From assembly GCF_009192765.1 (NCBI RefSeq), contig NZ_VOHQ01000013.1:62001-126000 (forward strand): a stretch of 64,000 nt of DNA, in the 5' to 3' direction. How positions within the stretch are numbered: position 1 is the first letter of the stretch; every line of letters starts with the position of its first letter. The position numbers and the translations under genes were made by a program. Shown in pieces: positions 1 through 64,000 of this stretch. The notes beneath the pieces were generated by a model that made no database searches, was not told where the DNA came from, and saw only the letters and a list, made by a program, of their open reading frames with translations. This DNA is from Agriterribacter humi. Lineage in GTDB: Bacteria > Bacteroidota > Bacteroidia > Chitinophagales > Chitinophagaceae.

Positions 1-31
1 TTAGTTTCAGGATATGGATTGTCAATTGATT

Positions 32-1015
32 TTAAAAAATCATAGGGCAGCGTAAAATACCTGATGAGCCCCCGTTGCCACCCAAACGAATACCCACTTT
101 AATGCTTGCGGAATAATAAGAATCGTTCCTGGTAGGCGTGCCACGTTTATCTCCTGCATTATAATAGGGAATTCTGGTGCCTGGGCTTACCTGCTGCGCC
201 TTATTGTGCATTTGTTTGGCAATGGTTGCCGTTCTTGATCCCGCACCAAAATAGCTGTCGAAATCGCTGTCGGCAATAAACTCCGTTCCTATATCATCAA
301 TATAATCGGTAAAGGTTTTTCTGTTTACAATTTCAAATGCGGCGTTTACTTTATCGGAAAAATAATAGCGTATACCCACGCCGTAAGGAATATTAATCTG
401 TGTAAGGCTGTATTCTTTTTTGTCGGGATATTGAGGCATGCCCTGACCTTCAGTGCGCAAAGGTTTCAGGTCAACCCATGTTTTTGTGCCATTGGATGCG
501 GTATATTGGCCCTGCGGGTTAAAATGAAAAACGCCTATACCGATCACGCCATAAGGCCGGAATTTGTGATATAAATCCTTGTCATCATCTTCCAGAAACA
601 CCGTGGGATATATTTCACCGGTTAAGGTAACTTCCTGTACAGGTATCCTGGCTGAAAGATTTCTGTTCTTACGGGCAAGTTCAGGACCGCCCTTATCCAC
701 GATGATACTGTCGGCTCCCTCAAGTGTAGTAAAATTTGCGGCAAGCGTTATACCAAAAAGCTCACTCGGACGAATGGTGAGATAAGCACCTTTCATCAGC
801 TTGGTCATTTGGATGTTGTTGTCTTTCAGAAATGTTTTGCCCGTGCCATAGCGCCCGCCCAGGTCGCCAAGAAGATTGGAAGGTCCTATATTGAGGCCTA
901 TCTCGTATACCGGCTTATCAAAAAAGATGTACTGGCTATACGATTTTACTGAAAATAAACTAATGGCCGTAATGATACAGGCACGAAAAATTTTGTTGGG
1001 TAATTTTTGCGTCAT
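32..1015 (-). CDS. DUF6089-like outer-membrane beta-barrel protein
   Basis: Predicted exported beta-barrel of 327 residues. An N-terminal signal peptide is visible: Lys4, Lys8 and Arg11, a hydrophobic stretch at about residues 12-23, and a likely cut near SYSQ (25-28). The mature start has the GxNxGxxNLLGDLGG pattern (about 41-54) typical of the Bacteroidota DUF6089 family, followed by alternating hydrophobic strands and a C-terminal Phe, as in outer-membrane barrels. The function of the family is not known to me; some members are linked to cell-surface assembly or gliding. The gene stands alone. The assignment to the barrel class is firmer than the exact family name. Confidence 0.75.
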   Translation of the reverse strand: MTQKLPNKIFRACIITAISLFSVKSYSQYIFFDKPVYEIGLNIGPSNLLGDLGGRYGTGKTFLKDNNIQMTKLMKGAYLTIRPSELFGITLAANFTTLEGADSIIVDKGGPELARKNRNLSARIPVQEVTLTGEIYPTVFLEDDDKDLYHKFRPYGVIGIGVFHFNPQGQYTASNGTKTWVDLKPLRTEGQGMPQYPDKKEYSLTQINIPYGVGIRYYFSDKVNAAFEIVNRKTFTDYIDDIGTEFIADSDFDSYFGAGSRTATIAKQMHNKAQQVSPGTRIPYYNAGDKRGTPTRNDSYYSASIKVGIRLGGNGGSSGILRCPMIF

Positions 1016-1149
1016 GAGAGCGGATTTAAGCTTTCAAAAAGTATTGGACTGACCTAATTAACGGAGTAAGCTGTAAAATAGTATGGCAGAAAAAGGCGCA
1101 GATCCGGGGGTAATGAATGAGATAAAGCAGATGTGTAAGAGAAATTACT

Positions 1150-1596
1150 TTAAGGCAGGATCATTTTAATATGTTCAATATTGTCTTCCAGGTAGATATC
1201 GCTGTCCTGGACAAATCCCATGCTTTCATAAAATTTTTTAAGATATAACTGGGCGCCGATTTTGATGGGAATGCGCCCAAACAATTGATATACAGCAAGA
1301 ACAGAACGTTCCATTAATGCCTTGCCAACCCCGGTTCCGCGTACCGGTGGAGCATTAACCACCCGTCCGATCGCCGCTTCCTTATACATTATTCCGGGTG
1401 CGAATATGCGGGTATAAGCCACTAATTTGTTTTCTTTCCATGCGCATAAGTGCCACGCTTTCTGATCATTATCATCGGCATCTAAGAAAGCGCATTGTTG
1501 TTCCACTATAAATACTTCCATGCGCAACCGCATAATTTTGTACAACTCATGAACAGTGAGTTCGTCAAATGTTTTAAGTGTCCATTGCAGCACCAT
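1150..1596 (-). CDS. ElaA-like GNAT N-acetyltransferase
   Basis: A 148-residue acetyltransferase of the GNAT fold, expected to move an acetyl group from acetyl-CoA to an amine; the substrate is unknown. The acetyl-CoA loop is visible as R86-G-T-G-V-G-K92, preceded by the IGRVVNAPP strand. The opening with LRMEVFIVEQQC (about 24-35) is typical of the ElaA subgroup. I start at the ATG whose first base is 1596, because the 30 extra in-frame residues upstream (to 1686) run through a hairpin and repeat-rich spacer and match nothing in the family. It is not clearly in an operon: RarA lies 137 bp upstream on the same strand. Confidence 0.85.
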   Translation of the reverse strand: MVLQWTLKTFDELTVHELYKIMRLRMEVFIVEQQCAFLDADDNDQKAWHLCAWKENKLVAYTRIFAPGIMYKEAAIGRVVNAPPVRGTGVGKALMERSVLAVYQLFGRIPIKIGAQLYLKKFYESMGFVQDSDIYLEDNIEHIKMILP

Positions 1597-1668
1597 AGGA
1601 ATTTGATATATGATAACGAAATACAAAGTTCGAAATCCGAAGTAAAGAACCAAATAACAAGAACCAAA

Positions 1669-1683
1669 CCTGCCTGCGGCAGG
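1669..1683. repeat. short intergenic hairpin repeat
   Basis: CCTGCC-TGC-GGCAGG forms a perfect six-base stem with a three-base loop inside A-rich spacer DNA. The surrounding text, with GAACC and CAAGAACC words at about 1645-1668, resembles an inverted copy at about 48190-48215. I read both as members of a dispersed intergenic repeat family of this genome. Confidence 0.55.
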
Positions 1684-1733
1684 CAAGCCTGTCCGCCGGG
1701 GTGGATAAATCTCAAATCTTAAATTTCAAATCT

Positions 1734-2996
1734 TCAATACCCATATTTATCTTTCCAAAGTTCTTTCAGCCATTTTCTTAATTCTTCTTCCCTGGCATTT
1801 TTGCCCGGATTATAAAAAGCGGTGCCTTTGACCTCGGTGGGCAAATATTCCTGTGGCGAAAAATTTTTCTGATAATCATGCGCATACTGGTAGCCTTTTC
1901 CATAATCTAAGTTTTTCATCAATTTGGTGGGCGCATTGCGTATATGCATGGGCACGGGTAAATCGCCAAATTGTTTAACCGCAGTCAATGCTGCATCTAT
2001 AGCAAGATATGCTGCATTGCTTTTGGGTGATGAAGCAAGATAGGTGGTGCATTGCGATAATATGATCCTGGATTCTGGATAGCCGATCTTATTAACTGCT
2101 TCAAACGTGGCGTTAGCCAGCAAGAGTGCATTGGGGTTGGCATTGCCAATGTCTTCGCTTGCCAGAATGACCAATCTTCTTGCTATAAATTTTACATCCT
2201 CTCCGCCTTCAATCATTCTTGCCAGCCAGTAAACGGCTGCATTGGGATCGCTGCCGCGGATGGATTTAATGAATGCTGAAATAATATCATAGTGCTGTTC
2301 CCCGCTTTTGTCGTACAGTGCAATGCGTTTTTGGGCAATATCCATTACCAGGTCATCCGTTACGGATATGGATTCATTCCCGGGAACGCCGTCTGCAACC
2401 AATTCCAGCAGGTTCAGTAATTTCCTGGCATCGCCACCTGAAATATTCAAAAGCGCGGCAGTTTCTTTGAATGTTATTTTGCGTTTACTGAGCACCACAT
2501 CTTTTTCGATAGCCAGTGTCAGTAATTTTTTTAAAGCGGTTTCATCAAGTGGCTTTAATACGTACACCAAACATCGGCTCAGTAAGGCCGCATTTACTTC
2601 AAAGGATGGATTTTCGGTTGTTGCTCCAATGAGGGTGATCGTGCCCTTTTCTACAGCCCCCAGCAAAGCATCCTGCTGACCTTTGTTAAAGCGATGAATT
2701 TCATCAATGAACAAAATGCTTTCGGGCTGAAGCTTTGCTTTTTCAATTACTTCCCTTACTTCTTTTACACCGGCGCTTATGGCGCTCAACGTATAAAAGG
2801 GAACATTAAGCGTATGTGCGATAATGTTAGCAATGGTTGTTTTGCCAACACCGGGCGGCCCCCATAAGATCATGGAAGGGATTTTGCCTTGTTGTATGGC
2901 TTTACGCAATATGCTTCCCTGTCCGGTAAGATGTTCCTGTCCTACAAGCTCGTCTAATGATTGTGGTCGTAACCGTTCTGCCAGTGGAGCTGCCAT
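1734..2996 (-). CDS. rarA: Replication-associated recombination protein A (RarA/MgsA AAA+ ATPase)
   Basis: A 420-residue AAA+ ATPase of the RarA/MgsA/WRNIP1 family, a clamp-loader relative that acts at stalled replication forks. Visible: a typical opening with LAERLRPQSLDELVGQEHL, Walker A at about 46-54 (GPPGVGKTT), Walker B ILFIDEIHRF (about 94-103), sensor-1 GATTENPSF, and the C-terminal tetramerisation region with the DYGKGYQYAHDY motif. Length is normal. The start is the ATG ending at 2996 (MAAPLAERLRP). The reading frame stays open for 44 codons upstream, but that part is not conserved sequence and crosses a spacer. Confidence 0.95.
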   Translation of the reverse strand: MAAPLAERLRPQSLDELVGQEHLTGQGSILRKAIQQGKIPSMILWGPPGVGKTTIANIIAHTLNVPFYTLSAISAGVKEVREVIEKAKLQPESILFIDEIHRFNKGQQDALLGAVEKGTITLIGATTENPSFEVNAALLSRCLVYVLKPLDETALKKLLTLAIEKDVVLSKRKITFKETAALLNISGGDARKLLNLLELVADGVPGNESISVTDDLVMDIAQKRIALYDKSGEQHYDIISAFIKSIRGSDPNAAVYWLARMIEGGEDVKFIARRLVILASEDIGNANPNALLLANATFEAVNKIGYPESRIILSQCTTYLASSPKSNAAYLAIDAALTAVKQFGDLPVPMHIRNAPTKLMKNLDYGKGYQYAHDYQKNFSPQEYLPTEVKGTAFYNPGKNAREEELRKWLKELWKDKYGY

Positions 2997-3166
2997 AGTG
3001 GAGCAAAAATAAGTGATAAGTTCAATTCGATGGTTAAGTGAATTTATGGAGAGGGGGAAACCGGGTGCAGCAGGTGTTACACCTGGCAGGAAAATAAAAA
3101 TGCGAAGTAATGAAACTTCGCATAGCATTTGTTTTAGTATAGTAATACTGCCGGTGCAAAAAGCGC

Positions 3167-3346
3167 TTATTCCAATCCCATAAAAAAAGCAGATGGAAAG
3201 GACTGGGCTGCGGGCGGCGTAATCAATCTTTCATTTACAGCCTGGTCTTTTGCGGGTTCCGTTCCGGCATGTAAGGTATGATGCAGTACGATGCATAATG
3301 CTATCAGTGAAATAAGCATTAAAATGGAATGAAAATTCTTTTTCAT
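3167..3346 (-). CDS. small single-span membrane or secreted peptide
   Basis: Hypothetical 59-residue protein. I start at MKKNFHSILML (ATG ending 3346); a start 14 codons upstream is possible but would overlap the preceding gene. It has a KK start, a hydrophobic helix at about 6-26 ending near LHAG, and a short hydrophilic tail, so it is either exported or anchored in the inner membrane. It is the last gene of the ABC/GntR/GIN operon, 19 bp after the GIN gene. I do not recognise a family. Confidence 0.55.
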   Translation of the reverse strand: MKKNFHSILMLISLIALCIVLHHTLHAGTEPAKDQAVNERLITPPAAQSFPSAFFMGLE

Positions 3347-3365
3347 GATTTGATATATTAATATT

Positions 3366-4037
3366 TTAAAGGATTGTTTTTTCTGCAATCATGCGCATGG
3401 TCTTGCCATTCACATTCAGCGTTGCACTGTCTTCCAGCAACAGGTTCCCGATTTGTTGTATACTGCCCTGCTCATTGTTGAACCTGCTGCCATCAGCCAG
3501 TTGGAGATTAAGCCATTTTACATCGGCAGTACTACCCAGGGTAATTGCACCACTGCGTTTAACATTCACCGTTAAGCTGTCGGCCGATCCATTGAATGTT
3601 ACATCTCCTTCAGCGCCGATATTCATTGTGGCGCCCGTTAGGGCAACAGGATCAATTTCAGCATTCGCAGAATCAATGGAAAGCTTTATAAAACCAGGAC
3701 AGTATACAGTAACCGGCAAATAGCCGTGCTGATTTTTTGAGCGCAGCGTTAAAACACCGGCTTCCGACTGAAATTGAATTTGATCTTTATTCCAGTTGTC
3801 TACACGTATGGCAAAGCTGTCGGAATACTTTATCGAAATATGGCCCCGTTTAAATCCGCCCAGGTCTATCTCGGTAAAATGATCTACTATGGTAAGCGCG
3901 CTTCTTTCATTTTCTACCTGCTGTTCTGTAACGTATTCACCGTTTTTATACTTCGCGTATAAGGAAGCATATACAAAAAGTATTATTATAAATGGCAGAA
4001 CGAATAAGCTCAATAATATTTTGTTACTTGTTTTCAT
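3366..4037 (-). CDS. GIN/DUF2807-like beta-helical protein
   Basis: A 223-residue protein with an N-terminal membrane segment (about 7-27), then repeated beta-strand turns such as SIDSANAEIDPVALTGATMN and NVKRSGAITLGS, the pattern of the head-GIN (DUF2807) auto-transporter-adhesin-like fold of Bacteroidota. It would sit outside the inner membrane, anchored by the N-terminal helix. Its place 14 bp after a GntR regulator and downstream of an ABC transporter suggests a role in an envelope stress response; this is inference from context. Confidence 0.65.
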   Translation of the reverse strand: MKTSNKILLSLFVLPFIIILFVYASLYAKYKNGEYVTEQQVENERSALTIVDHFTEIDLGGFKRGHISIKYSDSFAIRVDNWNKDQIQFQSEAGVLTLRSKNQHGYLPVTVYCPGFIKLSIDSANAEIDPVALTGATMNIGAEGDVTFNGSADSLTVNVKRSGAITLGSTADVKWLNLQLADGSRFNNEQGSIQQIGNLLLEDSATLNVNGKTMRMIAEKTIL

Positions 4038-4051
4038 ACCGTGGTATTGTG

Positions 4052-4423
4052 TTATGAAAAGTTTTGTTTAATGAATTTTTCAAACCGGGGTTTCAATTCT
4101 TCTGTATTCATACCCAGCAGGTACATATTCCTGAATACACCGGGCAGGTCTTTCTGCAGAAATTCTTCCTTCCGGTAACCAAGGGCATGTTCCCTGGCAT
4201 TGGTAGTTACAAAGTAGCCAATGCCCCGCTGGTTATAAATGATCTCCTGTTGCTGTAAAAAATCGAATGTGCGCATAACGGTATTGGGGTTCACTTCTAA
4301 TTGCACTGCCAGCTCTCTCACCGATGGAATGCGTTGTTCCGTCTTCCATTCCCCGAGCAGGATCTTCTCGCACACGTAATCTGCTATCTGCAGGTATATT
4401 GACTGACTATCTTTGAATTGCAT
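4052..4423 (-). CDS. GntR-family transcriptional regulator, YtrA subfamily
   Basis: A 123-residue regulator: an N-terminal winged helix-turn-helix of GntR type (QRIPSVRELAVQLEVNPNTVMRTFDFL, about 30-56, where RIPSVRELA and NPNTV are hallmark words) and a short helical C-terminal tail of about 45 residues instead of a full ligand domain, as in the YtrA subfamily. YtrA-type regulators usually sit in an operon with an ABC exporter and repress it. Here the ATPase and permease are upstream in the same operon, and a palindrome that fits this family lies at the promoter (6081-6104), so autoregulation is likely. Confidence 0.9.
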   Translation of the reverse strand: MQFKDSQSIYLQIADYVCEKILLGEWKTEQRIPSVRELAVQLEVNPNTVMRTFDFLQQQEIIYNQRGIGYFVTTNAREHALGYRKEEFLQKDLPGVFRNMYLLGMNTEELKPRFEKFIKQNFS

Positions 4424-4450
4424 GGTTACAAATTTTTAATAGGTACACGA

Positions 4451-5224
4451 TCATATTTCTTTTTCTTTCAGCCTGAAATAAGTTGCTACCCAAAAAACAG
4501 GCGCCCATATAAACTTCGCGAATGCTATAACCGCATCCTCAATCCAGGGTGCTAACCGGTATAGTTTCATTTCATTATCGCCATATACTGCAAAGCTGGT
4601 TAACCCCCGCATACTAATATTGTGAGGCAATAAATTTTTCGCGAAGAATATGCCTGCCAGCATAAAAAGAAATATGATAAACAATGCTGCCAGTATGGTT
4701 TTTATAAATGCAAACCTCTCAAAATACACGGAGCCCAGGATGAACAGGGACTGCAGCGCCAAAAAAATGTAGAAAAATAGTATTGCAGGTTCTTTCAGGT
4801 TGCTCATATACCGGATATCGTTATCGGGATTGATCCGGATAAAAGCAAAAGTGATTTGCTGTATTATGAAAAAACTCACAAGGTAAACCACCAAAAAAGC
4901 AATAAGAGAATAAAAAATACCACAAAATAATTTTTCCAAATGTGTAGCTGGAATGCTGAGCCAATAAGTACCCTTGGCTTTATCGCTTAATGCACCGAAG
5001 GTAGTACTGGCAAATATTAACCCTGCGCCAAAAAGAAGGATAAGGAAAACAATATAAGTATCTTCTTCATCATAACGGTTTTCGTTTGCAATAGCCCAAA
5101 AAATAAATATGATGGCAAGCAAACCTATAAGTGCCAGTATAGACAAGCTGTAAAGCTTCGCATTGTCGAACCATTGTTTTTTTATGAGCAGCCCCAGCCT
5201 TGAGAAACTAAATGAATTGTTCAT
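4451..5224 (-). CDS. ABC transporter permease (ABC-2 type)
   Basis: A 257-residue membrane protein with about six hydrophobic helices (for example about 25-45, 57-76, 105-127, 150-166, 171-195 and the C-terminal region), matching the small permeases paired with YtrA-type regulators. It lies 13 bp after its ATPase and 27 bp before the GntR gene in one minus-strand operon. The substrate is unknown; relatives export antibiotics or respond to cell-envelope stress. Confidence 0.85.
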   Translation of the reverse strand: MNNSFSFSRLGLLIKKQWFDNAKLYSLSILALIGLLAIIFIFWAIANENRYDEEDTYIVFLILLFGAGLIFASTTFGALSDKAKGTYWLSIPATHLEKLFCGIFYSLIAFLVVYLVSFFIIQQITFAFIRINPDNDIRYMSNLKEPAILFFYIFLALQSLFILGSVYFERFAFIKTILAALFIIFLFMLAGIFFAKNLLPHNISMRGLTSFAVYGDNEMKLYRLAPWIEDAVIAFAKFIWAPVFWVATYFRLKEKEI

Positions 5225-5237
5225 GTTAATGTCTTTA

Positions 5238-6068
5238 TCAGTTAAAAGCAGAATGAATTTTGTCGCGGTTTACAATAATGGCTTTGTACAGCATTTCAAG
5301 ATCCAGGCGGCTTTCTTCATGCGCAGTATTACGGGTGATGATAGCATTGCCTTTTAATGAAGGTTCGCTGTATAGTGATTGCTGAATTTCTTCGGGATCA
5401 AAGGAAATTTTGAAGTTCAGTTGATGTGTGATCTGTTCAATGGTTTGATCAAACAGGATTTTTCCTTCGTCAATAATGGTAATGCGGTCAATAAGGTTTT
5501 CAAGATCTTTTACCTGGTGTGTGCTGATGATAATGGATTTGTTTTCGTCTAAGGCACTTGCAATTACCTTGCGAAACTGGCTCTTGCTCATAATATCCAA
5601 CCCATTGGTGGGTTCATCCATGAGCAATAAAGCAGTATTACAGGCCAATCCAAAACTGATAAGTGTTTTTTTCTTTTGCCCGTAGCTCATGCTTTGAATC
5701 GTATTATCAACCGGTATTTCAAACTCGCTGAGGTAGCGGTTAAATTGATCGTAGTTGAATTTGGGATAGAATGGCGCATTGTACTTTGCCAGTCTTGCCG
5801 GAGTGATATCAGGGAGGAAAAACTCCTCTGCTATCATAAATACTTCCTGCAAAAAGGAGGGCTTTCTTTTACCCGGAACTTCGTTGGCTACAGCAATACT
5901 TCCCGTATCAGGGAAAAGCGTTCCTGCAATATTGCGTAAGAGCGTGGATTTACCGGTGCCGTTTTTGCCCAGTAAACCATAAATAAAACCCGGTTGTAAC
6001 TGAAGGCTCAACCCGGTGAACACTTTTTTTTTGCGATAGGCAAAGTGAAGATTTTGAACAGAAACCAT
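5238..6068 (-). CDS. ABC transporter ATP-binding protein
   Basis: A 276-residue ATPase and first gene of the operon. Walker A is at about 34-41 (GKNGTGKS), the signature is MSYGQKKK in place of LSGGQ, Walker B is LLLMDEPTNGLD, and the switch histidine is in IIISTHQVKD. The final 70 residues form the short C-terminal region seen in ABC-2 exporters. It powers the permease encoded next. Start ATG at 6068 fits the promoter 38 bp upstream. Confidence 0.93.
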   Translation of the reverse strand: MVSVQNLHFAYRKKKVFTGLSLQLQPGFIYGLLGKNGTGKSTLLRNIAGTLFPDTGSIAVANEVPGKRKPSFLQEVFMIAEEFFLPDITPARLAKYNAPFYPKFNYDQFNRYLSEFEIPVDNTIQSMSYGQKKKTLISFGLACNTALLLMDEPTNGLDIMSKSQFRKVIASALDENKSIIISTHQVKDLENLIDRITIIDEGKILFDQTIEQITHQLNFKISFDPEEIQQSLYSEPSLKGNAIITRNTAHEESRLDLEMLYKAIIVNRDKIHSAFN

Positions 6069-6080
6069 ATTTAGTGATTT

Positions 6081-6104
6081 AGTGTACTATCGTATTAGTA
6101 CACT
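6081..6104. promoter_or_regulatory. palindromic operator for the YtrA-type regulator
   Basis: Perfect inverted repeat: AGTGTACT (6081-6088), 8 bp, AGTACACT (6097-6104). The outer arms read AGTGTA-N12-TACACT, close to the AGTGTA-N13-TACACT site known for Bacillus YtrA. It lies directly downstream of the -7 element and 13 bp before the ABC ATPase start, where bound regulator would block transcription. Confidence 0.75.
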
Positions 6105-6105
6105 G

Positions 6106-6136
6106 CAAATATAATACTGCTTTTGAGCTTTCCAAA
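6106..6136 (-). promoter_or_regulatory. Bacteroidota-type promoter of the ABC/GntR operon
   Basis: On the minus strand: TTTG (6133-6136), exactly 19 bp, then TATATTTG (6106-6113), which matches the Bacteroidota consensus TTTG-N19-TAnnTTTG without mismatch. It faces the ABC ATPase gene, and the predicted transcript start falls in the operator palindrome. Confidence 0.8.
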
Positions 6137-6956
6137 TTTTTATTAAACATTTTTTTGATCCGGGTGCGCGATTATTATTATAAATAATTATTAATCAATT
6201 ATTTACATGGTATAAATTGCCTTGCTACCGCCTTTCCCCCTTTTAGTATCTTAATTTCATGACCGATACAGTTTATCCCAGAACAGACACCGGCGCTATA
6301 AACCAGTAACAATACAAATACATAGACACAGTAGGAACATAGAAATACAGTAGGAGGGAAAACCTATGTGCTCCTATGTGCCTATGATCCTCCTATGTGA
6401 TAAGAAAAGAAACGAACACATAGACACAGTAGGAACATAGAAACACAGTAGAAGAAAAAAATTTATGTGCTCCTATGTGCCTATGATTCTATGTGATCAG
6501 AAAAGAAAACGAACCCGTAGACACACAGTAGAAAAGAAAAAACCTATGTGCTCCTATGTGCCTATGATTCTATGCGTTAAGAAAAAGAAGATAAACGCAA
6601 TAGCCACAATCGAAAGAATAAGAAAAACTATGTGTACCTATGTGCCTCCTATGATCCTCCTATGCAAAAAATGCATAGACACTGTAGGACAGCAATGCTA
6701 ATAATATAAAAGAACATGAGGTAACAAAAATACCACAAAAAGGTTATTGCATTCAATATAGAAACTGTTTACCTTAGTCCGGAAACACCATTCCGCATAC
6801 CGAAAACAAACTTCCGCACTCCTTTTATTCTAATCTGGTAACAAAATCCATATCACATCACGGGAAAAGCAGATTCCGGGAATTTGCTGATTGATACCTG
6901 TAATTTTTTTGTGCTATGATAATGGACCCATTCTTCACCACTGAAACGCATCTGGT
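6137..6956. other. non-coding spacer before the eCIS locus
   Basis: About 820 bp with no convincing gene. It holds the hairpin array at 6321-6694 and an A-rich stretch of about 260 bp upstream of the first eCIS gene that should carry the operon promoter. I could not find a clean TAnnTTTG box there; the closest is TTTTTTTG at 6904-6911 with TTTG at 6883-6886 (17 bp spacing), which is weak. An open frame across the repeats (6465-6701) is an artefact of the repeat. Confidence 0.6.
6321..6694. repeat. array of four imperfect hairpin repeats
   Basis: The word CTATGTGCTCCTATGTG recurs at 6364, 6463 (first base changed) and 6544, with a diverged copy at 6628, so units are spaced 99, 81 and 84 bp. 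Each is preceded by a roughly complementary arm such as CATAGACACAGTAGGAACAT (6321-6340; 6419-6438; shorter at 6511). Each unit could fold into a stem of about 20 bp. A half unit closes the array at 6674-6694. It looks like an expanded REP-type intergenic element. Confidence 0.7.
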
Positions 6957-7586
6957 ATGATACACGAAGCACTTGGTTTACTGCGCCGGGAACTGGTTAC
7001 CTATCTTTCCTCGCATGGGTATACCACTGCGGAAGATATAGTGGTAATAGAAAATATAGGGCTTTTTGAATCCTCCACCAGTGGCGTGAACTTAGATGAT
7101 AAGATTGTTTTTACACTGGTGAACATCGAAGAAGAAAGTACATTAAAGAACGCTCCATTCGTTAAAAAGGAATTTGCAAATCCTGCCCTGTATGAAAATC
7201 CACCTGTTTTTCTGAATCTATACCTGCTTATTACAGCATGCAACAAATCGGCGGATAATAACAGTTACACAGACGCGCTGGAAAGGCTGTCGCTGGTCAT
7301 CGCTTTTTTCCAGAGTAAAAACGCCTTTTCTGCAGGCGGTTCTGTTTCGGGAGGTACATCTTCCTTTACTAGCGAAGACCTGCTGGAACTCACTATCCGC
7401 CACGAAATGTATACACTCAGCTTTGAACAGGTTAATCATTTATGGGGTACGCTGGGTGGTAAGCAGATGCCTTTTGTGTTGTATAAACTCCGGCTTGTAG
7501 CCATTACCGAACGTAAGGTGCTGAGAGAAGTGCCGTTGATCGAAGAAATCGAAACCAATCTTACAAAAATGCCAATCGGTTATTGA
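6957..7586 (+). CDS. eCIS DUF4255 protein (Afp16/Pvc16-like cap)
   Basis: A 209-residue member of the DUF4255 (Pvc16 N-terminal) family, which caps or terminates the tube-sheath in contractile injection systems. Visible: the opening MIHEALGLLRRELVTYL, the strand-rich segment with IVFTLVNIEEES (about 50-61), the PPVFLNLYLLITA block (about 82-94) and the closing VLYKLRLVAITE region. These blocks are characteristic. It is the first gene of the eCIS locus and overlaps the next gene by one base (TGATG). Confidence 0.9.
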   Translation: MIHEALGLLRRELVTYLSSHGYTTAEDIVVIENIGLFESSTSGVNLDDKIVFTLVNIEEESTLKNAPFVKKEFANPALYENPPVFLNLYLLITACNKSADNNSYTDALERLSLVIAFFQSKNAFSAGGSVSGGTSSFTSEDLLELTIRHEMYTLSFEQVNHLWGTLGGKQMPFVLYKLRLVAITERKVLREVPLIEEIETNLTKMPIGY

Positions 7587-8932
7587 TGGGGGTTATTTAT
7601 AAAATATTATTTGAAGTAAAACTGCTCCACGAGTTTTATCTTACCCAACCCGATGGACAAACGGTATTTGACCTGGCGGCACAAACCGACAGGATCAACT
7701 TTTTATTTAACCGTTTTAAACGGGGCGACAGGGATATTAACAGCGAGCTGCGTTTTGAGCTGCCGGACAGTGTACGTAAAACATTCGGAGATTATCACTT
7801 AAAATTGCTTCCTTCTTATGCCGGTTGTAAGGTAGCGGTTGAAGTACAAAAACAAACGCTCCCTGATGGAACGGTAGTGTATCCACCCAAAATTCCATTG
7901 CCCGATGCATTGAATATTTCTTTTTTGATCATCAGAAAAGATAGTGCCTGGGATGCATATACCAACGCTAAAATGAAAAAACTGACGAATGCGGTTTATT
8001 ATTTTTCTAATGAAAATGTTAGCGGTTCCAAACCTTACCCTGTATTATCCAATAATATTTCTCCCTTTGATACTACGCTTGTGTATGAGCAGGGCGAACA
8101 GGCTTTATTTGGCCCAAACGACATCCGTTCGTTTTATACCGATAAAGATGGAAACGGACAATGGTTGCATGTAAGCGGTGATCATTTTGTAAGTGAAAAT
8201 GACAGGATCCTGCTTCCGCTCCGGTTTTCTTATGCTTTTAACATTGCCGACAATATAACCAGTGCCGAAGTAGTATTAAAGGATAAAGATGGTAATGCTG
8301 TTGTGCTTTCAAGAGATGAATATGGTACAGAAAAAAAAACAATTGCATTTGAAAGCATTGTGCCGCTCCGGAAAATTGTGCTTGATTTTAGCAGGGGAGA
8401 TATTGCCACGGTACCGGCTTTTGCCGCTGATGAAAATATTTTTTATACCCTTGAAGTAACAGACAGCAATGGGAATACGAAAACCAGCCGTTTCCTGTTT
8501 TTTAATGATGCCCATAGTTTGCGGGAAAGCTGCGGGCTGATCAATATAAATCCTAAGGTAACAGATCCCGCCTTCAATTTATTAGATAACAATGGTTTTT
8601 TACTTACCCGTATAATGCCCGACAGCAGCATTGTGCCTGCGCCTGTTTTTGAAATAAGAATGAAGAGCCGGCTTTCTTTCTGGCGATATATCCATGACAA
8701 AAAGAAAAAACTGAAAAACGAGCATCCCGATTTCCTGTTCCCGCAAAACGATAATTTAGTTTCCCTTCTGCCCCGCCCGTTAAGCTTTACCCCTTTTTTA
8801 TTGAAGAAACCCGATACCACTCCGTATTACCTGCCCAACCCACTCCCTTTTGAATTGATAAAAACAGAAAATGGTAAACAGTATACAGACATTTTGGTTG
8901 CAGAATCCGCCCTGTTTCCGCTGTTACCATAA
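7586..8932 (+). CDS. eCIS-associated protein of unknown function (possible cap adaptor)
   Basis: A 448-residue protein coupled to the DUF4255 gene through a TGATG overlap. I prefer ATG 7586 over TTG 7583. It begins GVIYKILFEVKLLHEFYL and appears beta-rich throughout, with no signal peptide, membrane helix or known motif. Two-gene cap modules exist in some Bacteroidota systems, so a cap-adaptor role is possible from position alone. I do not recognise the family by sequence. Confidence 0.7.
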   Translation: MGVIYKILFEVKLLHEFYLTQPDGQTVFDLAAQTDRINFLFNRFKRGDRDINSELRFELPDSVRKTFGDYHLKLLPSYAGCKVAVEVQKQTLPDGTVVYPPKIPLPDALNISFLIIRKDSAWDAYTNAKMKKLTNAVYYFSNENVSGSKPYPVLSNNISPFDTTLVYEQGEQALFGPNDIRSFYTDKDGNGQWLHVSGDHFVSENDRILLPLRFSYAFNIADNITSAEVVLKDKDGNAVVLSRDEYGTEKKTIAFESIVPLRKIVLDFSRGDIATVPAFAADENIFYTLEVTDSNGNTKTSRFLFFNDAHSLRESCGLININPKVTDPAFNLLDNNGFLLTRIMPDSSIVPAPVFEIRMKSRLSFWRYIHDKKKKLKNEHPDFLFPQNDNLVSLLPRPLSFTPFLLKKPDTTPYYLPNPLPFELIKTENGKQYTDILVAESALFPLLP

Positions 8933-8986
8933 TAATGTGCGAGCCTGATTTTCGAAAACGATTTATAAACATAAAAACCTTTTCAT

Positions 8987-10381
8987 ATGCCAGAATACAA
9001 AACCCCCGGAGTTTATATTGAAGAAATTCCAAAACTCCCTCCTTCCATTGCATCGGTTGAAACGGCAATTCCTGCCTTTATAGGGTACACCCAAAAGGCA
9101 CAGTTAAAAGAGCCGGCCGATCTGATCAATATCCCCAAACGCATTACCTCAATGCTGGAATATGAACAGTTTTTTGGAGGTCCTCTGCCAGAAACAACCA
9201 TCACTATAACGATAGATACCACACAGGGGGGGCGAATTGATGTGCAGGGTAAGGTAACTGCTCCATCGCCATACCTGATGTATTATTCCCTGCAATTGTT
9301 TTTTATTAACGGGGGTGGCCCTTGTTATATCGTTTCAGTAGGCGACTATAGCGGGGGCGGGGTAATTGACCAGGCAACGCTGCAGGGAGGACTGGATGAA
9401 ATTGAAAAAGTAAATGAGGTTACACTATTATTGTTCCCCGATGGTTTAAACATGAGCAGCGCCGGCAATTATTATGCTTTATATAAAGAAGCCATGGATC
9501 AATGTGCGGAACTGAAAGACCGCTTTGCTGTCTTGGATGTATGGATGGACCCCGATACTACTGTTGACAATATACAGGTACTCCGCGATTTTGATTTTGG
9601 TACCATTGATATCGTAAAATACGCTGCTGTTTATTATCCCCGCATCTATACAAGACTGGATTACCAGTACGATGACGAAAATGCCGTAACCATTATTGGT
9701 GTAGGCGATGGTTCTTTGAGTGGAACGCTTACCGAATTAAAAGCAAAAAACAATGCTTATTATTTTATGGCTAAAGGTGCTGTGAGTGATATTGAAATGC
9801 TGATGCCCGCTTCCGGCGCTGTAGTTGGAAAATATGCCGAAGTGGATAATACAAGAGGCGTTTGGAAAGCACCCGCTAATGTAGGTATTGATTTCGCTAT
9901 TCGTCCGGAAATATTGGTAACACACAAACAACAGGAAGGGCTGAACGTAGATACGCTTGCGGGAAAATCCATAAATGTTATCCGCAGTTTCGCAGGAAGA
10001 GGGCCTGCCATTATTTGGGGAGCCAGAACATTAGCGGGTAATGACAATGAGTGGCGCTATATTTCTGTAAGAAGATTTTTCAATATGGTTGAAGAATCTA
10101 CAAAAAATGCTTCTGAGCGATTTGTATTTGAACCCAACGACCGCAATACGTGGATCCGTGTAAAATCAATGATCGAAAATTATCTCACCCAGCAATGGAA
10201 GGCCGGGGCGCTGATGGGCACCACTACCCGCGAAGCCTATTTTGTGAAAGTAGGGTTGGGTGAAACCATGACGGAATTAGATATATGGGAAGGGCGCATG
10301 ATTGTAGAAATAGGCATGGCGGTAGTTCGTCCGGCCGAATTCATTATCCTGCGTTTCATGCATAAGATGCTCCAGGAATAA
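8987..10381 (+). CDS. eCIS contractile sheath protein (Afp2-4/Pvc2-like)
   Basis: A 464-residue phage-tail-sheath family protein. The hallmark opening is present (YKTPGVYIEEI, residues 4-14, then AIPAFIGYT), as is the sheath C-terminal domain (GRGPAIIWGARTL at about 337-349, WIRVKSMIENYLTQQW, and the ending WEGRMIVEIGMAVVRPAEFI). It forms the outer contractile cylinder. Only one sheath gene is present, unlike the three or four in the Serratia and Photorhabdus loci, so the sheath here is probably homopolymeric. Confidence 0.95.
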   Translation: MPEYKTPGVYIEEIPKLPPSIASVETAIPAFIGYTQKAQLKEPADLINIPKRITSMLEYEQFFGGPLPETTITITIDTTQGGRIDVQGKVTAPSPYLMYYSLQLFFINGGGPCYIVSVGDYSGGGVIDQATLQGGLDEIEKVNEVTLLLFPDGLNMSSAGNYYALYKEAMDQCAELKDRFAVLDVWMDPDTTVDNIQVLRDFDFGTIDIVKYAAVYYPRIYTRLDYQYDDENAVTIIGVGDGSLSGTLTELKAKNNAYYFMAKGAVSDIEMLMPASGAVVGKYAEVDNTRGVWKAPANVGIDFAIRPEILVTHKQQEGLNVDTLAGKSINVIRSFAGRGPAIIWGARTLAGNDNEWRYISVRRFFNMVEESTKNASERFVFEPNDRNTWIRVKSMIENYLTQQWKAGALMGTTTREAYFVKVGLGETMTELDIWEGRMIVEIGMAVVRPAEFIILRFMHKMLQE

Positions 10382-10431
10382 TATTCCCACACATAACAGA
10401 ACATGATTCTTTACTCTTAAAATCATTCAAC

Positions 10432-11445
10432 ATGTCAATCATATCATCTTCCAAAAAAGGTTACAGGCAACAGGATGATGACTGCGGCAATTGTGAAGAG
10501 AACGATACCGCCACTCAAAAGTCAATCAGCACCGAAAGGAAAAAATACTGCAACGAATTATATGCAACAGCAGGCGAGGTTACTACATATGAAACCAATT
10601 ACTACGGGCAAACTACTTTATATGAACGAAAGAAATGCATGTTTGTGTGGACGGAGGATAATTACCGCCGCTACCGCAATACTGAAATATGTGTAGGCGC
10701 CGGGCTGCTTCAATCCAACGAACTGGTCAAAGAAAATGTTAGCAGCTACATTAAGTGGGGCAATGAGCTTTCTGCCAGCCTGAAGAATATTTTCAAGGCC
10801 GTAAAAGATGTAAAAACAAAATTAGGCGACTTGCGTACAGCAGCAGGTAAACTGGAAGATTGCAAAAATGACAGTTGCAATTGCACGCAAATGACCATTT
10901 TAACCGGTGAGCAGCAAAACAATTGCGATGCAAAACCTTCAACAGACAACAGACCTGATGAATGCAGCGATGCCAAAGAGGTACTGGATGAGCTGATCTG
11001 TATGCCCAAAGCCCTTGGATTTGATGTGGATTATCTTTTCAAAGCCTCTTCCGATGTGATCGGCATCCAGGTATTTTCCAACCTGGGTACCCTTGATCCA
11101 TTGCAGAAAACGCTTTCGGATGATTCCAAAACTTTTGAAAAGCATATCCAGGATACTATGAAATTAAGAGAAAATGCTTTGAAAAAAATACAGGAAGACC
11201 TTGTAAAGGCAGTTCAGGAAACTGTTAAATCTGCTAACAAACTGTACAATAAGAGGAGTGATTTTGAAGGGCTGATATGTACTACAAAATTTATTTGTTG
11301 TCCTAAATGTGGTTGTGTTACAGAAGATGATAATTGTAAACCCCGCCTGGAAAAATGCAAAGAAGAGATTTGTGATATATGCGACGAAGTGAAGGAAACC
11401 TTTTGCAATGACAGCGGATGTAATGATGAAACCACTGCCGGTTGA
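10432..11445 (+). CDS. cysteine-rich coiled-coil protein of the eCIS locus, A
   Basis: A 337-residue protein of no family I recognise. It has about 22 cysteines, concentrated at the N-terminus (DDDCGNCEEN), in the middle (CKNDSCNC, about 144-151) and in a C-terminal cluster (ICCPKCGC and following). Between them lie long charged helices that look like coiled coil. It has no signal peptide or membrane segment. It sits between sheath and tube genes, a place usually kept for structural parts, next to a second protein of the same style (11486-12457). A structural add-on such as an outer cage or plug is possible; this is inference. Confidence 0.75.
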   Translation: MSIISSSKKGYRQQDDDCGNCEENDTATQKSISTERKKYCNELYATAGEVTTYETNYYGQTTLYERKKCMFVWTEDNYRRYRNTEICVGAGLLQSNELVKENVSSYIKWGNELSASLKNIFKAVKDVKTKLGDLRTAAGKLEDCKNDSCNCTQMTILTGEQQNNCDAKPSTDNRPDECSDAKEVLDELICMPKALGFDVDYLFKASSDVIGIQVFSNLGTLDPLQKTLSDDSKTFEKHIQDTMKLRENALKKIQEDLVKAVQETVKSANKLYNKRSDFEGLICTTKFICCPKCGCVTEDDNCKPRLEKCKEEICDICDEVKETFCNDSGCNDETTAG

Positions 11446-11485
11446 CAGCAGATGAATTATTCCATAAACAATTAAATCAATTATT

Positions 11486-12457
11486 ATGCTTACGGAACAT
11501 ACTTATCAGAAATTAGCGGATACCTGGGATGCTAAGATCAAAGAATGCTGCGATAAGGAAGATCCTGATGATCCACGGGGCTGCGATTGCTGCTATGATA
11601 GCTGGCAGGATGAACTGAAAGTGGTGAAAACAAAATACAGCGAGTCGGAAGAGAAAGCCAAACAGCTAAAGGATGAACTGGCGGTTATTGCAGACCGGAG
11701 GGATAAATTAAAAATATGGTATGATGAGCTGACTAAGGCCAATGAGCTGGCCAGAAAGATATGCGATCAACTGGAGATGCTGCTTACCCAGGTTGATAAA
11801 GTGAGCACCAATACCGGGCTGGCTGTAAAGGCCATTAAAACCCTGTATTGCATGGTACGTGATTTTTATATGCAGGTAGACCTGGTAAAAACAAAATACG
11901 ACCGCTTGCAGAATTGTATAAAATGTTTAAATAACCCGGCACTTGGTGCAGGTGTTGGCATAATAAAATGCCTGGAAGAATATGGAAAGAAATTGGAAAT
12001 TGTTATTGCCACAAGGGATGAACTGATTAAAATGCTTATGGCGGCTATTAAGATTGCCTGTCGCATAAATAAAAATATTTCAGTTGAATACGGATTGGCT
12101 ACCGTTATTACTGAATGGAAAACCGGTTTCAACTGTGATGTACAGTGTGATGATGATAATGCTGAACCTTGTGCACCAACAGGAGCAAAAGCCGGTAGCA
12201 ACAAAAATGCAACCGCACCTGCGCAGGAAGATAGCTGTCTTGGCGCCTGTAGCCTTGAGCCTGTTTTGCTGTTCCCCATCTGTAAAGACCCGTATTATAA
12301 TTGTATAGATGATCAGTACAAAGCCGATAAAAAAGATGCGGAAGATCTCGCTAAGGAATTATTAAAGGAGAATAAGAAAAAAGAAGCTTTGCTCGCCTGC
12401 AAACAAAGCCTTGAATCTGCTATTAAAGAAGTAGATCCCAAAAACAGGTGTAAATAA
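11486..12457 (+). CDS. cysteine-rich coiled-coil protein of the eCIS locus, B
   Basis: A 323-residue protein with about 20 cysteines, including CDCC at about 33-36, NCIKC (about 143-147), CDVQC and a C-terminal CK. Its centre (about 45-200) is strongly helical and charged, with heptad-like spacing typical of coiled coils. It resembles protein A in length, layout and cysteine content, though I see no clear residue-by-residue similarity, so I cannot say that they are paralogues. It is followed 39 bp later by the first tube gene. Function unknown. Confidence 0.75.
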   Translation: MLTEHTYQKLADTWDAKIKECCDKEDPDDPRGCDCCYDSWQDELKVVKTKYSESEEKAKQLKDELAVIADRRDKLKIWYDELTKANELARKICDQLEMLLTQVDKVSTNTGLAVKAIKTLYCMVRDFYMQVDLVKTKYDRLQNCIKCLNNPALGAGVGIIKCLEEYGKKLEIVIATRDELIKMLMAAIKIACRINKNISVEYGLATVITEWKTGFNCDVQCDDDNAEPCAPTGAKAGSNKNATAPAQEDSCLGACSLEPVLLFPICKDPYYNCIDDQYKADKKDAEDLAKELLKENKKKEALLACKQSLESAIKEVDPKNRCK

Positions 12458-12496
12458 TGCAGAAACCCATTCACTTCATCTTTAAAATTAAAAATT

Positions 12497-12964
12497 ATGG
12501 CAGCCAAAGGAGATTACCCCATTCCTAAATTTCATTTCCAGGTAGAGTGGGGTGATGATTTCAGAATAGGCTTCACAGAAGCCAGCGGTCTCGACTTTGA
12601 AACGGAAGTAATTGAATACCGGGAAGGGAACAGCAAGAAATACAATAAAAGCAAACAACCTGGTTTAACCAAGTTCAGCAATATCACTTTAAAGAGAGGT
12701 ACGTTTGAAGGCGACTTCGATTACTATAAAGAATGGCGTAAAACCTATTTATTCCAGGAGGGAAATAAAACAGGCTCTATGTATCGCCGAACCATTACCA
12801 TTAAGTTGCTGAATGAAAACCATGAAGCCATTATTACCTGGAAACTGCAGAATGCGTGGCCTTCCAAAATACAATCAACCGATCTTAAAGCGGATGCCAA
12901 TGAGGTGGCAATCGAAACCATGGAACTGGTACATGAAGGCTTGGAAATAATGAATGTTGATTAA
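12497..12964 (+). CDS. eCIS inner tube protein 1 (Afp1/Afp5, gp19-like)
   Basis: A 155-residue tail-tube protein of the T4 gp19 family, which polymerises inside the sheath. Visible family blocks: PKFHFQVEWG (10-19), FTEASGLDFETEVIEYREG (26-44), ITLKRGTF (about 63-70), RRTITIKLLNE and the closing WKLQNAWPSKIQSTDLKAD...VAIETMELVHEGL. Length is normal. The second tube gene follows after 2 bp. Confidence 0.95.
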   Translation: MAAKGDYPIPKFHFQVEWGDDFRIGFTEASGLDFETEVIEYREGNSKKYNKSKQPGLTKFSNITLKRGTFEGDFDYYKEWRKTYLFQEGNKTGSMYRRTITIKLLNENHEAIITWKLQNAWPSKIQSTDLKADANEVAIETMELVHEGLEIMNVD

Positions 12965-12966
12965 TT

Positions 12967-13440
12967 ATGGCAGTTGAAAAAACAAGAAACCCGGATAACT
13001 TTTATCAAACGGTGAACTTTCATTTTCGTGTTGAATTTGTAAGGGAAGCGCAGGCGTTAGATATCAGTTTTCAATCGGTAACGGGGTTGGATTCCACCTT
13101 AGATACGGAAACGGTAAGAGAAGGAGGCGAAAACCGTTTTGAACATGTTATACCGTTAAGAAGAAAGTACGGCCCGCTTATTTTAAAAAGAGGGGTATTA
13201 ACACCAACCGAATCGGGGATAACAAAATGGTTCAAACAGGTTTTTGACGATGAAAAGGTAATGCCGATCCCTACAGTGCACATTAAACTTTTAAATGAAG
13301 AACATCAGCCACTCATGCACTGGACAATTAATAATGTATGGCCCCGGAGCTGGAAAATAGGTGAATTGAACGCGGAGCGGGGAGAAGTATTAATTGAAAC
13401 ACTGGAACTGAATTATAATTATCTCATCTTAAATGATTGA
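12967..13440 (+). CDS. eCIS inner tube protein 2 (gp19-like)
   Basis: A 157-residue paralogue of the first tube protein, with FHFRVEFV (18-25), the VTGLDSTLDTETVREGGEN block, the GPLILKRGVL strand, and the closing TINNVWPRSWKIGELNAERGEVLIETLEL. eCIS loci usually carry a tube paralogue that acts as the tube initiator at the baseplate; this one may have that role. It is tightly packed between its neighbours. Confidence 0.93.
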   Translation: MAVEKTRNPDNFYQTVNFHFRVEFVREAQALDISFQSVTGLDSTLDTETVREGGENRFEHVIPLRRKYGPLILKRGVLTPTESGITKWFKQVFDDEKVMPIPTVHIKLLNEEHQPLMHWTINNVWPRSWKIGELNAERGEVLIETLELNYNYLILND

Positions 13441-13446
13441 TACATC

Positions 13447-13617
13447 ATGCCAATTGAAGTTCGGGAGCTGGTCATAAAAGCAACTGTTACGCAGGAAACA
13501 ACAGCAGGCGATGCATTACAGCCTACCACCAATAATGCAGTTACCCCTAATGAAGAAATGATCAATAGCTGCGTGGAAAAAGTGTTAGCCATATTAAAAG
13601 ATAAAATAGAACGATAG
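13447..13617 (+). CDS. DUF5908 small eCIS protein (Afp6/Pvc6-like)
   Basis: A 56-residue protein starting MPIEVRELVIKATVTQ and ending VLAILKDKIER. The opening is the hallmark of DUF5908 proteins, which lie at exactly this point in eCIS loci, between the last tube gene and the Afp7-like gene. Spacing of 6 bp upstream and 2 bp downstream supports it as a real gene. Its role is unknown. Confidence 0.85.
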   Translation: MPIEVRELVIKATVTQETTAGDALQPTTNNAVTPNEEMINSCVEKVLAILKDKIER

Positions 13618-13619
13618 TC

Positions 13620-14327
13620 ATGGAAAAACTCAGGATATATGCTTTCCTCGACAGGAATTTTGTTGATCCCGGCGAAGGGATCAGCCGTTTGCAACCCGCT
13701 TTTATGGCGCCCATCAATCCTGAATCGTTTACTAAGAATTTAAAAATTGATCTTGATCAGCGGCGTGGGCATGGCAGCCATGGAACCGACCTGCGGTTCC
13801 GGTCAACCGTGCCGGAAGAATTAAGATTGGAATTCATTCTGGATGGCACTCAAACCATGGAAGGATACGGAGGGGAGGATAGTTCTCTTAAAACAATGAA
13901 AGTGCATGGCCAGATCAGAAAGTTCTTAGACAGTGTTTATAAATACCAGGGAGAAATTCATCGCCCTAAATTTTTATTATTGATATGGGGTTCTGAAATA
14001 CGGTTCCGCTGCATTCTGTCTAACCTTGATATTAACCACACCCTGTTCAACCAGGATGGAGAGCCATTACGGGCAAGACTAAACGCTACTTTTTTAAACT
14101 ATAAAGCCAGGGAGGAAAGATTGGCCGAAGAAAGGCAGCAATCTGCCGATCTTACCCATCAGCGCATAGTGCAGCAGGGCGACCGTTTGGACCTCATGAC
14201 CTTCAGGATATACAACGATTCAAAATATTTTTTGCAGGTAGGTAAGGCAAATGCACTTACCCATGTCCGTAATATAAAAGCAGGAACCGGCCTTTTTTTT
14301 CCACCCTTTGATAAAAATGAAACATAA
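13620..14327 (+). CDS. eCIS tube/baseplate adaptor with LysM-like end (Afp7/Pvc7-like)
   Basis: A 235-residue baseplate protein. The N-terminal part carries the family words FMAPINPESFTKNLKIDLD (about 28-46); the middle holds FLLLIWGSEIRFRCILSNLDINHTLF; the C-terminus has a LysM-like stretch starting QGDRLDLMTFRIYNDSKYFL (about 186-205). In related systems this protein links tube and spike. Its stop overlaps the start of the spike gene by one base. Confidence 0.9.
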   Translation: MEKLRIYAFLDRNFVDPGEGISRLQPAFMAPINPESFTKNLKIDLDQRRGHGSHGTDLRFRSTVPEELRLEFILDGTQTMEGYGGEDSSLKTMKVHGQIRKFLDSVYKYQGEIHRPKFLLLIWGSEIRFRCILSNLDINHTLFNQDGEPLRARLNATFLNYKAREERLAEERQQSADLTHQRIVQQGDRLDLMTFRIYNDSKYFLQVGKANALTHVRNIKAGTGLFFPPFDKNET

Positions 14328-16102
14328 TGGAAGAAATATTAATTCCCAATGCTTCAAAGCACGATGTTGCTACTTTCAGTATCCTGGTAGATGATCAGGC
14401 AATCAATCCTTCTTACCAGGTATTGTCGCTATCTGTAGCTAAGGAGATCAACCGCATTCCCGCTGCTAAAATTATTTTACGGGACGGCGAAGCCAGCGAT
14501 AAATCATTTGAGATCAGCAATAGCAATGACTTTATTCCGGGTAAAAAGATCCTGATTAAAATAGGGCTCGATGGAGATGATACACAGGTTTTTAAAGGTA
14601 TCATCATCCGCCACACCATCAGGGTAAAAGAAAATGGTGATGGCGAATTGCAAATTGAATGCCGCGATGAAGCAGTAAAGATGACGACTGGCAGGCATAG
14701 CCGCTATTATGAAAATATGAAAGATAACCGGCTCTTTGATGAACTGATCGGACGATACAACGGATTGCAGGCCGATGTTGCAGAAACAAAATTTACGCAT
14801 AAGCACCTGGTGCAGCATCACCTCAGCGATTGGGATTTTATGTTACTGCGCGCCGAAGCCAATGCCATGCTGGTGAATGTAAATGATGGGGTGATAAAAA
14901 TTTCGAAACCCGACACCACAACCGAACCTGTATTGCAGGTAACCTATGGTTCATCCATATTGGAATTTGAGGCGGAGATGGATGCCCGCACTCAATGGAA
15001 AAATGTAAAGGCCGCATCGTGGGATTATGCCAACCAGCAGTTATTTGAAGCTGAAGCCGATGAGTTTGCTGCTTTTGCACAGCATGGAAATATCGCAGGC
15101 AGCCAATTGGCCGAAGCGATCAATCTCAATGCTTACGAAATGAAACATAGCGGTCATGCGCTGGAACAGGAACTGCAGGATTGGGTAGATGGCATTATGC
15201 TGCGCAGCAGACTGGCGAAAATAAGGGGACGCGCAAAATTTACAGGTTTTGCCGGTATTAAACCCGGTGATATGGTAAAGCTTGAGGGTGTTGGTGAACG
15301 CTTTAAAGGGAAGGCTTATGTAACAGCGGTGAAGCAGGAGATGGGGAATGGGATGTGGGATACGCATGTGCAGTTCGGGCTTGATCCAGAGAGATATGCT
15401 TTTATTCATCAGGATATGCGAGATGCACCGGCTGCAGGATTGGCAGGAGCTGTTCACGGACTGCAGATTGGCATTGTAGTTCAGTTGCAAAATGATCCTG
15501 ATGGAGAAGACCGGATAAGGGTAAAAATTCCGGTAATTGATAATGATGACCAGGGCATATGGACAAGAATTGCCAGTTTGGACGCAGGAGAAGACCGGGG
15601 TGCATTTTTTAGACCAGAAATTGGCGATGAGGTAATTGTGGGTTTTATTAATGATGATCCGCGCGATGCCATAGTACTGGGCATGTTGCATAGCAGCGCC
15701 AAACCGGCTCCCATTACCGCGCAGGATGTAAATCATGAAAAAGGATTTACCACCCGCAGCAAAATGCATCTGCAGTTTAACGATGATACTAAAACCATAA
15801 CCATTGATACCCCGGCAGGCAATAGTATAACCATAGACGAACAGGGAATGAAGATTGAAATAAAAGATCAGAACAGCAATAAAATAACGATGGCAACTTC
15901 GGGCATTACAATAGAAAGTCCTAAGAACGTGGAAATAAAAGCAGGCGTGAACCTCACTTTATCCGCCGCTGCATCACTTACAATAGGTGCTGCATCGCTG
16001 GGTGTTAAGGCAGATGGCAATTTAAGCCTGGAAGGCGCATTGGCTAAATTGAAAGCGCAGGGCATTACAGAGATCAGTGGGTCATTGGTGAAGATAAATT
16101 GA
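14327..16102 (+). CDS. eCIS VgrG-like spike protein (Afp8/Pvc8-like)
   Basis: A 591-residue spike protein. It has gp27-like barrel domains in the N-terminal half, with DDTQVFKGIIIRHTIRVKE (about 84-102) and FTHKHLVQHHLSDWDFMLLRAEAN; an OB fold of gp5 type from about residue 378 (GLQIGIVVQLQNDPDGEDRI, then FRPEIGDEVIVGFINDDP); and a C-terminal beta-prism made of repeated short strands (NSITIDEQGMKIEI and so on). It trimerises to form the puncturing hub under the tube. Confidence 0.95.
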   Translation: MEEILIPNASKHDVATFSILVDDQAINPSYQVLSLSVAKEINRIPAAKIILRDGEASDKSFEISNSNDFIPGKKILIKIGLDGDDTQVFKGIIIRHTIRVKENGDGELQIECRDEAVKMTTGRHSRYYENMKDNRLFDELIGRYNGLQADVAETKFTHKHLVQHHLSDWDFMLLRAEANAMLVNVNDGVIKISKPDTTTEPVLQVTYGSSILEFEAEMDARTQWKNVKAASWDYANQQLFEAEADEFAAFAQHGNIAGSQLAEAINLNAYEMKHSGHALEQELQDWVDGIMLRSRLAKIRGRAKFTGFAGIKPGDMVKLEGVGERFKGKAYVTAVKQEMGNGMWDTHVQFGLDPERYAFIHQDMRDAPAAGLAGAVHGLQIGIVVQLQNDPDGEDRIRVKIPVIDNDDQGIWTRIASLDAGEDRGAFFRPEIGDEVIVGFINDDPRDAIVLGMLHSSAKPAPITAQDVNHEKGFTTRSKMHLQFNDDTKTITIDTPAGNSITIDEQGMKIEIKDQNSNKITMATSGITIESPKNVEIKAGVNLTLSAAASLTIGAASLGVKADGNLSLEGALAKLKAQGITEISGSLVKIN

Positions 16103-16219
16103 GGTGTGAGGTGGTGAGGTATCAGATCGGCACCCGGGGATGGAGGGTCTCAGGTTACAGGTTACAAGGTGGACACAAACTACAAACCATAAACTATAAA
16201 CAATAAATATCACCCAACT

Positions 16220-16510
16220 ATGCCTTCCGCAGCACGACTATCTGATATGCATACCTGCCCAATGGTAACTGGTGTGGTGCCACATGTAGGCGGGCCAATA
16301 AGCGGGCCATGCGTGCCAACAGTGTTGATTGGCAGTCTTCCTGCGGCAGTAGTGGGCGATCTGTTGGTATGTGTTGGTCCGCCCGATACCATTGTAAAAG
16401 GATCGGCCACCGTGCTCATTGGCGGCAGACCGGCAGCAAGACAGGGTGACCTTACAGCGCATGGCGGGGTAATTGTGATGGGTTTGCCAACGGTGCAGAT
16501 TGGAGGATGA
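16220..16510 (+). CDS. eCIS PAAR-repeat spike tip (Afp10/Pvc10-like)
   Basis: A 96-residue PAAR protein that sharpens the spike. The repeats are plain: PAARLSDMHTCP (about 2-13 region), GSLPAAVVGDLLVCVGPPDTI, and GGRPAARQGDLTAHGG. His and Cys residues at the usual metal-site positions (His11, Cys13, Cys51, His81) are present. A 117-bp spacer made of short repeats separates it from the spike gene. No effector domain is fused to it. Confidence 0.95.
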   Translation: MPSAARLSDMHTCPMVTGVVPHVGGPISGPCVPTVLIGSLPAAVVGDLLVCVGPPDTIVKGSATVLIGGRPAARQGDLTAHGGVIVMGLPTVQIGG

Positions 16511-16565
16511 TGGAAAGTGATAAGTGATAAGATGCGTGAAACAATTAAAGTGTTAAATCAAAAAG

Positions 16566-16991
16566 ATGAACCAACAATTCAATTCATTTCTTGGAACAGG
16601 CTGGGCTTTTCCCCCCGCTTTCGACAGGGATGCAGCCACGGTAGCGTTGGTGAGCGATGAAGAAGATATTAAACAGAGTTTAAACATCCTCTTGTCTACC
16701 AGCCTGGGCGAAAGGGTGATGCAACCCCGGTACGGATGCAACCTCAATGATTATTTGTTTGAGCCGCTCAGTAGTTCCATGATCGGTTTTATAAAAGACA
16801 GGGTGCAATCCTCCATTTTAATTTATGAATCCCGCATCGTAGTAGACAAAATTGAAGTAACGCCCGATGGTTCTTTTGATTTGATGGAAGGGCGGTTTAT
16901 CATTAATGTGGAATATACCATTCCAGGAACCAATTCGCGGTTTAATTATGTGTATGATTATTATAAGAATGAAGCGTTAAAGCCGGTGTAG
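16566..16991 (+). CDS. eCIS baseplate wedge protein (Afp9/Pvc9, gp25-like)
   Basis: A 141-residue GPW/gp25 family protein. Visible: FLGTGWAFPPAF (8-19), DIKQSLNILLSTSLGERVMQPRYGC (about 34-58, where LGERVMQPRYG is the family hallmark), NDYLFEPL and the C-terminal VEYTIPGTN strand. It connects the baseplate to the sheath. It is followed 24 bp later by the Afp11-like gene. Confidence 0.95.
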   Translation: MNQQFNSFLGTGWAFPPAFDRDAATVALVSDEEDIKQSLNILLSTSLGERVMQPRYGCNLNDYLFEPLSSSMIGFIKDRVQSSILIYESRIVVDKIEVTPDGSFDLMEGRFIINVEYTIPGTNSRFNYVYDYYKNEALKPV

Positions 16992-17015
16992 TAGCAAAAA
17001 CAACTTTACTGAACC

Positions 17016-20000
17016 ATGTTTGATTGCAATAACCTTATACATCCTTTTCAAAACGACCCCGGTGTAAGTCAGCAGCAGCGGGTGATGGATGACTTATTAT
17101 CTGCCTCACCAAAAATTGACGGGCGCAACATAGCTGATTTACTGCATTACTTTGTACAACTTTCTCCTCATGTTAATTATTACGATGAAAAGCTGAATGT
17201 AAGCGACTGGCAGCCATTTTTTCAAAAGAGTATTCCGTTTACGTTGGCAGCCATTATTAAATATGATATAAACGCTGTTACCGAAAAAATTGATCACTAT
17301 AAAAAAACATTCAGCAGGCATCCCTCCAAAGCCGGATTGCAATTGCTGCTTCACTATGTATTTCAGGAGGTTATTAACCGCATCAATGGCTGGCATTTGC
17401 AGTTAAAGGGGAGCGGACTTCCGGTAGAACTGGTTGTTGAAAAACTGATTAAGGACAAACTGCGGGAGCCGTTAAAAAAAATGATCTGCAATAATAATGT
17501 AGCGGTAAAATATTATTGCATAAAACCGGTTGATTTTGCCCGTCTTGCTGCAAACGAAGTGTGGAACCTTGATTTGACTGTGGAGAACGCAAAAGAAAAC
17601 TGTAAACCGCAAGGTAAAAGTAAACGCAAACGGCTTATCTCTTTAAGAGATCAGGTTGTAAGCCTCCTGCCTTTCTTTTTGGATGCTATTCACATTATTG
17701 CCGGTACTGCTGCGCAAAGTATGGAACAAAGCCTTTTCCCGCTGAAAGAAGAGTTGCAGAAGAATCATACGCCTCATTTAGCATTGTTGTTTGCTTTTTT
17801 GAAATTGTTTCAACACCTGCAGGGAGATCTGAATACATATACTAAAAAGCATCTTGATTTTTTTTACAAACAGGTTCTGAAATTAAAAGCCCGTGAAGCA
17901 GTGCCAGATAAAGCGCATATCGTTTTTGAAATCCAAAAACAATTGGATAAATATTTACTGAAAAAAGGACTCTTAGTTAAAGACGGGAAAGATAATAACA
18001 AATCAGAAATCCGCTTTGCGCTCGATGAAGAAATGATTGTGAACAAAGCACAGGTAGCGGATAAGCGCACGCTCTTTCTTAATAATCAGAATGCATTTGA
18101 ACATACTTATGTAGAAGGCGTATACATGGCGCCCAATGCAGATAAGGCGGATGGGCTGATAAAAGATTTTAAGGATACTGATCCCGGCAGTTTTGCAACA
18201 CTGGGTGCTAAGCTCAGCAAATACACCGACCCCGAAAAATCGTTGGCCCAGCCATATCCCAATGCCCGGATAGGGTTTATCCTCGCATCACCGGTGTTGC
18301 TAATGAAAGAAGGAAAAAGAACAATAGATATAACAATAGCCTGCGGATTAAAAGATGATTACTGCAATAAGATAACCATAGCGGAAACACCACCATCGCA
18401 AAACTGCTGCGAGGAAAGCACACCCGGTACGCCGGGAACGGCAACCATCCTGCAAAAAAAATATCCTGATTTTATTGATTCCCCCGGTTTTTACAATGAC
18501 ATTGTTGCGGCGCTGAATGAAACGTATTATTATATCAGTGAGCACCTGGTTGTGGATGCAGTAAAAAAAGGGATCAGTAAAGAACTGGAAAAAAAGCTGC
18601 GCATTTTTCTTATCCGCGAAAGGAAAGTATGCTATTGCCCGGAAGAAATAAAGCAATATGATGCGGTTATAAAAAAAGCGCGCTGGGATATTTTTTACAA
18701 CGCCGCTTTGCCTGCCGAAAGAACTGTATTGGATGAACTGTTTAAACCCCGGAAAGCTTTAAAGCTGTTATTCAGCGGGGAGCAGGAATGGATTGAACCA
18801 ACCGGCGCTTTAGCCATTACTATAAGCCCTGCACTTGCTGCAGGTAAATTTCTTTTGCAGATCAATGTCACGCTTACACCCGATCAACCTGCTGTAGGCT
18901 TTTATAACAAAGAAAAGTTGAAGGAGGATTTTAATACCACCCTGCCTTTGGTTAAAATTGAACTGGATGATAAAATAAAATTGGTATTTACAGGTAATGA
19001 ACTGGAAGAAAGGATAGAAAATAAAGGAGATACCGATAATTGTTGTTTGTTAAAAGCATCATTCTCCGATATGCATACTGTATCCTTATATCATTTTTTC
19101 CGGAATGTAACTATATTGGATAAATTAAGTAACAACCCGCCCGATGCAACAAGGATTGATGTAAGCGTATGCGGGCTCAAAAATTTTGTTGTACAGAATG
19201 ACGAGAGCGTACAGGATGCAAATGGCCTTGTATATCCGTTTGGAACGCGGCCAGACATTGTTGATTTTAGTGTGGTCAATCCAACGGCTTGCATTACACA
19301 GGCTTTTGTTAACGACGCAGCGCCGGTTATCTCTGTTAAAGCCAGAAACTATCTTCAAAGTCTCATCACTCCTGCAAACGGATTCAAAAAAGTAATAGCA
19401 AAAAATGAGCTGGAACTTTTTTTAGATATAAAAGACAATAGCAATAACCCGGTTTTCAATAATGCCGATAAAATAGCAATAAGAGCATTGATTAATGACA
19501 AAACAAAAAGCTATTGTCTTCACAATCAAACGGGTCCCAATTTTTATATAGGATCGGGTGAAGTTTTTTGCAAGAAATGGAATTCGGTAAGGGTTAATTT
19601 AAACTGGAAAGACAAACCCAATGATTTTAGGGAATATTATAATGCCTACGTGGTGGAAGATGTAAACCTCCAGGTATTTGGATTGGACCAGGATAATTTT
19701 AAAATTAAAGTTTCCGTGCTTCAAAATGGCAGTTGGGTTGACGAAGTGCTCAATAGAAAATTATTTGATGTTGTTCCTCCTCCCGCAATCCCCAAACTTA
19801 CTCCGGCGTCTCCGCCGCCGTGTGCACCGGATCCTTTCTATAACCAGGGCATACTTTTGAAATCTTCTGATTTTCCGGGGCAGCTTAACCCGGCATTTGT
19901 TCTGACTGATACTGCAGATGCTGTTTTCAAATCAGATACCAGAAAAGGATTTATTAAAATCAATTTGCAGGAACAGGACTTTTTGCACAAAGACTATCCA

Positions 20001-21869
20001 TTTATTTTAGCCCGGCAGATGATGGCCCTGGGAAAATATCCTGATTCCATTCTTGAAGGGGCCGTGTATAGAAAAGACGGCAATACGGTTATCGTCTTTA
20101 GAAGCCTTGGCAAAGCAATTGTTGAACTGAAAGACGAAATATTCAAATCTAAAGATGCCGCACAGGTTGCTAAGGATATAGTAGATGCATTAAATACAAC
20201 TTTTGATGCTGCAATTGGCTTTCCACCGCCACCACCTGTTAATAGTGTAAGCGATGGGGAGAGAGATACACTCATTCCACTGGTTCATGGCAGTAAAACG
20301 CTTGCTGATAACGCACTGCAGAAAACGATAGACACAAAAGACAAGTTGGCCGTGCTTCAAACATTCCTGGGTATTTTTGATATTTTTACCGGGGAAATAG
20401 TTAAGCCATTAACCGTATTGATCCCTAATGAGCCGTGGACGCCTATCATTAAAAACATCTCCCTTGATTATACTGCCACAGCTACTATTGCTGATATTGA
20501 TCTGATTCATCTCTATCCTTTTGATGGTACATATAAAGCAGAAAAGATAACATTACAGCCCACATTATTTCCCACATACTGTGATGAGGGCAGTTTGTTT
20601 ATTGGTTTAAAAGACCTGGAACCCGGCAGTAATGTAAATGTATTATTCCAGTTAGCGGAAGCTACGGCCGATTCGGAGTCGGATATAGAAGAAGTGAACT
20701 GGTATTACTTAGATAATAATCAATGGAAATTACTCCGCAAAGGCTTTGAAGTATTGGATGATGCTACAGATGGTTTAACCACTTCGGGCATAGTAAAATT
20801 TGCATTGCCTGAAAACATGACAAAGGATAATACGATCCTTACCAAAGAACTGCATTGGATTAAGGCGTCCATTCCTAAAAATAGCAAAACCGTTAGCGAA
20901 ACCATCGGTATATACACCCAGGCTGTCCGTGCTACCTTCACCAATGAGGAAGGAAATGACAAACTGCGTCTTTCTCAGCCACTGGCGGCCGGCGCTATAT
21001 CCAAACTGAATGAGGCCGATGCCAATGTTAAAAAATTAAGTCAGCCTTTTGATTCCTTTGGTGGTCGTGTGCCGGAAGCTGAAGGGCATTTTTATGTGAG
21101 GGTAAGCGAATTGCTGCGACACAAAGGAAGGGCGATACAAAAATTCGATTATGAACGGTTAGTGCTGGAAGCTTTTCCTCAATTGTTTAAAGTAAAATGC
21201 ATCAATCACAGTTTCGCATTGAATGCGCATGAATACAAAAACGATTTTCCCATTGCTCCCGGTTATGTGCTGCTTGCAGTTATTCCCGATTTAAACCAAT
21301 TAAAAGCCGCCCAATCTTTTGAGCCGCGGGTTCCGGTAAGCATGCTTGATGATATACAGGAATACTGTAAAAAACGCAGTTCAGCTTTTGTGCGTTTCCG
21401 GGCGATGAATCCACGATATGAAAAAGTACATTTCTGTTTAAAAGTAAAATTGATCGCGGGCAAAGATGAAAATTACTATAAAGAAAAGCTGAAACAGGAC
21501 CTCCGTGAATTTTTAGCGCCCTGGGCAATTGGGGAATATGATAAGCTACGGTTTGGCCAGTGTGTTGGCCGGTCTGAAGTTATACGTTTTTTAGAAACAA
21601 GAGATTATGTGGATTATATTATTGATTTGCTTATGCGGCATGATGATGATCCCTGGCCGGATAAAACAAAAGAGGAGGAACTGGTAAGTCCGGTATGTCC
21701 TAAAACGCCGCGCAGTATTTTAATTGCAGGTGATATTGATGTTTGTATAGTGGGTAATGATTGTGAGGAATGGCAAAAATGCCATAATGAACAGGGCCTG
21801 GAAATGGATTGCTGTGAAAATAAAAGAATACCGGTTGTTGACTATTGCATAAAAGACATCATAGGATAA
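17016..21869 (+). CDS. eCIS baseplate wedge protein (Afp11/Pvc11, J-like), unusually long
   Basis: A 1617-residue protein. The region at about 1350-1560 is baseplate J/gp47-like: VSELLRHKGRAIQKFDYERL, the FP-x-LFKVKC block, VRFRAMNPRYEKVHF and DLREFLAPWAIGEYDKLRFG. The N-terminal 320 residues are helix-rich; the middle is a mosaic of beta-rich segments. The C-terminal end is cysteine-rich (VGNDCEEWQKCHNEQGLEMD region). The AFP and PVC counterparts are, as I recall, around 900-1000 residues, so several hundred residues look inserted. It forms wedges around the spike with the next protein. Confidence 0.9.
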   Translation: MFDCNNLIHPFQNDPGVSQQQRVMDDLLSASPKIDGRNIADLLHYFVQLSPHVNYYDEKLNVSDWQPFFQKSIPFTLAAIIKYDINAVTEKIDHYKKTFSRHPSKAGLQLLLHYVFQEVINRINGWHLQLKGSGLPVELVVEKLIKDKLREPLKKMICNNNVAVKYYCIKPVDFARLAANEVWNLDLTVENAKENCKPQGKSKRKRLISLRDQVVSLLPFFLDAIHIIAGTAAQSMEQSLFPLKEELQKNHTPHLALLFAFLKLFQHLQGDLNTYTKKHLDFFYKQVLKLKAREAVPDKAHIVFEIQKQLDKYLLKKGLLVKDGKDNNKSEIRFALDEEMIVNKAQVADKRTLFLNNQNAFEHTYVEGVYMAPNADKADGLIKDFKDTDPGSFATLGAKLSKYTDPEKSLAQPYPNARIGFILASPVLLMKEGKRTIDITIACGLKDDYCNKITIAETPPSQNCCEESTPGTPGTATILQKKYPDFIDSPGFYNDIVAALNETYYYISEHLVVDAVKKGISKELEKKLRIFLIRERKVCYCPEEIKQYDAVIKKARWDIFYNAALPAERTVLDELFKPRKALKLLFSGEQEWIEPTGALAITISPALAAGKFLLQINVTLTPDQPAVGFYNKEKLKEDFNTTLPLVKIELDDKIKLVFTGNELEERIENKGDTDNCCLLKASFSDMHTVSLYHFFRNVTILDKLSNNPPDATRIDVSVCGLKNFVVQNDESVQDANGLVYPFGTRPDIVDFSVVNPTACITQAFVNDAAPVISVKARNYLQSLITPANGFKKVIAKNELELFLDIKDNSNNPVFNNADKIAIRALINDKTKSYCLHNQTGPNFYIGSGEVFCKKWNSVRVNLNWKDKPNDFREYYNAYVVEDVNLQVFGLDQDNFKIKVSVLQNGSWVDEVLNRKLFDVVPPPAIPKLTPASPPPCAPDPFYNQGILLKSSDFPGQLNPAFVLTDTADAVFKSDTRKGFIKINLQEQDFLHKDYPFILARQMMALGKYPDSILEGAVYRKDGNTVIVFRSLGKAIVELKDEIFKSKDAAQVAKDIVDALNTTFDAAIGFPPPPPVNSVSDGERDTLIPLVHGSKTLADNALQKTIDTKDKLAVLQTFLGIFDIFTGEIVKPLTVLIPNEPWTPIIKNISLDYTATATIADIDLIHLYPFDGTYKAEKITLQPTLFPTYCDEGSLFIGLKDLEPGSNVNVLFQLAEATADSESDIEEVNWYYLDNNQWKLLRKGFEVLDDATDGLTTSGIVKFALPENMTKDNTILTKELHWIKASIPKNSKTVSETIGIYTQAVRATFTNEEGNDKLRLSQPLAAGAISKLNEADANVKKLSQPFDSFGGRVPEAEGHFYVRVSELLRHKGRAIQKFDYERLVLEAFPQLFKVKCINHSFALNAHEYKNDFPIAPGYVLLAVIPDLNQLKAAQSFEPRVPVSMLDDIQEYCKKRSSAFVRFRAMNPRYEKVHFCLKVKLIAGKDENYYKEKLKQDLREFLAPWAIGEYDKLRFGQCVGRSEVIRFLETRDYVDYIIDLLMRHDDDPWPDKTKEEELVSPVCPKTPRSILIAGDIDVCIVGNDCEEWQKCHNEQGLEMDCCENKRIPVVDYCIKDIIG

Positions 21870-21878
21870 TCATTTGGG

Positions 21879-24800
21879 ATGGCAGAAGAATCAAAAAATA
21901 TTACACTTATTGGCAAACAAAATTCGGGCTTCCCGGATTACCTGGATTTTGATAAGCTAAGAACGGAAGGTATTGATTACCTGGGAAGATTGGGTGGTAA
22001 GATATGGACAGATCATAATGTGCACGACCCTGGTATCACTATCCTTGAAATGTTGTGCTATGCATTGCTCGATCTCGGGTATCGTACCAACCTGCCGGTA
22101 GAAGATCTGCTTACCCCGAACCCGGACGATAAGTCGCAGGATAACAATTTTTTCACACCTGCACAAATACTGACCTGTAACCCGCTTACCATTACCGATT
22201 TTAGAAAGCTGCTCATAGATATAGAAGGAGTTAAAAATGCCTGGCTGGAAGTTGCAACAGATGAGATTGATTTCTGTCGCCCTCCCCGCCAGCCTGGTCC
22301 TGTACTAACGGCAACGGCTGTCGCTTTACCCAGCGGGCAGGAATGCACAGATTATCTGAATGGGTTGTATCATGTGTATATTGACCTGGAAGAGCACGTT
22401 GAAAAAATATACAAAGACGATCCTGAAGCAAAGAAAAAGTATCTGAAGGACATGGAAGGTAAGATCAAAGATGCACTGATGGCGCACAGGAACCTTTGTG
22501 AAGATTTTATTGATATTTATTTCTTATGTAAACAGGAAACAGGTATATGCGCCGATATAGAGCTGGAAGAGGGCGCCGATGCTGAAAAGGTATATATGGA
22601 TGCAGTAGAAAGATTGAGCGATTTTTTTTCCCCCGCTCCCCGGTTTTATACGCTTCCGCAGTTATTGGAAAAACAAAAATCAATAGATGAAATTTTTGCC
22701 GGACGCCCTTATAACATTACCGAAAGCCATGGTTTTGCGGATACCGAAGAACTGGAACAACTGAAGCTGAGAAAAGAGATTCATTTGTCGGATGTATATC
22801 ATGTTTTATTTGACGTAGAAGGGGTTAACGCAATTCGGAATCTTCGCCTGCAAACCTGTAATGCTGGTATTACATATCCTGTTAAGGGCTGGAAATACCA
22901 TATTCCCCAAAATCATGTTCCGGAATTTTCACTGGGTTGTTCGGGATTTCAATTTAGCAGGAATGGCATGCCCGTATTTATAGATGTAAAAAAATTTGAA
23001 GGCCTTTTTGAGATCGGCTTTGCACATAACGGAAAAGTGCTGCATCAACCGCCATCGCCTTATCTCGACAGTGAAATTCCCAAGGGAGTGTACAGGAACG
23101 ACCTGGGTGATTATTATTCCATACAGAATGAATTTCCAAGGGTATATGGCATTGCGGAAGGCGGGCTGCCGGATGATGCTTCCTCCCCGCGAAAAGCGCA
23201 GGCCTATCAGTTGAAGGCCTATCTTTTGTTTTTCGATCAGTTGTTAGCCAATTATCTTTCCCAATTGCAGCATATGCGTTCTTTATTCGCTTTATCGGCA
23301 TCAGATAATGACGGGGAAAATCATACTTATTTTATCAGCCAGCTTTCATCCGTTCCCGACCTGCAGAAACTGCTTCGTTTTAATAGCAATGAAAGCAATG
23401 CAAATGCTTTGGGCACAGAGGGCACTATACTGGTGCTGCCGGTAGATAAGATGAAATTGCTTGAGCTTAAAGAGAACAATACATTAAAGGACTTATCGCC
23501 GGATAATATCGAACCCTATACTTTTGCCACCGTGGCCGAAAGGGATACAGTTATCAGCCAGTTGAAGAACGACCTTGTATTTGAACAATACGAATGTGTG
23601 TATGTTACTAAAGCCGATGATTGTGTTTACTATTATATCCTTACCAGCTCTGATGAAATAGCCCTGATTAGTAAAAAATATTTTAAAAATTTGCAGGAGG
23701 CTGCGGAAAATGCCAGTTCAGTAAAATACATCGGAACGTTTAGTGAGAACTATCGTTCCTTTGTTTCTGCAACCGGTAATTTTTCATTTGATATTGAGCT
23801 CAACCTGCTCACATTTGAAAAATACCTGCAACTGATTGTTGAAAACAAGGAATTGTTTGTGCAACGCAGGCAGCAATTTTTAAATCACCTGCTCTCCAGG
23901 TTTGCCGAACAATTTACCGATTACGCGCTATTGTCATTTGGTTTTTCCAATAACCGGGACGCAGCATCATCCGGTATAAAAAGCAAAGAAATATTTTTAA
24001 CGCATTACGCAGATCTCAGCAGCAACAGGGGTAAAGCCTTCGATTACTTAGAGAACAACTGGAACAATGATAATGTTTCCGGCTTCGAAAAAAAAGTGAA
24101 AGCCGCCAGCGGAATCGCTAACTGGAAGCGGCGTAGTCTTTGCAATTTTGAAGTAGCTGAATATGAAGAGCAGTTTGAAGTGATATTAAAAATTGCCGGC
24201 ACTTCCTGGTTCAGGATTGATGAAAAATTTGATACGAAAGACGAAGCATTGATGGCAGCCAGAGCCCTGTTTACAGCTTTACCCGATAAGGAAAATTATC
24301 AACCTGAATTTATCAAATATGATAATGCGTATAAACTAACCCTGCATTACGCGCCAAACCTCTCAGCGGTTTTCCCGTTTCAATATGCTGCAAAAGAAGA
24401 CGCGATGGCTGTTGCCGGTAACATTACAGGACTGTTTATACCAAAAGATCCGGCGGCCGCAGTATTTGAAAGCGCCTATATATATATTCCACGATTAAAT
24501 GATTCCGGTGGAAAGCAGGTTCGCAGATCAATAGCGTTTTATTCCTCTGAAGAAGAAGCGCGAAAAGCAGTATTGAAAACAATAACGAAAATTGACGATC
24601 GTAAAAAATGGGAATATGGTGAAGGTGCTGCTCCCCTGGGCGCATTGGTTTATGATGTAAAAAGCACCGGTGCCTTATCCTTTATTAATACAGATGCTTT
24701 TAAAATTGACATTAATAACAGCATCGTCGGAAAACCTGACCGATTTACCTATGACCTGTTAGATAAAGAAAATAACTTCAAATTTCAATCCGTAAATGAA

Positions 24801-27800
24801 TTTAATGATGCTGCTGAAGCACTCGCAGATGTCGCTGTATTATTGGGCTTATTAACCAGTGAGCAGAACTATGAAATTTTCCGGAACACTGCAACCGGTA
24901 AGTTTACTATCCGGATAGCAGATCAGGGAAGCGTAAGGGCTGTTTGTATAATTGAAAGCAATACAGAAGCAGAAGCGGGGCAGATTCAGCTTCTGGTCCT
25001 TAATATTGTAAAAAAGAATCGTTACTTTATCGCAATAGAGAAACAGCCCCATCGCTGGAAATTCAATTATAGTCTGGGGTATGAGAAAAATAACCTGTAT
25101 TTATTTTATAGTGTACATGATTACACAAATCCGGAAGAGGCGCTTGCCGCCGCCACCTTATTTTATAATGCCTTGTCAACCTTACGCGTTGACGCCGTCA
25201 AACATGAGCTTTTTTTAGTGGCGCATAGGGATGATATACCTGTTAGCTCTGCAAAACTAATTACTGAAGAGGATCCTGGAGATATAACCAGGCTAAAAAC
25301 TGCTATAGATAAGCTATTGCTGGAACAAAGAGAAATACAACGCCTTTCAGAAAGTACTGATCCTGCCGCGTTCTCTGGTAGTGTGCGTATAGATCCTGTT
25401 AGTGAACAGGGCTTGTTTGTGTACCGGCTGGTAGACAAAGACCGGCCTTTTGCTTTTTATAGCAAGCCTTTTGCTGATAAAAATAGTGTTGCACTGGAAT
25501 TAAAGAACCTGGTTAAATTGTTTAAATACGGTGCCGGCTACCTGCAAATTTGTATGGGTGGCGATATCATTAATAAAAGAAAAGATGAGGTCACAAAGAT
25601 CACCTGGTATCACTACCAGCTTAAATGTCTGAATCAATTTTATCTGTCAGGTCCTTCGACGGGAAAACCGCTGATTCTTTTTGAAAGCACGGAAGGCTAC
25701 CAAAACAGTGACGATGCAGAAAAAGCATTTACCGAAAATTACCTGTTGCTGCTGCACATGGCATCTGATCCGGTCAATTATGGAAAATCCATAAGTCTTA
25801 CAGAAACTCCTATTCATAATGCAGATAGCTTCGGCAATAACGACAGTATTGTTTTTGTACCTGCAGCAACGAAAGATGCGCTGGGCGTTACGGATAATGT
25901 GGTGATAGCTGCACTAGTGAAAATGGCACTTACATATCCCATACGGATGGTGCAGCATAAGTCAGAGCGGTTTTATGAACTTTTTCCCTGTGAACAAAAT
26001 CCCGGTGAAACCCATACGGATAATTGTGTTAAGAAAAATGAGCCATATGTATATTATTTCACATTGTTATCTCCGGAGCAGGGGACTGAAAAATGGCAGA
26101 GCTTAAAATTCTATACCAGTTCCGGAGAAGCAAAGAAGGAATTTGATTTTTTCCTCATGCTTTTGTGGTACCCGGGCAACTATTACGCGGATTGTGATTG
26201 GTGTGCTGATGATAAAACCATATACCGCGTTTACCTCAGGGAAGTGCTGGCAGAAAGCGCTGAACGCTTTAGTACGGAAGAGCAGGCCTGGGGCAGGGAA
26301 GGCGTGCAAAAACTCATTTGTACTTCACAAACCGGGAACGCTTTTCATATGTACAGGCGAAAAGAAGACTGCTGTTATTCATTTTATGTGGCCTGCGGCA
26401 CCGGGTTTATTTATCATCCCTGCAAATATGATACACCGCAAAAAAGAGATGAGGCATTATTGAAATTGTACCAGTCAATTAAGGAAACAGTACAAAAAAA
26501 AGCATGGCAAACTGAAAATAATGACAATGCAGTTGTATTGAGAAATGGCAATGGAGTTGTGTTTGCCGCTGTTCTTATCAATAACGGGGACAATAATTGT
26601 ATAAGCGACAGGATAGCAGCTTTAACCGGATGCGTTGACTCAGACAATAATTATAAGGAAGAGGAAGGAAGAATAGTTTTAAGGAACGATCAAAATGAAA
26701 TAGTTGCCGCCTCAGTTCAGAAAAATATAACCCTTACAGCATGGAAAGAAATGTTGCAGTTGTTCGTTTGCTATTATCCGGTAAAAAAAACGATGGATGT
26801 AAAAACCGGTGGCAATAATTACAGCTACTGTATAGAAATAAAATTACCCGGCTTCAATACCTGCAGTGAAGACATGCTGGAAGAAAAGCCCTGCGGCTGC
26901 GGCAGTGAAGCCGCAGAAGGTGAATCAACCTGTTATATTGCATGGAAAGGTGATTGTTGCTATGCCTCATGCGCGGAAGCGGAGCAAGCTTTACAAACGA
27001 TTACCAGGTTGTTACTGAACTACAGCTATTACCAGCCTGTATTTGATTGTGAATGCTATTCCTATGGCATTGCCATTCAGTTCAGCAGGAATACGGTGAT
27101 AGCCGATGAAAATATTACCTGGTACTGGCAGGAAGCAGCTATCCGCAACTGGCACAGCAGTGAAATAGTAGCGGTTAACCCACAATGTTATACCAGCCCC
27201 GAGATGGCTTGTGAAGCAGTAACCCGTGCCGGAGAGCGGATCAACAGCGAAGGGCTGCACCTGGTAGAACATATTTTGCTACGCCCGCGGTGCAACCCGG
27301 AAGATTGCCGTTGCGAACAATACAATAAGCAGTGTGAAGATGAAACAGGATGTCGTTTTGTATGGCCTGCTCAGGCCGATGATCCGTGCACGGAAGAAAA
27401 GGATATCTGTTTTGTTCCGGGCGCCGACCGGTATTCTTTTATTGCTACCATCGTATTGCCTGCCTGGCCGGAACGTTTCCGCAAAAAAGAGAACAGGGCG
27501 TTGCTTGAAAATATTTTATACCGCGAAGCTCCTGCACATATATTGCTGCGCATATTGTGGCTGGCGCCACACGATTTTTGTTGCTTCGAAACAAAATATA
27601 AGGGCTGGGGCCGCTGGCTTGCACAAAAGAAAAATTGTGTTGATGATTTCTCTGTATGTGATTTTCTTGCATTCTTATTTGACCGCAACTATGAATGTTT
27701 GGATGATTGTATGGTATGTCTTCCCTGCGGAGATGATATACAGCATGCCGGACCTTGTTTTGATGAAGCGGATAATACAGAAAGAAAGAATACATATTTG

Positions 27801-28487
27801 TCTCAGATCAATGATCTCTATTGCTGGTATGATCAAAACTGTGATCAATACAAATTTGAACCCTGTGAAAAAAGTGAAACCGATAATCCGGATGTTCCGG
27901 GTGTCCCCCTATTAAACATAGAAGAGCAGCCGTTGAATGCAATAAAAGAAATAAAAACTTCGCCTGTTAAAAAATCCGCCATCACCAGAAAAGAAAATAA
28001 ACCAGCAACTGCTTTATCAGGGAACAATCCCGAACCAGGCAGGCAGAAACGCCAGGTGGTAAACAGCCGCCTTGCTAAATACAGGAAGGTTGCAGATGAT
28101 ATATTTGAAAAATCGGACAATAATACTGTAGCAGCAAAAGTGCAGCGTTTTTTGCTGGATCCTTATCCAACGCAGCAAAGACTAACAAAATTGATAATTG
28201 AAGTGCTGCAAAATAATAATCCTGAAAAAATGGGGAAAAGGCTCACAAAAAAACAAGTGCGGGAACTGCTGCAAACGAGTATTTGTTATTTTTTAGATAA
28301 GATTTTTTTTAATGGTAAGGATAAGCCTAAGCCCGGCGAATTAAAAAGAATTATTGAAAAGCTGCGAAAAGCAGAAACAGATATGAAGGCTTTATATGAT
28401 TACTGGGGCTTTGCTGAGATCATGGCCTTTGAACCCGGCCTGAATGAGACAGAAATACATAATCTTTTTTTGGGAAATGCAAAGTAA
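21879..28487 (+). CDS. eCIS baseplate protein (Afp12/Pvc12-like) with giant repeat insertion
   Basis: A 2202-residue protein. The N-terminus has the baseplate hallmark WTDHNVHDPGITILEMLCYA (43-62), and the FLNHLLSRFAEQFTDYALL block lies near residue 670. The family's closing block, with IVLPAWPERF and APAHILLRILWL, is at about 1858-1900. Between about 750 and 1790 lie many diverged repeats of 50-100 residues, each a few strands (often with an aromatic-rich hairpin) followed by a helix of the type SSEEEARKAVLKTI. The second half is very rich in cysteine. A basic tail of about 200 residues follows. The gene is 9 bp from its upstream neighbour. Confidence 0.88.
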   Translation: MAEESKNITLIGKQNSGFPDYLDFDKLRTEGIDYLGRLGGKIWTDHNVHDPGITILEMLCYALLDLGYRTNLPVEDLLTPNPDDKSQDNNFFTPAQILTCNPLTITDFRKLLIDIEGVKNAWLEVATDEIDFCRPPRQPGPVLTATAVALPSGQECTDYLNGLYHVYIDLEEHVEKIYKDDPEAKKKYLKDMEGKIKDALMAHRNLCEDFIDIYFLCKQETGICADIELEEGADAEKVYMDAVERLSDFFSPAPRFYTLPQLLEKQKSIDEIFAGRPYNITESHGFADTEELEQLKLRKEIHLSDVYHVLFDVEGVNAIRNLRLQTCNAGITYPVKGWKYHIPQNHVPEFSLGCSGFQFSRNGMPVFIDVKKFEGLFEIGFAHNGKVLHQPPSPYLDSEIPKGVYRNDLGDYYSIQNEFPRVYGIAEGGLPDDASSPRKAQAYQLKAYLLFFDQLLANYLSQLQHMRSLFALSASDNDGENHTYFISQLSSVPDLQKLLRFNSNESNANALGTEGTILVLPVDKMKLLELKENNTLKDLSPDNIEPYTFATVAERDTVISQLKNDLVFEQYECVYVTKADDCVYYYILTSSDEIALISKKYFKNLQEAAENASSVKYIGTFSENYRSFVSATGNFSFDIELNLLTFEKYLQLIVENKELFVQRRQQFLNHLLSRFAEQFTDYALLSFGFSNNRDAASSGIKSKEIFLTHYADLSSNRGKAFDYLENNWNNDNVSGFEKKVKAASGIANWKRRSLCNFEVAEYEEQFEVILKIAGTSWFRIDEKFDTKDEALMAARALFTALPDKENYQPEFIKYDNAYKLTLHYAPNLSAVFPFQYAAKEDAMAVAGNITGLFIPKDPAAAVFESAYIYIPRLNDSGGKQVRRSIAFYSSEEEARKAVLKTITKIDDRKKWEYGEGAAPLGALVYDVKSTGALSFINTDAFKIDINNSIVGKPDRFTYDLLDKENNFKFQSVNEFNDAAEALADVAVLLGLLTSEQNYEIFRNTATGKFTIRIADQGSVRAVCIIESNTEAEAGQIQLLVLNIVKKNRYFIAIEKQPHRWKFNYSLGYEKNNLYLFYSVHDYTNPEEALAAATLFYNALSTLRVDAVKHELFLVAHRDDIPVSSAKLITEEDPGDITRLKTAIDKLLLEQREIQRLSESTDPAAFSGSVRIDPVSEQGLFVYRLVDKDRPFAFYSKPFADKNSVALELKNLVKLFKYGAGYLQICMGGDIINKRKDEVTKITWYHYQLKCLNQFYLSGPSTGKPLILFESTEGYQNSDDAEKAFTENYLLLLHMASDPVNYGKSISLTETPIHNADSFGNNDSIVFVPAATKDALGVTDNVVIAALVKMALTYPIRMVQHKSERFYELFPCEQNPGETHTDNCVKKNEPYVYYFTLLSPEQGTEKWQSLKFYTSSGEAKKEFDFFLMLLWYPGNYYADCDWCADDKTIYRVYLREVLAESAERFSTEEQAWGREGVQKLICTSQTGNAFHMYRRKEDCCYSFYVACGTGFIYHPCKYDTPQKRDEALLKLYQSIKETVQKKAWQTENNDNAVVLRNGNGVVFAAVLINNGDNNCISDRIAALTGCVDSDNNYKEEEGRIVLRNDQNEIVAASVQKNITLTAWKEMLQLFVCYYPVKKTMDVKTGGNNYSYCIEIKLPGFNTCSEDMLEEKPCGCGSEAAEGESTCYIAWKGDCCYASCAEAEQALQTITRLLLNYSYYQPVFDCECYSYGIAIQFSRNTVIADENITWYWQEAAIRNWHSSEIVAVNPQCYTSPEMACEAVTRAGERINSEGLHLVEHILLRPRCNPEDCRCEQYNKQCEDETGCRFVWPAQADDPCTEEKDICFVPGADRYSFIATIVLPAWPERFRKKENRALLENILYREAPAHILLRILWLAPHDFCCFETKYKGWGRWLAQKKNCVDDFSVCDFLAFLFDRNYECLDDCMVCLPCGDDIQHAGPCFDEADNTERKNTYLSQINDLYCWYDQNCDQYKFEPCEKSETDNPDVPGVPLLNIEEQPLNAIKEIKTSPVKKSAITRKENKPATALSGNNPEPGRQKRQVVNSRLAKYRKVADDIFEKSDNNTVAAKVQRFLLDPYPTQQRLTKLIIEVLQNNNPEKMGKRLTKKQVRELLQTSICYFLDKIFFNGKDKPKPGELKRIIEKLRKAETDMKALYDYWGFAEIMAFEPGLNETEIHNLFLGNAK

Positions 28488-28493
28488 CCTGTT

Positions 28494-29786
28494 ATGCAAC
28501 ACATCATAAAAAAACAGGTCATTAGCCTGGCGATCAATAAAAAATCCGGTGCATTTCGCATGCAACAAGCAATGAGTGCGCATTACCGGAATAAGGTATT
28601 GCCAGTGCTGGAAAATGTTTTTAACGAACTGTCGCACGATGATGAAATGATTCATATTGATCATTTGGAAATTAACCTGGGCGAAGTTTCAGAAGATGAG
28701 ATTAACCGGGATGACTGGGGTGAAGATATACGTTCAACAATAAAGGAACAATTGTATGCTCAAATAGGCCAAGCCCGGGAAAGAAAGCAGATTGGCCACG
28801 AAGCAAAAGCAATTGGTATTTGCAGGCAGTGGCTCTTTTATATGCAAAACGGTTATTTGCCCTGGAATACGCTGCAGGTAAATGAAGCATGGTATAACCA
28901 GGTGCTGGAAGCGCTTGCTGCCGACTATAACAGCGTGACCGAATTAAGAGGAATCATCAAACAACAACCGGCTGTTAGCCACAGGATCGTATGGCAGCAC
29001 AGTGAAAAGTTTCTGATTCAACTGGTGACTATTTTGGCTCCCGAAGATCGGCCTGGCCTGGCCAATGTAATAAATGGCTTACAGCAAATGTTTTCCCGAT
29101 CAGGGGAGCCCGCACCAACAGGCACGCAGGAGAGCGCATACAAGGTTAAATTATGGGAGCGGCTGATATTTTTATCTGCCGGTTTAGAAAAAGGACTTAC
29201 TCCAAAACGATTGGTGGAAGAAGTTCGGAAAATCAATGACATCACAATAGGTTCCGGTGAACTACGGGTAGAAAGCATTGATGAAGAAGGATTATTTGTA
29301 CAGTATGCGGGAATAGTATTGATACATCCATTTCTTTCCACGTTGTTTAAACGATTGCAATGGGTGAAAGAAGGTAAGTTTGAAGACGATAAATCAAAAC
29401 AAAAAGCGCTTCACCTTTTACATTATGCCGCTACGGGCAGAGAGGAAGCGGAAGAATATGAATTGGTTGTTCCCAAAATACTATGCAACTGGCCGCTGGC
29501 AATGCCGATAGAAAGGGATGTTGAACTAAATAAAAACGAATTAGATGAAACAGACAGAATGCTGATAGCGGTTATTGAACAATGGCCGGTTTTGCAAAAT
29601 ACTTCAGCAGATGGACTGCGCGAAGGATTTCTGCAACGAAAGGGAAAGTATTTTAAAAGGAATGACAAACGGTATCTGCAGATAGAAAGCGCTTCAATAG
29701 ATGTGTTGCTAGATCAACTGCCCTGGAATATGGGAATTATTAAGCTGCCCTGGATGAAAGATATGTTGTGGGTGGAGTGGAGATGA
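28494..29786 (+). CDS. eCIS tape-measure protein (Afp14/Pvc14-like)
   Basis: A 430-residue protein of the CIS tape-measure family, which sets tube length. The opening HIIKKQVISLAI, then VLPVLENVFNEL and IHIDHLEINLGEV (about 52-64), and the closing LPWNMGIIKLPWMKDMLWVEW are family blocks. It lies 6 bp after the baseplate gene. It is shorter than I remember for some insect-targeting systems, which would suggest a shorter particle, but the relation between length and residues is not something I can measure here. Confidence 0.88.
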   Translation: MQHIIKKQVISLAINKKSGAFRMQQAMSAHYRNKVLPVLENVFNELSHDDEMIHIDHLEINLGEVSEDEINRDDWGEDIRSTIKEQLYAQIGQARERKQIGHEAKAIGICRQWLFYMQNGYLPWNTLQVNEAWYNQVLEALAADYNSVTELRGIIKQQPAVSHRIVWQHSEKFLIQLVTILAPEDRPGLANVINGLQQMFSRSGEPAPTGTQESAYKVKLWERLIFLSAGLEKGLTPKRLVEEVRKINDITIGSGELRVESIDEEGLFVQYAGIVLIHPFLSTLFKRLQWVKEGKFEDDKSKQKALHLLHYAATGREEAEEYELVVPKILCNWPLAMPIERDVELNKNELDETDRMLIAVIEQWPVLQNTSADGLREGFLQRKGKYFKRNDKRYLQIESASIDVLLDQLPWNMGIIKLPWMKDMLWVEWR

Positions 29787-29797
29787 GGGGTAAGAGG

Positions 29798-29845
29798 TGA
29801 ATAGTGAGAGGTGAGAGAGAAAAGTGAGAAGTGAAAAGTGAGTAG
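29798..29845. repeat. heptanucleotide repeat tract
   Basis: Seven near-identical units of the form TGARNAG follow each other with one 6-base slip: TGAATAG, TGAGAGG, TGAGAGA, GAAAAG, TGAGAAG, TGAAAAG, TGAGTAG. The tract begins 11 bp after the tape-measure stop codon. Similar short-word DNA occurs at 16120-16210 and 16515-16530. Confidence 0.65.
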
Positions 29846-29885
29846 TCGGGATGTGAATTGAGTAGTCAGTGGTAATATCACCACC

Positions 29886-29909
29886 CCGGTTAGTGTCTCC
29901 ACTAACCGG
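29886..29909 (+). promoter_or_regulatory. stem-loop in the leader of the first cargo gene
   Basis: Perfect 10-bp stem CCGGTTAGTG / CACTAACCGG with loop TCTC, 38 bp before the ATG at 29948. A second copy with the same loop lies at 32017-32036 before another leader-bearing gene. Both are followed by the word ATTAAACGCT. It could be a terminator of the structural operon, an RNA leader element, or a remnant of the duplication that made the two genes. Confidence 0.55.
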
Positions 29910-29947
29910 AAAAAATATAATTAAACGCTTCGCTATATACGTTAAAT

Positions 29948-31957
29948 ATGAAAACGGCTGAACCAAAAACAGCAACTGTTGCCAGCAATGCAAAGGCAAA
30001 TCAGCCTTTCTTCGCAAAAGAAGGGGATGGACTTTTTTTTAAAGAAGGCAAAAGGGAAGCTGCTTTTTTTAAATCGTCATCTTTGTATAGTGTAAATGGT
30101 CAGGGGGTATTGCAGACAAAATCTGCTTCGCCGGCCGGCCGGCTTACGATTGGTCAGCCCAACGACAAATACGAACAGGAAGCAGATGCCATGGCGGATA
30201 AAGTGATGCAACGGATGACAACGCCTGGTGTGCTTACAAAAGAGGACACAACCGTACAGGCAAAACCGCTGACTTCTTCAATAAGCCCTTGGGTTCAGGC
30301 AAAATGCGCCCATTGCGAAGAAGAAGAAAAATTGCAGAAGAAAGAAAAGGATGAGGAAGCATTAAGGAAAGTGCAACGTAAACCTATATTTGAAAGCGAT
30401 GCAAGGCTACAGGATGATGATAATAATATCCATCGGAAGTGCACCGCATGCCGGGAGGAAGAAAAGAAAATGCAACGTAAAGAAACGAATGGCAATGAAA
30501 CAACAGCGGATAGCGCTTTAGAAAATTATGTTGGAAGTCTGAACAACGGCGGGGAACCATTACCCGAAAAGATACGCAGTGTTTATGAGCCGCATTTTGG
30601 TTATGATTTCAGTAATGTAAAAGTGCATACGGATACCGTTGCCGCAAAATCAGCCCAATCCATTAATGCATTGGCATATACTTCCGGGAATAATATTGTA
30701 TTCAATAGCGGGCAATATTCACCAGCTACGGATAGCGGTAAAAGATTGTTGGGGCATGAGTTAACGCATGTTGTGCAACAGGGAGGAGGCATATCCCCTA
30801 AAATTCAGCGGCTGGGAGATCTATCAAAAGTTCCGCCAATGGCTTGTGATGTAGCCAATACCAGTTCCGGGGGCACAGTTGCGCTAACTTCTTTATTCCT
30901 TACATCTTCAACATCTTTATCTGCACCACAACGAAATGATATTGCCCTGTTTGCTGCCAGTTGGCAGGCAAGCGGTGGCACGGATACTTTACGTGTTGAT
31001 GGATATGCAAGTACGCCTGGGGCTGATGAAATGAACTGGCGGCTGTCGTGCGAGCGGGCGCTATCGGTTTCCAATGAATTACGAAATAATGGTGTACCCG
31101 ATAATATGATTGAAATATTTGCCCGGGGTGAAACAAATGAATTTGGTGCGCAGGCAAATAATCAAAGAGCGGATATTACTATGATAGCGGCGCCACCAGT
31201 TCCTGTAATTACCAGCGAAACGGTAGTAACTTCCCCGGGTTCCCGTGCCAGAACTACCGTTGGCGTTGGGGAAGAAGTGAACCTTACGCATTCTTCCGGG
31301 AACGTGGCAACTGCATGGGCCACAACTGCCGGAACCTTGTCTGCTAATGTTGGCGCCACTGTATTATTCAGTGCTCCGGATACAGCGCAAACGGTTACTG
31401 TAACGGCTGATACTGCCACTATTGATTTTACAATAATCGCTCCCGATGATGTGCATATGGACAATGTAGGCGGCTCTGTTAAACATCATCTAAACTTACC
31501 TGATTCCGGGATCCTCGCGGATGTTTTCCTGTTGCCTGATAATGTAAATTTCAATAAGGTAACTTATCGTGAATTAGACGTTGTTGGGATAGCTACATCA
31601 GGTGCATACTCATGTAATACTTTTAAAGGTGGACATTGCTCTCCTGCGGGATTGGGCCCTTGCGGAGATAAAAGCCTTACCACTACAGTGATAGCGGGCA
31701 AAGGAACAAAATCAGTTTTGGGCGATTGCGCTTATTCCGGTCATTGTGGTGGCCTGCCGCCATTTGCTCCGGGGATAATTGGCCTGTTTATTCCTTATGA
31801 ATATAAAGTAGGCACAGGAAGCTTCAGAAGGTTCGCCACCGTTTTCCAGGTGCATTCACTTGGCGCCGATGCTTCCACACTAACTACACGCAAAGCCGGA
31901 GCGAATGGAAGCACTACCGTGACAGCACCGACAGCATTGATTGGCGTATGTCCTTAG
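29948..31957 (+). CDS. DUF4157 (eCIS core) protein with OmpA-like and beta-rich C-terminal domains
   Basis: A 669-residue eCIS-associated protein. Order: N-terminal leader with Phe-Phe pairs at 21-22, 30-31 and 40-41; the word IGQPNDKYEQEADAMADKVM; two CxxC motifs followed by Glu-rich stretches (first at C120-C123); the DUF4157 domain with FGYDFSNVKVHTD and the metallopeptidase-like motif H270-E-L-T-H274; an OmpA/MotB-like peptidoglycan-binding region (about 310-408, with LRVDGYASTPG and NQRADI); then an Ig-like segment and a cysteine-bearing C-terminal domain of unknown type. DUF4157 proteins are markers of eCIS and often toxins or their processing parts. Confidence 0.85.
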   Translation: MKTAEPKTATVASNAKANQPFFAKEGDGLFFKEGKREAAFFKSSSLYSVNGQGVLQTKSASPAGRLTIGQPNDKYEQEADAMADKVMQRMTTPGVLTKEDTTVQAKPLTSSISPWVQAKCAHCEEEEKLQKKEKDEEALRKVQRKPIFESDARLQDDDNNIHRKCTACREEEKKMQRKETNGNETTADSALENYVGSLNNGGEPLPEKIRSVYEPHFGYDFSNVKVHTDTVAAKSAQSINALAYTSGNNIVFNSGQYSPATDSGKRLLGHELTHVVQQGGGISPKIQRLGDLSKVPPMACDVANTSSGGTVALTSLFLTSSTSLSAPQRNDIALFAASWQASGGTDTLRVDGYASTPGADEMNWRLSCERALSVSNELRNNGVPDNMIEIFARGETNEFGAQANNQRADITMIAAPPVPVITSETVVTSPGSRARTTVGVGEEVNLTHSSGNVATAWATTAGTLSANVGATVLFSAPDTAQTVTVTADTATIDFTIIAPDDVHMDNVGGSVKHHLNLPDSGILADVFLLPDNVNFNKVTYRELDVVGIATSGAYSCNTFKGGHCSPAGLGPCGDKSLTTTVIAGKGTKSVLGDCAYSGHCGGLPPFAPGIIGLFIPYEYKVGTGSFRRFATVFQVHSLGADASTLTTRKAGANGSTTVTAPTALIGVCP

Positions 31958-32016
31958 TTTTAGACGAATTGAAGTTAGGTATTGGTTAATTAAAACAGAA
32001 TAGCATAACGCCGCCC

Positions 32017-32036
32017 GGTTAGTGTCTCCGCTAACC
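32017..32036 (+). promoter_or_regulatory. second copy of the cargo-leader stem-loop
   Basis: GGTTAGTG / CGCTAACC, an 8-bp stem with one T-G wobble and the same TCTC loop as at 29886-29909, 62 bp before the ATG at 32099. The arm change (A to G) keeps pairing in RNA, which hints at a functional RNA hairpin on the plus strand, though one change is little evidence. Confidence 0.5.
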
Positions 32037-32098
32037 AGCGAATAGGAATACACCTGGTAAATAAGATTAAACGCTACGTTACTGAAGTGAGCGCAAAT

Positions 32099-32782
32099 AT
32101 GAAAACGACTGAACCAAAAACGGCAACGGTTGCCAGTGCTGCAAAGGCAAATCAGCCTTTCTTCTTAAAAGAAGGGGAGGGGAGTTTTTTTAGCGAAAGC
32201 AATGGCGCATCCGCTTTCTTTAAACCTTCAAAATGTGTTGCCTGTAAGCCGGAAGAAAACAGTATCCAGCGCCAGGAAAAACCTGATGAACCAGTAACAA
32301 AAGATGTTTCACCAGGCACTACGCCATCGCCGCCTACACCAGTTCGTACCCCCCGCGCAGCCAGGTGCATTACAAATCCTGCATTTCCGGATTTCGGATG
32401 TTTTGCAGGCCAATTAAAATTAGATGTTGATGAAAATCTGCAAAACAACGCTTACCGGTTTTACCAGGCAGCGAATTTACATCCTGGCGATAATGAACTC
32501 ATGTGGAATACTTTTCTGAGATACGGAATAGGCCGTAATCTTTTGCAAACAAGTTTCGGTTTTATGGGTGCAAATAAAAAATGGGGAAATATTCTTTCTT
32601 ACGGTGCTGGAATAGGTATGAAGTCGTACCAGTTTCTTAAGGATGGTGAACTAAAACTGGATATACAAATACCTGTAGGAAAAGGAGTAAACCTCGATAT
32701 AAAATTTGATTATAATACCAATCCCGATAAGCCGGCAGATGAGAAAGTAAATACATCCATTGGTATATCGGGTCGCTTTTAA
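32099..32782 (+). CDS. leader-bearing small beta-rich cargo candidate
   Basis: A 227-residue protein. I start at ATG 32099, not the in-frame GTG 32087, because from there the first 22 residues match the neighbouring genes (MKTTEPKTATVAS start). Phe-Phe pairs lie at 21-22, 30-31 and 40-41, and a CxxC at about 46-49 (CVAC). It has no DUF4157 domain. The C-terminal part has Gly-rich alternating strands (GFMGANKKWGNILSYGAGIG; LKLDIQIPVGKGVNLDIKFD) and ends in Phe, like the final strand of an outer-membrane barrel. A membrane-active effector is conceivable, but no family is recognised. Confidence 0.75.
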   Translation: MKTTEPKTATVASAAKANQPFFLKEGEGSFFSESNGASAFFKPSKCVACKPEENSIQRQEKPDEPVTKDVSPGTTPSPPTPVRTPRAARCITNPAFPDFGCFAGQLKLDVDENLQNNAYRFYQAANLHPGDNELMWNTFLRYGIGRNLLQTSFGFMGANKKWGNILSYGAGIGMKSYQFLKDGELKLDIQIPVGKGVNLDIKFDYNTNPDKPADEKVNTSIGISGRF

Positions 32783-32795
32783 TGAATGTTGTAGC

Positions 32796-34811
32796 ATGAA
32801 AACCGCTGAAGCAAAAACAGCATCTGTTGCCAGGATGCAAAAGGCAAATCAGTCTTTCTTTTCAAAGGAGGCGGAAGGAAATTTTTTTGGAAGTAACAAT
32901 GCCAGGAAACCTTCTTTTTTCAAATCACCAACAGCTTACGGTATAAATAGCAGCGCTAAATTGCAAACAAAGTTAACCATTGGTCAGCACAATGATAAGT
33001 ATGAACAGGAAGCCGATTCAATGGCCGATACAGTAGTACAGCGATTAAACGCTCCTGGTGTGCTTGTTAAAAATGAAACTGTTCAGACAAAGCCACTTGC
33101 TACTTCGATCGTTCCTTTAGTTCAAACAAAATGTACCCATTGTGAGGAAGAAGAAAAATTGCAGACGAAAATGGATGAAACGTCAGCAGTTACAGCATCT
33201 CCCACTATTGAAAGTAATTTATATGCTTCGAAAGGTAATGGGAGATCGCTTTCCGATGTTACGAAACTTCAAATGGAAAATGCATTTGGCGCTGACTTTT
33301 CGGGTATACGTATCCATAATGATAGTTCGGCAGTACAAATGAATAAAGATTTGCAGGCGCAGGCTTTTACGCATGAACATGATATTTATTTTAATGCCGG
33401 TAAATATGATACCAATAGCACAACCGGTAAGCATTTGCTTGCTCACGAATTAACGCACACCATTCAGCAGGGAGCTTCCTTACTTATCCGGAAGCAGCCT
33501 GCTCTGAAAAAAAACACTGAGATTGATGCCCGTAAAACAGCTCCTGCAATTCAGCGATCAATGGGGTTTGAATTTCAAACAAGAAATAAAATAACCACGA
33601 ACCAGGACCGGAAATTCCCAAGGAAGTTTGGAAAGTATTTTCACAAAGGGAAAACCGGGGTGGAAATGCAGACAGATACAGGCAGTGTACTGGAGTTTGA
33701 GACAGCACCATTTCGCACCTGGTCTAAACTGGAAGCTCAGATACAAGAAGCAGTTGATATAGTGAGGGCGATCAATAACAGCTTTGGGGAAGATCCGGTA
33801 TTCTCATGGAACGAGGAGCATCGCCGGTCAAAAATGTTTACATTCAGCGAAGAGAAGCGGATGGAGAAACTAATCCCGCTGAAGAAAGGAGAACAGTTGA
33901 AAGTTGATATCAGGGATCCCGAGTTTGTAGCCGCTATCCAGTCTTCGGAAGGGCTGGCCCTTTCACAATACGAATCTTTATTGAGAGAACATGAAAAACC
34001 GGAGTTTATTGATCCGGTTATTAATGATGCGAATGGTATTTTGGATGCAGCCAAAAAAGCAAACAAAAAAATTGGGGCAACCGTAAATACAGACAACCTT
34101 CGCGGTTTTCTCCAGGTAATTGTTAATTACATAACCCGGGGGCAGGAAGTACTTTCTACGCCAGCGCACGTATCGCCTGTAAAAGCCAGGTTTCGTCTTA
34201 TGCATCGTACCAGCTTTTCCTCAATGTTTAATTCATTACTGGGTGCAGACGAGAAAACATTGTTCAAATATATCATTGCAAACAATGTGATACCCAAAAC
34301 ACTCAAGCTTGATGCAAACGATCCTTTGTTTGCGGAAGGCTATTGGGGTCATTTTGATAATATGATGGCGCTTTTTCAGGATGGGAAAATTACGGCCTTG
34401 TCAACCGAAGACAAAGAGGATATCCACGACTGTGCATCGAAGGTAAAACCTCCTCCGCATATTGATGCCAGCAAATGTGGTAAAAATGTTCCTCAGTCCA
34501 ATATCACAATAAATCAGTGGCTGTTGAGCATAATAAGTAAAGATATAGACCTGCTTTCTCCGCCACATCGCGGCGCCAGTAGCATGGGTAAATTAAAAGT
34601 GCCATCTAAAGGGGAGGAAAAGCAGCTTGCCATTTTTGAGACACGCGGATACCGCAGAGATCGTACGCAACCTTTTTATAAATGGGTGGATTTTGCTGAA
34701 ACATTGTTTCAGCAGGCGGCTGAGTGCAGGAAGCGCCCCGATACAGGAACTGATTTGATCTATGATGGAACCAACCGTTTCACCTGGGGTTTATGCCTTT
34801 TTCCTGATTAA
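32796..34811 (+). CDS. DUF4157 (eCIS core) protein with unknown C-terminal effector-like domain
   Basis: A 671-residue protein. The start is ATG 32796, where the shared leader begins (MKTAEAKTASVAR), 13 bp after the previous stop. Phe-Phe pairs are at 21-22, 30-31 and 41-42. Next come IGQHNDKYEQEADSMADTVV, one CxxC-Glu motif (CTHCEEEEKLQ) and DUF4157 with FGADFSGIRIHND and H217-E-L-T-H221. From about residue 250, starting SMGFEFQTRNK and running to the end, is a domain of about 420 residues that I do not recognise; its VEMQTDTGSVLEFETAPF words look enzyme-like. It may be the toxic payload. Confidence 0.82.
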   Translation: MKTAEAKTASVARMQKANQSFFSKEAEGNFFGSNNARKPSFFKSPTAYGINSSAKLQTKLTIGQHNDKYEQEADSMADTVVQRLNAPGVLVKNETVQTKPLATSIVPLVQTKCTHCEEEEKLQTKMDETSAVTASPTIESNLYASKGNGRSLSDVTKLQMENAFGADFSGIRIHNDSSAVQMNKDLQAQAFTHEHDIYFNAGKYDTNSTTGKHLLAHELTHTIQQGASLLIRKQPALKKNTEIDARKTAPAIQRSMGFEFQTRNKITTNQDRKFPRKFGKYFHKGKTGVEMQTDTGSVLEFETAPFRTWSKLEAQIQEAVDIVRAINNSFGEDPVFSWNEEHRRSKMFTFSEEKRMEKLIPLKKGEQLKVDIRDPEFVAAIQSSEGLALSQYESLLREHEKPEFIDPVINDANGILDAAKKANKKIGATVNTDNLRGFLQVIVNYITRGQEVLSTPAHVSPVKARFRLMHRTSFSSMFNSLLGADEKTLFKYIIANNVIPKTLKLDANDPLFAEGYWGHFDNMMALFQDGKITALSTEDKEDIHDCASKVKPPPHIDASKCGKNVPQSNITINQWLLSIISKDIDLLSPPHRGASSMGKLKVPSKGEEKQLAIFETRGYRRDRTQPFYKWVDFAETLFQQAAECRKRPDTGTDLIYDGTNRFTWGLCLFPD

Positions 34812-34818
34812 ATAGAAT

Positions 34819-36060
34819 ATGAAATCATTCAACTATCATAAAGAACCATCAGCGCCTGCCAATCAGTATCTGCGCTCTGCCAAAGAAAAAAGTCTTCCTT
34901 TCTTTAGTAACAGCAAGCCTTTCTTCTCTCCTCAAACAATGTATGCTGATACGCATATACTTCATCAACAAAATTCCTCGCCCGTAATACAAAAGAGCCC
35001 GCTTACAAACGTGTCCGTTGAAGACTGTTTAAAACAAAAAACAGGCGACCTGCTTCCAGGCAAGGTGGGCGTTGTGGAACACATTAACCGGGAAGTAATG
35101 CTGGATGAGATACTGGGCAAACAAAGAAAAAAAATTGAAAATGAGATCAGGCAGGATTATGATGCCCGCAAATTTGTTTGCGAAGCGGGCATTAGCGCCA
35201 TGCTGGCACTGTATTACAACAGGGATTATAAAAACAGGCTGCATGTTGAGCTTGCACGCAAAAATTTTTCTGAGCATCCCGAATATTATTCCCTTGCAGG
35301 GATTGATGCAACAAAGCAGACAAAAGAGATGCTTAAAAAGAAGTATAATATTTTTATGGAGAGCGGAGATAAAGACTGGAGCCCGGAAGATATTGGTTTG
35401 CTCGCAGAGGCTTTGGGAAAACTTACAGAAAAGGAGATTCCGCTTATCAGTAATTACCATTTTATCCGCTGGACAAGCAGATGTAACCAGCTTATAGCTA
35501 AAAATGCCGACTATGAATGCGAATTCCCCGAAGATTATAACAAATGCGGATTACACGAAACAGATGTGGTAGATCGTAAGTATACCATAACCATGTATGA
35601 TTGTATGAAAGATGATGGGGAAGACAAGAGTAAACAGGGATATAATGTTCGAACAGGTGCCGACACTATAATACATGAAATTGGACATGCCATGGAATTT
35701 GGCAAACAAAGGCTTGCGATTGAAAGAGCAACTGACACAAAGAAAGAATATGGGCGTATTAAACGACAGTATGATGCCGCTACAACAGCAGACGCGAAAC
35801 GCCCCATTGAGCAAAAACTAAAAGCTGCTGAAAAAAAGAAGGATGACGCTGATAAGGAACTGGATAAAATACTGGCAGGTCCTGTAATTGATCAATTCAA
35901 AAGGTTAATAAAAAACAAAAGGCCTTTAACGCCTTATGCTGCAACAAGTGCAACAGAAGCTTTTGCAGAAGCATTTATGTTATTTAAGGTAGCACCGGGA
36001 AAATTGAAAAAATTAAACAAACCCTTATTTGACTGGTTTAGCAAGGGTGGTTTTATGTAG
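34819..36060 (+). CDS. putative metalloprotease effector (HEIGH zinc motif)
   Basis: A 413-residue protein 7 bp after the DUF4157 gene. The leader carries Phe-Phe pairs at 28-29 and 35-36 (LPFFSNSKPFF), followed by an IQK word as in the other cargo. The catalytic motif is H286-E-I-G-H290, preceded by GADTII. A downstream SATEAFAEAF stretch with E380 and E384 could give the third zinc ligand as in gluzincin toxins. A charged helical insert (about 305-345) lies between. No signal peptide. A protease toxin delivered by the eCIS is the simplest reading; the substrate is unknown. Confidence 0.75.
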   Translation: MKSFNYHKEPSAPANQYLRSAKEKSLPFFSNSKPFFSPQTMYADTHILHQQNSSPVIQKSPLTNVSVEDCLKQKTGDLLPGKVGVVEHINREVMLDEILGKQRKKIENEIRQDYDARKFVCEAGISAMLALYYNRDYKNRLHVELARKNFSEHPEYYSLAGIDATKQTKEMLKKKYNIFMESGDKDWSPEDIGLLAEALGKLTEKEIPLISNYHFIRWTSRCNQLIAKNADYECEFPEDYNKCGLHETDVVDRKYTITMYDCMKDDGEDKSKQGYNVRTGADTIIHEIGHAMEFGKQRLAIERATDTKKEYGRIKRQYDAATTADAKRPIEQKLKAAEKKKDDADKELDKILAGPVIDQFKRLIKNKRPLTPYAATSATEAFAEAFMLFKVAPGKLKKLNKPLFDWFSKGGFM

Positions 36061-36061
36061 A

Positions 36062-36104
36062 TATTCTGTTAACTGGTTGCGAAAAAGTACAGGATAACAG
36101 AATA
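36062..36104. repeat. inverted repeat after the metalloprotease gene
   Basis: TATTCTGTTA (36062-36071) and TAACAGAATA (36095-36104) are perfectly complementary across a 23-base gap, beginning two bases after the stop codon. The AT-rich arms and lack of a T-tract make it a poor intrinsic terminator. It may be a regulator site for the following gene or a weak terminator. Confidence 0.5.
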
Positions 36105-36175
36105 AAAAGCGATTAAATGCAGGGTTGAAGAGAATAGACAAAAAAAGGCTAACTAATCAGGATAATGATATTAGA

Positions 36176-37579
36176 ATGCATAATCATTATGATGTCAAAA
36201 AAAAACATTACAACATGCCAGCAAGCCAATCAAAACCCCTCGTTCTTCAATGGAACCAGTTAGCCTTAGACGCTATCCGGTATTCTAAAACAGCATCGCC
36301 ATTGGCAGCCAGGGCATTGGCTATGGTGCATACTGCCATGTATGATGCATGGAGCGTGTATACAGATGCCGCTCTCAGCACCAGCACGGCTTTATATATA
36401 AAGATAAATGACGAAGAAAAGTGCACGAAGGATAATCGCCGGAAAGCTTTCAGCTATGCCGCTTACAGGGTGCTGGTGGAATTGTTCCGGCTGGCATTGC
36501 CTTCGCACAACAAGAATATGTTTCGCGATCTGATGTATGAACTGGATTACGATCCTGCTGATACATCCCTGGATATTACAACGCCGCAGGGTATAGGAAA
36601 TATGATGGCTAAATTAGTGATCGAATATCGTGCCGGCGATGGTGCTAACCCTTATGGAACATTGCATATGCCTGCCTGGAGCGATTATACCGGCTATACG
36701 CCTGTTAATACATGGAACAAAGTAAATGATCTGAGCTATTGGCAGTCCTTACAAATAATGACTTCAACCGGAAAATATAAAATACAGCATTTTATTGTTC
36801 CGCACTTGGGCCTGGTGCATTCGTTTTCGCTCAATTATAACGGTCAGTTCAGGCCTGAACCGCCTTTTAAAAAGCACCAGGCACAATTTAAAGACCAAGC
36901 GAGAGAAATTTTAACCATCAGCGCAGAATTAACGGATAAACAAAAAGCCATTGCAGAATACTGGGCCGATGCCCCCGGCACTTATACCCCGGCAGGGCAC
37001 TGGTGCGAAATTGCACAGTATATAGCGCTTAATAAAAAATACGGCAACTCCAATTGTATCAAATTGTTCTTCGCACTTTCTAATGCCCTGCTCGATGCAT
37101 CCATTGCCTGCTGGGAATGCAAACACCAGTATAATTCGGTACGGCCCGTTACAGCTATACGTGAGTTGTACCGTGGCAAAGACATACAGACCTGGGGTGG
37201 ACCCCATAATGGCAAACAAACGATTAAAGGTGAAGACTGGCAGTCTTATATTGCCACACCAGCTTTCCCGGAGCATGTTTCGGTACAAAGTACACTTAGC
37301 CGTGCTGCTGCCACTATACTACAATATTATACCGGGAGTGATCAGTTTGGGGGCTGTACTGTTATTGAAAAAGGTTGTTCTGCAATAGAAAAGGGAGCAA
37401 CACCAAAGCAGGATATAACATTAGAATGGGACACATTTACCGCAGCGGCAGAACAAGCGGGAAAATCGGGACTATATGGCGGAATCCATTTTTCTAAGGG
37501 CAATGCGGATGGACAAAAGCTGGGAGCGGAAATTGGCAAATGCACATGGGAAAAAGCGTTGTTTTATTTTAATGATTAA
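36176..37579 (+). CDS. vanadium-haloperoxidase/PAP2-fold protein with degenerate active site
   Basis: The opening QWNQLALDAIRYSK, then ARALAMVHTAMYDAWSV, and KHQYNSVRPVTAIRELY identify the vanadium-dependent haloperoxidase family of the PAP2 superfamily. The oxyanion-binding Lys (codon 37121) and Arg seven residues on are kept, as is the last His (GGIHF, codon 37487). The usual SGH is SVQ here (37280-37288) and the Arg six residues before the final His is Gly (37469). Normal vanadate chemistry is therefore unlikely. No leader with Phe-Phe pairs. Start is uncertain: ATG 36176, ATG 36215 or TTG 36125. It has no signal peptide, unlike many relatives. Confidence 0.85.
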   Translation: MHNHYDVKKKHYNMPASQSKPLVLQWNQLALDAIRYSKTASPLAARALAMVHTAMYDAWSVYTDAALSTSTALYIKINDEEKCTKDNRRKAFSYAAYRVLVELFRLALPSHNKNMFRDLMYELDYDPADTSLDITTPQGIGNMMAKLVIEYRAGDGANPYGTLHMPAWSDYTGYTPVNTWNKVNDLSYWQSLQIMTSTGKYKIQHFIVPHLGLVHSFSLNYNGQFRPEPPFKKHQAQFKDQAREILTISAELTDKQKAIAEYWADAPGTYTPAGHWCEIAQYIALNKKYGNSNCIKLFFALSNALLDASIACWECKHQYNSVRPVTAIRELYRGKDIQTWGGPHNGKQTIKGEDWQSYIATPAFPEHVSVQSTLSRAAATILQYYTGSDQFGGCTVIEKGCSAIEKGATPKQDITLEWDTFTAAAEQAGKSGLYGGIHFSKGNADGQKLGAEIGKCTWEKALFYFND

Positions 37580-37639
37580 GCTGAGCACCTGATTTATAAA
37601 TAAAGCCAATCATTTATTTCTCATCAAAAAAATACCATC

Positions 37640-38059
37640 ATGGCAAAAGCAGCAGTCATTTCACGAACCAGGTACCGGTTTCAATATGCTGTAAAATTTA
37701 TTTGCACAGCCAATATTCCCGGTACTTCACAAACAACGGATGCTTTTCTTCCCGGCGTTTACCAAACCGCGGTAAATATTCATAATCCTCAAACTAAAAA
37801 AATAAAAATGAGGAAGAAGATCGCTTCTCCCATCGGCATTTCCAAGTATTTTAATGACGGGCTTGATCCCGATGCTGTGGAAAGGATAACCTGCGCACAG
37901 GTCAAAGATTTCGGGCTCACATTTATTCATGGCTTTGAAGGATTCCTGGTTATTGAAAGCACGGATAGCCTGGATGTGGTTGCGGTGTACACTGCCGGTG
38001 GCCGCCAGCAGGAGGTGAGTAGCATTGATGTGGAGCAGGCTAAAGAAAGGAAAATATAA
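37640..38059 (+). CDS. small beta-rich protein of unknown function
   Basis: A 139-residue protein with FQYAVKFIC near the start, the phrase YQTAVNIHNPQTKKIKMRKK (about 41-60), then a segment ending in FLVIESTDSLDVVAVYTAG and a closing IDVEQAKERKI. This set of words recurs in an uncharacterised family of secreted or surface proteins in several phyla, but this copy has no signal peptide. It lies 9 bp before the ParA gene, so the two probably share a transcript. Function unknown. Confidence 0.65.
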   Translation: MAKAAVISRTRYRFQYAVKFICTANIPGTSQTTDAFLPGVYQTAVNIHNPQTKKIKMRKKIASPIGISKYFNDGLDPDAVERITCAQVKDFGLTFIHGFEGFLVIESTDSLDVVAVYTAGGRQQEVSSIDVEQAKERKI

Positions 38060-38068
38060 AACAACAAC

Positions 38069-38842
38069 ATGTCTGTCATATCAATTGCCATTCAAAAAGG
38101 CGGTTCGGGCAAAACCACTACCGCCATCAACCTTGCGGCAGCCCTGCAGCACATGGGTAAAACAATATTGCTGTTTGATGCTGATCCGCAGGCCAATTTA
38201 TCGCAGTCGCTGGGTGTATTGGATGAGCCTGAAAAAAATCTTTTTACAGAACTAAAAAAAGAAATTGCAGGCGAAAGCGGTGATCTGCAGCAGGTGATCA
38301 TTCAAACAAAATCGGGTTTGCCCCTGGTGCCTTCTTCTATTGAACTGGCGGGCGCCGAGCTGGAACTGGTAAGTGTGTACGGACGTGAACAGGTATTTAG
38401 CTGGCTGCTGGAACCTTTGAAAAATAAATATGATTTTATTTTTATTGATTGTCCTCCGGCTATTGGCATGCTTACCGTAAATGCACTGGTGGCCAGCGAT
38501 TATGTATTGATGCCTTTGCAGGCTGAATTTTTGCCCTTAAAAGGTTTACGTAGCTTTATGCATCATTTCAAAGCCGTTAAAAGTAAATTAAACAGGAATC
38601 TCGAAGTGTTAGGCTTTATGCTTACCCGTTATGATGAACGCAAAACGATGAACCGGCAGGTATACCGGCAACTGGAACAGGAATTTGGCGATAAAGCATT
38701 CCGCACCCATATCCGCAGCAATATTCAACTGTCAAAAGCACAGGAGGCAGGAACGGATATTTTTAGTTTTGACAAACATTCGCATGGCGCCCAAGATTAT
38801 CAGAACCTGGCCGAAGAGTTTATAAGAAAATTAGCGAAATAA
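38069..38842 (+). CDS. ParA/Soj-type partitioning ATPase
   Basis: A 257-residue ParA-type ATPase. It has the deviant Walker A K10-G-G-S-G-K-T-T17, the A' box LLFDADPQANLS (about 35-46), Walker B FIFIDCPPAIG and the DNA-binding-type arginines in the C-terminal half (RTHIRSNIQLSKA). No ParB gene is next to it and the surroundings are not a plasmid or the chromosomal origin. Its place inside the eCIS locus suggests that it positions assembling particles or cargo over the nucleoid, as orphan ParA proteins do for other large cargos; this is inference. Confidence 0.92.
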   Translation: MSVISIAIQKGGSGKTTTAINLAAALQHMGKTILLFDADPQANLSQSLGVLDEPEKNLFTELKKEIAGESGDLQQVIIQTKSGLPLVPSSIELAGAELELVSVYGREQVFSWLLEPLKNKYDFIFIDCPPAIGMLTVNALVASDYVLMPLQAEFLPLKGLRSFMHHFKAVKSKLNRNLEVLGFMLTRYDERKTMNRQVYRQLEQEFGDKAFRTHIRSNIQLSKAQEAGTDIFSFDKHSHGAQDYQNLAEEFIRKLAK

Positions 38843-38852
38843 TTTTTAAAGA

Positions 38853-38860
38853 TATGTTTG
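38853..38860 (+). promoter_or_regulatory. possible -7 box upstream of the last DUF4157 gene
   Basis: TATGTTTG matches TAnnTTTG, 51 bp before the ATG at 38912. No TTTG is found at the expected -33 distance, so this is a partial match only. It would allow the DUF4157-AAA+ pair to be transcribed apart from the rest of the locus. Confidence 0.3.
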
Positions 38861-38911
38861 ATGCACAGAAGAAAAATGCCCCGGTATTTATAACGTTTTA
38901 AATATTGCTGT

Positions 38912-39949
38912 ATGTTCAGAAGCAGTTATCGCAGCCGCCGGCACAGGAACCCGCATACGCACGAAGAACAACAAAGGCCTGCACAACCCTTTTTTGCAGG
39001 AAACGCTGATGTGGTTGTTCAGCGAAAGACAGAAGACCCGTTCTTTCAGACCAAGCCGGGCAGATTTACCATAAACCAGCCTCACGATCCGTTTGAACAG
39101 GAAGCGAATAGGGTGGCTGATGCGGTAGTTAATGGTAATGCCGGCGCTGACATCGTACAACAAAAAAAGATCAGCAATATACAGCGGATGAATAAGGAGA
39201 TACAGCAAAACCCCCAACTACAACGCATGTGTACTGAATGTGAGGAGGAAGAAAAGGAGGGATTGCAAAGCAAGGCAGTACAGGGAACGGGAAACGCCGC
39301 CGCTGCTTCTTCATCTTTATCCGGGCGGATAGAAAGCACCGCCGGGGCAGGACAGCCATTGCCCGCCGAAACACTGGGGGAGATGAACACTTCGTTTGGA
39401 GCCGATTTTAGTAATGTACATATTCATACCGGCGCCGAATCCGCTCAAATGAATAAAGAGTTGCACGCGCAGGCATTTACACATGGCCGTGATATTTATT
39501 TTAGCAGCGGAAAATATAATCCCCAATCACCGGCCGGGAAACATTTACTGGCGCATGAGCTCACACACGTTATTCAGCAAAGCGGTAATACCGGTTCCGT
39601 TCAAAGGCAGCCCTCTGCCAACGCTAAGGCCGAAAGCCAGGTAGAGAATGACAGGGAGTCTTTTAGCATCATTTTAGCGAGACATTATCTCGCAACTCAA
39701 AGAAACGTACCATTCGATCCCACGCAAACCACCACATGTGCTGCTGCCGGCACCAATTCAAACGAATGCTTGTTGGTAACACAATCGGGAACCAGTATTA
39801 AATTAATGTGGAATACCGAAACCAATATTGCCATTGCTAAAGCTATTATTAATAATGAAGGTTTAGCCTGTGGTTTTAAATATTCGATAGATGATAACAG
39901 CAACATTACTTTTACTTTGATTAAATGCTGGAAAATATTTGATATATGA
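38912..39949 (+). CDS. DUF4157 (eCIS core) protein coupled to the AAA+ ATPase
   Basis: A 345-residue protein with a very basic start (RSSYRSRRHR), Phe-Phe pairs at 27-28 (QPFFAG) and 44-45 (DPFFQT), then INQPHDPFEQEANRVADAVV, CxxC-Glu (MCTECEEEEKEG) and DUF4157 with FGADFSNVHIHTG and H215-E-L-T-H219. The C-terminal 110 residues are short and beta-rich with three cysteines, ending in a CWKIFDI tail; no toxin domain is seen. It overlaps the AAA+ gene by 4 bp (ATGA), which suggests that the two work together. Confidence 0.82.
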   Translation: MFRSSYRSRRHRNPHTHEEQQRPAQPFFAGNADVVVQRKTEDPFFQTKPGRFTINQPHDPFEQEANRVADAVVNGNAGADIVQQKKISNIQRMNKEIQQNPQLQRMCTECEEEEKEGLQSKAVQGTGNAAAASSSLSGRIESTAGAGQPLPAETLGEMNTSFGADFSNVHIHTGAESAQMNKELHAQAFTHGRDIYFSSGKYNPQSPAGKHLLAHELTHVIQQSGNTGSVQRQPSANAKAESQVENDRESFSIILARHYLATQRNVPFDPTQTTTCAAAGTNSNECLLVTQSGTSIKLMWNTETNIAIAKAIINNEGLACGFKYSIDDNSNITFTLIKCWKIFDI

Positions 39950-41454
39950 ACAGTAATAATGCGGAAGCAGGTTTAGCAGGGAATAATGTATATCGTGAAG
40001 CCACGGTTTCCCGGGAATTTATTTACTTAGATAAACTCATTAAATACCGGTTGGCTCCTTATTTCCCCTCCGGTGAACAGGTTGAAGCTCCTTTATTGCC
40101 GGAGCCGGATAGCTGGCATGCCCCTTTAGCGAATTTTGTGCGTAACAATAAACTCAGCCCCGGAGAGTCTGTTTTACTGGTGATAGCGCTTGCACCATAC
40201 CTGCACCCCGATTTATTTGATCGTGCTATTGAAAGCAAATTAAGTGATGCGGGCAATTTTCCCGGGATCGGGGGTATACGCGGTAAAAATTCCCGTGCCT
40301 TTTTGCCCACCGGCGAAACTGCTTTATTTCTATTGGCAGGCGATGATATGCAGACAAGACTGGTTGTACAGCAACTATTTGGCGCGGAGCATTTATTTGG
40401 CCGAAAAAAAATATTATGGCTCGAAGAGCTTGCCCAGGGTGAGCCCCCGTTAAGCGGAAGGATAATTTTATCGCAGGATTATGCCGATATATTAATGTAT
40501 GGCAAACCTTCTCCACCACATTTCAGCATGACATTCCCGGCGCGGCGTATAAGCGAAAAAAGAAGCTGGCAGTCGCTGGTGATCAACGAAGAATTGCAAA
40601 ACCAGATTGAAGAAATTACCGGTTGGCTGAAGCATAACAATACCCTGATGCAGCAATGGGGAATGCAGGATCGGTTAAAAAAAGGATACAGGGTATTATT
40701 TCATGGCCCACCCGGAACGGGGAAAACATTAACCGCCGGTTTGCTGGCTAATGAAATGGGAAGGGATATATATAAAATTGATCTTTCCATGGTAGTATCA
40801 AAGTATATTGGCGAAACAGAAAAAAATCTTGAAATGCTTTTTGCCCGTGCTGAAGATAAAGGATGGATATTGTTTTTTGATGAGGCGGATGCCTTATTTG
40901 GCAAGCGAACCAATGTGCGGGATGCGCATGATAAATATGCCAACCAGGAAGTGTCTTATCTTTTGCAGCGCATTGAAGACTATGACGGACTTATCATTTT
41001 GGCTACCAATATGAAAAGTAATATTGATGATGCTTTTCTTCGTCGTTTCAATGCTATACTAAAGTTTCCTTTTCCCGATGCAGAAGAAAGAGTGCAAATA
41101 TGGGAAAAGTCTTTTCCCGGAAATGTTGTTTTTGCAAATGAACCGGGACAGTTGGATAATAAAATGGATAAAGAAAACAACAATCTTCCCGAATTGGTTA
41201 AAAAATATGAGATGTCGGGTGGAAGTATCATTAACGTAGTACATTATGCCTCTCTTAAAGCCATAGAAAGAGCATCTGTTCAAACAAGCATGCACGGTGC
41301 TGCAAACAATGATAACCCCCAAACAGATTTTCCGGAAGCTATGGTAAGCTCAGATAAAAAACTGAACCATCCTCCTCTTATTATTTATCTTGCCGATGTG
41401 CTGCATGGTATTAAAAGAGAATTGAGCAAGGAGGGTAAGCCTTTTGTGCGGTAA
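39946..41454 (+). CDS. eCIS AAA+ ATPase (Afp15/Pvc15-like)
   Basis: A 502-residue AAA+ ATPase. It has an N-terminal domain of about 200 residues, Walker A G254-PPGTGKT, Walker B ILFFDEADALFG with D312-E313, sensor-1 IILATNMKSNID and arginine fingers in AFLRRFNAI. All known eCIS loci carry such an ATPase; in the PVC it is needed for loading cargo or for assembly. It is the last gene of the locus. A Cys-free, Asn-rich spacer (about 400-415) and a C-terminal helical lid follow the core. Confidence 0.93.
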   Translation: MNSNNAEAGLAGNNVYREATVSREFIYLDKLIKYRLAPYFPSGEQVEAPLLPEPDSWHAPLANFVRNNKLSPGESVLLVIALAPYLHPDLFDRAIESKLSDAGNFPGIGGIRGKNSRAFLPTGETALFLLAGDDMQTRLVVQQLFGAEHLFGRKKILWLEELAQGEPPLSGRIILSQDYADILMYGKPSPPHFSMTFPARRISEKRSWQSLVINEELQNQIEEITGWLKHNNTLMQQWGMQDRLKKGYRVLFHGPPGTGKTLTAGLLANEMGRDIYKIDLSMVVSKYIGETEKNLEMLFARAEDKGWILFFDEADALFGKRTNVRDAHDKYANQEVSYLLQRIEDYDGLIILATNMKSNIDDAFLRRFNAILKFPFPDAEERVQIWEKSFPGNVVFANEPGQLDNKMDKENNNLPELVKKYEMSGGSIINVVHYASLKAIERASVQTSMHGAANNDNPQTDFPEAMVSSDKKLNHPPLIIYLADVLHGIKRELSKEGKPFVR

Positions 41455-41634
41455 GTGAATTATCTATCAGACACGGTGTATAGCACTGCCGCAGGTTGTA
41501 GTGTTTCATGAACACCAAACATGTGGGCGATAACGGGCAGTAGTCCCTTCCCAGTCCCGTCCGAACAGTTCATCCTGGCGGGACAGGCGGGCCGGCTGTA
41601 CGACTAAAGCTGATCCATACTACTATCGCTTGTC

Positions 41635-41666
41635 ATTCTGATCCCGCCTCAAAGCGGGAAAAGAAT
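41635..41666. repeat. REP-like hairpin upstream of the fucosidase
   Basis: ATTCT-GA-TCCCGC, loop CTCAAA, GCGGGA-AA-AGAAT: an imperfect stem of 11 pairs. It is preceded by CTTGTC and followed by CTGT, and resembles the hairpin at 44242-44273 on the other side of the GH95 gene, so both belong to one repeat family. Confidence 0.6.
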
Positions 41667-41728
41667 CTGTATTCGGTTGTATATACGATGTATTTATTTA
41701 TTTGTATGCATTTACATTTCCCCTTGTT

Positions 41729-41736
41729 TATATTTG
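41729..41736 (+). promoter_or_regulatory. -7 promoter box of the GH95 gene
   Basis: TATATTTG fits the Bacteroidota TAnnTTTG box exactly, 26 bp before the ATG at 41763. The nearest upstream TTTG is at 41701-41704, 24 bp away instead of about 19, so the -33 element is weak. Confidence 0.45.
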
Positions 41737-41762
41737 GGCTATAGAATATTAAAATAAGCGGC

Positions 41763-44177
41763 ATGAAAAAAACAATTGTTTTTGGTATTTTCTTTTTAAT
41801 GGGAACGATCACTTTTGCACAACAGCAGCAGAACCTTAAACTGTGGTATACCACACCGGCGGATGCATCGGTTAAGGATGTGGATGATGGCTGGAAGAAT
41901 GACGAAGAATGGCTGAAAGCCCTGCCTGTAGGTAATGGCTTTATCGGGGCTATGATATTTGGGGATGCGAATAAAGAAAGGCTGCAACTGAATGATAAAA
42001 CATTATGGAGCGGGAGCGTGGCGGACAATGACAATCCTGATGCATTCGCTTCTTTGCAGGAAATAAGAAATTTATTGTTTGCCGGAAAGTATAAGGAAGC
42101 CACAGCGCTCACCAACAAAACACAGGTATGCAAGGGAGCCGGGTCGGGTAACGGTAACGGCTCAACGGTTCCCTTTGGTTGTTTTCAAACCCTCGGCGAT
42201 CTGTGGATTGATTTCGGTAAAAAAGCGACTTACAAAAACTATTACCGTGATCTTGATATTATCAATGGTATCGCTTCCGTGAAATACGACCAGGAAGGCA
42301 TTCAGTTCAAAAGAGAAGTTTTTGCCAGTTATCCCGCAAAGGCTTTGATCGTTCATTTATCTGCATCAAAAGCCAAAGCACTTTCTTTTACACTGGATAT
42401 CAACCGGCCGGAAAGATTTACTACAGTAGCGCAGCAAAACAAACTGCTGATGACGGGTACCATGAACAATGGCGCCGGCGGCGAAGGCATGAAATACAAA
42501 GTGATAGTAACGCCGGTATTGAAAGGCGGAAGTATACAAACATCGGGCAACAAGCTGGTGATAAAGGATGCAACGGAAGTAATGCTGGTTATAACTTCGG
42601 CTACTAATTACCGTTTGCATTACCCGGATTATACCAATAACAGTTATGAAACAGAACTGGAACAGCTTACCGCAGCCGCTGTCAGCAAGCCCTATGCCAT
42701 GCTTCGCAGGGAGCATGTTGCCGATTTTTCTTCTTATATGAAAAGAGTATCACTTGAGTTGGGCAACAATAAAAATGGAGCACTGGCTACCGATGCGCTT
42801 TTGCAAAAAAATAAACAAACACAAGACGAGCAGGAGTTATATGCTTTGTATTTTCAGTACGGCAGGTATTTATTATTGTCCTCTTCCCGCCAGGGCAGTC
42901 TCCCTGCTAACCTGCAGGGTATATGGGCCAATAAAATACAAACGCCCTGGAACTGCGATTACCATACCGATGTAAATGTGCAGATGAATTACTGGCCGGC
43001 CGAAGTAACCAATCTCTCTGAAACCCACCTGCAATTAACCGAATTGATTGCATCGCTGCAGGCGCCCGGAACAAAAACTGCTCAAACGCAATATCATGCA
43101 GGAGGATGGGTGATGCATCCCATTACCAATGTATGGGGCTTTACCGCTCCGGGGGAACACCCCAGTTGGGGATTGCATGTTGGCGCCAGTGCATGGATGA
43201 ACCAGCACTTGTGGGAGCATTATGCATTTACAAAAGATCAGGCCTATCTGAAAAAAGTATTTCCCATATTGCAATCCGCCGCAGCATTTTATCTCGACTG
43301 GTTAGTAAAAGATCCTGTGTCGGGGAAATTGGTATCTGGTCCCGCGGCTTCACCCGAAAATAATTTTATAGCACCCGATGGCAGCCAGGCAAGCATCAGC
43401 ATGGGACCATCTCATGATCACCAGGTGATCCACGATTTATTTGCCAACACATTAGATGCGGCTGACGTTTTGGGAATAAAGAATGAAACGATTGAAAAAA
43501 TAAGATCAGCGATTGATCAAATTCCGGATCCTGCTATTGGATCCGATGGAAGGTTGATGGAATGGGCAAAAGAATTTAAAGAAGTGGAGCCACAGCACCG
43601 GCATGTTTCGCATTTGTTTGCTTTATATCCCGGTCACCAGGTATCTTATTACAAAACGCCGGCATTGGCACAGGCGGCACGCAAATCGCTGGAACTAAGA
43701 GGAGATGGCGGAACCGGCTGGTCGCTGGCCATGAAAGTGAGCTTCTGGACAAGACTGCATGATGGTGACCATGCTTTAAAACTGCTCAATCGCTTATTGA
43801 ATCCTGTACATTCAAGCGGCGTGGAAATGACCAATAGTGGTGGTACTTATAATAATTTATTCTGTGCTCATCCGCCCTTCCAGATTGATGGCAACTTTGG
43901 CGCTACTGCCGGTATTGCCGAAATGTTACTGCAAAGCCATGAAGACTTTATTGAACTGCTGCCCGCTCTTCCTGCTTCCTGGAAAGATGGCGAAGTAAAA
44001 GGTTTATGTGCAAGAGGCGGTTTTGAACTCAATATGAAATGGAAGGATGGAAAACTGACGGATGCCGTGCTGCTTTCCAAAAAAGGCGGCGACTGTAAAG
44101 TAAAATATGGTAATGCAGAAATAAGCCTGCAAACCGTTGCTGGTAAAACCTATCCACTTAGTGGATTGTTGAAGTAG
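41763..44177 (+). CDS. GH95 family glycoside hydrolase (alpha-L-fucosidase/galactosidase)
   Basis: An 804-residue secreted enzyme with a signal peptide (MKKTIVFGIFFLMGTITFAQ, cut at about 19-20). It has the GH95 N-terminal domain (WLKALPVGNGFIGAMIFG, about 50-67, and LNDKTLWSG) and the (alpha/alpha)6 barrel with H401-TDVNVQMNYWP, the candidate general acid E532 in ASPENN, and HVSHLFALYPG. Members cut alpha-1,2-fucose or alpha-L-galactose from host or plant glycans in the periplasm or outside. No SusC/D pair is near, so it is not in an obvious polysaccharide utilisation locus. Confidence 0.93.
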   Translation: MKKTIVFGIFFLMGTITFAQQQQNLKLWYTTPADASVKDVDDGWKNDEEWLKALPVGNGFIGAMIFGDANKERLQLNDKTLWSGSVADNDNPDAFASLQEIRNLLFAGKYKEATALTNKTQVCKGAGSGNGNGSTVPFGCFQTLGDLWIDFGKKATYKNYYRDLDIINGIASVKYDQEGIQFKREVFASYPAKALIVHLSASKAKALSFTLDINRPERFTTVAQQNKLLMTGTMNNGAGGEGMKYKVIVTPVLKGGSIQTSGNKLVIKDATEVMLVITSATNYRLHYPDYTNNSYETELEQLTAAAVSKPYAMLRREHVADFSSYMKRVSLELGNNKNGALATDALLQKNKQTQDEQELYALYFQYGRYLLLSSSRQGSLPANLQGIWANKIQTPWNCDYHTDVNVQMNYWPAEVTNLSETHLQLTELIASLQAPGTKTAQTQYHAGGWVMHPITNVWGFTAPGEHPSWGLHVGASAWMNQHLWEHYAFTKDQAYLKKVFPILQSAAAFYLDWLVKDPVSGKLVSGPAASPENNFIAPDGSQASISMGPSHDHQVIHDLFANTLDAADVLGIKNETIEKIRSAIDQIPDPAIGSDGRLMEWAKEFKEVEPQHRHVSHLFALYPGHQVSYYKTPALAQAARKSLELRGDGGTGWSLAMKVSFWTRLHDGDHALKLLNRLLNPVHSSGVEMTNSGGTYNNLFCAHPPFQIDGNFGATAGIAEMLLQSHEDFIELLPALPASWKDGEVKGLCARGGFELNMKWKDGKLTDAVLLSKKGGDCKVKYGNAEISLQTVAGKTYPLSGLLK

Positions 44178-44241
44178 GAGAGGAGAGCAATTCTTTGTTG
44201 GGCTTTATTTCAAAAGCTCAAATTCACTACTACTGCTTGTC

Positions 44242-44273
44242 ATGCTTCTTCCGTCTTAAAGCGGAAGAAGCAT
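44242..44273. terminator. strong hairpin downstream of GH95
   Basis: A perfect 12-bp stem, ATGCTTCTTCCG / CGGAAGAAGCAT, with loop TCTTAAAG, 65 bp after the stop codon. It may end the transcript, though no T-run follows at once. Its flanking words (CTTGTC before, CTAT after) link it to the repeat at 41635-41666, so it is better seen as a mobile REP-like element that may serve as a terminator. Confidence 0.5.
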
Positions 44274-44465
44274 CTATCTTCGCTTTAATCACTGCAGATG
44301 CTTCGATCTTCAGTTTAATTAAGTATTTCGTGCAGACACAAACTACGGCGTGATACTTTACTATTGTTCCGGAGGCCCTGCATGATATGAAATGCGTTCA
44401 TTGTGAAGAGAGTTAACTAATTTTACACCAACATTCATTTTTACATATATACAAGAAATAAAATA

Positions 44466-45620
44466 ATGAAACTTAAGTACAACCCTCATTACCCTTCCGT
44501 GGAAGATTTAATAGAAAAAGCCAAAAGAAAGATACCAAAATTTGCATTTGAATATTTAGACGGCGGCTGTAATGAAGATGTAAACCTGCGCCGGAATACT
44601 GCTGAAATCAGAGAAGTTGAACTTCTTCCGCAATACCTTGATGTGCATAAAGGTTCTGATATGCGCACTGAATTATTTGGACATACTTACGATGCGCCTT
44701 TTGGGATTGCACCGGTAGGGCTGCAGGGACTGATGTGGCCTAAAGCTCCGGAAATATTAGCGAAAGCTGCGTTTGAACATAATATTCCTTTTATTTTAAG
44801 TACGGTAAGCACCAGCAGTATTGAAACAATTAGTGAAATTACCGAAGGCAGGGCCTGGTTTCAATTGTATCATCCCACGGAAAACAGACTGAGAGACGAT
44901 ATTATCAAAAGGGCCGAAGCTGCACATTGTCCCGTACTTGTTATTCTTTGTGATGTGCCCACTTTTGGATATCGTCCGCGTGATATAAGAAATGGTTTGG
45001 CCATGCCACCTAAAATGTCGCTCAGAAATATACTCCAAATTATGGGTAAACCGGATTGGGCGATTAAAACACTTATCAACGGACAACCTGCTTTTGAAAC
45101 CTTAAAACCGTATACACCCAAAGGGCTCGATTTAAGGCGACTTGGTGCGTTCATGGATCAAACTTTTTCGGGGAGGTTGAACGAAGAAAAGATCGCGCCT
45201 ATCCGCGATATGTGGAAAGGGAAAATTGTTTTAAAAGGAGTAGCAAGTGAATCAGATACGCAGAAAGCCATTCAATTGGGTCTTGACGGTATTATCGTAT
45301 CTAATCATGGCGGAAGGCAGTTGGATGCAGGTCAGTCAACCATAAAACCGCTTACATCCATTGCCGACAAATATGGTGATAAAATAAAAGTAATGATGGA
45401 TAGTGGTTTAAGATCGGGGCCCGATATAGCAAGGGCGCTCGCTTCAGGCGCCGGGTTTACGTTCCTGGGAAGAACATTTATGTATGGCGTGGCGGCATTG
45501 GGTAGTGACGGGGGAGATCATACCATTTCCATTTTAAAAACGCAGCTTCAGCAGGTTATGGAACAAATTTGCTGCGAAAAAGTAAGCGATTTTCCCAAAC
45601 ACCTCGTAACATATAAATAA
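44466..45620 (+). CDS. FMN-dependent alpha-hydroxy-acid dehydrogenase/oxidase (LldD-like)
   Basis: A 384-residue enzyme of the FMN alpha-hydroxy-acid family, which oxidises L-lactate or a similar 2-hydroxy acid to the keto acid. Visible: the N-terminal KFAFEYLDGGCNEDVNLRRN segment, the APVGLQGLMWP and WFQLYHP strands, and the active-site motif SNHGGRQLDAG with catalytic His281, then MMDSGLRSGPDIARAL and FLGRTFMYGV for phosphate binding. It has no signal peptide; the enzyme is cytoplasmic or attached to the inner membrane. It stands alone between repeats. Confidence 0.92.
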   Translation: MKLKYNPHYPSVEDLIEKAKRKIPKFAFEYLDGGCNEDVNLRRNTAEIREVELLPQYLDVHKGSDMRTELFGHTYDAPFGIAPVGLQGLMWPKAPEILAKAAFEHNIPFILSTVSTSSIETISEITEGRAWFQLYHPTENRLRDDIIKRAEAAHCPVLVILCDVPTFGYRPRDIRNGLAMPPKMSLRNILQIMGKPDWAIKTLINGQPAFETLKPYTPKGLDLRRLGAFMDQTFSGRLNEEKIAPIRDMWKGKIVLKGVASESDTQKAIQLGLDGIIVSNHGGRQLDAGQSTIKPLTSIADKYGDKIKVMMDSGLRSGPDIARALASGAGFTFLGRTFMYGVAALGSDGGDHTISILKTQLQQVMEQICCEKVSDFPKHLVTYK

Positions 45621-46033
45621 GGTCATAGCTTACCGGTTAAGTGGTTCGTGCGGACACCATAGCCGTCAACTAAGCCCGTAGGGTCCGCCCGTTCCGGTAC
45701 GGGCGGGCTTGAATTTGAATCGCCGTGAGAGAAACTCACGGTAAAAATGTCGAAATTTTTGTTGAACCCTGCAAGGGTTCAATATCAAAGATGTTCATTT
45801 GTCCATCGGTGCAACCGATGGCTATTCAAATTAGACCCCATTGGGGGTATTTTATTGCTGGTGTTTCTTAAGTTGACGGCTATGGTGCGGACACGAACCA
45901 CGGCGGAAGAAGCAACCATAAACAATCAAATAATATAATCCACCTCCGCCATTGGCGGATTACTTCGACCTTAAAAAAATATTACGCATTATTCAGATCA
46001 ATTTAGGGTCTCGTAATGACGTTATTTAACTTA
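45621..46033. other. repeat-filled spacer
   Basis: No gene. Most of it is the MITE-like element at 45641-45901. The rest (45902-46033) is AT-rich DNA that probably holds the end of the AhpD-like transcript coming from the other strand. A frame that is open across the element has no support. Confidence 0.65.
45641..45901. mobile_element. MITE-like element with long terminal inverted repeats and internal hairpins
   Basis: A 261-bp non-coding element. The left end (45641-45674) and the right end (45867-45901) are inverted copies that agree except for a 5-base block near the middle and one extra base. Inside are consecutive small palindromes: CCGTGAG/CTCACGG (45723-45741), TTGAACCCT/AGGGTTCAA (45762-45782), CCATCGGT/ACCGATGG (45803-45821) and ACCCC/GGGGT (45835-45848), plus a GCCCGT/ACGGGC pair at about 45687-45704. 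No target-site duplication is certain. A related end fragment lies at about 44331-44353. Confidence 0.65.
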
Positions 46034-46474
46034 TCAACCCTCTCCAAAAATCTGGTGTGTTGAAACGGCTATCCTGTTCCATGAATTGATAATAATGATC
46101 TGCATTATAATTTGCGCCAGCACATTTTCTCCGTAAAATCCTAACACTTTATTGTAGGTTTCATCGCTTACTCCGTCTTTTGCAATGAGGGTAACCTCCT
46201 CCGTTAGTTGCAGTACCGCTCTTTCTTCTTCTGTAAACAATGGAGATTCCTTCCACGCTGATAAGGCAAAGATCCTTCGCTGGGTTTCGCCAATCTTCAG
46301 CGCTTCCTGTGTATGCATATCAATGCAATACGCGCAGCCATTGATTTGTGAGGCTCTTATTTTTATCAGCTCCCGGAGCAGGTGCGGTATCGCTGAATTT
46401 CTGATATACTGTTCCAGTGTAAGCATCCCCTTGTAGGCATTGGGCTCTGTTTGTGTAATGTTTATTCTTTTCAT
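46034..46474 (-). CDS. carboxymuconolactone-decarboxylase/AhpD-like protein
   Basis: A 146-residue AhpD-fold protein. The redox motif C47-A-Y-C50 followed by IDMH fits the peroxidase-type subgroup (CxxC-x3-H). The surrounding block LIKIRASQINGC and the LTEEVT helix are typical. Such proteins act in peroxide defence or as small carboxylyases. It overlaps the upstream PEP-mutase-like gene by 4 bp (ATGA), so both are one operon. Confidence 0.9.
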   Translation of the reverse strand: MKRINITQTEPNAYKGMLTLEQYIRNSAIPHLLRELIKIRASQINGCAYCIDMHTQEALKIGETQRRIFALSAWKESPLFTEEERAVLQLTEEVTLIAKDGVSDETYNKVLGFYGENVLAQIIMQIIIINSWNRIAVSTHQIFGEG

Positions 46475-47322
46475 CTGTTGTTATTTATTAAACTGTTTAA
46501 ATAAGCGGTGGTAACCGGGTTTTCCTTCACTTCATCCATGCCTTTATACTGCAATAATTTTTCCGCGGTATTTTTCATAGCATTGATGGCGATCTTTAAA
46601 AACCCGGGGCCAAGACTTAACCTTGCCACGCCTGTTTTTTGTAATGTTTCAAAATCCGGAATGCCGGGAAGCAATAAAATATTTACTGGCAGCGCAACAT
46701 CTTTTATAACGGCTTCCATATCATCTTTTGTTTTTAAAAAGATAGGATAGAAACCGTCAGCGCCTGCATCTTTATACGCCTTCCCGCGCTGAATGGCATC
46801 ATCTAATTTTTCTTTGGCTGATAAATCACTCCCTTTCAGGTATACATCTGTTCGTGCATTGATAAAAAGCGGTGCTCCCATTGCCAAAGCGGTATTTTTT
46901 ACAAGGTTTATTTTTTCACATTGCAGTTCTACAGGAGTGAGTGAATCATCATCATGGCTGCCGTCTTCAATATTAATTCCGGCAATTCCTGTATCAATGA
47001 GCTTTTTAATATTTTCAGAGAGCGTATGATTATCTTTTGCATATCCACTTTCAATATCCGCCGTAACAGGAATTTCTACCTTTCTTACTATCCTTTGCAG
47101 GATGGTTAACAGATCAGTAAAAGGAATTTTCTCTCCATCGGGATAACCATTACTAAAAGCAATGGAAGCGCTTGCGGTGGCAACGGCAGCGTATCCCATG
47201 CTTTCCAGCAGTGAAGCGCCTAAAGGGTCCCAAATATTGGGTAGTACCAACAGTTTGTCATTATGGTGCAGTTGCTTTAATCTATCTCCCTTTTGCAATG
47301 GAGTATTATTGGGTGATGACAT
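46471..47322 (-). CDS. isocitrate lyase/PEP mutase superfamily protein
   Basis: A 283-residue TIM-barrel enzyme of the ICL/PEPM superfamily. Visible: LLVLPNIWDPLGASLLESMG (about 24-43), PVTADIESGY, GINIEDGSHDDDSLTP and FINARTDVYL. The catalytic KKCGH loop of isocitrate lyase is absent, so it is a PEP-mutase-like member, perhaps an oxaloacetate- or phosphonate-type lyase. The metal-binding acidic residues in the DIESGY and NIEDG words are kept. It is co-transcribed with the AhpD-like gene. Confidence 0.88.
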   Translation of the reverse strand: MSSPNNTPLQKGDRLKQLHHNDKLLVLPNIWDPLGASLLESMGYAAVATASASIAFSNGYPDGEKIPFTDLLTILQRIVRKVEIPVTADIESGYAKDNHTLSENIKKLIDTGIAGINIEDGSHDDDSLTPVELQCEKINLVKNTALAMGAPLFINARTDVYLKGSDLSAKEKLDDAIQRGKAYKDAGADGFYPIFLKTKDDMEAVIKDVALPVNILLLPGIPDFETLQKTGVARLSLGPGFLKIAINAMKNTAEKLLQYKGMDEVKENPVTTAYLNSLINNNR

Positions 47323-47392
47323 TTTTAGTATTTTAAAAGATGTGGTAATAAATTAAATTATATTGTCAAAGGGTTGTCGCAACCTGTGATTA

Positions 47393-47980
47393 TCAGCCTG
47401 GTTTGGGTTGATGCAGGGCCAACTGTATTTGATTTCTTAATTCGGGAATAGCTTTTTCCATAAACCACGAATTTATTGTAACCCAGTTTTGATTCCGGGG
47501 AGAAGGATGGGGCAGGGGAAAATATTGGGGAAGGTATTCTTTATAGCGCTTTACCGTTTCCGTGAGATTGATTTTCCCGCCTTTTTTTAAATAATAACGT
47601 TGTGCATATTGTCCTATTAACAATATGAACGGACTACCCTTTATACTTTTTAAGATGCGCGGATGCCAGAGCGGCGCACATTCGGGCCTGGGAGGTAAAT
47701 CGCCTGAAATGGCTTTTCCGGGGTAGCAAAATCCCATAGGCATTATGGAAAAGACTTCGGGATCATAAAAAGTGGCTTCATCTACATTCATCCATTCCCT
47801 TAATTTCCTTCCGCTGGCATCGTTACAGGGAATGCCTGTTTCATGTACGCGCCTGCCGGGCGCCTGGCCAATGATAATTATTTTTGACTGGTTACTCAAC
47901 TGAACAACCGGCCGGTGACCTAACGGTAAATGATCTTTACAAACTTCACATCGTTGTATTCTTTCTAAAAGCGTATCCAT
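47393..47980 (-). CDS. uracil-DNA glycosylase superfamily protein
   Basis: A 195-residue protein of the UDG fold. Near the N-terminus a cysteine pair (RCEVCKDH) suggests an iron-sulphur or zinc site; the water-activating loop is IIIGQAPGRRVH (motif 1), and motif 2 is LPHPSPRNQ. It probably removes damaged bases from DNA. I start at ATG 47980: a TTG ten codons upstream overlaps the box TAACTTTG (48008-48015, minus strand), a likely -7 element, so it would lie within the promoter. Confidence 0.82.
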   Translation of the reverse strand: MDTLLERIQRCEVCKDHLPLGHRPVVQLSNQSKIIIIGQAPGRRVHETGIPCNDASGRKLREWMNVDEATFYDPEVFSIMPMGFCYPGKAISGDLPPRPECAPLWHPRILKSIKGSPFILLIGQYAQRYYLKKGGKINLTETVKRYKEYLPQYFPLPHPSPRNQNWVTINSWFMEKAIPELRNQIQLALHQPKPG

Positions 47981-48007
47981 TACAAGTGTATCCAAAGAAA
48001 TTCGATG

Positions 48008-48015
48008 CAAAGTTA
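48008..48015 (-). promoter_or_regulatory. -7 box for the UDG-like gene
   Basis: On the minus strand the bases read TAACTTTG, an exact TAnnTTTG match, 27 bp before the ATG at 47980. No TTTG lies at the -33 position. It supports the shorter start chosen for the gene. Confidence 0.4.
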
Positions 48016-48219
48016 ATTCATAATGAGATATGAGGTGCCAGGTATCAATTTTCGGTATCAGCTATCACTATGTAACTACTAACGATAGGCCAGGTACTCC
48101 TTTCTTGTATCGCTGATAGCTCATCTGGCCGCTGACAGTCCTTTCAGATTTCGGAATTCCGGCTTCGGATTTGAAATTTGAATTTTTATTTGGTTCTTGT
48201 CTTTTGGTTCCTGATGTGA

Positions 48220-48771
48220 TTATTTCACCTCTCTCCTTTCACCTCCTGCATAACTCAACCTTCCGTTTACAATTCGTGCAGGAGCGGTATACGGATGTTC
48301 TTCAGCCTTTTCAATACCCATGATATGCCATACTTTCCATCCTCCCGCTTTAAGATAGTCGGAAACCATACTCCGGTGACAACGCCACCATACCGCTTCC
48401 GAACACATATACGCAGTGCGTTGTTCCGATGCCAGCTTTTCAAGTGCTGTTATTCCTTCTTTAAAAGCATCTGTTTCCATATAATCGGCATAGCCGCGAA
48501 AAGCAGGATGCCTCCATTCCGTATTTTTAGAGTCAGGATTCACTTTTCTTCTTCCGCCCAGGTCCTTCAAATGAATATATTGTATATTGTTTTGGGGTAA
48601 GGTGATTTGCAATGTTTCTTTATTGAATTGAGGAAACTTACGGGAGCCGGGATAACTCCTGATATCTGCCACCAACTCAATTTGGAAGGAATGTAGCATG
48701 GCTGTAAACTCCTCAAAAGAATGAGTGGAATGGCCGATGGTCCAGATCGTTTTATTGTTTGTTGTATGCAT
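48220..48771 (-). CDS. DUF488 family protein
   Basis: A 183-residue DUF488 protein. It begins with the family pattern IWTIGHSTHSFEEF (9-22) and continues VADIRSYPGSRKFPQFN (about 34-50), IHLKDLGGRRKVN, and the C-terminal CSEAVWWRCHRSMVSDYL with the conserved Cys and His. The family has no settled function; a nucleic-acid or redox role has been suggested. It is the last gene of a minus-strand series that begins with transketolase, 71 bp after the deaminase gene. Confidence 0.9.
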   Translation of the reverse strand: MHTTNNKTIWTIGHSTHSFEEFTAMLHSFQIELVADIRSYPGSRKFPQFNKETLQITLPQNNIQYIHLKDLGGRRKVNPDSKNTEWRHPAFRGYADYMETDAFKEGITALEKLASEQRTAYMCSEAVWWRCHRSMVSDYLKAGGWKVWHIMGIEKAEEHPYTAPARIVNGRLSYAGGERREVK

Positions 48772-48842
48772 GATCCAACGGAAACGGATGCTTTTTTATT
48801 CAATTGCCGGGATAAAGACTATTACAGTGCTTTTCGGACGGT

Positions 48843-49274
48843 TTATAACTCATTTCTTTCAAAGGGATTCCAGTGTACAATTTCAGGCGCTTCTCCCCAA
48901 TGAGGAGGAACTTCACGGGTACTGAGCAATGGCATGGAAGAACTAACGCCTCCCAGGTACTGCACAGCATTTTGAAATACTACTTTTTTTATTTTATAAA
49001 ACCTTATGCTATACGAACACATGATGCAGGGCTCATGTGTTGTGTACATCACACAGCCTGATAAATCATTTGTGCCCATTTTTTTTACGGCAAACCGTAT
49101 AGCTTCCAGTTCAGCATGGCAGGTAATATCATTTTTGCTTTTGCCTGCTTCCATGGCTTCACTTATAATTTCATCATCTTTTGTAATAACAGCGCCAGCC
49201 GGTGACTCTCCTTTTGCTGCTGCTGATTCGCCTAATGCCGCACAGCGTTGCATAAAATAAATGTCACTCTTCAT
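48843..49274 (-). CDS. nucleoside/tRNA-adenosine deaminase family protein
   Basis: A 143-residue zinc-dependent deaminase of the cytidine deaminase fold. The zinc site is C-HAE-L (HAELEAIR, with the catalytic Glu) and PCIMCSYSI (P-C-x-x-C). The sequence is closer to guanine- or nucleoside-type deaminases than to TadA, which I cannot settle by eye. It lies 23 bp after the flavin reductase gene. Confidence 0.88.
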   Translation of the reverse strand: MKSDIYFMQRCAALGESAAAKGESPAGAVITKDDEIISEAMEAGKSKNDITCHAELEAIRFAVKKMGTNDLSGCVMYTTHEPCIMCSYSIRFYKIKKVVFQNAVQYLGGVSSSMPLLSTREVPPHWGEAPEIVHWNPFERNEL

Positions 49275-49297
49275 AGTATTAAGGTAAGCAGGCTTTT

Positions 49298-49984
49298 TTA
49301 AAATTCCTCGGTTACAATCCTGCTTTTATCAACACCCAGTTCCTGCAGATCACTGCCGATACTTTCTACCATGGCATCCGGGCCGCAGATATAAAAATAT
49401 TGCGACAGGTCTTTTATTTTTTCCCGGAGATAGCCTAGATCTATTTTCCTGCTATCGTATGGCGCTGTTTTTTCCTGTGTAAGGGTGTTGATGAAATGAT
49501 TGCCCAACATTTTTTCGAACTCGTCTTTAAGGATAATATCCTTTGAAGTCCTGTTGGAGAAGATCAGTTGGTTTTCTCCCAGCTTAGCGTCTTTATACAA
49601 TTGTCTTAAAATGGCAATGAAGGGCGTAACACCGGCGCCACCGGCAATAAAAGTACCTTCACCTTTATAGTGAATAGCGCCCCAAACATCGTGGAGTACC
49701 AGTTCGTCACCTGTCTTTAATTTCCCCAGGGCATTGGTAACGCCATTATGGTCATCGTAGATCTTGATTGTAAATTCAAGATGATCCCAATCGTTCAAAC
49801 TGGTAAAAGTAAATGGTCTTCTTTCTGCTTTCCAGTCCGGGTGATTGATGACTATATCGGTTGCCTGCCCCGGCTGAAATGCATAGTTATTGGGTTTACT
49901 CAGCTTAAACCGCTTTACATTGTGTGTTACAAATTCAGATCCCAGGATTTTTACAATATGCTCTTCGTTCGGATAGTCTTGCAT
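49298..49984 (-). CDS. FAD-binding ferredoxin/flavodoxin reductase-like oxidoreductase
   Basis: A 228-residue FNR-fold protein. The FAD motif is RRPFTFTS (about 60-67), the NAD(P) loop is AGGAGVTPFIAILR (about 114-127), and the C-terminal motif is YICGPDAMVE. It has no ferredoxin domain or signal peptide, so it is a stand-alone reductase passing electrons from NAD(P)H to an unknown partner. It shares an operon with the stress protein and the deaminase. Confidence 0.9.
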   Translation of the reverse strand: MQDYPNEEHIVKILGSEFVTHNVKRFKLSKPNNYAFQPGQATDIVINHPDWKAERRPFTFTSLNDWDHLEFTIKIYDDHNGVTNALGKLKTGDELVLHDVWGAIHYKGEGTFIAGGAGVTPFIAILRQLYKDAKLGENQLIFSNRTSKDIILKDEFEKMLGNHFINTLTQEKTAPYDSRKIDLGYLREKIKDLSQYFYICGPDAMVESIGSDLQELGVDKSRIVTEEF

Positions 49985-50030
49985 AAAAACGGTTTTAAAA
50001 ATGTAGGGTTGATTTTATTTTTCTTTTTCT

Positions 50031-50498
50031 TCAAATGTTTTTTGTTGGAATAATAAACAAAGGTATCGTACTGTGACGTAACACTTTTTCCGCTACGCTT
50101 CCTACCAGTATTTTTTCTAATCCCCGCCTGCTATGCGTACCCATAACAATGATATCTGCATTGATTTCTGTAGCCGTTTCTAATATCTGCTCCCCGAAGT
50201 CGCCTTCTTTTACTGCAGTTTGAATAGTGGTATCATTTAAGTGCTGCTGTGATTTATCAAGGTAGTCTAATGCAGCCTCTCTTAATTCCTCAACAGAAGC
50301 CGTTTCAATGAACTTGATATCAGTAAAGCTGTCATATCCCATTAGCGGTGAATAAATATCGGAAGAATAATACGCCGCATCAGAAATAACATGCAACAGG
50401 GTTATCTGCGCATTCATGGATTTTGCTAAGGCATACCCCTGTTCTGCAACTTTTTGAGCGGTGGAATTATAGTCCAGCGCAATTAATACTTTTTTCAT
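50031..50498 (-). CDS. universal stress protein (UspA family)
   Basis: A 155-residue UspA-fold protein starting KKVLIALDYN. The ATP-binding motif is present as MGTHSRRGLEKILVGSVAEKVL (G-x2-G-x9-GS), so it is likely to bind ATP. It lies 36 bp after transketolase and 46 bp before the flavin reductase gene. Its role is tied to stress or carbon-limitation states in other bacteria. Confidence 0.92.
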   Translation of the reverse strand: MKKVLIALDYNSTAQKVAEQGYALAKSMNAQITLLHVISDAAYYSSDIYSPLMGYDSFTDIKFIETASVEELREAALDYLDKSQQHLNDTTIQTAVKEGDFGEQILETATEINADIIVMGTHSRRGLEKILVGSVAEKVLRHSTIPLFIIPTKNI

Positions 50499-50534
50499 AC
50501 TGTTTATTTAATTTATTTTAAAGTACTGCACCAG

Positions 50535-52538
50535 TTAATGCTGCTGCAGAAGTGCTTTTGCTTTTGCTATCACATTGGCCACAGAAAAACCGTATTCTTT
50601 CATTATCTCTTTTCCGGGCGCTGATTCACCAAATTGGGTAATGCCTATTACATCACCTTCATCGGTAACATATTTGCACCATCCAATGGGCGAACCCGCT
50701 TCTACAGCCAGTCTTTTACGGATATGCTTAGGGAAAATATTTTGTTTGTACGTTTCATTTTGTTTATCAAACAATTCCCAGCAGGGGAAGCTTACCACAC
50801 GCACATTGATAGATTCCTGCTGTAGTTTTTTCTGTGCTTCCAGCAGCAGATGCACTTCACTACCGGTTCCCATTAAAATAAGCTGTGGTTCGCCTTCGCA
50901 ATCAGATAAAATATAAGCGCCTTTTTCCAGTGCTGATGCTTTGGTGTATTTGTCCTGATCAATTACCGGCACATCCTGCCGGGTTAAAATGATGGCAACG
51001 GGCCCGCCTGCATGCTGCAACGCCACGCGCCAGGCCTGCACGGTTTCATTAGCGTCTGCCGGGCGTATTACCATTACATTGGGAACAGACCTTAGGCCAA
51101 TCAATTGTTCCACCGGCTGATGCGTTGTGCCGTCTTCACCGAGCCCTATACTGTCATGTGTGTAAATAAAGATGGGTCTTATTTTCATGATGGCAGCAAG
51201 GCGAACCGGCGGCCGCATATAATCGGAAAAAATAAGAAAGGTTGCGCCATAGGGAATGATTCCTTTTGTGAGTGCCATCCCGTTTAAAATGGCTCCCATT
51301 GCATGTTCCCTGATACCAAAATGGAAATTCCTTCCGCCATGATTATCGCTGCTGAACGATTGAAATCCCTCTAAATTGGTATCAGTAGAGGGAGCCAGGT
51401 CTGCGGAACCCCCAATGAGCATAGGTAATTTTGCGGCAATGGCATTCAGCATTTTGCCTGATGCTTTGCGGGTGGCTATGCCTTTTTCACCGGGTTTAAA
51501 AACGGGAAGATCATTGTCCCATCCCATGGGTAAGCTTCCACTGCTGAATAATTCGTATTCGGCGGCGTCGGCAGGATGTTGTATTTTGTATTTTTGATAT
51601 AAGGCATTCCAGTCCTTTTCTTTTTGTATGCCTGCTTTGCCTTTTTCCCTGTAAAAAGTTAATACATCGTCTGCCACTGCAAAATTTTTACCAGGATCGA
51701 ATCCAAAATTTTCTTTTACCAGTTTAAGCTCATCTTCTCCCAAAGGCGAACCATGCGCCGAAGCGGTATCCACTTTATTGGGGCTGCCAAAAGCAATATG
51801 AGTTCTTACTTTAATGAGTGAAGGGCGATGCTTTTCTTTCTTTGCATTCTCAATGGCAGTGGCAATAGCTTCAATATCATTTCCATCCGCTACCGATTGC
51901 ACATGCCAGCCATATGCGCGGAAGCGTTCGGCTACATCTTCATTAAAAGCCAGTGATGTTTCTCCTTCTATGGTGATGTGATTGTCATCATACAAATAAA
52001 CAAGCTGTCCTAACTGCAGATGGCCAGCAATTGAAGCCGCTTCTGAAGCCACTCCTTCCATAATATCACCATCGCTGCAAATGGAATAAATGCTATAATC
52101 AAATAATTCAAAACCTGGTTTATTATAGCGCGATACAAGGTATTGCTGTGCAATGGCCATACCTACGCCGTTGGCAAAGCCTTGTCCCAGCGGGCCTGTA
52201 GTAGCTTCAATGCCGGGGCATAAACCATATTCAGGATGGCCGGCAGTTTTGCTGTGTAACTGCCTGAAATTTTTTATATCATCCATGCTCAGCGCATAAC
52301 CCGTTAAGTACAAAAAACTATATTGTAACATACACGCATGGCCGCAGGATAATATGAAGCGGTCGCGGTTTGGCCATTCCGGATTTTGCGGGTTGTAATG
52401 CATGATGTGCGACCAAAGTACATGCGCAGCGGGTGCAAGTCCCATGGGGGTGCCGGGATGGCCGGAATTGGCTTTCTGTACTGCATCGGCAGATGATACC
52501 CGTACGGTATTAATGGCTGACTGTTCTATTAACTCCAT
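50535..52538 (-). CDS. tkt: transketolase
   Basis: A full-length 667-residue transketolase of the pentose phosphate pathway, which moves two-carbon units between sugar phosphates with thiamine diphosphate. Visible: the ThDP motif with SDGDIMEG and DDNHITIEG, the SANSGHPGTPMGLAP-type opening (here KANSGHPGTPMG), GIREHAMGAILNGMAL, and the substrate pocket with HDSIGLGEDGTTHQPVEQL. All are intact. It begins the minus-strand series ending at DUF488. Confidence 0.96.
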   Translation of the reverse strand: MELIEQSAINTVRVSSADAVQKANSGHPGTPMGLAPAAHVLWSHIMHYNPQNPEWPNRDRFILSCGHACMLQYSFLYLTGYALSMDDIKNFRQLHSKTAGHPEYGLCPGIEATTGPLGQGFANGVGMAIAQQYLVSRYNKPGFELFDYSIYSICSDGDIMEGVASEAASIAGHLQLGQLVYLYDDNHITIEGETSLAFNEDVAERFRAYGWHVQSVADGNDIEAIATAIENAKKEKHRPSLIKVRTHIAFGSPNKVDTASAHGSPLGEDELKLVKENFGFDPGKNFAVADDVLTFYREKGKAGIQKEKDWNALYQKYKIQHPADAAEYELFSSGSLPMGWDNDLPVFKPGEKGIATRKASGKMLNAIAAKLPMLIGGSADLAPSTDTNLEGFQSFSSDNHGGRNFHFGIREHAMGAILNGMALTKGIIPYGATFLIFSDYMRPPVRLAAIMKIRPIFIYTHDSIGLGEDGTTHQPVEQLIGLRSVPNVMVIRPADANETVQAWRVALQHAGGPVAIILTRQDVPVIDQDKYTKASALEKGAYILSDCEGEPQLILMGTGSEVHLLLEAQKKLQQESINVRVVSFPCWELFDKQNETYKQNIFPKHIRKRLAVEAGSPIGWCKYVTDEGDVIGITQFGESAPGKEIMKEYGFSVANVIAKAKALLQQH

Positions 52539-52841
52539 GTTATTTGAATTTAAGAGTCCTCAAAAAAGGGAGTGTAGTATAGGGGTAATTGTTCTGAAAG
52601 TTACCACTTATTACGCATACTAACATTAAAGCATGCTTCGCTGAGCTGGGAGTATTGCCTGTGAAATATAATAGAGGCCTGCTTTTTAGGATAGAAATAA
52701 TTTTTTAAAAGAGGATTGGTTTTTGCTTTATACAGGCATCAATGCGGGAATAATGACAGGTAAGTGACAAGACGTTTATAAAAGGGGTATATGCAGACAG
52801 TGAAAAGCTTATATTTATAGGATAATTTAAATTAATAGATT
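52539..52841. other. divergent spacer between transketolase and cupin genes
   Basis: About 300 bp of AT-rich DNA that must carry both divergent promoters. I find no exact TAnnTTTG box on either strand; TATATTTA at about 52811 is the nearest on the plus strand. A palindrome AATTTAAATT is at 52824-52833. No gene is supported. Confidence 0.5.
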
Positions 52842-53243
52842 ATGGAAGATAAATACAATGATTCAACAGATATGAGGCCTGAAGGCGAAAGGGTGCTTGA
52901 TGCGCCATTGGTAAACATTGATATTGGCCGTTTTATCACACAAATAAAAAAGGAAGCTGCATGGGATAACAGTGACCGTAATGCTATAACGGTATACAAA
53001 ACCGATGGATTAAGAATGGTGCTGGTTGCCCTGCATGAAGGTGCGGTTATGGCAAAGCACACCGCCGCTGGAATTATTAGTGTGCAGGTACTTGAAGGAG
53101 AAATTAATTTTACTGCTGATGAACAATCGGTAATACTGAAAAAAGAACAGATGATAGCGCTGCATAAAGGTTTACCGCATAGTGTAACAGCATTAAAAGA
53201 ATCGGTGTTCTTATTAACGCTCACTACTTCTCTTGCAAAATAA
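52842..53243 (+). CDS. cupin-domain protein
   Basis: A 133-residue protein of the small single-domain cupin type. The core has AITVYKTDGLRMVLVALHEG, VMAKHTAAGIISVQVLEGEI (about 70-90) and ALHKGLPHSVTALKES. Histidines at the positions of metal ligands (AKH; PHS) are kept. It may sense a small ligand or support stress resistance. It is the only plus-strand gene among the minus-strand housekeeping genes nearby. Confidence 0.85.
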   Translation: MEDKYNDSTDMRPEGERVLDAPLVNIDIGRFITQIKKEAAWDNSDRNAITVYKTDGLRMVLVALHEGAVMAKHTAAGIISVQVLEGEINFTADEQSVILKKEQMIALHKGLPHSVTALKESVFLLTLTTSLAK

Positions 53244-53316
53244 AGTTCTTCTGTGAAAGACAGCACGGTTAATGTTACGGTGGTCCATAATATCAAAGCA
53301 GGCGGATAAAACGGTT

Positions 53317-54306
53317 TTATAAAGCCTGGATCTGCCGGATCATCTGGTTGGTGAACCCCCATTCATTATCGTACCATGCCATAACTTTTACCAAATCGCC
53401 ATCTACAACCCTCGTCATTTCCAAATCAACAATAGCGGCAAAAGGGCTTTGAACAATATCTGAAGAAACCAATGGTTCATTGGAAACAGCCAGCACCAGC
53501 TTGTACCTGCTGCTTTTCGATTCTTCCGATAAAATGGTATTGATTTCCTCAGCCGAAGTATTTCTCGCAGCTACAAAGGTGATGTCTGAAATGGAACCTA
53601 CGGGTACGGGAGTGCGTATAGCCACGCCGTCAAACCTGCCCTCTAACCGGGGTAGGGCTTTGGTTGTGGCAATTGCCGCGCCGGTGGAGGCGGGAGCAAG
53701 GTTTACTGCAGCGGCACGTCCCATTCTCGGTTCTCTTTTTGAAGGAGCATCTACCAGTGTTTGAGAGGCAGTATATGCATGAACCGTATTTAAAATTGCT
53801 TTTTTTATTCCAATCCTCCGGTCTATGATCTCTATGATGGGGCCGATGTTATTGGTAGTGCAACTGGCGCACGAAAATACAGCCACTTTTCCGTCTTCGG
53901 TATTTACACCATGTAGTACTGTTGGCGTGTTCTTGCTTTTGGTTGGTCCGGATATAACTACCGTTTTTGCACCTGCCGTTATATGTTTATCTGCATCCTC
54001 CCTGTTGGTAAAAAATCCGGTGCTTTCAATTGCCACATCTATCTCCAGCTTTTTCCATGGAAGCTGCGCCGGGTCTTTTTGAGAAAGGAAAAGGATTTTC
54101 TTATCCCTTACATGCAAATACTCACCATCAATCTGTATATCAGTTGCATACCTGCCATACACACTGTCGTACCGCAGCAAATAGGCTGCATTGTCAATGC
54201 TCATCAGGTCGTTGATAGCCACAACTTCCAGTTCGGGAATCTCCATGATTACTTTGAGAGCAGCTCTTCCAATTCTGCCAAAGCCATTAATTGCTATTCT
54301 TTTCAT
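53317..54306 (-). CDS. gap: glyceraldehyde-3-phosphate dehydrogenase, type I
   Basis: A 329-residue GAPDH of glycolysis. The Rossmann start RIAINGFGRIGRAAL, the catalytic motif SCASCTTNN with its nucleophilic Cys, the HAYTASQTLVDAPSKREPRMGRAAAVNLAPASTGAA region and the closing WYDNEWGFTNQM are all intact. It lies 17 bp after the SPFH gene on the same strand, so the two may be co-transcribed. Confidence 0.97.
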   Translation of the reverse strand: MKRIAINGFGRIGRAALKVIMEIPELEVVAINDLMSIDNAAYLLRYDSVYGRYATDIQIDGEYLHVRDKKILFLSQKDPAQLPWKKLEIDVAIESTGFFTNREDADKHITAGAKTVVISGPTKSKNTPTVLHGVNTEDGKVAVFSCASCTTNNIGPIIEIIDRRIGIKKAILNTVHAYTASQTLVDAPSKREPRMGRAAAVNLAPASTGAAIATTKALPRLEGRFDGVAIRTPVPVGSISDITFVAARNTSAEEINTILSEESKSSRYKLVLAVSNEPLVSSDIVQSPFAAIVDLEMTRVVDGDLVKVMAWYDNEWGFTNQMIRQIQAL

Positions 54307-54323
54307 GTTGATTTATTTTTTTG

Positions 54324-55232
54324 CTATTCGGAACTGGTATGCTGGAAGTTTCTACTTTCGCCATTCCCTTCTTTCCTGAAATGTACAGGTAATACACCAG
54401 CCATATCACCAATAATATTAACCAGTTCCGTTCCAGCAGGTATAACAATTTTGGCATTCGTTTTAAGCGAAGCCTCAAGCGTTTCTAGCTTTTTTAATAA
54501 TTGGGCATTTCCTGTAAAGTATTTGTCAGCAGCTTCGTTCACTAACATAATGGCTTCTGCTTCTCCTTCGGCGTGTAATACTTTAGCTCTTTTTGAACCT
54601 TCTGCTTCTTTAATTTTTGCTCTTTTTACACCGTCAGCTACCGTTTCAGCAGCAGTGGCATAGTCAATAGCAGCTATTTTTTCATTTTCTGCTTTTACTA
54701 CTTTATTCATTGTTTCCTGCACATCCCGCGGCGGGTCTATTTCTTTTAATTCGGTTCTTACTATTACAATACCCCAGCTTTCTGTTTCGTTTCGCAGGGT
54801 ATTGTGCAATTCAGCATTTATCTTGCCTCTTTCACTGTTCGCCGATCTTAAAGTAAGTGTACCTATAATATTTCTTAGCGTGGTACGGGCAAGATTAACG
54901 ATCTGTAATTTGTAATTATTCACATTGTACTGGGAGCTTTTTACGCTTTCCTCCTGTTCCAACACCCTGAAATAAACCTGTGCATCCACACTCGCATTAA
55001 GATTATCATTGGTTATAATTTCCTGGGGCTGCGCATCCACCATCTGTTCTGTTATATTTACGATATACATTTTATCAATAAAAGGGATGATCCAATGAAA
55101 ACCGGGACTGGCAAACTTGTTGTATTTTCCAAGCCTTTCAATTAAGCCCCTGTGTGTAGGTCTTACGATTTTTATTCCCGCAAAAAAGAATAAAATTACT
55201 GCTGCGATGATGATTAATGCCGGTGATACCAT
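54324..55232 (-). CDS. SPFH/stomatin-like membrane protein
   Basis: A 302-residue stomatin/prohibitin-type protein. A single N-terminal membrane helix (about 2-22) is followed by the SPFH domain with IVRPTHRGLIERLGKYNKF, VNITEQMVDAQPQEIITNDN and ARTTLRNIIGTLTL, and then a long coiled coil rich in Ala, Glu and Lys (about 195-255). These proteins form ring-shaped membrane microdomains and often partner with NfeD proteases, none of which is next to it here. Confidence 0.93.
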   Translation of the reverse strand: MVSPALIIIAAVILFFFAGIKIVRPTHRGLIERLGKYNKFASPGFHWIIPFIDKMYIVNITEQMVDAQPQEIITNDNLNASVDAQVYFRVLEQEESVKSSQYNVNNYKLQIVNLARTTLRNIIGTLTLRSANSERGKINAELHNTLRNETESWGIVIVRTELKEIDPPRDVQETMNKVVKAENEKIAAIDYATAAETVADGVKRAKIKEAEGSKRAKVLHAEGEAEAIMLVNEAADKYFTGNAQLLKKLETLEASLKTNAKIVIPAGTELVNIIGDMAGVLPVHFRKEGNGESRNFQHTSSE

Positions 55233-55609
55233 TGTGACGCTGTTTTGTTTGTTATTAAAATAAATTACTAACTTTTATGCATTCTTCTGCTGATTTTCTC
55301 ATCTCTTCCTGTGTAGCCAATGATATGCTGTAGCCATAGTTGAATTAAAAATACGTTCATATGTCATAGGGGCATATTCATCTGCTGTCTCTTTAAAAAG
55401 ATATGGATGAGATAATGGCTGGAAACGCTTAGCATTCGTTTCCGGGTATGATTTGTTTTGCCCCTAAAGATAAGCTTATTATGCCTCATCTCCTTTATTT
55501 AAATAAGATGCCAGTATAACTGCCAGTGTGAAGAGGGCCGGCATTAAAGAAAGTATACAATCTTTATTGAATCAGGTTAGATTTATTTGTTGGGTTAACC
55601 ATAAAGTTT
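55233..55609. other. spacer without a supported gene
   Basis: About 380 bp. A tiny open frame on the minus strand (55479-55544, 21 codons, hydrophobic) has no known relatives that I recognise and I do not call it. I see no promoter match and no repeats. The region separates the housekeeping block from the signalling cluster. Confidence 0.5.
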
Positions 55610-56986
55610 TTATGCAAATGCTTCCTGTTTATTCATCATTTCGGAGAGCTTTTGCAGTTGCTTTGTAAAGCTTTCCATCATCCACTCATCGTGTTTAACC
55701 AATGCGGCAGCGGCAGCAGCCTGTTCGTATTCCATCATTTCACCCAATCCAAAATGTGCTTCAGCTTTGTTTACCGCGATCCAGAATTTTTGTTCACTGA
55801 TTATGCCTTCCTGTTCTTCGGTAACAGGAGTTATTGTTTCATCAGCATGACTTTCCATATTGCTTATCTTTTCTATGTCTTTTTTACATAATTCCAGTAC
55901 TTCTCGTCGTATGCGATTGGCCCAGACCTGGTCAGCAATTTTATCTTCCTTTTTAGGATCAAGCATTGTAGTAGTACGGAGTTGCAACAGGTAAGCCAGG
56001 TTAATGCCGTTATGCCTGTTGTGCAACAGGTAGTATCCTCTTTGATAAAGAAGGATGGCACTATTGAGGTGTTCGTCTCCCTGCCCCTCCTCGAAAAGAT
56101 GCTTTTCGATTGAACCTGCAAGTGCCACGGTTTCGGGATCGTTGGTTCGGCCCAGATCTATTTTTTCAAGGAGTTCAATGGCATTGTTCAATGCTGCAAT
56201 ATAGTCTGGCTGTTTTGCCTGGTAAGTGGCGAGTGCCAGCCTTTGAATAAGATACGTGTTATTGGAAACAGGTGGCGATTCCCTGCCATCATGCACCATA
56301 TGCAAGGCCGTTTCAAAAAGCGTTTTTGCGGCATCAAACTGTTTCTTTTGCAAAGCTTCTTCCCCCTGCTTTATTATAAAGGAAAGGGAATGATCTTCTC
56401 CGGTACTTCCGCTTTCGGCAGCATCGCTTTTTTCTGTTAATGCATCGCCAATCTGGCGCACTACCCTGTTGGCCTTTGCTTTTAAAGAAGGAGGAATAAG
56501 ACCTTCAATAAAAGTATATACCGGGCTGTCTGGCAATTGAGTGTTTATAACGGTGTCAATGGTATCGCCCAGTAATTTTTGAAAGCGCAACACTTCAAAA
56601 TAATCTATGCTGTCGCCGAGATGCGTATACCTGTTAATAACAATATGATTTACATCAAAAGGATAACCCAATAATTCTTCCGACATGATGATGGTGGTGC
56701 TTGGCTTTAAAGCATGCCGGATACCCAGTTCATAAAAGGCGTTTACGTTGGCCGTAGAAAGATCGGCTATCACAATATCTGCGGAAAGCAATTGCTGGTA
56801 CATCTGCAGATCAATGGAACCCGAATGGCGGATCTCATCTGCACGTATGCAGGCAATATTTTTACTTTCCACAACTGGTTTTATAAGCGCCTGGTATGAT
56901 TTGTCGAGATTTAGCTTACGTCCCGTAGCCAAATCGGTTTTTATACCGAAACCCATTACCACGAAACATTTTTTTGCATTGGCCAT
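55610..56986 (-). CDS. NDT/TIR-like domain plus TPR (TRAFs-binding-like) protein 1
   Basis: A 458-residue protein. Residues 1-150 form a Rossmann-like domain of the nucleoside-deoxyribosyltransferase/TIR-like group: FVVMGFG (8-14), R48-A-D-E51, VIADLSTAN (72-80) and FYELG with E86, where NDT enzymes keep their catalytic Glu. The rest is a helical repeat region of TPR type (about 200-430), resembling the TRAFs-binding (DUF4071) region of eukaryotic ASK kinases. It is similar to 61730-63139 and might hydrolyse or sense nucleotides. It stands apart from the patatin operon, 3' of an outer-membrane protein gene. Confidence 0.78.
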   Translation of the reverse strand: MANAKKCFVVMGFGIKTDLATGRKLNLDKSYQALIKPVVESKNIACIRADEIRHSGSIDLQMYQQLLSADIVIADLSTANVNAFYELGIRHALKPSTTIIMSEELLGYPFDVNHIVINRYTHLGDSIDYFEVLRFQKLLGDTIDTVINTQLPDSPVYTFIEGLIPPSLKAKANRVVRQIGDALTEKSDAAESGSTGEDHSLSFIIKQGEEALQKKQFDAAKTLFETALHMVHDGRESPPVSNNTYLIQRLALATYQAKQPDYIAALNNAIELLEKIDLGRTNDPETVALAGSIEKHLFEEGQGDEHLNSAILLYQRGYYLLHNRHNGINLAYLLQLRTTTMLDPKKEDKIADQVWANRIRREVLELCKKDIEKISNMESHADETITPVTEEQEGIISEQKFWIAVNKAEAHFGLGEMMEYEQAAAAAALVKHDEWMMESFTKQLQKLSEMMNKQEAFA

Positions 56987-57096
56987 ATAAATGAAATTTT
57001 ATTGAAACGATTACTTATTAAAACCAGTTATTGCAACGATGTTACCTTTGCGGGCATAAATTGAAAGTGCTTTTACATTTACAAAGTTCGGCCCTG

Positions 57097-58635
57097 TTAA
57101 AAATCAAAAATAAATCCGCCATATAATCCGCCATTTAAAATGCCTGATTTTCCCTTTCTTTTTTCATTTACCATAAGGTCATTGTCATTGATATAAGCTA
57201 TCCTGAAATGTTTGATCCTGAAAGCGGCGGAAAAGCTCAATTGTTTTACAGCCAGCCCGGCAGAAAGCAATGCATTGTTAAAAGGCACATAATTTACTCC
57301 AATGGCCGCATCGTAAAAACCATCTTCCGTAAAGATCGCATCTGCCCCAAAATTGAAGCGTTGCCATTTGTAGCATGCACCCAATCCTACTGCTCTTTGG
57401 TTTTGCATATTGTAATTCTTATTTCCGCCGGCAGCAAATGCATCGGCATATAGTGTTGTGCCTGCAAGATTCATGGCATTGATACCCAACTGTAATGCAT
57501 TGCTTACTTTATAACTTACTGAAAAATCAAGATCCCATTTCTGTTTTTTGACGGTACTGTCGGTAAATATGTTGGCAGTTGATCCATTATCGTCTATGGT
57601 TATTTTAAGCAGATTGGGGATCCTGAGATCCTGCCATATAGATTTTACGGTTAATCCAACGCTTAATTTTTCATTTATCTTAACCGAAGGGGCAAGGAAA
57701 GCCGAATACTCCTTTAACTTTACCAGGAATGAATCTATTTGTACAGTGTTGGCTTCGTTTGAAATTTTTACGTATAATGTGTTCCTGTATTCATCCTGTT
57801 GTGTATAAATAAAGCCTGCTCCTATAGAAATCCTGTCATTCAGCCTGAAATAGCCACCCAGCTTCGCGTTGTTTTTTACGTTGGTAAGCAGGCTGATATT
57901 ATAAGGGGTTCTGCTTTTAACGATTGCCGAGGGATTCCAGAAAACGGTTTCCGACATATCCCGGGCCGGCGAAAAATTAAAGCCGGTATTGGCTGTTTGG
58001 GTTAATGCGGATGAAAAGAGAAATTGGCCATATTTAATTTTGCCCGGGCCCAGTTCCCTGGCCTCGAAAATTCCGGCATTGGATACGATGCCTATTATTG
58101 GCGTTAAGTTGGTTAGGAGGTTCAAAAGCGCCGGTGTTCCCACCAGGGCGGTGGCATTTGTTATTTGCCCGATACTTTGTTCGGGCTGTTGTACTATTGC
58201 GCTAAGTATACTGTCTGCCCTGAATGACGGCAGTTCTATGTCGTTGCAGTTGGCATTAAACTTCCAGTCTTTTACAGTAACATAAGATTTTGTTTTGTCG
58301 TTGTTTTTCCTGTCCTGGTCTTCGGAAATGAATACCCGTTTTACTGATTCACTGCACTGACTGCATCCCGAAACGATGTACAGGCTCACCTGCTTATCCT
58401 GGAGTTTTGCAAATGGCACACCGGTATTGCATTCAAAATATCCCGGGGGAGTAGAGCCGGTAGTGGTAGATTTTGAGGGAATAAATGCGGGTACCACAAT
58501 AATGTTTTCTGCTCCCCTGGTGGAGTTGGGGCTTTCATTCTGGCATCTTACCCTGCCTTTAATAACAAGGTTCTGACCTGAAGCAGTGCTATATAAGAAC
58601 AGCAGCAAGGCAGAGCATATAATAAAGTTTTTCAT
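57097..58635 (-). CDS. outer-membrane beta-barrel protein with N-terminal secreted domain
   Basis: A 512-residue exported protein: signal peptide (MKNFIICSALLLFLYSTASG, cut at about 20), an N-terminal domain of about 120 residues with cysteine pairs (CSQC at about 91-94, and CN in a following strand), then a long series of amphipathic strands typical of an outer-membrane barrel (for example about 260-500), ending GGFIFDF with terminal Phe. The barrel part recalls the PorP/SprF-like or TraF-like barrels of Bacteroidota, but the family cannot be fixed. It sits between members of the signalling cluster; a link is not proven. Confidence 0.72.
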   Translation of the reverse strand: MKNFIICSALLLFLYSTASGQNLVIKGRVRCQNESPNSTRGAENIIVVPAFIPSKSTTTGSTPPGYFECNTGVPFAKLQDKQVSLYIVSGCSQCSESVKRVFISEDQDRKNNDKTKSYVTVKDWKFNANCNDIELPSFRADSILSAIVQQPEQSIGQITNATALVGTPALLNLLTNLTPIIGIVSNAGIFEARELGPGKIKYGQFLFSSALTQTANTGFNFSPARDMSETVFWNPSAIVKSRTPYNISLLTNVKNNAKLGGYFRLNDRISIGAGFIYTQQDEYRNTLYVKISNEANTVQIDSFLVKLKEYSAFLAPSVKINEKLSVGLTVKSIWQDLRIPNLLKITIDDNGSTANIFTDSTVKKQKWDLDFSVSYKVSNALQLGINAMNLAGTTLYADAFAAGGNKNYNMQNQRAVGLGACYKWQRFNFGADAIFTEDGFYDAAIGVNYVPFNNALLSAGLAVKQLSFSAAFRIKHFRIAYINDNDLMVNEKRKGKSGILNGGLYGGFIFDF

Positions 58636-58831
58636 TAATCATGGGTTTAAAAGAATGAATAAGAATTAATATTTATCCATCATCTGCAATACATAAAACC
58701 TGAAAATACATTTGCTGTTACCCGGCACGATGTTTTGCATATAAATACCAGCAGTCTGTGCGGTGTGCTTCATGCATAATGTATTGTACTGATTATATAA
58801 AAAAGGGTCGGTTTAAACGGTGTTTAGCGTT

Positions 58832-59638
58832 TTAGCGGGTAACCGGGTTTAAAACAAAATCTACTTTCATTTCCCGGTCATTGATTTTTACGGCAATTGT
58901 TTTATCCTCAAAATCTTTGTTCGAAGTAGTGAGTGTAACTTCATCGCCTACGGTGTAATTTTCCAGCGTTAGATTATAGGTTCCATTGGTAATGGTGGTA
59001 GCAAAGAAACGGGTACCATCTGCATTTACTTCCGCTCCTTTAACAGGTATTTCAGCGGCGGTTTTAACCTGCCCGGTAATATGGATAACCTGAGTACCCG
59101 GTTGACCGGAAAAGAAAAAAAATCCAGGAACCGCCAATACAGCGCCTAAGATTGCAATAGTTAGTAGGATATACTTTTTCTTTTGTAAAGCCTTCGCTTT
59201 TAAAGTGCTTTGAGTATCCTGCGTAGCTGCAGCATTTGTTATGGCATGGCCATTTATAATGGCGGTAACCGCGCTGAATAGTATTTCCAGTTCAGGGTGA
59301 TCCGTTTCTCCCTTCCATGTGTTGAGCTGAGCGGCTTCAATACGCCTGAAGGCAAGCGGAATTTTTACATCTTCCAATAAAACGGGGGCCAGGATATTCC
59401 TTTGGGCGGCATCACTGGCTTCATTTTTTACCCATTCAGAATTTACCGAACGTTGGGTCCAGATTACAATTACACACCTGGCTTTGTTTAATTCCTGCTC
59501 TATAACAGTGTCGAACCTTTGCCCCACGGGTATTTGCCTGTCCCACCAAACCGACCAGCCTTTGTGTTCCAGTGCTTCGGCAATGCCTTTTACCCTGGTC
59601 TTGTCCTCACTGGAATAACTTATAAATATGTCAGCCAT
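58832..59638 (-). CDS. TIR-domain protein with one membrane helix and carboxypeptidase-regulatory-like tail
   Basis: A 268-residue protein. TIR domain at 1-135 (ADIFISYSSEDK start, WWDRQIPVGQ loop); E73 in the SEWVKNE motif is at the position of the catalytic Glu of NAD-cleaving TIRs. A membrane helix lies at about 155-177 after a KKK patch. The tail (about 185-268) has ITGQVKTAAEIPVKGAEVNADG and TNGTYNLTLEN, as in the CarboxypepD_reg fold. The TIR would face the cytoplasm and the tail the outside. It may cleave NAD+ or make a cyclic nucleotide signal. Confidence 0.85.
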   Translation of the reverse strand: MADIFISYSSEDKTRVKGIAEALEHKGWSVWWDRQIPVGQRFDTVIEQELNKARCVIVIWTQRSVNSEWVKNEASDAAQRNILAPVLLEDVKIPLAFRRIEAAQLNTWKGETDHPELEILFSAVTAIINGHAITNAAATQDTQSTLKAKALQKKKYILLTIAILGAVLAVPGFFFFSGQPGTQVIHITGQVKTAAEIPVKGAEVNADGTRFFATTITNGTYNLTLENYTVGDEVTLTTSNKDFEDKTIAVKINDREMKVDFVLNPVTR

Positions 59639-59863
59639 ATTGCTTACAATTTATAATTGAAATAATTTCATAAGGTGGAAATAACCGAACACGCAAGCTG
59701 TTGACCCCGGCGTTAACTCCTGTGCATTCTGAGATAATAATGAAAAGTGTCGTAAAATTTTATTATTCTGTCAATTTTAATCCCTGGTCTATACGCATGC
59801 TGTTAAGTTACAACAATAAATGCTTAACTCCTATGCCACTGGTTTCATCAGGTTCATAATTTA

Positions 59864-61033
59864 TTATAAAAACTGATCCGCACTGCTTTTTAGTTTTTGT
59901 AAATCAGCTTCAGTGCAATCTATATAACTATAGATGGCAAACATAGGCGGCATATCCTCGTCTTTAATAAAATTGATCGTTTTAATGATGCTTTTCTTTG
60001 TTCGCAGTTCCATTACTTTGGCGCATTGAAACTCATCCCAGCATACATCCGATTTACTATATTCGGGTGTTAAAATGCAGAGTACCGATTTTGAGTTTTG
60101 TATGGCTTCTGAAATTTTCCTGATCCATAATCCGCCTGCCGGTATGCTGCTCCTGTCGTAAAAAATATTAAGCGCATCTTTCTTTTCCTGTATGGCTTTT
60201 ACGAATTCCTGTACCGCTTCAGTTTGCTTATGCGAATAGCTGATGAACAGATCATAGGTTGGAGTGGGTGCGCTATGGGGTTGCAATACTACCGGCGGTG
60301 CTGCGCTGGTTGATTCATTATTGCGTTCCGCATTTCCGGGAGCATAAACCGTTTCGGGTTCAGCAACTGCAGGGTAAGCCACTGCAGGTGGCCGCCGGGG
60401 AAAGTCGCTTATATTTTTTATTTCCTCCTCTGTTTTTTTTACCAGCAGTTGTTTTACCTGTTCAAAAATGGGTAATGCTGCATCTGCCTGCTCCTGCCGG
60501 TATAAAACCAATTTAATGCATTTGAGCGGCAGCCCGTTCTGCAGCCAGAAAATAGCATTTTCGAGCAAAGGGGGCAGCATCTTTTGTATAGGAACTTTTT
60601 GGTATCCTGTTGCCAGTACCGGCATGGCTATTTCATCATTTTCTTCATCAAAGGCGAAAGTATTAATACACCTGAAAATATTTCCTACAATGGTTTGGGG
60701 TTCGCTTGAATGGTACTGCGGTTCAAAGCAAAGGATTTTTTTAAAATTGAATTTATTTTTTTGTTCGGTGGGAAGCGGAGCCGACAGCCAGCATCCCAAC
60801 TGGGCCACTAAGTCTATTTGTTTATTTGCAGCCAGTGCCTGAACAGAAAGTCCTTTATTTTGGAGTGCAAGGAACAATGATCCCTTTAAAGCCATATAAT
60901 CATTGGGAAATGCGGAAACCACCAGTATATCAACGGCATGTTCTTTGGGTATAGCCGAAAGATCGCCCAACAGCAATTGAATAACTGCCTCTTTTTTGCC
61001 TGTTGGTATTGTTATTTGTGAGAGAAGTTGCAT
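59864..61033 (-). CDS. macro-like plus TIR fusion protein
   Basis: A 389-residue protein. The first 200 residues look like a macro domain, which binds ADP-ribose: LLLGDLSAI then DILVVSAFPND at the start, and EIAMPVLATGYQKVP at about 150-165, matching the GDI...VNAAN and PALGTG words of the fold. After a Pro/Ala linker, the TIR domain (about 258-389) opens YDLFISYSHKQTEAV; E334 in SDVCWDEF occupies the catalytic site. It is the last gene of the patatin operon, 6 bp after the previous gene. The TIR call is firm; the macro call is moderate. Confidence 0.82.
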   Translation of the reverse strand: MQLLSQITIPTGKKEAVIQLLLGDLSAIPKEHAVDILVVSAFPNDYMALKGSLFLALQNKGLSVQALAANKQIDLVAQLGCWLSAPLPTEQKNKFNFKKILCFEPQYHSSEPQTIVGNIFRCINTFAFDEENDEIAMPVLATGYQKVPIQKMLPPLLENAIFWLQNGLPLKCIKLVLYRQEQADAALPIFEQVKQLLVKKTEEEIKNISDFPRRPPAVAYPAVAEPETVYAPGNAERNNESTSAAPPVVLQPHSAPTPTYDLFISYSHKQTEAVQEFVKAIQEKKDALNIFYDRSSIPAGGLWIRKISEAIQNSKSVLCILTPEYSKSDVCWDEFQCAKVMELRTKKSIIKTINFIKDEDMPPMFAIYSYIDCTEADLQKLKSSADQFL

Positions 61034-61039
61034 ACGTAG

Positions 61040-61720
61040 TTATTTGCGGCAATATTTTAAAGTAACATCCACACGATAAAGCTCTTTCCATTGTATTAAA
61101 CTTTCAGCGAAGCGTTCAACCGACTCCGGAATATTATTTCTGTCGTACGCATAATAGTGCGCCCCCTGTATGTCCGCCGGGAGGTTTTGCTCAATATTCT
61201 TTTCATACAACAAAAAAACATCTCTCCCTATTGCATCGGCAATGCCTAACTCATAAAACACATTGGCATTGGGTACTGAAATATCGGCTATTACCAATCC
61301 TGTGCGTTGTATTTGTTTTACAATATTTTCAGATAATTTGCCAACCCGTGGAATCATATCTCCACGAACACATTCCATTTTAGATTTTATAACAGCAGGC
61401 TGAATGAAATCGTAAAATACAGTATCCGACCATTCCTCCGAAAAAGGCATAACAATAAAACAGGAAGGAACATCAACATAGATTTCTTTCATATCGCCGG
61501 CGCCCATTGCTATCATAAATTTGTTGAGCATGCGGCGAACCATAGGATTGAGACTGTAAACGCCGGTACCATCCATCTCAACTATTCCATCATCTTTCAG
61601 ATACTGAATGGTATCGGGATAACAATCAATACCCATTTCTATCAATTCTGTTTCTTTAAGTGCTCCACGCATGCTTGTGTTGAGCAAATGGAGCATTTTC
61701 CATTGATCGCGGTAAGCCAT
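61040..61720 (-). CDS. winged-helix plus NDT/TIR-like protein
   Basis: A 226-residue protein. The N-terminal 75 residues look like a winged helix (LKETELIEMGIDCYP; a YLKDDGIVEMDGTGVYSL wing). From about residue 85 is the same NDT/TIR-like domain as in its neighbours: CFIVMPFSEEW (87-97), VIADISVPNANVFYELG with D146 and E157. The RADE motif is RGDM here (119-122). It could be the DNA-binding or protein-binding arm of the system. It lies 9 bp after the NDT-TPR gene. Confidence 0.8.
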   Translation of the reverse strand: MAYRDQWKMLHLLNTSMRGALKETELIEMGIDCYPDTIQYLKDDGIVEMDGTGVYSLNPMVRRMLNKFMIAMGAGDMKEIYVDVPSCFIVMPFSEEWSDTVFYDFIQPAVIKSKMECVRGDMIPRVGKLSENIVKQIQRTGLVIADISVPNANVFYELGIADAIGRDVFLLYEKNIEQNLPADIQGAHYYAYDRNNIPESVERFAESLIQWKELYRVDVTLKYCRK

Positions 61721-61729
61721 AAGTACTGT

Positions 61730-63139
61730 TTAAATAAGTCTTTCAATACAGGTCATCAGCCACGCCAGTTTTTCTTTGCTTTGAAGAAGTGTGGCTTTGG
61801 TATATATTTTTTTGAGGTTCCCGGCTGTTGTTTCTTTTTCCCATTTGGCCGGGTTGCAGGTTAACGCAGTGGCAAGAAATTGTTTGGATTTTGCTTCATT
61901 CAACTCCAGCGCAGCCAGTTCAAGCGCTGTTGCCTGCACCCAATAGTTATTTTTATTGGTATCTAATTGTCTTTCTACCGAATAAGTTACCAATGGAAAA
62001 TATCTTTTAAACCTGGGATCGTCTGCATTTTCAAAAAACAATAAGGTAAGTGCATTCACTCCCGGATAAAAATCCCTGGGGTCAGCATCAAAACCTTTTA
62101 AATAAGCTTCAATGGATTTACCCCTGTATGCCGCTGCCAGCAGCTCATCACCGGCGTTATCATCCATGAGCCCTTTATATACAGCTCCCAATAACCCATT
62201 GGTTTCCGGGTCGGGTCCGTATTTATTAATGATATCGTTGAGTATCTGCTCCGCCTCCTCTCTTTGCTTTGTTTTATTTAGCGCCAGCGCCAGTTGCTGG
62301 TGAAGATAGATATCGCCTTTTCTTTCCCTTTTCACCAATGGTTGTATCATTCTTGCCACTTCATTGAAAGCATTGGTGGCTTTATAGGCGCTCATTAACG
62401 CATATACCAGGTCGTAGTTGTATTTTAACCCTTTCCCTGCCTCGTTTTCTATTGCTTTTAATTGTTCTGCCAGCTTAATTTTCTCTTTTTCGCCGGAAGC
62501 CTTCTCTTCATTGGAAGTGCCGTCTCTTTTCTCCTTTATATCCCATTGTTTCCATTGCTTTACCAGCGTTTGAATTTTTTGCTTGGTATTATTCGTTTCT
62601 TTTATGATTTCTTTGAAAGAGTCCGCCTTTGCCTGCAGTGTATTTAATTCAGGAAAAATATAAGCGGGAATCATCTCGCTGATGGGACTGTCTGCCTGCG
62701 CCTGTTGCGCATCAAGATTTATACGTATAATATCAGAGAGGTCTTTGATCTTTTGTGCACAATCCAGCACTTCTCCTGCTTCAAAGTTATAGGGCAAAGC
62801 CCTCAGGGGCGCTACGTCAAACGGCAGTTTGGTATTGGCTTCAAATATGCTGACCGTAGTGAATGGTTTTACTGCATGGCGTATACCCAATTCGTAAAAC
62901 ACATTGGCATTGGCAAAACTCAGATCGGCAACAGCAAATTCGCAATAGAGCAACCGCTCATACATGGGTTTGTGAATGAGTCCGCCGCCTTTTTCCTCAT
63001 CGGCCCGGATAGGCGACAGTCCTGCCAGCTCAATCGCTTTTTTAATAAATGAATCGTATACTTTATTGAAATCAATTTCTTTCTTGTTGCCATCTGTTTT
63101 TACGCCAAATGGCATCAGAACGAAACAAAGACTTGCCAT
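61730..63139 (-). CDS. NDT/TIR-like domain plus TPR (TRAFs-binding-like) protein 2
   Basis: A 469-residue protein of the same build as 55610-56986: CFVLMPFGVKTDG (5-17), R45-A-D-E48, VADLSFANANVFYELG with D72 and E83, then a coiled, lysine-rich linker (about 170-235) and a TPR-like helical region (about 240-469, with EAEQILNDIINKYGPDPETN). The two copies may be paralogues that assemble with different partners. It lies only 3 bp after the patatin gene. Confidence 0.8.
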   Translation of the reverse strand: MASLCFVLMPFGVKTDGNKKEIDFNKVYDSFIKKAIELAGLSPIRADEEKGGGLIHKPMYERLLYCEFAVADLSFANANVFYELGIRHAVKPFTTVSIFEANTKLPFDVAPLRALPYNFEAGEVLDCAQKIKDLSDIIRINLDAQQAQADSPISEMIPAYIFPELNTLQAKADSFKEIIKETNNTKQKIQTLVKQWKQWDIKEKRDGTSNEEKASGEKEKIKLAEQLKAIENEAGKGLKYNYDLVYALMSAYKATNAFNEVARMIQPLVKRERKGDIYLHQQLALALNKTKQREEAEQILNDIINKYGPDPETNGLLGAVYKGLMDDNAGDELLAAAYRGKSIEAYLKGFDADPRDFYPGVNALTLLFFENADDPRFKRYFPLVTYSVERQLDTNKNNYWVQATALELAALELNEAKSKQFLATALTCNPAKWEKETTAGNLKKIYTKATLLQSKEKLAWLMTCIERLI

Positions 63140-63142
63140 TTA

Positions 63143-64000
63143 CTATAGTTTAAAGGTATCAGCAAAATGATTTTCTTTCACCTCAGCGGAAGCAGCTTTT
63201 ACGCCGATATCATACAATTCGAACCTGCTGGCTGCATTGCTCATTTCTGTTAATCCATCAATTTCACTTTGGGTATAATCTTTTTTCATTAGGGGCTTTA
63301 ACGTTTCAGCATCAAGCCAGAGATTATAGCGCAGGTACGACATCAGACCGCCATCTTTCTTGGATCCGCTGATGCAGTCATTTTCGAGTTTTCCTATTTC
63401 TCCGTCAATTGGCCATGCTGTGGGCGAATTGCTCAGCCATTGCATGATAATCTGGTTGTGCCAGCTCGCATCCTGCATAAACATATCGGGTAACTGCTTT
63501 GCCCAGTTTAAGAGATTGTTTTTTTTAACGTTAGCCGGAATTTGTTTCCATCTGCTCATTCCAGTACCTACAGAAACAATGAGCAAGTTGTTCGCTCCGC
63601 ATTTCCATTTAAAGGGGAATCCCTGTAAAGTGGCTACCATCAATAGCTGCAAGGCCGGGTTATTGGCCATGCTAACACCACCGTCTACAAAAGCAGCTTC
63701 ATGCAAGCCTCCGCCCACATCAATAATCTGGGGAAGGAAATAAGTGGGTGCTGCCGCACTTGCCCTTACCGCTTTCCACAGCAATATATCTTTGTTCAGC
63801 CCGTCTGCACTGTTAAAGTATTTTCCGCCGGGATGGTTGATTAATGGCCATACACTGTTGGTATCCGCACGTTTTGCAATAATGCATAGGCCTGTCTTTA
63901 TTTTATCACTTTCCAGCTTAATATCTCCAAATAGTTTTTGCAGCTCATCTTCTAAGGGCCTGGCTTTATAGGTTGCTTTCAGCAGGTCGTCTATTTCAAA
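63143..64000 (-). CDS. patatin-like phospholipase (3' part; cut by the window edge)
   Basis: The reading frame stays open from the stop codon (63143-63145) to the window edge, giving at least 285 C-terminal residues; the start and the GxSxG nucleophile are outside. Visible patatin blocks: KRADTNSVWPLINHPGGKYF, LWKAVRASAAAPTYFLPQ, and the catalytic-Asp motif FVDGGVSMANNPAL, followed by LLIVSVGTG. The ending (about 150 residues) is typical of bacterial patatins that hydrolyse membrane phospholipids. In conflict systems such enzymes destroy the membrane of an infected cell. Confidence 0.9.
   Translation of the reverse strand, partial: FEIDDLLKATYKARPLEDELQKLFGDIKLESDKIKTGLCIIAKRADTNSVWPLINHPGGKYFNSADGLNKDILLWKAVRASAAAPTYFLPQIIDVGGGLHEAAFVDGGVSMANNPALQLLMVATLQGFPFKWKCGANNLLIVSVGTGMSRWKQIPANVKKNNLLNWAKQLPDMFMQDASWHNQIIMQWLSNSPTAWPIDGEIGKLENDCISGSKKDGGLMSYLRYNLWLDAETLKPLMKKDYTQSEIDGLTEMSNAASRFELYDIGVKAASAEVKENHFADTFKL

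Follow-up and report, generated by a model that had tools for sequence, protein, structure and literature searches.

A predicted TPR-S conflict cassette with an added TIR and outer-membrane protein pair in Agriterribacter humi

Gene content and predicted domains

The window analysed here is a stretch of 64,000 nucleotides of Agriterribacter humi DNA. A cassette of seven genes lies on the minus strand from position 55610 to window-equivalent position 64306 (Table 1). An earlier note on this DNA had named six genes on one strand with gaps of 3, 9 and 6 bp. All six proved to be open minus-strand frames, with gaps of the sizes given, but a seventh gene, encoding an outer-membrane barrel-like protein (OMP) and located between the TIR-TM and the second NDT-TPR gene, had been overlooked. 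Extending the sequence beyond position 64000, as that note had advised, completed the patatin frame; the next gene beyond the patatin start is a divergent glycosyltransferase.

Table 1. Genes of the cassette and the basis of their assignment
Product	Length (aa)	Position	Strand	Basis
Patatin-like phospholipase	387	63143..64000 in window, start at window-equivalent 64306 (L002:9143-10306)	-	Full frame
NDT-TPR-S protein a	469	61730..63139	-	TPR-S and MAP3K_TRAF_bd matches
wHTH(?)-NDT protein	226	61040..61720	-	Winged helix by eye only; NDT/TIR-like C-terminus
Macro-TIR fusion	389	59864..61033	-	Predicted-structure fold
TIR-TM-TTR protein	268	58832..59638	-	TIR_2 match, hydropathy, alignments
Outer-membrane barrel-like protein (OMP), PorV/FadL-related	512	57097..58635	-	Sub-cut-off family matches, pairing
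NDT-TPR-S protein b	458	55610..56986	-	TPR-S match

The three short gaps separate the first four genes (patatin, NDT-TPR-S a, wHTH-NDT and macro-TIR), and only these are operon-tight; the remaining intergenic gaps are 225, 196 and 110 bp. A Bacteroidota promoter consensus gave one match, which lay outside the cassette, with 1.5 expected by chance. Given the looser spacing of the final three genes and a promoter result at chance level, co-transcription is putative. Foreign base composition was not seen (GC of the island 41.7 vs 42.2%).

In the patatin protein, the nucleophile elbow GTSTG starts at residue 61, and a DGG motif is found at 208. Its in-window portion matched Pfam Patatin with 47.3 bits, and NCBIfam CBASS_lipase gave 138.6 bits, under its cut-off of 200. 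The protein is predicted to be a membrane-damaging effector.

The TPR-S domain was matched with 76.6 bits in NDT-TPR-S a and 65.6 bits in NDT-TPR-S b (Pfam curated cut-off 27.6), and MAP3K_TRAF_bd with 90.3 bits in NDT-TPR-S a. An 18-row profile of NDT-TPR-S a matched the human ASK1 structures 8qgy (3.7e-16) and 5ulm (1.3e-15); the C-terminal TPR-S of NDT-TPR-S a and the regulatory region of ASK1 are homologous. The N-terminus of this protein is NDT/DRHyd-like with a conserved YELG glutamate, and the motif D-[IL]-S-x-x-N-x-N-x-x-Y-E-L-G is common to NDT-TPR-S a, NDT-TPR-S b and the wHTH-NDT protein. The latter is homologous to the NDT parts of the neighbouring NDT-TPR-S proteins and matched Pfam CAP12-PCTIR_TIR and Nuc_deoxyrib_tr, both below the cut-off; its winged-helix label comes from reading of the sequence only. 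Among the domains called in the earlier note, both TIRs, the patatin and the TPR were supported by Pfam and the macro domain by predicted structure, whereas Pfam supported NDT weakly, with E 0.02 for the wHTH-NDT protein and no match listed for the two TPR proteins.

The macro-TIR protein consists of a macro domain (approximately residues 1-205), a low-confidence linker and a TIR domain (259-389), and has no TM-like stretch. The macro part had no Pfam match, but a macro fold was found on the predicted structure, as was the TIR fold, and the doubt over this domain was dropped. The TIR contains a glutamate in SDVCWDEF, and E334 was invariant across 18 aligned rows. They remained from an alignment of 21 rows after removal of L093 because of truncation, L104 because of masking and L105 because its frame was lost past the macro part; L106 was kept out of the alignment as no window homologue was called there. 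In the TIR-TM-TTR protein, E73 was invariant in five aligned rows. By their position, we take E334 and E73 to be the catalytic-type TIR glutamates.

The TIR-TM-TTR protein matched TIR_2 with 88.4 bits and, below the cut-off, CarboxypepD_reg with 27.3 bits. Hydropathy gave a single TM-like stretch (residues 157-175) after the TIR, and the C-terminal CarboxypepD-reg/TTR-like domain probably lies in the periplasm. The N-terminus of the OMP was signal-peptide-like as judged by eye. Of the seven aligned members of the OMP family, three matched PorV_fam and five matched Toluene_X/FadL, while the window protein was under the cut-off for both (PorV_fam 34.1 bits vs 90; FadL 19.4 vs 29.7) and the L145 member had no Pfam match at 0.001. 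The AlphaFold model of the OMP had a pLDDT of 36.6, and a PDB search with the OMP profile gave E-values of only 0.24 and 0.35.

The OMP gene directly followed a TM-TTR gene in all eight loci found, and the TM-TTR was TIR-fused in six of them. The possibility that the OMP is a chance neighbour was tested from the OMP side and from the TTR side and was rejected, each opened match region holding the pair. OMP searches matched 3 of 198 and 2 of 345 genomes, and searching with the TTR domain matched 4 of 348 (own genome counted, sets overlapping); since the E-values were strict and the profiles came from proteins already in this pairing, these searches could reach close relatives only. The conserved adjacency suggests a predicted trans-envelope TIR receptor. 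Two pairs (L111 and L145) have no TIR, and the pair may therefore serve a function outside immunity. Literature searches naming the outer membrane returned no paper titled on a TIR-TM/OMP-type pair and none combining all the parts sought.

Occurrence of the cassette and its parts

The order patatin, NDT-TPR-S a, macro-TIR, TIR-TM and OMP was kept in five of the 12 genomes of the genus (own included), at two sites. Co-occurrence of the homologues outside this genome, on which the earlier proposal had been made to depend, was observed in four of the 11 other genomes of the genus, which hold the core; such recurrence of the core order exceeds what chance would give. Three of the five cassettes have a common patatin-side flank, with the far boundary differing in one (L081), and two (L082 and L083) lie at another genomic site with the blocks in the same order. 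L087-L090 denote the contigs already listed as L080-L083, which were counted once. The cassette is missing in two relatives (L126 and L127) that retain genes of both flanks. The whole gene set was found only in this one genus.

The wHTH-NDT gene was present in three of the five cassettes and was not found in L082 and L083. In these two, NDT-TPR-S a may have been swapped, because its identity to the window protein is 39-41% vs 77% for patatin and 59% for macro-TIR. The NDT-TPR-S b gene occurs in four of the five cassettes. Another two genomes of the genus (G642 and G647) also carry it, and there a DNA search saw patatin and no macro-TIR or TIR-TM. No copy was found in G651, where the other six genes are present, and in L132 the gene lies at the same site with the remaining cassette genes absent. 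NDT-TPR-S b is a separable module.

Among 30 TPR-S regions opened, six, from three family groups, had a patatin homologue no more than 3 kb from the TPR-S gene, and two had a TIR homologous to that of the window at such a distance. The script found no patatin in 24 regions, and itself recovered the TPR-S gene in only 21 of the 30. Patatin is convergent beside a TPR-S-type gene in L084 and L085, both from the genus, which was confirmed separately for L084, and on a conjugative Rhizobium plasmid (L149) it lies directly upstream of one. TPR-S adjoins patatin in one of five patatin plasmid regions opened. A ThsB-type TIR directly follows NDT-TPR-S in L040 and L049, and on plasmids from Agrobacterium and Vibrio NDT-TPR-S has TIR genes nearby; hydrolase-TPR-S and TPR-S-trypsin are other partnerships. 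TPR-S is genetically coupled to effector or NAD+-processing genes in several lineages. Phage records contained matches to NDT-TPR-S a, none of which spanned more than 80% of its length.

At 1e-20 macro-TIR was detected in its own genome only, among 248 genomes, and it was not found in the viral contigs and plasmids searched; its macro part was matched in 2 of 395 genomes (own included). Fifteen of 20 macro-TIR loci, two from Chitinophagaceae included, showed none of the other cassette genes, except that L094 holds a second macro-TIR, so the link of macro-TIR to patatin is lineage-specific. Patatin and macro-TIR are 10 bp apart in Flavihumibacter (L092), and L110 holds TIR-TM and OMP without the other parts.

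Predicted mechanism and alternative explanations

Conflict systems centred on TPR-S and using an NAD+ signal were reportedly predicted by Burroughs and Aravind in 2020. They share with the cassette NDT and TPR-S proteins whose neighbouring effector varies (patatin, alpha/beta-hydrolase, trypsin, TIR), whereas the cassette adds macro-TIR, wHTH-NDT and the TIR-TM-TTR and OMP pair. Since the TPR parts are the already known TPR-S (ASK1-like) sensor, the general kind of cassette is an already published prediction; the earlier claim stands in so far as the locus is a multi-gene cassette of conflict type with TIR, macro, NDT, TPR and patatin parts. Parts of the ASK signalosome are reported to stem from bacterial conflict systems (PMC8195603).

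The locus is very likely a TPR-S conflict cassette. More specifically, its predicted domains probably describe a patchily distributed cassette of the abortive-infection type, of the TPR-S/NAD+-messenger kind, with an added envelope module. Control of the patatin by NDT-TPR-S seems likely, and we see about an even chance that the signal is derived from NAD+. When a phage attacks, NAD+ would be cleaved to an ADP-ribose-type product by either TIR protein or by the two together, and perhaps by the NDT domains as well. This product would be bound by the macro domain and TPR-S, setting a threshold. The activated NDT-TPR-S would turn on the patatin phospholipase, which would damage the membrane and cause cell death ahead of phage release. 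TPR-S sensing of NAD+-derived signals is a prediction in the literature, for which the cassette would provide a bench system.

In the same mechanism, TIR-TM-TTR and the outer-membrane barrel would form a trans-envelope input, a surface change being relayed over the periplasm to the TIR; that this pair is the sensor we propose tentatively. Animal Toll-like receptors show the same arrangement of extracytoplasmic domain, TM and cytoplasmic TIR by analogy, but homology is found in the TIR only, and the cassette has a putatively periplasmic TTR-like domain and an OMP, not leucine-rich repeats. It is conceivable, though rather unlikely, that the cassette contains a bacterial counterpart of these receptors, with immunity triggered at the envelope by phage adsorption or DNA entry, not inside the cell, and NAD+ products carrying the signal on to the ASK1-like sensor and then the phospholipase. 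Two recent papers describe anti-phage TIR proteins that sense phage capsid or portal proteins (PMC12578639, PMC13174449). A TIR travelling with an outer-membrane protein would open envelope-level phage sensing to direct testing, and in the cassette an effector is combined with homologues of the TIR domain and of the regulatory region of ASK1, both of which serve in animal signalling.

Two or three independent, uncoupled defence systems (patatin/NDT-TPR-S/macro-TIR; TIR-TM and OMP; NDT-TPR-S b) might instead be stacked at a variable site. The separate occurrence of parts in L110 (TIR-TM and OMP), L132 (NDT-TPR-S b) and L092 (patatin and macro-TIR) agrees with stacking, as do the gaps of 110-225 bp that set the blocks apart. 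The same block order at the second site (L082 and L083) is not readily expected from it, yet a stacked island can move whole, and we regard stacking as a possible but minority explanation. A stress or cell-death system, with an ASK1-like envelope-stress sensor killing damaged cells, for example in bacterial competition, would be consistent with the homology of TPR-S to the regulatory region of a stress kinase and with the OMP/TM-TTR pairs that have no TIR. However, patchy presence, cassette-free relatives, TIR neighbours of plasmid TPR-S genes and a CBASS-like lipase are more usual for anti-phage modules, and such a system appears improbable.

The earlier note had recognised no named system in the cassette, and this held: none of the seven proteins reached an NCBIfam named-system cut-off and PADLOC matches were partial. 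A Thoeris type, in which a TIR-made messenger is sensed by a macro domain as with TM-macro ThsA, is very improbable. TIR and macro do occur together and NCBIfam Thoeris type III ThcB4 weakly matched the TIR parts (34.9 and 16.5 bits, cut-off 220), but none of the seven proteins matched a ThsA model (PADLOC, NCBIfam), the macro domain is fused to TIR in a protein lacking a TM-like stretch, PADLOC ThsB matches cover TIR parts only, and patatin is the likely effector. The ThsA macro domain of TM-macro Thoeris is reported to bind ADPR, and EcThsB2 to have an NDT-like active-site tyrosine (PMC11204291). The best PADLOC match of both TIRs was the candidate PDC-S66 (49.7 and 38.5 bits), confined to the TIR region and not extending to the macro, TM or TTR parts. 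The cassette patatin is most like the NCBIfam CBASS lipase, CapV being the name of the CBASS patatin effector, but no CD-NTase family match was found in the seven cassette proteins or the eight flanking genes scanned. Membership in Thoeris and in CBASS was rejected since the defining genes, a ThsA of SIR2-SLOG or TM-macro type beside the TIR gene and a CD-NTase in the operon, are missing. One of the eight flanking genes had no match, and the others were glycosyltransferases, glutamine synthetase, Band 7, GAPDH, cupin and transketolase.

The cassette and its conservation in the genus

The window (G000:C5:62001-126000) comes from a genome of 5.7 Mb, and open frames within it and just past its end revealed a cassette of seven minus-strand genes. 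An earlier note had listed six of these, all of which are present, but had overlooked the gene for an outer-membrane barrel-like protein (OMP). The tight packing it described for the first four genes, from patatin to macro-TIR, was verified, with spacings of 3, 9 and 6 bp; the gaps downstream of macro-TIR were larger (225, 196 and 110 bp). Fetching the sequence past 64000, as the note had advised, completed the patatin frame.

Genes of the cassette in order of transcription (window coordinates)
Order	Gene	Position	Strand	Remark
1	patatin	63143-64306	-	spans window edge
2	NDT-TPR-S a	61730-63139	-	
3	wHTH(?)-NDT	61040-61720	-	wHTH label queried
4	macro-TIR	59864-61033	-	
5	TIR-TM-TTR	58832-59638	-	
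6	OMP	57097-58635	-	
7	NDT-TPR-S b	55610-56986	-	

One flank of the cassette carries glycosyltransferases, glutamine synthetase and one protein without a Pfam match, and the opposite flank a Band 7 protein, GAPDH, a cupin-like protein and transketolase. A flanking glycosyltransferase (L002:11674-12828) barely reached the GT4-conflict Pfam model (26.2 bits, cut-off 26), and ordinary glycosyltransferase models scored far above it.

When window 58832-63784, a query that excludes OMP and NDT-TPR-S b, was used in a DNA search, matches were found in 7 of the 12 genus genomes, own counted. The order patatin, NDT-TPR-S a, macro-TIR, TIR-TM, OMP was kept in five (G000, G651, G648, G644 and G645), so the neighbourhood search proposed in the earlier note recovered it in four genomes besides the window's own. 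Among the five cassettes, wHTH-NDT was present in three and NDT-TPR-S b in four. Both flanks match the window's in G651; in G648 the patatin-side flank is the same and the far side joins genes situated slightly further along in the window. The cassettes of G644 and G645 lie at a different site, where identity to the window's protein was 39-41% for NDT-TPR-S a versus 77% for patatin. The cassette was found in none of nine further regions opened at the patatin-side flank genes, two of which were short contig ends; G649 (L127) and G650 (L126) also retained genes of the opposite flank. G642 carried an NDT-TPR-S b orthologue at the flank site (L132) without the remaining cassette genes. Elsewhere in G642 (L085) and in G647 (L084), patatin was convergent with another TPR-S-type gene. 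NDT-TPR-S b occurred in 6 of the 12 genomes, all among the seven with patatin detected (hypergeometric 0.008, with patatin sought by DNA only and relatedness ignored). At the start of a G644 contig (L086:1-901), an additional, partial patatin gene has the same upstream neighbour as the G645 cassette; it may represent another cassette, a tandem copy of patatin or a break in the assembly.

Proposed working and relation to known systems

Burroughs and Aravind (2020) reportedly predicted TPR-S proteins to be sensors in prokaryotic conflict systems, linked to ASK. PMC8195603 traces parts of the ASK signalosome back to bacterial conflict systems, and PMC11204291 describes macro-type Thoeris. The cassette failed the defining tests for both Thoeris and CBASS. 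Judging by its anatomy and by precedent, the cassette is probably a death switch with a threshold: NAD+-derived products from the TIR and NDT domains would be sensed by macro and TPR-S, patatin would serve as the membrane-breaching effector, and the TIR-TM-TTR and OMP pair would report envelope events. What the analysis establishes is the anatomy, the motifs and the conservation; the messenger, the signalling direction and the anti-phage role are inferred.

Macro-TIR and TPR-S genes elsewhere

A macro-TIR scan of the genome collection yielded 20 loci in Bacteroidota, Chloroflexota, Cyanobacteria, Planctomycetota and Proteobacteria. Four were genus cassettes already counted, and one, from Flavihumibacter (L092), combined patatin with macro-TIR. 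At the other 15, several on short contigs, the flanking DNA available showed no further homologue of any protein of the window except a second macro-TIR in L094; L106 gave no match to them at all. A different patatin (47.3 bits, unmatched by the window's) lay three genes from macro-TIR in L100. Candidatus Uabimicrobium amorphum carried its two macro-TIR genes in tandem (L094:9001-11421), and a DUF4062-NACHT-WD40 protein was encoded upstream of macro-TIR in L096:3658-8718; a recent paper described DUF4062 as a TIR-like NADase acting in defence (PMC13174449). A macro homologue with 37% identity and a different C-terminal part (L068:1598-2674) overlaps a gene that looks McrC-like by eye.

TPR-S scored above its cut-off in 54 of 392 genomes in a phylum survey. 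Thirty regions from 27 genomes, mostly best-scoring matches and including another locus from the window's own genome, were opened, and a script recovered the TPR-S gene in 21 by likeness to the window's proteins. It placed a patatin homologue (E < 1e-50) within 3 kb of the TPR-S gene in six of the 30. Since these six fall into only three family groups, with L045 divergent and a TIR gene intervening in L046, they do not amount to six independent cases. Further partners were alpha/beta-hydrolase-TPR-S, TPR-S-trypsin and ThsB-type TIR proteins. On plasmids of Agrobacterium and Vibrio, NDT-TPR-S genes had TIR genes nearby, and on one of Rhizobium leguminosarum such a gene adjoined patatin; no TIR or patatin was named among the genes surrounding that of Aliarcobacter, and no named TPR-S neighbour immediately adjoined patatin in four other patatin plasmid regions. 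In L041:7857-9467, a fusion of TPR-S with a trypsin-like protease adjoins an NDT-TPR-S gene, giving a similar kind of system with a protease. An alpha/beta-hydrolase-TPR-S fusion immediately upstream of an NDT-TPR-S gene (L037:7452-8858, L043:8607-10004) is a recurrent two-gene pair; L038 and L039 appear similar. The window's genome encodes a third TPR-S protein (576 aa; L057:9067-10797), with no patatin or TIR homologue adjoining.

The envelope pair

The envelope module is the part of the cassette most worth testing first. The OMP gene was found in 3 of 198 genomes of the order and 2 of 345 of the class, and the TTR domain of TIR-TM in 4 of 348 of the order, own counted each time. Pooling these overlapping sets with the genus gave eight loci, and in all eight OMP lay immediately downstream of the TM-TTR gene. 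The gap was 99 to 225 bp in the five cassettes and 11 bp in L110, where TIR-TM-TTR and OMP stood without other cassette genes. TM-TTR and OMP occurred without TIR in L111:8302-10652 (11-bp gap) and L145:7841-10248 (4-bp overlap), so the envelope pair may be the older unit, to which TIR was added. Searches of the open literature that mentioned the outer membrane found no title on TIR paired with an outer-membrane protein, which is weak evidence given that most subscription papers lay outside their scope.

Hydropathy indicated one TM-like stretch in the window protein, L087 and L110, and three in L088 and L145; L111 showed three regions, and L089 and L090 two clear stretches plus a weaker third, judged by eye. 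An odd count would place the TTR domain in the periplasm. Among seven OMP members, three matched PorV and five FadL, below cut-off in the window protein; these matches and a signal-like N-terminus point to a putative barrel-like outer-membrane protein.
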